This document shows positions 1 through 20,036 of a stretch of DNA of 20,036 bases, piece after piece. The position numbers and the translations under genes were made by a program. The notes under the pieces are model-generated. The model saw only the letters and a program-made list of their open reading frames with translations, was not told where the DNA came from and searched no databases. The DNA comes from Nitrospinota bacterium (GTDB lineage: Bacteria; Nitrospinota; Nitrospinia; JACRGO01), in NCBI GenBank assembly GCA_016212295.1, contig JACRGO010000030.1:1-20036 (forward strand), read 5' to 3'. Numbering within the stretch: position 1 is the first letter of the stretch; each line of letters starts with the position of its first letter.

Positions 1-297
1 CGGCCTTACATAACAAAATTTAATTTTAAAACGGTTGAGCTTCAATATTAACGGGAAACCTAACGTATTTTAGAGCTTAACCCCAAAAAACGCCTCATAA
101 AAATTCCTTAACTTAATGGCAGTGAGGGAGGACCCTGGGAGCGCGCGCAAGTTTATTTCTGGGCGTAATAATATCACCGAACGTTTGAATGCGTCGAAAT
201 TTATTTTAGTTGCGGTCATGCCGCGCTATGAGACCAAATAAAATGTATATACAAAGCAAAATATCTTTGTTTCAGAAATTTCGTGATACAATAACTC
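1..297. other. Gene-free left edge
   Basis: I see no convincing gene here. The stretch is AT-rich with stop codons in all frames. A small GCGG-N5-CCGC hairpin lies near 212-224. The last 15 bases before the next gene contain a TACAAT box at 287-292, only 5 nt before its ATG. Confidence 0.4.
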
Positions 298-546
298 ATG
301 GTAAGGATTCACCCACATGCAAGAGAACGTCTTATTGAAAGGGGGGCGAGTGAACAGGAAATTATTTCCACAGTTGAAACCGGCGAAACCTTCCCCGCGA
401 AATATGGCCGCACCGGCTTCAGAAGAAATTTTCACTTTGATGCCGCATGGCGCGGCAAGCATTATAAAACCAAACAGGTTGAAGCTTTTGCTGTAAAGGA
501 AAATAATGGCTGGATTGTTATTACAATAATAGTCCGGTATTTTTAA
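298..546 (+). CDS. DUF4258 family protein (putative toxin-like partner)
   Basis: This 82-aa protein has the layout of DUF4258 proteins. The N-terminus reads MVRIHPHARERLIERG (the 'HA-x-R-x-x-ERG' signature), followed by a helix (EQEIISTVETGE), a basic central part (GRTGFRRNFHF) and a hydrophobic C-terminal strand (IVITIIVRYF). DUF4258 proteins are small and are often compared with the RelE/ParE toxin fold. No function has been shown for this one. It lies 19 nt before a DUF2283 gene, a pairing seen repeatedly in bacteria and often treated as a putative toxin-antitoxin module. The ATG at 298 matches the family start, but no Shine-Dalgarno precedes it. A TACAAT box 5 nt upstream would put transcription start almost on the ATG. 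Family assignment is good; the toxin role is inference. Confidence 0.8.
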   Translation: MVRIHPHARERLIERGASEQEIISTVETGETFPAKYGRTGFRRNFHFDAAWRGKHYKTKQVEAFAVKENNGWIVITIIVRYF

Positions 547-565
547 GCAAAGGAGACAAACTCTG

Positions 566-808
566 ATGAAATTAACATACGATCCAAGGTATAACGTCGC
601 ATATTTAAGATTGCATGAAAAAAGGGCGGAGGTTGATACATTGAAAATAAGTGACGAAATTAATATAGACATCGCCCCTGACGGTTCAATCTATGGCATT
701 GAATTATTAAATGCGAATGAACAATTCAGGAAAGAGGACGACGGGAAACTACTCGTAATAAATGAAGCTACCGGTGACAGAGCGGAAGTTGTCTTATCAG
801 GCGTATAG
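566..808 (+). CDS. DUF2283 family protein (putative antitoxin-like partner)
   Basis: This 80-aa protein opens with MKLTYDPRYNVAYLRL, the typical DUF2283 start. An 'INIDIAPDGSIYGIELLNA' segment at about residues 33-51 matches the family's 'D-x-D-G-x-I-x-G-I-E-I-L' motif. It follows the DUF4258 gene by 19 nt and has a good ribosome-binding site (AAAGGAG) ending about 10 nt before the ATG, unlike its partner. The two are very likely co-transcribed. The biochemical role of DUF2283 is unknown. Pairing with DUF4258 suggests it binds and restrains that protein, by analogy with toxin-antitoxin operons. No DNA-binding domain is obvious, so autoregulation cannot be read from the sequence. Confidence 0.8.
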   Translation: MKLTYDPRYNVAYLRLHEKRAEVDTLKISDEINIDIAPDGSIYGIELLNANEQFRKEDDGKLLVINEATGDRAEVVLSGV

Positions 809-978
809 AATACTAACAAAAGATATTTTAAATTTCAGATTGCGGATTTTAGATTGGAAGAATATAAAAACAAAATATCCTGTTTTATTAAATTGTGAGA
901 GACGAATTCTTAGAATGAGCATGTAAGAATCTAAGAGACCAAACAGCCATATATCCTCGTTATTCAATCCCTCGCTCA

Positions 979-1176
979 ATGAAACAAAAACTCAAGGAAT
1001 TTCAGGCGGACCTGAACAGAATGCCCAGGGCCAGGGCGAAACAGACAATAAGTTCCAAAGTTTCAAACATATCCTCCACCTTTGAAAAAAGAATTGGTTA
1101 TATGCAAGAAGCAAATACCATACCCGTATTTAACGGCGATATTTTGGCGGAGTTTAGGGAAAACTGGAAAAAATAA
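979..1176 (+). CDS. Small hypothetical protein, doubtful
   Basis: This 65-aa frame encodes a basic, lysine-rich peptide (MKQKLKEFQADLNRMPRA... to ...AEFRENWKK). I recognise no domain, signal peptide or membrane segment. It has no clear ribosome-binding site. Its stop codon overlaps the left arm of a strong hairpin (1176-1220). It could be a small gene, the tail of a lost gene, or a chance frame in a repeat-rich spacer. Its position, in the same direction as the DUF4258/DUF2283 pair but 170 nt beyond it, gives no functional clue. Confidence 0.3.
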   Translation: MKQKLKEFQADLNRMPRARAKQTISSKVSNISSTFEKRIGYMQEANTIPVFNGDILAEFRENWKK

Positions 1177-1220
1177 AGCGCTTTCCACACAAAAAGGGGA
1201 AAATTGTGCGGAAAGCGCTT
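1176..1220. terminator. Strong hairpin, possible minus-strand terminator
   Basis: Arms 1176-1191 (AAGCGCTTTCCACACA) and 1205-1220 pair over 16 positions with one mismatch, around a 13-nt loop. Read on the minus strand the stem is followed by TTTATTTTTTCC, a T-rich tract as in a Rho-independent terminator. It could end transcripts coming from the protease gene to the right. On the plus strand it is followed by G and A runs instead, so it would not terminate there. Confidence 0.5.
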
Positions 1221-1356
1221 GGGGGGAGGAGAAAAGAAAAATGAAAAAAATAGTGCTTTTGTATAATTAGACTGTCCAGGCCAAAATTAGTTCCAGGAAT
1301 TTTCAAATAAAAATTCAGGCATAAATAATAAACGCAAAAGATGAATCAGCCGCCAG

Positions 1357-1549
1357 GCCGCGAAGTCTCGCTAAGTTTTTTTTCTTAGGGACTTGGCAAA
1401 TACTAAATACCATTTATTAACCGCGGAGACGCAGTGGCGCGGAGAAAAAATTCTTTAATTTCAATATATGTTTTTCTCAGCGTCTCTGTGTCTCCGCGGT
1501 ATATGTTTAATTTCTAAGTCCCTTAGCGGTCCTTGGCGTTCTTCGCGGC
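1357..1549. repeat. Nested palindromic intergenic element (MITE-like)
   Basis: A core stem pairs 1420-1430 (ACCGCGGAGAC) with 1490-1500. A further match, GAGAAAAA (1442-1449) with TTTTTCTC (1471-1478), is in exact register with it. Outside the core, AGGGACTT (about 1387-1394) faces AAGTCCCT, CGCTAAG faces CTTAGCG, and the ends GCCGCGAAG (1357-1365) and CTTCGCGGC (1541-1549) pair again with a 14-nt offset. The whole is a roughly 190-nt imperfect inverted repeat. It stops 15 nt before the stop codon of the M48 protease gene and codes for nothing visible. The rest of the 1221-1563 gap shows no gene. Confidence 0.65.
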
Positions 1550-1563
1550 TTTCATTCCGCCCA

Positions 1564-3375
1564 TTATTTCTTCCTGAACTTTTCCAACTGCCTTTCATAG
1601 TGGGTTTTGTCGCCCTTCTCCAATCGCAGCGCCTCTTCCTCTGTCTGAATCGCCTTGCCGGTCTCTCCGTTCACGAAATAACACTCCGCCAGGGTGTCCA
1701 GGACATACGATTTCCTCTCAATGGACGCGGCCGATTCCGCCAATTTCAGGCCCTCCTTGTAATCGCGAAGGGCGGCGTCCTTGCCTGTAACCAGGAGCCA
1801 TGCAAGATTATTCAAGGCGGTCGCGTTCCCTGGATCAAGCTCCAGCGCCCGCCTGTAGGACCCCACGGCGCCGCGCTCGTCATTTTTCTCCATTCGCACT
1901 GTCGCCAGGAGAAGGTGGAGGTCGACGCTGTCCCCCTTTGTTTCCCCCATTTTCAAAAGACTAGTTTCAATCAGGCTGAGCTTGATGGATTCCAGCGGCG
2001 GGTGCTGCCGGGACAAGACAAAGAAGGCAAGGGCTATGGCAAGGACCGAGGCGAAGAGGGATTTAGAGTAAAAAACCTTTCTGTTGTGCCTTGGACCCCT
2101 TTCCGCCCGGTCTTCGCACTCCATCAGGAAATCCACCCGTTCCCTTATGCTGTAATGGTGCCAGTTGGGGGCGTCCATATCAATCCCGTTCACGAGCGCC
2201 ACCTTTTCCAGCGCGGACACCAGGGGACCGGAGCGGCCCATCATATTCAGGGAGAAGAGGTCCGCCTGTCTTTCGAAATTCCGTGAAAAAAAACCGAAAA
2301 GATACCGGAAATAGAGCACGAGAATGGCCGCCATCGGGGCGAAAAAAAGAAAGACCATGATCCTTTTGTCGCCGCTTATGAAAAAATCCGGGAAAGCGCC
2401 GATGGTCCCGCTCAGGTAGAGCAGCAAAAAGAAGGCGTCCGGGTACAGGAAGGAAATTATCACGTAGCCCATGAAGAAGAAGAGGAAAAAATGCAGGTGC
2501 CCTTTTTTTGTGTGCCCGAGTTCGTGGGCCAGGACGGATTTCAATTCTTCCCTGGAAAGGATTTTAATTATTGACGGCGTGAGCAGAATATAACGGAAGC
2601 GGCCTATTATTCCCATGACCCCGGCCGTGATGATCTGGGCCTCCATGACCGGCCACATGATGGCGCGCCTGACCCTTACCCCGGCCGTTTCACATATTTC
2701 AGCCAGCAAATGGAGAAGGTCCGGGTCTTCCACCGGCCTGCAGCCCCAGATGAGTTGGATAAAAAGGGGGAAGAATATCCCCAGGAAAAGGAAAAAAAAG
2801 GCGTAAAGGATCAACTGGCTCCATTCGTGCGCAGCCAGGAGGTCCTGAATGTCCCTTGGGAGCAGGAAGGCAAGGTCAACGCAGAAGGTGGCGATGGTCC
2901 AGGGCAGTATTACAGGGAGATTGAAACGAAGCTGCGAGAATATATAACCCGCCCTGGATAGGGACGACTGGAAAAATACGCGGTAATAAGGCCAGGCATG
3001 GAACCACAGGATGGCGAGTAAGAGAAAAAAAGGCAGGACTCCCAGGACATTCCGCAGGGTCTCCGAAGGAAAAGTGGACAAAAAGCTTTTCCACTCCAGG
3101 AAAAAAATCAGCACCGCGTAAAAGGCAAGGGCCAGGAACAGATGCCTGTTCAGGTGAAAATGGAATTTCCCCCTTTGCCACCTCCCGCCAGCCGGCAAAT
3201 CCTCCAAGTGTCCCAAATTTTTTTTTAGGGACCAGCGGACTATATAAGAGTACAGTGAAAAATAAAGAATCAGTACCGGGAGATGGAAAAACCAGGGATG
3301 ACGGGGCCAGTCTCCGGGAAGGTGGATGGAATATGCCAGGATGGCGAAGATGATGAAGATAAAATTGGTGAACAT
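1564..3375 (-). CDS. Membrane M48-family zinc metalloprotease with C-terminal TPR repeats
   Basis: This 603-aa integral membrane protein has about six hydrophobic segments in its first 210 residues. The zinc-protease core then carries HELGH at 284-288, with the third zinc ligand in ERQAD at 368-372. Two strongly hydrophobic stretches (about 292-325 and 338-362) flank these motifs, as in HtpX/Ste24-like M48 peptidases. One more membrane segment (about 438-455) precedes a soluble tail. The tail has TPR-like helices from about 482 to 595, with 'AVGSYRRALELDPGNATALNNLA' as the clearest repeat, split here by family pattern. M48 proteases degrade or process membrane and envelope proteins. The TPR tail probably recruits substrates or partners. 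The first ATG is at 3375, with no strong ribosome-binding site. PilZ lies upstream on the same strand, 230 nt away. Confidence 0.9.
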   Translation of the reverse strand: MFTNFIFIIFAILAYSIHLPGDWPRHPWFFHLPVLILYFSLYSYIVRWSLKKNLGHLEDLPAGGRWQRGKFHFHLNRHLFLALAFYAVLIFFLEWKSFLSTFPSETLRNVLGVLPFFLLLAILWFHAWPYYRVFFQSSLSRAGYIFSQLRFNLPVILPWTIATFCVDLAFLLPRDIQDLLAAHEWSQLILYAFFFLFLGIFFPLFIQLIWGCRPVEDPDLLHLLAEICETAGVRVRRAIMWPVMEAQIITAGVMGIIGRFRYILLTPSIIKILSREELKSVLAHELGHTKKGHLHFFLFFFMGYVIISFLYPDAFFLLLYLSGTIGAFPDFFISGDKRIMVFLFFAPMAAILVLYFRYLFGFFSRNFERQADLFSLNMMGRSGPLVSALEKVALVNGIDMDAPNWHHYSIRERVDFLMECEDRAERGPRHNRKVFYSKSLFASVLAIALAFFVLSRQHPPLESIKLSLIETSLLKMGETKGDSVDLHLLLATVRMEKNDERGAVGSYRRALELDPGNATALNNLAWLLVTGKDAALRDYKEGLKLAESAASIERKSYVLDTLAECYFVNGETGKAIQTEEEALRLEKGDKTHYERQLEKFRKK

Positions 3376-3422
3376 CAAGCCAAAAATATTTGAAATTTTA
3401 ATAAAAGGCGCAATGTTTTTAC

Positions 3423-3538
3423 ACTGCCTTGCGGCAGTAACCTTGGCCGATAAGTTACTGAAAAATGATTTCTCTTTTTTCTCCTGGTTTCCTGGATTCC
3501 TTATTCATATTTTTATATTAGTAAGCCAGGAAGGCAGG
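3423..3538. repeat. Two hairpins between the PilZ and M48 genes
   Basis: ACTGCC-TTGC-GGCAGT at 3423-3438 is a perfect 6-bp stem with a tetraloop. A second inverted repeat pairs CCTGGTTTCCTGG (3483-3495) with CCAGGAAGGCAGG (3526-3538), 11 of 13 positions, across an AT-rich 30-nt loop. Both could end or process the PilZ transcript. No gene is convincing in this 230-nt gap. Confidence 0.4.
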
Positions 3539-3605
3539 AAAAACTTTCTGAATGAAAAAAACGGCAGGCACAGGCTTTCGTTATGCCTGAAGGAGTGGTG
3601 AACCT

Positions 3606-4226
3606 TTATTCATTAGCGGACCGGATTATTTCCCTTTGGCGTTTAAATAGGTAGGCGATCAGGGCCTCCTGGTCGTCCCTGTTGATGGCCTCAAAGACAA
3701 CAGCCGCTTCGTAAACAGAATTTCCGTCTTCCTTTTTTTCCACTCGTTGGATCTTCCCCAGGACCTCGACTGCAAAAGTTGGGTAGGTATGGGGAGATAT
3801 TCTGAGCTTCAAATATTGATCGGTTTCCAATGCCCCTCCCATTTCCGTCATCTTTAGTCCCTGTCCCCCTAATTCAATGCAGGTGGCCTTCCCCTTCCAT
3901 TCCTCAAGCCCTGCCCTGGAGATGGTGGAGTAAATCAGATCCAGTTTATTGTTGAGAAGCCTCCACATGTGGACAAAGGCATGGCCGAAGGAGTTTTCCA
4001 GTTCCTGCTCCATGGTTTGGATGGAGTAGACGTCCTGAACAGGAGAGGGGATTCCTTCACGGTCGCTTGTCCTGTGGAAGCAAAAGGAGTCCTTTATGGA
4101 CCCATACTCCTTTTCGGACAGAGGAGTGAAGAGGAGGGGAAAATGGACCGCCACTCTAAGGGAGTCCCTCATCTCTTCTTTTTTACTGCCGGTTCCTTTT
4201 TGGTTATACTGATTCACTCGCGACAC
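3606..4226 (-). CDS. PilZ-domain protein, probable cyclic di-GMP receptor
   Basis: The 206-aa product shows both PilZ c-di-GMP-binding motifs in order. RxxxR occurs as R20-DSL-R24. A degenerate (D/N)xSxxG occurs as ELGGQG at 118-123, in 'CIELGGQGLKM'. Between them is an unusually long insert of about 90 residues with a helical stretch (VHMWRLLNNKLDLIYS). After the second motif come the expected strands (YLKLRISPHTYPTFAVEVLG, YEAAVVFEAINRDDQEALIAYLF) and a C-terminal helix. PilZ proteins pass the c-di-GMP signal to motility, polysaccharide or adhesion machinery. The Asp-to-Glu and Ser-to-Gly changes in the second motif may weaken binding. The start is uncertain: a GTG at 4226, or an ATG at 4172 that would place RxxxR at the extreme N-terminus. 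Neither has a good ribosome-binding site. Confidence 0.78.
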   Translation of the reverse strand: MSRVNQYNQKGTGSKKEEMRDSLRVAVHFPLLFTPLSEKEYGSIKDSFCFHRTSDREGIPSPVQDVYSIQTMEQELENSFGHAFVHMWRLLNNKLDLIYSTISRAGLEEWKGKATCIELGGQGLKMTEMGGALETDQYLKLRISPHTYPTFAVEVLGKIQRVEKKEDGNSVYEAAVVFEAINRDDQEALIAYLFKRQREIIRSANE

Positions 4227-4303
4227 ATTCTTTTGCTTTTTCGACGTTAATGTTTAAGGTATTGCCACTTTAATTTACCAAATTTAGCTGTTTTAGTAAA
4301 TCC

Positions 4304-4347
4304 ACGTAGTTATACGTATTGACTTTTGTCCTGCATTAAAGTAGTAT
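4304..4347 (+). promoter_or_regulatory. Sigma-70-type promoter with adjacent inverted repeat
   Basis: A -35 box TTGACT (4319-4324) and a -10 box TAGTAT (4342-4347) are separated by exactly 17 nt, predicting a start near 4354 and a 39-nt leader to the ATG at 4393. Touching the -35 box is the inverted repeat ACGTA-gtta-TACGT (4304-4317), well placed for an operator or activator site. No regulator is encoded next door. Confidence 0.55.
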
Positions 4348-4392
4348 CAAAATTTTGGACAAACCAAAGAATACAAGTCCATCTTACAATAT

Positions 4393-4782
4393 ATGGCGCT
4401 TAGTGGCCTATTGCGCGTTGACATGTTGTACGATATGCTTGCCGAAAGACATTTATGCAACAGCCTCTTTAATGGTAGAAGAAAGCTTGAGCATACTTTT
4501 AACCACGTTATAAAGCAAGCAAAACTTAGCGCAAAACCTTTTCTTAGGAAGGGGCATGAAAAAGGGATGAAAGGAGGTGAAAGGTATGTGCAAAAAATTT
4601 TAAGCAGAAGGGACTATCATGATAATAACTTTTTCTGGCCATGGAGACGGGTAAATGTTAACAGGCATTATAGCCTCCTTACGAAAATTTCATGGAAGAG
4701 GTTGCTAAAAAAGCCAGAAACAAAAGGAAAAATTCATGCCGCCATGATTTTTCTTAAACTTCAATTGAAAAGGCAAAAATGA
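4393..4782 (+). CDS. Hypothetical basic protein of unknown function
   Basis: This 129-aa frame encodes a very basic protein, rich in Lys, Arg and His, with no domain, signal peptide or membrane segment that I recognise. Its support is positional: a good promoter lies just upstream (4319-4347), and its TGA overlaps the ATG of the next frame as ATGA, typical of translational coupling. Against it, the ATG at 4393 has no Shine-Dalgarno. A perfect one (AAAGGAGGTG, 4570-4579) lies inside it, serving a five-codon minigene in another frame. The stretch is more AT-rich than the neighbouring genes. It may be a real coupled gene, a decayed gene, or a structured leader RNA for the exported protein that follows. 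I assign no function. Confidence 0.4.
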   Translation: MALSGLLRVDMLYDMLAERHLCNSLFNGRRKLEHTFNHVIKQAKLSAKPFLRKGHEKGMKGGERYVQKILSRRDYHDNNFFWPWRRVNVNRHYSLLTKISWKRLLKKPETKGKIHAAMIFLKLQLKRQK

Positions 4783-5198
4783 GATTTAAATCAATAATCA
4801 CTGGAGCGCTATTAATAATCATGTCCTTCGGCATTAACGCCTATGCCGGTGATGGACAAATCGATTCAACAAGCACAAGCAGGCTAGGTTCCAAAAGCAC
4901 AATTAAAATAACAATAGTGGATAAATGCAATGACGGTTATGAAATTGATTACCGCTTTTATGACACAACAAACAACCTTGTCTGGCCCTCAAGCTCTGCT
5001 TATTACTATACCCAAAAATATGCCAAACGCTATGTTTCCACTTTACTCTGTCAAACTGGAGCAACGGTATGTTACGGCGGAAATACCGGAAATCTTCTTT
5101 CCTGGGGAGTAGGCATTGACTATACGGAGTCTTGTTCGGATTGCTGTGTAATATGCAGAAAAGGCGTTAATATTACCAGGAATCTCACATGCTTTTAG
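4779..5198 (+). CDS. Exported cysteine-rich hypothetical protein
   Basis: This 139-aa protein begins with a textbook Sec signal peptide: MRFK, a hydrophobic core (ITGALLIIMSFGINA) and a likely cleavage after A-Y-A near residue 23. The mature part of about 115 residues is polar and strand-rich. It carries eight cysteines, four of them packed as C-x2-CC-x2-C in 'ESCSDCCVICRK', plus three upstream and one at the penultimate residue. That suggests disulfide bonds or a metal site in the periplasm or outside the cell. I do not recognise the family. It overlaps the preceding frame by ATGA and appears to share its promoter. It is AT-rich compared with its neighbours, which would fit horizontal acquisition. 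The downstream gap to 5343 holds no visible gene. Confidence 0.72.
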   Translation: MRFKSIITGALLIIMSFGINAYAGDGQIDSTSTSRLGSKSTIKITIVDKCNDGYEIDYRFYDTTNNLVWPSSSAYYYTQKYAKRYVSTLLCQTGATVCYGGNTGNLLSWGVGIDYTESCSDCCVICRKGVNITRNLTCF

Positions 5199-5343
5199 AT
5201 CTTACACGTTCATTCTGAGAATTTATCTCGCACATTTTATTTCCGGCAATGAGCCAAAAATATTTAAAATTTCAAAAAGGCGGCAAAAAGCAAAACGTTT
5301 CATGGCAAAAAAAAGTTCCAAACTCTTTAATTCCCCCAGGCCG

Positions 5344-6795
5344 TTACGTTCCCTCCGGCGGGCTGACCCGCGCCTTTGCAGATGAACTCCAGACGGTCCT
5401 CAGAAAGGCGGCAAATCCCAGGAGCAAACCATGCAGACTGCCGGGAGCGCCAAGGAGCCTCCTCAGATAGGAAAAGATAACCCGCGGGCGCAGGTAGAAA
5501 CCGGCCAGGAATTTCTTTTGGTATTCCTCGAGCTTTTCTCTTGAAAGACCGTTCGGGACGAACACCACATCCAGGAGGTTCATCTTCTCCCAATCCTTTT
5601 CCACTTGGCCGAACTTCTGCCCTATCTCGTACATCTCCGATCCGGGAAAAGGGATCATCTGGGAGACGCTTATGTCGTCCAGGGGAAGGCCCTTGGCGAA
5701 GTCGATGGTCCTTTGCATGGTGGCCTCGGTCTCCATCGGGAAGCCGAGGATGAAAAATCCCTTGCTGTGGATGCCGGCCTCGCGCGTCCATCTGACGGCC
5801 TGGGTGATTTGATGGAGTTTTATCTGTTTTTTGGCGAAATCAAGGATGGCCTGCTCGCCGCTTTCGATTCCATAGGCTATCTGCCAGCACCCGGCGCGTT
5901 TCATCAGCTTAAGGATATCGGGCTTGACCGCGTTCACCCTACCGTTGCAGGTCCAGCTTATATGTATTTTTTTCCTTATAAGGGTCTCGCAGAGTTTCAC
6001 CAGCCTTTTCTTGAAGATAATGAAGGTGTCGTCCTCAAAGGAGATATCCCGGACTCCATGCTTATTATAGAGGATTTCGATCATGTTGATGATGTAAGGG
6101 GCGCTGAAGGGACGGTACTGCCTGCTGAAAACCGAGGTATCGCAGAATATGCACCGGTGCGGACACCCTCGTGAAGTCACCAGATACGTGGCCGGAAATC
6201 TTTTGCACTTGAAGGCGGCTGGACGGTATCCGCCGGGGAAATCCGGCAAGAGGTCCCATGCCGGCAAGGGCAGGGAGTCCAGGTCCTTTATGGATTCTCT
6301 TTGCCCGGTGAAGCGGAAGTCTCCGTTCTCCATGAAGGCAAGGCCGGGGATTTTGCTGAAATCGTCCCCTGACCTCAATGCCCGCGCGAGTTCCACTATG
6401 GTGTTTTCCCCCTCCCCGATGATCCCCATGTCGAAATCGTGGTAACGCTCAAGTGTCTCCTTCGGGACGGCGGTTATATGTGCCCCTCCCACGGCGATTT
6501 TGATTCCAGGGTCCCTGGCCTTGAGCTGTTCCGCCAGCTTTGCGGCCTTGCAAATGGAAGGGGTGACTGCGCTCATTCCCACGAACCGGGCGCCGAAGGA
6601 AGTTATCCGGTCAATGCATTCCGCGTAACTTAAATTTTGGGCCGCGGCGTCTATGGCCTTTACTGGAAATCCTTCCTTCCTGAGGACCGAGGCAAGGCAC
6701 AATACTCCGAGGCTTGGGAGGTTGCTTCCGGCCCCGGCGAGTTTTCCATAGCGTTCTTCCAGGGAGTGGGGCGGATTGATAATGACTGTTTTCAT
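5344..6795 (-). CDS. B12-binding-type radical SAM protein
   Basis: The 483-aa product starts at an ATG at 6795 (MKTVIINPPHSLEERYG). An in-frame TTG 36 nt further upstream is possible but less likely. Residues 1-140 form a Rossmann-like cobalamin-binding-type domain: 'NLPSLGVLCLASVLRKEG', 'VGMSAVTPSI', 'IAVGGAHITAVPKETL', 'DMGIIGEGENTI'. No obvious DxHxxG B12-ligand motif is present. The radical SAM core follows, with the iron-sulfur motif C211-x3-C215-x2-C218 (CPHRCIFC) after 'YLVTSRG'. Later core motifs are 'FEDDTF', 'YGIESGEQ' and 'GFFILGFPMETE'. Such proteins perform radical methylation or rearrangement in lipid, cofactor or natural-product synthesis. The substrate cannot be read here and no pathway genes lie beside it. 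It is divergent from proC. Confidence 0.9.
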   Translation of the reverse strand: MKTVIINPPHSLEERYGKLAGAGSNLPSLGVLCLASVLRKEGFPVKAIDAAAQNLSYAECIDRITSFGARFVGMSAVTPSICKAAKLAEQLKARDPGIKIAVGGAHITAVPKETLERYHDFDMGIIGEGENTIVELARALRSGDDFSKIPGLAFMENGDFRFTGQRESIKDLDSLPLPAWDLLPDFPGGYRPAAFKCKRFPATYLVTSRGCPHRCIFCDTSVFSRQYRPFSAPYIINMIEILYNKHGVRDISFEDDTFIIFKKRLVKLCETLIRKKIHISWTCNGRVNAVKPDILKLMKRAGCWQIAYGIESGEQAILDFAKKQIKLHQITQAVRWTREAGIHSKGFFILGFPMETEATMQRTIDFAKGLPLDDISVSQMIPFPGSEMYEIGQKFGQVEKDWEKMNLLDVVFVPNGLSREKLEEYQKKFLAGFYLRPRVIFSYLRRLLGAPGSLHGLLLGFAAFLRTVWSSSAKARVSPPEGT

Positions 6796-6857
6796 TATAA
6801 TACAGATATCACTATTGAGTTTGATTGTCAATTTGGGTTGCGGTTAAATGGTGAGGC

Positions 6858-6878
6858 CGGATTTTTACTGAAAATCCG
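6858..6878. repeat. 8-bp hairpin between divergent genes
   Basis: CGGATTTT (6858-6865) pairs perfectly with AAAATCCG (6871-6878) around a 5-nt loop. It lies in the divergent gap between the radical SAM gene and proC, upstream of the proC promoter. It may be an operator or a chance palindrome. Confidence 0.35.
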
Positions 6879-6904
6879 CATGGAGCGGCCTTATGCCGAC
6901 CGTC

Positions 6905-6933
6905 TTGACTTCAAAACACTCCTGTAATAAATT
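6905..6933 (+). promoter_or_regulatory. Probable promoter of proC-yggT-divIVA
   Basis: TTGACT (6905-6910) and TAAATT (6928-6933) are 17 nt apart, a reasonable sigma-70 pair pointing at proC. It predicts a transcript start near 6940 and so a leader of about 64 nt that contains the whole hairpin repeat 6955-6997. Confidence 0.5.
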
Positions 6934-6954
6934 AGGTGAGGACGTGATGGGAAG

Positions 6955-6997
6955 CGGTTGAAAAACTTGCGCGGAAAACGCAAATTTCTGAACGTAA
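6955..6997 (+). repeat. 43-nt hairpin repeat, copy 1 (proC leader)
   Basis: This copy matches copy 2 (8713-8755) at 41 of 43 positions. Both start CGGTTGAAAAA, end TCTGAACGTAA and contain a central hairpin. Here the stem is AAACTTGCG / CGCAAATTT with one mismatch and a 7-nt loop. It ends 6 nt before the ATG of proC. It is REP-like: short, non-coding and palindromic. Confidence 0.85.
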
Positions 6998-7003
6998 TAA
7001 ATA

Positions 7004-7855
7004 ATGGCAATGCAGGCGGAAAAATCAATCGGCTTCCTGGGGGCCGGGAACATGGCCGAGGCCCTTATAAAAGGGACCTTGAAGGCCGGGCTCCTCCAAC
7101 CTAAAGACATCCTGGCCTCTGACGCCAAAAGGGAGCGGCTTAAGGAACTGAAGGAGTGGTATAAAATATCCACTTACCCCCGAAACACCGAAGTCGCGCT
7201 CAAGGCTGACATAATAGTACTTGCCGTTAAGCCACAAGTGGTCCGGGAGGTATTGGACGAGGTGGCGCCTATGGTGGACGAATCGAAGCTCGTCATCTCC
7301 GTTGCCGCCGGGGTCCCTCTTTCCGTGCTTTCCTCTCTTTTAGGGCAGGGAAAAAACAAGCGTCCGAAGATTGTTAGGGCCATGCCCAACACCCCGGCCC
7401 TGGTCCAACAAGGCGCGACCGCCCTGGCCGCGGGCGACAACGCCTCCGAAGGGGACTTGAAGACGGCCCTGAATATTTTTAACTCGGTGGGAAAGACCGT
7501 GGTGGTGGCCGAGGCGCTCATGGACGCCGTGACCGGCCTGAGCGGCAGCGGTCCCGCCTACATTTGCGCCATGGTGGAGGCCCTTTCCGACGCTGGAGTG
7601 AAGATGGGCCTTTCCAGGGAAGTGTCCTATAAATTGTCGTTGCAGACCCTGCTCGGCACGGCCAGGCTTTTGGAGGAGACCGGCAAGCAGCCCTCGGAAT
7701 TAAAGGAGATGGTGACCTCTCCAGGGGGCACGACCATATTCGGACTTCACGCGCTGGAGAAGGGGAAGTTCAAGGACACGATCATGAACGCGGTGGAGTC
7801 CGCCACTGCCAGGGCCAGGGAGCTCGGCCGGGAAGCGGAAATAAAAAAATATTGA
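7004..7855 (+). CDS. proC: Pyrroline-5-carboxylate reductase
   Basis: ProC makes L-proline by NAD(P)H-dependent reduction of 1-pyrroline-5-carboxylate in the cytoplasm, the last step of proline synthesis. The 283-aa length is normal. The Rossmann dinucleotide-binding loop GFLGAGNMAEAL is at about 10-21, 'AVKPQ' at 74-78, 'RAMPNTP' at 125-131, and the P5CR signature with 'GLSGSGPAY' (178-186) and 'SPGGTT' (239-244) follows. The start is either ATG 7004 or ATG 7010. Neither has a Shine-Dalgarno, because a 43-nt hairpin repeat fills the leader up to 6 nt before the ATG. A better ribosome-binding site (AGGTGAGG) lies at 6934-6941, ahead of a short in-frame reading MGSG-stop. yggT and divIVA follow in the same direction, an arrangement conserved in many bacteria. 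Confidence 0.97.
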   Translation: MAMQAEKSIGFLGAGNMAEALIKGTLKAGLLQPKDILASDAKRERLKELKEWYKISTYPRNTEVALKADIIVLAVKPQVVREVLDEVAPMVDESKLVISVAAGVPLSVLSSLLGQGKNKRPKIVRAMPNTPALVQQGATALAAGDNASEGDLKTALNIFNSVGKTVVVAEALMDAVTGLSGSGPAYICAMVEALSDAGVKMGLSREVSYKLSLQTLLGTARLLEETGKQPSELKEMVTSPGGTTIFGLHALEKGKFKDTIMNAVESATARARELGREAEIKKY

Positions 7856-7869
7856 AATTTAAAAACCTT

Positions 7870-7950
7870 TTCACCGTGGAGATCGCAAAGACACAGAGAA
7901 AAGAAGGAACCGCAGCGCCTTTGTGGCTTTGTGTGAGACATTCTTTGTAA
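7870..7950. repeat. Imperfect palindromic intergenic repeat
   Basis: The gap between proC and yggT holds an imperfect inverted repeat. CAAAGACACAGAG near 7884-7896 faces CTTTGTGGCTTTGTGTGAG near 7919-7937. It resembles in style (purine-rich 'GGAGA...GCA...GACACAGAG' arms) the large element at 1357-1549 but is shorter and more diverged. It sits in what is probably one transcription unit. Confidence 0.45.
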
Positions 7951-7971
7951 AAAAAATATCAAGGAGAAAAA

Positions 7972-8271
7972 ATGTACATTCTGGGAAATTTCATAGCCGC
8001 CTTGGCCACTGTCGTGGACATGGCCCTGACGCTTGTCATGTGGATGGTCATCATCCGCGCCCTGCTGTCGTGGGTCAGCCCTGACCCCTACAATCCAATA
8101 GTGCGGGCGCTTAACCAACTCACTGACCCCTTGTTCTACAAGGTGAAACGATACCTTCCGGTCTCCGGGGGCGGAATCGACTTTTCGCCGATTGTCATAT
8201 TAATGGCCATAATCTTCCTCCAGAGCTTTCTTGTCAGGACCTTGAAGGACATCGCCATGCAACTCCAGTAA
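7972..8271 (+). CDS. yggT: YggT family membrane protein
   Basis: This 99-aa protein has two membrane helices (about 10-34 and 71-90). Between them is the family's hallmark amphipathic stretch 'WVSPDPYNPIVRALNQLTDP' (34-53). YggT/YlmG proteins sit in the cytoplasmic membrane and are linked to cell division, envelope integrity or osmotic tolerance, but their molecular action is not settled. It is preceded by a good ribosome-binding site (AAGGAG about 6 nt before the ATG). It lies between proC and divIVA, the common yggT neighbourhood that supports a division or envelope role. It follows proC by 116 nt of repeat-containing spacer, and divIVA begins 12 nt after its stop. Confidence 0.93.
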   Translation: MYILGNFIAALATVVDMALTLVMWMVIIRALLSWVSPDPYNPIVRALNQLTDPLFYKVKRYLPVSGGGIDFSPIVILMAIIFLQSFLVRTLKDIAMQLQ

Positions 8272-8283
8272 AGGGACCTTGCC

Positions 8284-8694
8284 ATGCGTTTTACATCTTT
8301 AGAGATAAAGCAGCAGAAATTCAAGAAGAAGATGATGGGACTGGACCCTGGGGAAGTAGAGGTGTTCGTCGAGATGGTGGCGGACGACTTCGAGGAGTTC
8401 GAGAATGAAAACAAATCCTTGAGGAGCAAGATCAGGGATTGCAAGCTGGAGATAGAGGCCATGCAAAGGTCGGAGGCGGAGTTGAAAAAATCGCTGGAGG
8501 AAAAGGAGGCCGCGTCCCTTTCCACCGGTGAAGCGGAGCAGAAGGGCCGTGAAATTATTTTAAAGGCCAAGCAAAAGGCAAGGGAGATCAAGGAAATCGC
8601 CATGAGCGAGGCCATGTCCATTGAGAGGGAGATCAACAAGCTCCGGGCCTTGAAAAAGGAGCTTGAAGGAGGAGATGACCTCGATCTCGGCTGA
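8284..8694 (+). CDS. divIVA: DivIVA-family coiled-coil protein
   Basis: The 136-aa protein opens with a DivIVA-type N-terminus: 'TSLEIKQQKFKKKMMGLDPGEVEVFVEMVADDFEEF' in pattern, where the short membrane-binding lead is followed by the 'G-x-x-x-x-EV-x-x-F' motif at about 19-29. Almost everything after residue 35 is heptad-like, charged coiled coil (ENENKSLRSKIRDCKLEIEA and on to 'EREINKLRALKKELEGG'). DivIVA homologues bind curved membrane at poles and septa and recruit partners. Outside Gram-positives the role is less clear. It starts 12 nt after yggT and the two are surely co-transcribed. It is shorter than Firmicute DivIVA, with the C-terminal tail reduced to 'DDLDLG'. Confidence 0.88.
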   Translation: MRFTSLEIKQQKFKKKMMGLDPGEVEVFVEMVADDFEEFENENKSLRSKIRDCKLEIEAMQRSEAELKKSLEEKEAASLSTGEAEQKGREIILKAKQKAREIKEIAMSEAMSIEREINKLRALKKELEGGDDLDLG

Positions 8695-8712
8695 CATGCG
8701 CGCTCCAAGAAA

Positions 8713-8755
8713 CGGTTGAAAAATTTGCGCGGACAACGCAAATTTCTGAACGTAA
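8713..8755 (+). repeat. 43-nt hairpin repeat, copy 2 (before the Uma2 gene)
   Basis: This is the second copy of the element at 6955-6997 (41/43 identical). Here the stem is perfect: AAATTTGCG (8721-8729 region) pairs with CGCAAATTT around the 7-nt loop CGGACAA. It begins 18 nt after the divIVA stop and ends 11 nt before the ATG of the Uma2 gene. Confidence 0.85.
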
Positions 8756-8766
8756 CAATATAGACC

Positions 8767-9315
8767 ATGAAAAACATCAAGATCGATTATGTTCCAAAAT
8801 ACACATATTCCGAATACGTGAACTGGGAAGGCCGGTGGGAACTGATCCAGGGCGTCCCCCACGCCATGACTCCCCTGCCCACTATAGAGCACCAAAAGGC
8901 CAGCGGGAACATTCACCTGGAGCTCCAGCGCGGCCTGAAAAATTGCAAGAAATGCGCTCCCCTTCTCCCTGTTGATTGGAAGATAGACGAGGAGACCGTT
9001 TTGCAGCCAGACAACATGGTGGTCTGCGGAGAAATCAGCGGGAAATATCTGGCCCATGCGCCTGTCATGATATTTGAAATAATATCCCCTTCCACGGAAA
9101 TGAAGGACAGGCAAATCAAATACCGCATTTATGAAGCGGAAAAGGTGAAATACTACATCCTCGTGGACGTCTCTTCCCGAACGGCCCGAATTTTTGAACT
9201 TTGCGCCGGGGCATACAAAAAAATAAAAGAGACTGGAAATGACCCAATTTCCTTTGACCTGGGAGAATGCTCCTTTGATTTCGATTTTGGAAGAATCTGG
9301 CGCGCGTTGCCCTAA
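8767..9315 (+). CDS. Uma2 family (DUF820) endonuclease-like protein
   Basis: The 182-aa protein has the Uma2/DUF820 layout, a PD-(D/E)XK nuclease-like fold. The start is 'YTYSEYVNWEGRWELIQGVPHAMTP'-like, with the conserved 'E-L-I-x-G' at 25-29. The catalytic-type motifs follow: 'LQPDNMVV' (D82), 'FEIISPST' (E104-x-I) and 'DRQIKYRIYEAEKVKYYILVD' in pattern, with K118. The predicted active-site residues are all present, so it looks intact. These proteins are abundant in cyanobacteria and environmental bacteria, often in multiple copies near mobile DNA. Their natural substrate is not established. It follows divIVA by 72 nt that contain the hairpin repeat, and has no ribosome-binding site. Downstream is decayed accessory DNA. 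Confidence 0.88.
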   Translation: MKNIKIDYVPKYTYSEYVNWEGRWELIQGVPHAMTPLPTIEHQKASGNIHLELQRGLKNCKKCAPLLPVDWKIDEETVLQPDNMVVCGEISGKYLAHAPVMIFEIISPSTEMKDRQIKYRIYEAEKVKYYILVDVSSRTARIFELCAGAYKKIKETGNDPISFDLGECSFDFDFGRIWRALP

Positions 9316-9552
9316 GCCTCGCTTTCCAAGGAAGAATTTATAGCACTGAGAGCATCAAGCGATTATAATCATCACCGGCCAGGCAATAAAATCAGCCGCT
9401 AAACGCGGTGACGTATCGTTGGAGCCGTTCTGCGAGGGAAACCTCAATCCCAACAGTTATTAATCGTCTCATAATAGTAACTACATCAATCCATCTGTAT
9501 TGCACCAATTTTGCACATTCCGGCGCACATTATATGTAAATACTATTATTAT
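9316..9552. other. Gene-free gap before decayed toxin-antitoxin genes
   Basis: I see no gene in this gap on either strand. Near its right end CTCATAATAGTA (9468-9479) is mirrored by TACTATTATTATGAG (9541-9555), an inverted repeat with one extra TTA. It flanks the probable start region of the broken antitoxin and could be a relic of its operator. Confidence 0.4.
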
Positions 9553-9723
9553 GAGAAGGAAGAAGCAATAAATGCAATTGGCAAATTACCGGAAACGGCA
9601 AATGTCGATGAAATAATGTACCGAATTTATGTCATTGATAAGATAAAAAAAGGATAAGAGGCTATAAAAGAATGGAAAAGTATCTCTGTTGAATCATTAA
9701 AAGAAGAAATAAAATCATGGTAA
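9553..9723 (+). pseudogene. Broken antitoxin gene of a RelE/ParE-type module
   Basis: In frame from 9559 the translation is EEAINAIGKLPETANVDEI then MYRIYVIDKIKKG, a stop (TAA 9655-9657), then EAIKEWKSISVESLKEEIKSW and a stop at 9721-9723. This is the layout of small antitoxins of the 'EEI...LYV-x-x-KI-x-x-G-x-x-x-x-E-x-G-x-x-x-S-x-E-E' type that precede RelE/ParE toxins. Two lesions are visible. The internal TAA replaces what is usually a Gln, Leu or similar codon (CAA to TAA would do). The only plausible ATG (9553) is one base out of frame with the rest. The gene end overlaps the toxin start by 7 nt, as in an intact operon. Confidence 0.7.
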
Positions 9724-9770
9724 TTTGGTCAAATCCTGCAAAATATGATTTGAAAAGAATCTATGAGACA
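9717..9770 (+). pseudogene. Truncated RelE/ParE-type toxin, first 18 codons
   Basis: ATG at 9717 opens MVIWSNPAKYDLKRIYET, the typical first strand and helix of RelE/ParE-superfamily toxins ('W-S-x-x-A-x-x-D-L-x-x-I-Y-E'). At about 9764-9775 the sequence changes to the start of an unrelated dehydrogenase gene and the toxin frame loses all similarity. About 80 percent of the toxin is therefore missing. With its antitoxin broken as well, the module must be inactive. Confidence 0.7.
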
Positions 9771-10435
9771 CGCGCGCGTCATCGTCACTCACTACGGCGG
9801 GCCCGATGCGCTCCGGGTGGTTGAAGAAGAGTGCCCCGATCCGAAGACTGGTGAAGTGCGGGTGCGAGTGCTGGCCGCAGGCGTCTCCCTCCCCGACCTA
9901 CTGATGCGCGAGGGCGTTCATCCCGATTGATTACCAGCATCTCGACTTCGTGAAAGAAATTCGCCGCCTGACGAGCGAGAGCGTAGACGTTGTCTTTGAC
10001 GGCGTCGGTGGCACCCATATGTGGCGTTCCCGCAAGGCCCTCCGTCCTGGCGGTAGGGTAGTGGCCTATGGCCTTACTTCCTCGCTGCGCGGGGGACGAT
10101 TGGCTCCAGGTCGTCGTCATCGCTATCGTGGAATCGCCATCTTCGGGTTGTACATTGCTGGCGGTTGGCTTCTCCCGGGCCGGAAACGGGTGGTCCCCTG
10201 CAGCATCCAGTGGCTTAAACGGCTGAGACCGGCATTGTTTCGACAGGATTTGATCGCCCTGCTTGACCTCCTTAAACAGCAGAAGATCAAGCCGCTAATA
10301 ACGCGGCGATTTCCGCTTGTCGAGGCAAGACACGCGCACGAGTTGCTCGGGAAGGGAGGCGTGACAGGCAAGATTGTCCTCGTGCGCAACGGGTCATCGC
10401 TTGAATCCGCAGCGACGTTATATATAGCGCCGTAA
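9764..10435 (+). pseudogene. Medium-chain dehydrogenase/quinone oxidoreductase, internally deleted
   Basis: The 5' part (ATG 9764 to a TGA at 9927-9929) reads MRHARVIVTHYGGPDALRVV, then EEECPDPKTGEVRVRVLAAG and VSLPDLLMREGVHPD. This is the N-terminal GroES-like segment of an MDR-superfamily NAD(P)H:quinone oxidoreductase. The 3' part, in another frame from about 9925, reads PIDYQHLDFVKEIRRL, 'VDVVFDGVGGTHMWRSRKAL', 'RPGGRVVAYGL' and so on to 'LLGKGGVTGKIVLVRNGSS'. This is the rest of the Rossmann domain and the C-terminus. At the junction near 9922-9930 the middle is missing: the rest of the catalytic domain and the GxGxxG coenzyme loop. That is roughly 120-140 residues, judged from the usual 320-340 aa. 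The deletion also shifts frame, so no functional enzyme can be made. A 161-codon open frame survives from a GTG at 9950. Confidence 0.82.
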
Positions 10436-10462
10436 GAAAAGAAGGGAGTATGCATCCCATGA

Positions 10463-10731
10463 ATGAAAAAACGTCTTAATTTAGAAACGCAGATGAAGAA
10501 AGAGAATTTTGGGCAACACATGATTCGACGGAGTATGTCAATTAGAGCAAAGGGAAACGAGTTGTTCTATCAAATCTAAAACCGTCCATAAGGACAATAT
10601 CCTTACGGCTATCTCAATCCATGATAGAGGAACTTAAACGCCTTGCGAATAAAGGATACGTGCCTTATCAATCCTTGCTTAAGATATTCCTGGCGGAGCG
10701 AATTGAGGAAGAATTAAAAGCCAAGGCATAG
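10463..10731 (+). pseudogene. Frameshifted CopG-type antitoxin gene
   Basis: ATG 10463 gives MKKRLNLETQMKK. A one-base loss near 10496-10500 then shifts the frame, and the protein continues as EREFWATHDSTEYVN, a stop (TAG 10543-10545, where family members usually have Trp), then SKGKRVVLSNLKPSIRTISL, RLSQSMIEELKRLANKGYV and PYQSLLKIFLAERIEEELKA. The second half is a ribbon-helix-helix segment of CopG-like antitoxins (the BrnA-type group): strand 'TISLRLS' followed by two helices with 'P-Y-Q-S-L-L'. These antitoxins normally follow a BrnT-type toxin gene. None is present, the preceding DNA being the deleted dehydrogenase. Two independent lesions mark it as dead. Confidence 0.75.
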
Positions 10732-10830
10732 TAAACGACGGCCGGTGTCGTAAAAAAGTTTTTTGCATTTGCCGTTGTTCAAAATTTTGACTGATTAGAA
10801 AGGGCCGCTCATCGAATCAGCGCATCGGGT

Positions 10831-10905
10831 GAATTTTTTATTCCCTTCGGAGCCGCCAACCCTCGCTCATAGTGGGGTGGCGGTGGAGAAGGGAATAAAA
10901 AATTC
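10831..10905. repeat. 75-nt long hairpin
   Basis: GAATTTTTTATTCCCTTC (10831-10848) pairs perfectly over 18 bp with 10888-10905. After a symmetric 4x4 internal loop, CCGCCA (10853-10858) pairs with TGGCGG (10878-10883). After one mismatch, CCC pairs with GGG, closing an 11-nt loop. All arms share one axis. The gap 10732-10929 contains nothing else I can name. The hairpin lies 24 nt from the truncated end of the IS630-type transposase fragment. Confidence 0.8.
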
Positions 10906-10929
10906 CATTAGGTGATCCCATTTTTTTTC

Positions 10930-11112
10930 TTAAAGAGATTTGGCGCCTCTTTCCCGGTAATTTTTAATCCATTTACCCAATGCCTGGCGAGTTACTCCGA
11001 ATATTCGGGCAACCTCAACCTGAGTTTTTCCTCCCATAACAGCCTTGGCAGCTTTAATTCGTATAGCTTCCTGGGTTTTAGGAGAAAGGGAGCGGCCATC
11101 TGTTGATTTCAT
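10930..11112 (-). mobile_element. IS630-type transposase, N-terminal remnant
   Basis: The 60-aa frame reads MKSTDGRSLSPKTQEAIRIK, then AAKAVMGGKTQVEVARIFGV and TRQALGKWIKNYRERGAKSL. It is a helix-turn-helix DNA-binding domain of the kind that opens IS630/Tc1-mariner-like transposases ('T-Q-x-E-V-A-R-I-F-G-V-T-R-Q-A-L-G-K-W-I'). A full protein would go on for another linker and a DDE catalytic domain of more than 200 residues. Here it stops at a TAA and the 75-nt hairpin follows, so the element is a fragment. No terminal inverted repeats or target duplication can be identified. It could in principle act as a free DNA-binding peptide, but decay is the simpler reading. Confidence 0.75.
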
Positions 11113-11198
11113 GGATAAAATTTACCATATTGGCCCGTTATAATGAAAACTATTTTATGCTCTGATCAATAAGCATAATACTGTAAAGCGCCATGCGT

Positions 11199-11245
11199 TA
11201 TGAGTCATGCGCTCCCAACTCATGATTCCCAACCCATGACTCATA
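11199..11245. repeat. 11-bp inverted repeat upstream of the chemoreceptor gene
   Basis: TATGAGTCATG (11199-11209) and CATGACTCATA (11235-11245) are perfect inverted copies. Between them are two near-identical direct repeats, CCCAACTCATGA and CCCAACCCATGA in register. The block is about 90 nt before the chemoreceptor start and could be a regulator site or a dispersed repeat. No clear -35/-10 pair stands out nearby. Confidence 0.5.
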
Positions 11246-11336
11246 CAGCATTAAACTTTCCCTTGCATTTTTATTCAAGATAGCTTTTAATAAATGAATT
11301 AAAAAATTATCTAATGCCTAATTAGTGGAGGAAAAT

Positions 11337-14084
11337 ATGTTCGGGGACATGAAACTCGGCACGAAACTTTTAGTCGCATTTTTAGCGGTCGGCATAATTC
11401 CCTTCGCCGTTATCGGGCTGATTTCCCTGGCCAAGGCCGGCAGCGCTCTGGACAAACAGGCGTTCGGACAGCTCGAAAGCGTCCGTGGAATCAAAAAAGT
11501 CCAGATAGAGAAATTTTTCAGCGAACGCCGCGGGGACGCCGCGGTCCTGGTGGAAACCGTGAACGCCCTCAAGGAGGAGGCTTTCAGTAAACTGGAGGCC
11601 ATAAACAAAATCAAAAAACACCAGATTGAGAGATATTTCGCCGACCGCCTGAACCTGATGAACGACGTGCAGAAAAATATCCGCTTTACCGCTGGAGTGG
11701 AGGAATTCACGGGCGTCTTCCCCGCCGGCCTGAACAGCGCGGAATACCAGGCGGTTTTTAACAAGCGCCACGCCGGTTTGAAGACATTCGAGGAAATTTT
11801 CGGATTTTATGATGTATTCCTGATAGACGCCAAGGGCAACGTGGTTTTCACAGTTGAAAAGGAGTCCGATCTCGGCGAAAACCTCGTTACCGGCGCCTTG
11901 AAGGACAGCGGGCTCGCCAGGGCATTCAGGGACGGGAAAAACAAAACCACTATTGCCGACTTCAGCTATTACGAGCCCTCAAAGGACCAGGCCGCTTTCA
12001 TTTCAACCCCCTTGAAAAACGACGCCGGAAACCTGATCGGGGTTGCGGCCTTCCAGCTTTCCACTAAACAGATAAACTCAATTATCCAGGAACGGACCGG
12101 AATGGGCGAAACCGGGGAAAGCTATTTAGTCGGGCGCGCCGAGGGAAAGACCTCGTACAGGAGCGACAGGACCATAAAAAAAGGAAAGATCGGTGAGCCT
12201 AAGTCCGGCGCGGAAGTCGACGCGGCCCTTTCCGGCAAAACGGAATCAGACGTCAAAACGGGCAGCGACGGCGAACTGGAAGTGTACAGCGTGGCCCATC
12301 TTGAGATCCCAGGCCTTGAGTGGATGATTGCCAGCACGGAAAAACTTGAGGAGGTCATCGTGCCCAAGGAGGAAGGGGCCAAGGAGGACTATTTCACCAA
12401 GTACGTCAAGCTTTACGGTTATTACGACCTTTTCCTTATAAGCAATGATGGATTTGTTTTTTATACGGCGGCCAAGGAGTCCGACTATCACACCAACATG
12501 GTCAATGGAAAATTCAGCGGCTCAAACCTTGGCAAGCTTGTGCGGAAGGTCCTGGAGACCAAGCAGTACGGCATTGCCGATTTCGAGCCTTACGCCCCCA
12601 GCAACAACGAGCCTTGCGCCTTTATCGCCCAGCCCCTGGTCCATCAAGGGAATGTGGAAATGGTGGTGGCCCTTCAACTGTCGTTGGGCGCCATCAATGA
12701 AATCATGCAGCAACGGGAGGGCATGGGCAAGACCGGCGAGAGCTACCTGGTGGGAAGCGACAAACTCATGCGCTCGGATTCCTTCATGGATCCCGCCAAC
12801 CACTCGGTGAAGGCCTCCTTCGCAAATCCCTCCATGGGGAGCGTGGATACCGAAGCCAGCCGCGAGGCCCTGGCCGGAAAAAGCGGCACCAAAACCATGA
12901 TGGGCTATACAGGAAAGTCCATACTCGCTGCTTATGCTCCGTTGAAAGTGGGAGACGCCACTTGGGCGTTGATCGCAAAAATCGACGAATCCGAAGCCTT
13001 CGAGGCCGTAACAACTATCCGGTGGCTGATCTTCATCATCGCTATTATCGGCATTGCCGCCATCGTGGCCGTGGCTCTCCTGATAACCCGTTCCATAACC
13101 GGGCCCATCAACAAAATCATAGACAGCCTGTCCGAGGGTTCGGAGCAGGTGACCAGCGCGGCGGGCCAGATTTCCCAATCCAGCCAGCAGGTGGCCTCCG
13201 GCTCCACGGAGCAGGCGGCGTCCCTGGAAGAGACCTCTTCCTCGCTGGAGGAGACCGCCACCATGACCCAAAGGAACGCGGAGAACGCGGAGACGGCGAA
13301 CAGCCTCTCCCAAAAATCCATGGAAGCAGCCGGGAACGGCAGCAAATCCATGTCCGAAATGCTTACGGCCATGCGGGAAATTAATGAGTCCAGCCAGAAA
13401 ATATCCAAGATCATAAAGGTCATTGAGGAAATCGCCTTCCAGACCAATCTCCTTGCCTTGAACGCCGCGGTGGAAGCGGCAAGGGCGGGCGAGGCGGGAA
13501 AGGGTTTCGCTGTTGTCGCGGAAGAGGTGAGGAACCTTGCCCAGAGGAGCGCCACCGCGGCCAAGGACACGGCGGCCCTGATAGAGGAAAGCGTCCAGAA
13601 GGCCGAGGCCGGAAACAGCATAGCGGAAAAAGCAGGCGGGGTCTTAAAGGACATAGTGGAGAACGTCAACAAGGCGGCAAGCCTGATCCAGGAAATATCT
13701 TCCGCGTCAAGGGAGCAGGCTGAAGGGGTAAGGCAGGTCAACGCGGCAGTGACCCAGATGGACACCGTGACCCAGCAAAACGCGGCCAATGCCGAGGAAT
13801 TGGCCTCAGCCAGCGAGGAACTCTCCGCCCAGTCGGAGAACCTCAACGATATAGTCCGCGACCTTGCCAAGATAGTCGGCAAGGCCGTGGTCTCCGCCAA
13901 GGCCAAGCGGAAAGCGCTTCCGGCGGCGCACCACTTTGAAATGCGCAAGCCCAGGGCCATCCAGCCGCCTCAAAAACATAAGCCAAGGGCCATTGAAGGA
14001 GGCCCCAAAAAATCAGCGGCCAAGGAAATCAAGCCCGACGATATCATCCCCATGGGTGACGAGGAAGATTTCAAGGATTTTTAA
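11337..14084 (+). CDS. Methyl-accepting chemotaxis protein with duplicated sensor region
   Basis: A 915-aa transmembrane chemoreceptor. ATG 11337 is chosen because GGAGG lies 5 nt ahead of it; the in-frame GTG at 11325 lies just ahead of that site. Membrane helix 1 spans about 8-32 and helix 2 about 563-585. The periplasmic part starts with two related helical repeats ('[15 protein letters not shown]' near 51 and '[15 protein letters not shown]' near 91). Two similar Cache-like modules follow: '[16 protein letters not shown]' at 157 with '[12 protein letters not shown]' at 255, and '[16 protein letters not shown]' at 362 with '[12 protein letters not shown]' at 462. After helix 2 only a short HAMP-like start ('[16 protein letters not shown]') is visible. 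The signalling hairpin tip is at about 696-735 ([20 protein letters not shown] and '[15 protein letters not shown]'). A flexible Lys/Pro-rich tail ends in DFKDF, fitting a CheR-docking pentapeptide. cheW follows 43 nt later. Confidence 0.95.
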
Positions 14085-14127
14085 TTTTAGAACGCAGTTA
14101 ATAATTTGATTGGGAGGTGCGCCCGCA

Positions 14128-14637
14128 ATGGAAAAAGAAGAAACCAAAAACGCTGCCGCCGTTGTCGAGGAACAAAAACGCAAGGAAGGAAAATATCTTA
14201 CCTTCGTATTGTGTAGCGAGGAATACGGGCTGGAAATCCTGAAAGTCCGGGAAATCATCGGTCTTCTTGATATCACGCCGGTTCCCCAAACCCCGGATTT
14301 CGTCAAGGGGGTCATCAATTTGAGAGGCAAGGTCATTCCCGTGGTTGACCTGAGGCTTAAGTTCGGAATGCCGCCGGCGGAATACACCAAGGAGACATGC
14401 ATCATTGTGGTGGACGTGGATTCGCTCCTCATGGGCATAATAGTGGACACGGTTTCCGAAGTGGTTGAGATCAAGGAAAATGAAATAGAACCACCCCCAT
14501 CCTTTGGACATAAGGTGGACGTGAAATTCATCCTGGGGATGGGCAAGATAAAGGGCAAGGTGAAAATTCTATTGCAGATAGACAAGGTGCTCTCGAGTGA
14601 AGAGCTTAGCATTGTCGAGAAAGCGGCGGATGAGTAG
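14128..14637 (+). CDS. cheW: Chemotaxis coupling protein CheW
   Basis: CheW links chemoreceptors to the kinase CheA in the signalling array at the inner membrane. The 169-aa product has a charged 20-residue lead and then the CheW fold. 'YLTFVLCSEEYGLEILKVREI' in pattern starts near 23. The diagnostic 'GVINLRGKVIPVVDLR' is at 61-76, followed by 'CIIVVDVDSLLMGIIVDTVSEV' in pattern at 91-112 and a C-terminal 'GMGKIKGKVKILLQIDKVL'. The ATG at 14128 is preceded by GGGAGGTG (14112-14119) at a normal distance. It follows the chemoreceptor by 43 nt in the same direction, so the two are likely co-expressed and this CheW probably serves that receptor. No cheA, cheY, cheR or cheB gene is in the window. 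Confidence 0.95.
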   Translation: MEKEETKNAAAVVEEQKRKEGKYLTFVLCSEEYGLEILKVREIIGLLDITPVPQTPDFVKGVINLRGKVIPVVDLRLKFGMPPAEYTKETCIIVVDVDSLLMGIIVDTVSEVVEIKENEIEPPPSFGHKVDVKFILGMGKIKGKVKILLQIDKVLSSEELSIVEKAADE

Positions 14638-14644
14638 TTGGTAA

Positions 14645-14738
14645 AGGCACAAAGGCGGAAAGTAAAACAGTTAACGGCGGAAGATTCAAAACTTTGTGCC
14701 TTCTGCCTTTGTGCCTGAGTAGTTACTCTCTTTTTTTT
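14645..14738. terminator. Inverted repeat between convergent cheW and permease genes
   Basis: AGGCACAAAGGC (14645-14656) pairs perfectly with GCCTTTGTGCCT (14705-14716), with ACTTTGTGCC just before the right arm as a partial second copy. Directly after it, GAGT-AGTT-ACTC is followed by TCTTTTTTTT, a small hairpin plus T-tract that could terminate cheW transcription. The larger palindrome could stop transcripts from either side. Confidence 0.5.
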
Positions 14739-15660
14739 AATCCCCGCGCCTGATCCTGGGGTCCAGCAAGGAATAGACGATATCCGTAATTAGATTCACA
14801 AAGACGTAACAAAGGGAAATAAAAAGGACGCATCCTTGAACCATTGGATAATCCCTGGTGTTGATCGCCTGGACGGTTAACCGGCCTATGCCGGGCCAGG
14901 AAAAGATGGTCTCCGTGATTATGGAACCGGTCAACAGCGCCCCGAATTGAAGTCCGCTGATGGTAACAACCGGCAATAAGGCGTTCCCAAGGCCGTGTTT
15001 CAACAAGACCTTCCATTTTGCCAATCCCTTTGCCCTGGCGGTTCTCATATAATCCTCTTGCAGCGCCTCCAGCATGGACGCCCTGGTCATTCTTGCAAGG
15101 ATGGCGGCAAGAGACGCCCCTAGTGTAACGGCGGGCAAGGCCAGGTGGGCCAGGGAGCCGCTCCCCGATACAGGGAGCCATCCCAAATGGATGGAAAAAA
15201 AGAGGACCAAGAGAGGTCCCAGCCAGAAATTGGGCATGGAAACCGCCAGCAGGGAAAAAAACAGCGAGGCCTGGTCCACCACGGAATACTGCCTGGCGGC
15301 GGAAAAGACCCCGGTTGGAATCGCGATGGAGAGCGAAATTAACATGGCCGAGAAGGCCAGCTTCAATGTCGCTGGAAAACGGGCAAGGATTTCAGAGGCA
15401 ACCGGTTTTTTAGTGTGGAGGGAAGTCCCTAAATCACCTCGCGCGAGGCTGGAAAAATAAACAACGATTTGTTTCCCCAGGGGTTGGTCGAGTCTTAATT
15501 CCCGGCGAAGCCTTTCCCTGTCCACCCTCCCGGCGCTTTCCCCAAGCATTATATCCACAGGGTCGCCGGGAATTAAATGGATAATCAGAAATACCAGGCC
15601 GCAAACCCCTATCATGGTGGGAACAACGAAAAAAATTCTCTTTAATATGCAGGCGATCAA
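14737..15660 (-). CDS. DppB-type ABC transporter permease (peptide/nickel family)
   Basis: This 307-aa integral membrane protein has the DppB/OppB layout. The N-terminus is 'LKRIFFVVPTMIGVCGLVFL' in pattern with helix 1, then 'HLIPGDPVDIMLG' (28-40), 'LRLDQPLGKQ' (55-64) and 'RGDLGTSLHTKKPV' (74-87). Four or five further helices follow. The EAA loop that docks the ATPase is 'DYMRTARAKGLAKWKVLLKHG' in pattern at 203-223, and the C-terminus is 'YSLLDPRIR'. Such permeases import peptides, nickel or similar solutes with a DppC partner, two ATPases and a binding protein. None of these is nearby: cheW converges on its 3' end and a repeat block lies upstream. The only start available in frame is a TTG at 15660, with no ribosome-binding site, so expression is doubtful. 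Confidence 0.88.
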   Translation of the reverse strand: MIACILKRIFFVVPTMIGVCGLVFLIIHLIPGDPVDIMLGESAGRVDRERLRRELRLDQPLGKQIVVYFSSLARGDLGTSLHTKKPVASEILARFPATLKLAFSAMLISLSIAIPTGVFSAARQYSVVDQASLFFSLLAVSMPNFWLGPLLVLFFSIHLGWLPVSGSGSLAHLALPAVTLGASLAAILARMTRASMLEALQEDYMRTARAKGLAKWKVLLKHGLGNALLPVVTISGLQFGALLTGSIITETIFSWPGIGRLTVQAINTRDYPMVQGCVLFISLCYVFVNLITDIVYSLLDPRIRRGD

Positions 15661-15708
15661 GGGCGGAAAGGCATGGCGCGGCAGGGCCGCGGCCGAATTT
15701 AAAATGCC

Positions 15709-15852
15709 TAAAGTGAACTAAAGTGACTGAAGTTAAAAATAAAAAATTGCTTTTATACCGCAACTTTAGCTCACTTTAAACTTTAGCTCACTTTAAACTT
15801 TAGTCACTTTAAACTTACACCTTCAAACTTTAACCCACTTTATTCACTTTAT
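15709..15852. repeat. Degenerate 17-nt tandem repeat with inverted half-copy
   Basis: From 15762 the unit AACTTTAGCTCACTTTA (17 nt) occurs twice exactly. A 16-nt copy (AACTTTAGTCACTTTA), a degenerate 14-nt unit, another 17-nt copy (AACTTTAACCCACTTTA) and a partial TTCACTTTA follow. At 15709-15734 the same motif appears inverted (TAAAGTGAACTAAAGTGACT and AGTT). The block fills the whole space between the divergent permease and exbB genes, so it sits in both 5' regions. Confidence 0.8.
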
Positions 15853-15873
15853 CAAGCAGAGGAATTTAAATTC

Positions 15874-16626
15874 ATGAAACCAAGAATTCACGCGACTGCC
15901 TTACTGGTCTTCTTGCTGTTACTCCTGTCCATTCCAGGCGGCCTTAAAGCGGAAGAGGACGCGAAAAAGGAAACGGAAACCATGCGGTACAGCCTTATCA
16001 ATTACATAAAAAAAGGCGGGCCGGTCATGTATCCAATTATTTTTTGCTCCATCATGGTCTTTGGAGTCGGAATAGAGCGGACTTACAACCTGAGAAGCGC
16101 CAAGGTGATACACCCGGAGTTTCTTGAAAAGATCAAGCCCTATTGGGTGAGGCAGGACACAGGCAAGGCGATCACGGTCTGCAAAAGGCACGACGTGTCC
16201 CTTTCCAGGATACTCAAGGCCGGATTGTTGAGAATGGACTACGGGATACTGGAAATAGAAAAGGCGGTGGAAGGCGCGGGCCAGCACGAGGCGTCCCTGC
16301 TGAATTCCAATCTCCGCATGTTGGGCGCAATGGCCAATATAGCGCCCATGCTTGGATTCCTCGGCACGGTTTCCGGCATGATAGGGGCGTTCGAGGTCAT
16401 CGCCACCGCCGGATCATCTGGAAACGCGGCCCTGGTGGCAAGCGGCATATCCGAGGCGCTGATCACTACATTCGCCGGGCTGGTGGTCGGCATTCCGGCC
16501 TTGATGATGTACCATTTTTTCCGGGGCAAGGTGGACAAATTCGTCTTTGAAATGGAAGAAATCGTCATAGGAATGATAGAAGAGCTTATCCACCAAAAGG
16601 ACCTGAGCAAGGAAGGAAAAAAATAG
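15874..16626 (+). CDS. exbB: MotA/TolQ/ExbB proton channel family protein
   Basis: The 250-aa inner-membrane protein is the channel subunit of a proton-driven ExbB-ExbD or TolQ-TolR motor. It starts with a signal-like hydrophobic segment (residues 8-26, ending near 'LKAEEDA'). The three family helices follow at about 51-70, 148-175 and 190-214. The hallmark 'NIAPMLGFLGTVSGMIGAF' is at 155-173. 'GISEALITTFAGLVVGIPAL' at 191-210 carries the conserved Thr residues. The extra N-terminal segment is typical of ExbB-like proteins rather than TolQ. A modest ribosome-binding site (GAGGA) lies about 10 nt before the ATG. exbD begins 3 nt after its stop. No TonB, TolA or Pal gene is nearby, so the driven partner is unknown. 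Confidence 0.92.
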   Translation: MKPRIHATALLVFLLLLLSIPGGLKAEEDAKKETETMRYSLINYIKKGGPVMYPIIFCSIMVFGVGIERTYNLRSAKVIHPEFLEKIKPYWVRQDTGKAITVCKRHDVSLSRILKAGLLRMDYGILEIEKAVEGAGQHEASLLNSNLRMLGAMANIAPMLGFLGTVSGMIGAFEVIATAGSSGNAALVASGISEALITTFAGLVVGIPALMMYHFFRGKVDKFVFEMEEIVIGMIEELIHQKDLSKEGKK

Positions 16627-16629
16627 TTT

Positions 16630-17025
16630 ATGCACTTCAAGAACGAAGAAGAAAATTTCCACGTGGAGATGACCTCAATGGCCGACCTCGTCTTTCTCCT
16701 GCTCATTTTCTTCATGGTGTCCACTTCCTTCGTGGATTTTCCCAAGAGAATGGATATAAAACTCCCGGAATCCAAGGCGTCCGATAAAGTCGAAAAAAAC
16801 AAGGTATTCACCATTGAGATGGGCATTGAGGGCAGGATAACACTGAACGGCAAGGATATTGCCCTGGAAGGCCTGGAAAAGGCGCTTGAAGAGGGATCGA
16901 GAAACGCCGCCCAAAAATCGGTCATTATCAAGGCCGATAAAGGCATCCCATACGGGAAAGTGGTGGCTGTGATGGGCGTGGCGAAGACACTGAACATAAC
17001 AGATATAAGCATTGCCGTTAAATAG
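16630..17025 (+). CDS. exbD: ExbD/TolR family biopolymer transport protein
   Basis: The 131-aa partner of the preceding channel has a short cytoplasmic N-terminus and a single membrane helix, 'MADLVFLLLIFFMVST' (17-32). D19 is the conserved proton-carrying Asp. A periplasmic domain of about 95 residues follows, with ExbD-type features: 'RMDIKLPESKA', 'ITLNGKDI', 'SVIIKADKGIPYGKVVAVM' and 'ISIAVK'. It is encoded 3 nt after exbB and its ribosome-binding site (AAGGAAGG) lies in the last codons of exbB, so translation is probably coupled. Together they form a complete stator-like proton channel that would power a TonB- or TolA-like protein encoded elsewhere. Its gene end converges on ribF 68 nt later, with no good terminator between them. 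Confidence 0.92.
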   Translation: MHFKNEEENFHVEMTSMADLVFLLLIFFMVSTSFVDFPKRMDIKLPESKASDKVEKNKVFTIEMGIEGRITLNGKDIALEGLEKALEEGSRNAAQKSVIIKADKGIPYGKVVAVMGVAKTLNITDISIAVK

Positions 17026-17093
17026 CCTGATGAACAATGGCTAATGCCTGTTTTTGATTTCAGATTTGCGGTTTTAGATAAAAATCACTCAAT

Positions 17094-18044
17094 TTAGGTA
17101 ATATTTTCCTTTTGTGGCCGCGGCCTCTTGAGGGCCGCTTTCGCGGTTTCAATGTCCTTGGCAATTTGTTTCACCAATTCGCTGGACGATGCGAATTCCC
17201 GCTCGTCCCGGATACGTTCAATGAAACAAAGCTCCACCTTCTCTGAATATAGGTCCTCGCTGAAATCGAAGAGATGGACCTCGATGCTCATCCGGTCCCT
17301 TTTGAAGGTGGGGTTGAATCCTATATTAGCCACGCCGTCGTGGACCAGTCCGCGCATGGACATGGTGACCGCGTAAACCCCTGTTTGAGGAGCCAGCTCG
17401 TTCATAGGGTCGACATTCGCCGTGGGATAGCCGATCGCCGCGCCTGTTTTGAATCCTTCCACGATCTTTCCCTCAATGCAGTAAAACCGTCCCAGGAGCC
17501 TCGCGGCTTGCGAAACAAGGCCATCCTCCAAAAGATCACGTATCAGGGAGCTGCTGACCACGTTCCCCCCAACGGAAACCGGATCCACTATATTCACCTT
17601 GAAGCCGAACTCCCCTCCCATCTTTTTGAGATAATTTATGGTCCCCTCCTTCTGCCTGCCGAATGTGTAATCCTGCCCGACGAAAACCTCCAACGCCCCG
17701 ATCCCTCGACTCAAGACCTCTCCAGCGAAATCCCTTGGACAAAGCGCGGCGAAACGTAGGTTAAAATCAGCGCAGATCACCAAGTCTATTCCGCAGGCCC
17801 GGATAAGTTCCATCTTTTTATGGAAGGTGGTGAGGAGGGGCGGTGATTTGTCCGGGGCCAGGACCTTCAGGGGATGGGGGTCGAAGGTATAGACGACCGG
17901 GGTCCCCCGGACCTCCAGGGAACGCTCCCTGACGCAGCGGAATATCTCCTGGTGGCCCAGATGCACCCCATCGAAATTACCCAGGGCCACTATGGGCGAT
18001 TCTATCTTTTCCTTGATGTTCCGATCGCCACGGATGATCCGCAT
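17094..18044 (-). CDS. ribF: Bifunctional riboflavin kinase / FAD synthetase
   Basis: RibF phosphorylates riboflavin to FMN and adenylylates FMN to FAD in the cytoplasm. The 316-aa length is usual. The N-terminal FAD synthetase domain has the nucleotidyltransferase motif 'GNFDGVHLGHQ' (22-32), 'TFDPHP' (53-58), 'FVGQDYTFGR' (121-130) and 'SSSLIR' (164-169). The C-terminal flavokinase domain has 'GYPTANV' (205-211), 'GVYAV' (222-226), 'GVANIGFNPTF' (237-247) and 'VHLFDFSEDLY' (256-266). Both active sites look complete. ATG 18044 is the start; the ribosome-binding site is weak. No FMN riboswitch is recognisable upstream. It is likely read with greA, which lies upstream on the same strand 190 nt away. 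Confidence 0.96.
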   Translation of the reverse strand: MRIIRGDRNIKEKIESPIVALGNFDGVHLGHQEIFRCVRERSLEVRGTPVVYTFDPHPLKVLAPDKSPPLLTTFHKKMELIRACGIDLVICADFNLRFAALCPRDFAGEVLSRGIGALEVFVGQDYTFGRQKEGTINYLKKMGGEFGFKVNIVDPVSVGGNVVSSSLIRDLLEDGLVSQAARLLGRFYCIEGKIVEGFKTGAAIGYPTANVDPMNELAPQTGVYAVTMSMRGLVHDGVANIGFNPTFKRDRMSIEVHLFDFSEDLYSEKVELCFIERIRDEREFASSSELVKQIAKDIETAKAALKRPRPQKENIT

Positions 18045-18234
18045 TGTAGGCAGGAGTTTAGCTTATTGGCTGGTTAAAAAATCAAATTCGGAGGGTGGTA
18101 AGGATTTTGTTCAGCGTTTTCATGGTTTACAGCAAGAGGTTGTCCACCTTTTCATGATTTAAATCTTTTCCTATAGGAATGTAACGGCCCTCATCCCTCC
18201 TTACCCCTTATAAGCCGCAGGCCTGATAACCTAA

Positions 18235-18708
18235 TCATGAAAATGTCTCGTGGATGGTTTGGAGCCTCGTTATTTCGTATTCCTTGCTGCCGGAGGGCAG
18301 GCTCAATTTAACCTCATCTCCAGGCTGCTTTCCCAAAAGGGCCCTCCCCAGGGGGGATGCAATGGAGATCAGTCCATTTTCCGGGTCCACCTCCTCAGAT
18401 GAAACCAATTGGTAGATTTTTTTTTCTCCGGACTGCACATCCTCCAGGTGAAGTGTTGAACCAAAACCGGCCCGGTCCTCTGGAATTGACTTTAAGTTGA
18501 TGGAAGAGAGGGATGAAACCCTTTGCTGTATCTGGCTGATCCTGCTTTCCACGAAGACCTTTCTCTCTTTTACAGCGTCATACTCTGCGTTTTCGCTTAA
18601 ATCGCCATAAGCCGCGGCTTTTTGAAGTTCCTTGGGAATTTCAATCCGCAGTTCCCGATGCAGGTCCTCCAGTTCCTTCCTCAGTTTATCCAATACGGGA
18701 AGTTTCAT
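18235..18708 (-). CDS. greA: Transcription elongation factor GreA/GreB family
   Basis: Gre factors rescue backtracked RNA polymerase by stimulating cleavage of the nascent transcript. The 157-aa product has the two expected parts. The N-terminal coiled coil (residues 1-70) carries the acidic tip 'GDLSENAEYDA' (35-45, with D36 and E39). The C-terminal FKBP-like domain has 'SPLGRALLGKQPGDEVKLSLP' in pattern at 118-138 and ends 'YEITRLQTI'. Length and motifs fit GreA rather than the larger GreB. The 'ASPLGRALLGK' motif is intact. A good promoter lies upstream (18742-18771). The ATG at 18708 is preceded by AGGG. ribF is next in the same direction. Confidence 0.94.
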   Translation of the reverse strand: MKLPVLDKLRKELEDLHRELRIEIPKELQKAAAYGDLSENAEYDAVKERKVFVESRISQIQQRVSSLSSINLKSIPEDRAGFGSTLHLEDVQSGEKKIYQLVSSEEVDPENGLISIASPLGRALLGKQPGDEVKLSLPSGSKEYEITRLQTIHETFS

Positions 18709-18741
18709 ATTTCCCTAATCCCCCCAAAAAATTTATTTTTT

Positions 18742-18771
18742 ATTGTAGCACGTTTCTTTTCCCTTTGTAAA
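18742..18771 (-). promoter_or_regulatory. Probable greA promoter
   Basis: On the minus strand TTTACA (18771-18766) and TACAAT (18747-18742) are 18 nt apart, a good sigma-70 pair. Transcription would start near 18735, about 27 nt before the greA ATG, with a G-run and AGGG in the leader for ribosome binding. Confidence 0.6.
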
Positions 18772-18958
18772 AAAACCGCTCTTTCCTCTCGCGGCCATCT
18801 GGCGGCGCAAGACTTCTCCAAGAAGGCTATGAATGTAAGTGTTATAGGATCGTTTAACCACGAATTTATACGAATTATTAATTTTTCAAAAATAATATTA
18901 CCTGAATTGGGCGATTTTCTTTCGTCCCTTCAGGGCTTAATCGTATATGATACAAATT
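18772..18958. other. Gap between greA and the CRISPR repeat
   Basis: I see no gene here. It contains a CCACGAATTTATACGAATTA-type stretch near 18859-18878 and a small palindrome CCCTTCAGGG at 18927-18936. It would be the trailer side of the CRISPR array. No second repeat copy, even degenerate, can be found at spacer distance. Confidence 0.45.
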
Positions 18959-18990
18959 GTTTAAATCCACGCTCCCGCGAAGGGAGCGAC
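18959..18990 (-). CRISPR. Single type I-C-like CRISPR repeat (collapsed array)
   Basis: On the plus strand the 32-nt unit starts GTTTAAATCCAC, has the hairpin GCTCCC-GCGAA-GGGAGC and ends GAC. On the minus strand it begins GTCGCTCCC and ends GTGGATTTAAAC, the form of type I-C repeats, which usually end in GATTGAAAC. It lies on the leader side of cas2 in the right orientation. Only one copy exists in the window, so no repeat-spacer array can be defined. Confidence 0.8.
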
Positions 18991-19179
18991 TGCTAATATA
19001 AGAACCCTTTTGTTTTCAATGACATAAAGGGCCTTTTCCGCTTACCTCAAAATACTCTTTAATTTTCAAAGAGCAAAACAGGAATCCGGGCATCAGAAAA
19101 AAGTTAAGCTACTGTATTATAAAAATAAAATATCTTGCGCTGACCTCCCTGCATTTTCCTGAGGGCTTGGGGTCAGCGA
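18991..19179 (-). promoter_or_regulatory. CRISPR leader region
   Basis: The 189 nt between the cas2 stop and the repeat are AT-rich and non-coding. They contain CTCTTTGAAAATTAAAGAG (minus strand, near 19057-19075) and the inverted repeat GCTGACC (19139-19145) / GGTCAGC (19171-19177) just after cas2. These features are usual in type I-C leaders. The array promoter and integration-guiding sites should be here. Confidence 0.6.
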
Positions 19180-19470
19180 TCACACAATTATCGCTTCCCG
19201 CTGGGAGTGGGAAGCCCCTGTCCCGAAGTGCTCCACTCTTCTTTCCCAGTTGGAGCCCAGAAAATAAAAGCGCAACGAATCCTCTTCAGGCTCATAAACC
19301 TTGAGGAGTCTGGCCTTCAGTTTTTCCCACTGTCCGGGGTCCACATCGCACTCAAAAACGGAGTACTGGACCCTTTGACCGAAGTCCTGGCAATGTTTCG
19401 CAATGCGGCGCAAGCGTCCCTTGCCCGCGTTATCCATGGTGGAAACATCATAGGAAACCAAAACCAACAT
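19180..19470 (-). CDS. cas2: CRISPR-associated protein Cas2 (type I-C)
   Basis: The 96-aa protein starts MLVLVSYDVSTMDNAGKGRL, the type I-C Cas2 opening with the conserved Asp at residue 8. It continues with 'RRIAKHCQDFGQRVQYSVFE' (31-50 region) and ends 'FYFLGSNWERRVEHFG'-like plus a short tail. Cas2 dimers bridge two Cas1 dimers in the complex that inserts new spacers at the leader end of the array. The ATG at 19470 has a strong ribosome-binding site (AAAGGAGGG). It follows cas1 with a 52-nt gap and precedes the leader, the standard I-C order cas4-cas1-cas2-array. It appears intact, so the adaptation machinery may still work although only one repeat remains. Confidence 0.95.
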   Translation of the reverse strand: MLVLVSYDVSTMDNAGKGRLRRIAKHCQDFGQRVQYSVFECDVDPGQWEKLKARLLKVYEPEEDSLRFYFLGSNWERRVEHFGTGASHSQREAIIV

Positions 19471-19522
19471 AATTCAGACCCTCCTTTCACCATTCCACTA
19501 TTCCATACTTCCATGCCTGTAT

Positions 19523-20036
19523 TTACCTCCAGACAAAGGCCGGGTAATAATCCGTATCCCCCCGGATATAGCGCGCCAGCAAGAGAGCCTGCACATGAAA
19601 CAATATCCCGATCCGGACTTTTTCATTAAGAACGGGATGGGTCAATTCCTCCTGCTTCCTCTTCTGATAAGCGGTGAGCAGGGTCTTTCTTGTTTCGTCT
19701 CCCAGGAGAACGGCCCCGCTTTCGGTAAAATTGAAGTCCGCCTTTTTTACCTGCTGAAGATTAATCAACGAAAGAACCAGCCGGTCTCCCAAAAAGGCGC
19801 GAAACTCCTCCAGAACATCCAGCGCGAGACTCTGCCTGCCGGGACGGTCCCGATGAAGAAAACCCACGTAGGGGTCCAGCCCCACTCCTTCCAAGGCTGA
19901 TACGCAGTCCTGGAGCATCACGGCGTAAGTAAAGGAGAGAAGCGCGTTCACCGGGTCGGTGGGCGGCCTCCGGTTGCGTCCGTTGAAACAAAAATCTTCT
20001 TTTTGCTGGGTAATAAGGCGTGAAAAAATCCCGAAG
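19523..20036 (-). CDS. cas1: CRISPR-associated endonuclease Cas1, C-terminal part
   Basis: The gene runs off the right edge; 170 C-terminal residues are visible. They read FGIFSRLITQQKEDFCF, then 'NGRNRRPPTDPVNALLSFTY', 'ALEGVGLDPYVGFLHRDRPG' and 'RQSLALDVLEEFRAFL', ending in YIRGDTDYYPAFVWR. This is Cas1 of the I-C type. The 'D-P-V-N-A-L-L-S-F-x-Y' helix, the metal-binding His in 'GFLHRDRPGR' and the Asp in 'LALDVLEEFR' are all present. The Glu ligand of the metal site lies further upstream, near or beyond the window edge, and was not located. Cas1 is the integrase that inserts spacers. The rest of the operon (cas3, cas5, cas8c, cas7, cas4) should lie to the right. The product appears intact as far as visible. 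Confidence 0.95.
   Translation of the reverse strand, partial: FGIFSRLITQQKEDFCFNGRNRRPPTDPVNALLSFTYAVMLQDCVSALEGVGLDPYVGFLHRDRPGRQSLALDVLEEFRAFLGDRLVLSLINLQQVKKADFNFTESGAVLLGDETRKTLLTAYQKRKQEELTHPVLNEKVRIGILFHVQALLLARYIRGDTDYYPAFVWR

Follow-up and report, generated by a model that had tools for sequence, protein, structure and literature searches.

A probably mobile palindromic repeat behind paired hairpins upstream of proC and a Uma2-family gene in a Nitrospinota genome

Two near-identical hairpins that lie just before two genes in a 20,036-nt stretch of a Nitrospinota bacterium (the window) are probably remnants of the right end of a mobile palindrome of ~209 nt that is non-autonomous and specific to this lineage; a HUH/Y1-type enzyme would move it in trans and hairpin-driven deletion would trim it. 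The mobility of this repeat is supported by its dispersed, sharp-ended copies with no detected target duplication and by its absence at the proC locus of a congener. Overall, the element looks like a parasitic repeat, not a gene switch.

Window copies and the full-length repeat

As the sequence-only reading of the window had described, 43-nt copies at 6955-6997 and 8713-8755 share one orientation and differ at only two positions. Their stem, AAATTTGCG-N7-CGCAAATTT, pairs throughout in the 8713 copy but carries a C.A mismatch in the 6955 copy; the two copies stop 6 nt before ATG 7004 and 11 nt before ATG 8767, respectively, and no Shine–Dalgarno (SD)-like motif is present at either start. That reading had missed that the repeat extends further, over about 6950-7005 and 8690-8762 (with a 50-nt match of 92% between the copies), and had not listed a third piece on the minus strand (144-235), which consists of a left end (CATAGCGCGGCATGACCGCAACTAAAATAAATTT..., read on that strand) and an inverted internal right-end copy. 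The first remnant (6950-7005, plus strand) has its core hairpin at 6963-6987 and a tail, AACGTAATAAATA, that runs into ATG 7004, and proC (pyrroline-5-carboxylate reductase, P5CR family; 7004-7855, plus strand; Pfam P5CR_dimer) starts flush with the right end. The second (8690-8762, plus strand) still contains some of the inner REP-like arm (GACATGCGCGCTCC) and occupies the space between the divIVA stop codon (8692-8694) and the start of the Uma2-family gene (8767-9315, plus strand; Pfam Uma2), 4 nt past the right end. The congener has a different gene after divIVA, which by eye we take to be DUF167/YggU; in the window, the region following divIVA (8695-9315) holds the Uma2-family gene, and the repeat sits at the junction. 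Two further observations concern the window itself: its opening bases are similar to the end of contig C7 (L185), which may mean that the assembly is interrupted by repeats at this point, and an intergenic stretch at 15762-15842 holds direct repeats of AACTTTAGCTCACTTTA.

Alignment of the flanks of the copies revealed that the 43-nt hairpin represents just one end, the right, of the ~209-nt repeat. Intact copies are sharp-ended, running from [C]ATAGCGCGGCATG... on the left, where the element sequence begins CATAGCGCGG..., to ...CTGAACGTAATAATATA on the right, and the boundaries are abrupt in all 37 copies having both ends (left ...N[C]ATAGCG; right AACGTAATAATATA followed directly by N). The left part reads [C]ATA-GCGCGGCATGnCCGCAACC... 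and forms a long imperfect hairpin from two inverted REP-like arms, the loop of which contains the right end in inverted copy; the right part is a short hairpin followed by the fixed tail. Nearly all intact copies have ATAG as their left head, and the inner arm is headed by GGAG in one subfamily and by ATAG in the other. Intact copies have no terminal inverted repeats, their left and right ends being unrelated, and no target duplication was detected in the 37 two-ended copies (mean best match 3.08 versus 3.02 in shuffled pairings). The middle is modular and often deleted or replaced, which yields left-only, right-only or minimal copies; both plus-strand window copies belong to the right-end-only class, and minimal copies (CATAGCG-CGGAAAACGCAAATTTCTGAACGTAATAATATA; L191 and L196) keep both ends and little else. 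Some copies carry a second palindrome, GCCTGTCTGCGTGCGACGCACAGGCAGGC, within the loop of the right hairpin.

In the source genome (3.74 Mb in 237 contigs, fragmented and 90.5% complete), the 37-nt core gave 65 matches at ≤3 mismatches and a reversed control pattern none, which places the window pair far beyond chance. A 210-nt query recovered about 38 near-full copies (81–97% identity) and many partial ones. Right-end matches numbered 161, internal inverted copies included, with none for controls; left-end matches numbered 123, divided 62/61 between the strands. Another dispersed repeat, AAATTCCCCTCCTTGGAGGGGTGGCGCGAAGCGCCGGGGTGGGTTAT (L025, L082, L106 and L129), sometimes adjoins the element.

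Searches of other genomes returned very little. No exact match to the 22-nt right-end core was present in 84,980 GTDB species genomes or IMG/VR, no second genome matched the 37-nt core among 60 searched, one congener included, and the full element had no match in plasmids or phages. In searches of 60 and 77 genomes, that congener (G001) carried a single related copy, of the variant with the second palindrome, and a few short left-end lookalikes occurred in G004, G009 and G001. Those of the type CATAGCGCGGCATAGCCGCAAC (L174, L176 and L178 in G009; L173 in G004) occur in genomes of another family of the same class, and the rest of the element is absent there. At the syntenic proC-yggT-divIVA locus of the congener, the element is missing upstream of proC. 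A promoter-like stretch, CTTGACTTCAA..., lies just upstream and is common to both proC loci; judged by this putative promoter, the window element is probably inside the transcribed proC leader.

Folding, covariation and placement at start codons

A single strand of the full element folds into the long left hairpin followed by the short right one, with a DNA energy of -55.8 kcal/mol (z -9.5). The RNA fold of the right hairpin was not stronger than that of shuffled sequence (z -0.6 and -0.3). Compensatory changes in this stem, which the earlier reading had suggested looking for, did not exceed the shuffled level across 58 distinct right-end cores (1 pair versus 0.9), and the stem is unpaired at one position in 26 of them. 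Covariation was instead found in the left hairpin, which is largely missing from the window copies: among 28 full copies, 10 pairs in helix 1 had changed on both sides, and the whole structure showed 30 both-sides-changed cells versus 14.7 after shuffling, a value reached by none of 500 shuffles. Long palindromes can covary through selection for folding or through template-switch correction, and either requires a folded strand. With a right stem that does not covary beside a left hairpin that does, a mobile palindrome is favoured over a conserved RNA switch.

We then compared the distance of the copies to start codons with chance, using home-made gene calls at the loci around copies and a null in which the insertion is dropped uniformly within the observed gap and avoidance of promoter hits is not separated out. 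Of 59 right ends, 22 lay ≤15 nt upstream of a start, with about 6 expected. The excess was seen in right-end-only (11/28; 2.6 expected), intact (6/17; 2.7 expected) and partial copies (5/14; 0.9 expected). At the same loci, stop codons showed no excess, with some copies adjoining gene stops, and other repeats showed no start-codon excess, at low power. The shared placement and orientation emphasized by the earlier reading thus fared differently: placement at start codons is non-random, but intact copies have no orientation preference (17/28 face a start), and right-end-only copies have a modest one (28/36; P = 0.03).

About ten right ends lie 0–5 nt from a start that has no SD, and the genes concerned include ones that we take, by eye, to encode LpxA, HypA and RadC. 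Left ends are flush with the starts of divergent genes in seven intact or near-intact copies, two of these genes presumably being uvrA and ruvB, to judge by the amino termini of their products. An SD-like motif precedes 54% of genes without a nearby element and 39% of genes with one; with only about half of the element-free genes having such a motif, SD-independent starts seem common in this genome. Among its SD-less genes, no leaderless promoter signature stood out clearly. In these data the placement at start codons is real, and it is explained only in part. Flush insertion at authentic housekeeping starts with no SD left offers a natural test of the extent to which SD-independent translation tolerates leader disruption.

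Mobilization and competing explanations

The mechanism that we favour would involve a transposase acting on single strands (HUH/Y1-type, IS200/IS605- or RAYT-like) that is supplied in trans and recognizes the folded ends. Judged from the flanks (the left junction reads CATA, the right end TATA), insertion would take place on the 3′ side of a CATA-like tetranucleotide, and hairpin-driven deletion would then trim the copies. A CATA target alone would make start codons of the opposite strand likely sites, since there it reads TATG and is common at starts; selection tolerating insertions between promoter and start codon may add to this, and effects on translation would be side effects.

A REP-associated transposase bounded by these repeats, for which the earlier reading had proposed a search, was not found in the fragmented, 90.5% complete assembly. 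Two Y1_Tnp genes are present. One of them, L061 (1465-2456; C179:6898-7889), encodes a 317-aa TIRYT-type Y1 transposase. Its 5′ end is of the GGGGTCAAACC type, and an element right end begins 10 nt past its stop codon. This adjacency could mean that the repeats are simply the REPs of a resident transposase, as in an ordinary REPtron, a reading we hold to be improbable: homologues of L061 across the class have their own ends on both sides (GGGGTCAAGTCTTGAC / GGGGTCAAG type), which match the GGGGWSAS inverted repeats of the TIRYT class (PMC3733652), and L061 itself retains a 5′ copy of its own family's end, with no element left end upstream. One such adjacency would arise by chance at roughly 5%, by our estimate. 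L061 is therefore unsupported as the native partner. The second gene, L062 (C211:14616-14861), is flanked by different palindromes (CGTTACGGATTTGCAATCCGTAACG type) and is likely a RAYT with its own REPs.

Other candidates were considered and set aside. A search for an autonomous copy, in which left and right ends would enclose a transposase, turned up only two distant same-strand end pairs apart from those in the repeat cluster of C49: one on C50 (2.5 kb) and one on C24 (4.5 kb). The C50 pair encloses integrase-like ORFs and no transposase. These two ORFs (L082 698-1859, minus strand), with a left-end-only copy on one side and a right-end-only copy on the other, look to us like an integron-type tyrosine integrase broken in two; they suggested integron attC sites, but inspection of the element by eye showed no core boxes. 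A remnant of an IS91-type (Y2_Tnp) transposase on C194 (L132 600-1150) lies ~60 nt from a short element copy, and this one short fragment was judged coincidental. Given that L061 and L062 have other ends and that the IS91-type fragment looks coincidental, the partner transposase may have been lost or may be encoded in sequence that the assembly does not cover.

The placement data also bear on three readings in which the position at start codons has a more direct meaning. If the right hairpin were a cis-acting RNA element that regulates translation from 5′ leaders, its excess just upstream of starts, the start-facing bias of right-end-only copies and its location at proC between the ATG and the promoter-like region common to the congener would all follow. 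We nevertheless regard this as very unlikely, since the stem neither covaries nor folds better as RNA than shuffled sequence, no Rfam family matched, left ends that have no right hairpin also abut the starts of divergent genes, copies also adjoin gene stops, and the genes downstream have no function in common. The data thus do not support regulation by the right hairpin. Of the two possibilities raised in the sequence-only reading, the mobile REP-like family is borne out by the many dispersed, sharp-ended copies and the empty congener proC locus, and the translation-controlling RNA element is disfavoured by the stem, the weak RNA fold and the intact copies that face either way.

Alternatively, the fixed 33-nt right end (CGGA[CA]A-N17-TAATAATATA), which is retained in every class of right-end copy, might be a mobile start module that acts as an outwardly directed promoter or a leader for SD-free initiation, with flush copies kept because they drive the gene. 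The SD-less flush starts, among them the authentic ones of lpxA, hypA, radC and proC, would fit, yet we have little confidence in this reading: the -35-like hexamer fits the usual consensus poorly and its fifth base varies, the left-end-flush genes uvrA and ruvB have no such sequence, the SD-less genes of the genome lack a leaderless signature, proC already has the upstream promoter-like stretch, and recognition by a transposase predicts end conservation equally well. It is also conceivable, if unlikely, that integration homes in on start codons, guided either by the ATG complement within the CATA junction or by single strands at gene starts, and that the ends have replaced the ribosome-binding regions of housekeeping genes such as lpxA, ruvB and uvrA and now act as initiation leaders. 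We retain the trans-mobilized palindrome with trimmed right ends as the preferred explanation.

Relation to known repeat families

We regard the repeat as a new orphan REPIN/BOX-like miniature element with a mechanism that we infer. REPINs are REP doublets that form hairpins (Bertels and Rainey 2011, PMC3116915). Like them, the element has two inverted REP-like arms (GCGCGGCATGnCCGCAACC) that with a spacer make one long hairpin in single-stranded DNA or RNA, is extragenic and dispersed in many copies, leaves singlets as remnants and has palindromic arms that covary. It differs in its fixed ~50-nt right end with a hairpin of its own after the doublet and in the clustering of its ends at start codons. 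Its heads read ATAG or GGAG; those of REPs mobilized by a RAYT read GTAG, or GGAG. Because neither of the two Y1_Tnp genes in the 90.5% complete genome is a RAYT flanked by the same repeats, we do not claim membership of the RAYT-REP system, even if the element may work like a REPIN or an IS200/IS605-derived miniature. The TIRYT/TIRtron class is represented in the genome by L061, with an element right end beside it, but its GGGGWSAS inverted repeats are unrelated to the element ends (PMC3733652).

BOX elements of Streptococcus pneumoniae are likewise modular miniature intergenic repeats with constant left and right modules and a variable middle. They are unrelated in sequence and over-represented between convergent genes (PMC3049150), in contrast to the present element, which clusters just upstream of start codons and has a palindromic, REP-like middle. 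The element has neither the terminal inverted repeats nor the target-site duplication of MITEs derived from DDE transposons, and its right stem shows neither the covariation nor the known-family match of a cis-regulatory RNA family.

Structurally, it agrees with IS200/IS605 (HUH Y1) elements in having subterminal hairpins and fixed junctions (CATA left, TATA right) and no inverted ends or duplication. IS200/IS605-derived palindrome-associated elements (PATEs) show the same lack of terminal inverted repeats and detectable target duplication, hairpins near both ends and a conserved short sequence at the left junction; they differ in that an autonomous parent IS with matching ends was not found for our element in the genome, and its target and guide sequences are deduced. 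A palindromic repeat that is so plentiful, almost confined to one genus and lacking a dedicated transposase sharpens the question of who mobilizes orphan REP-like elements, and among known systems REPINs, BOX elements and PATEs each share part of its architecture.
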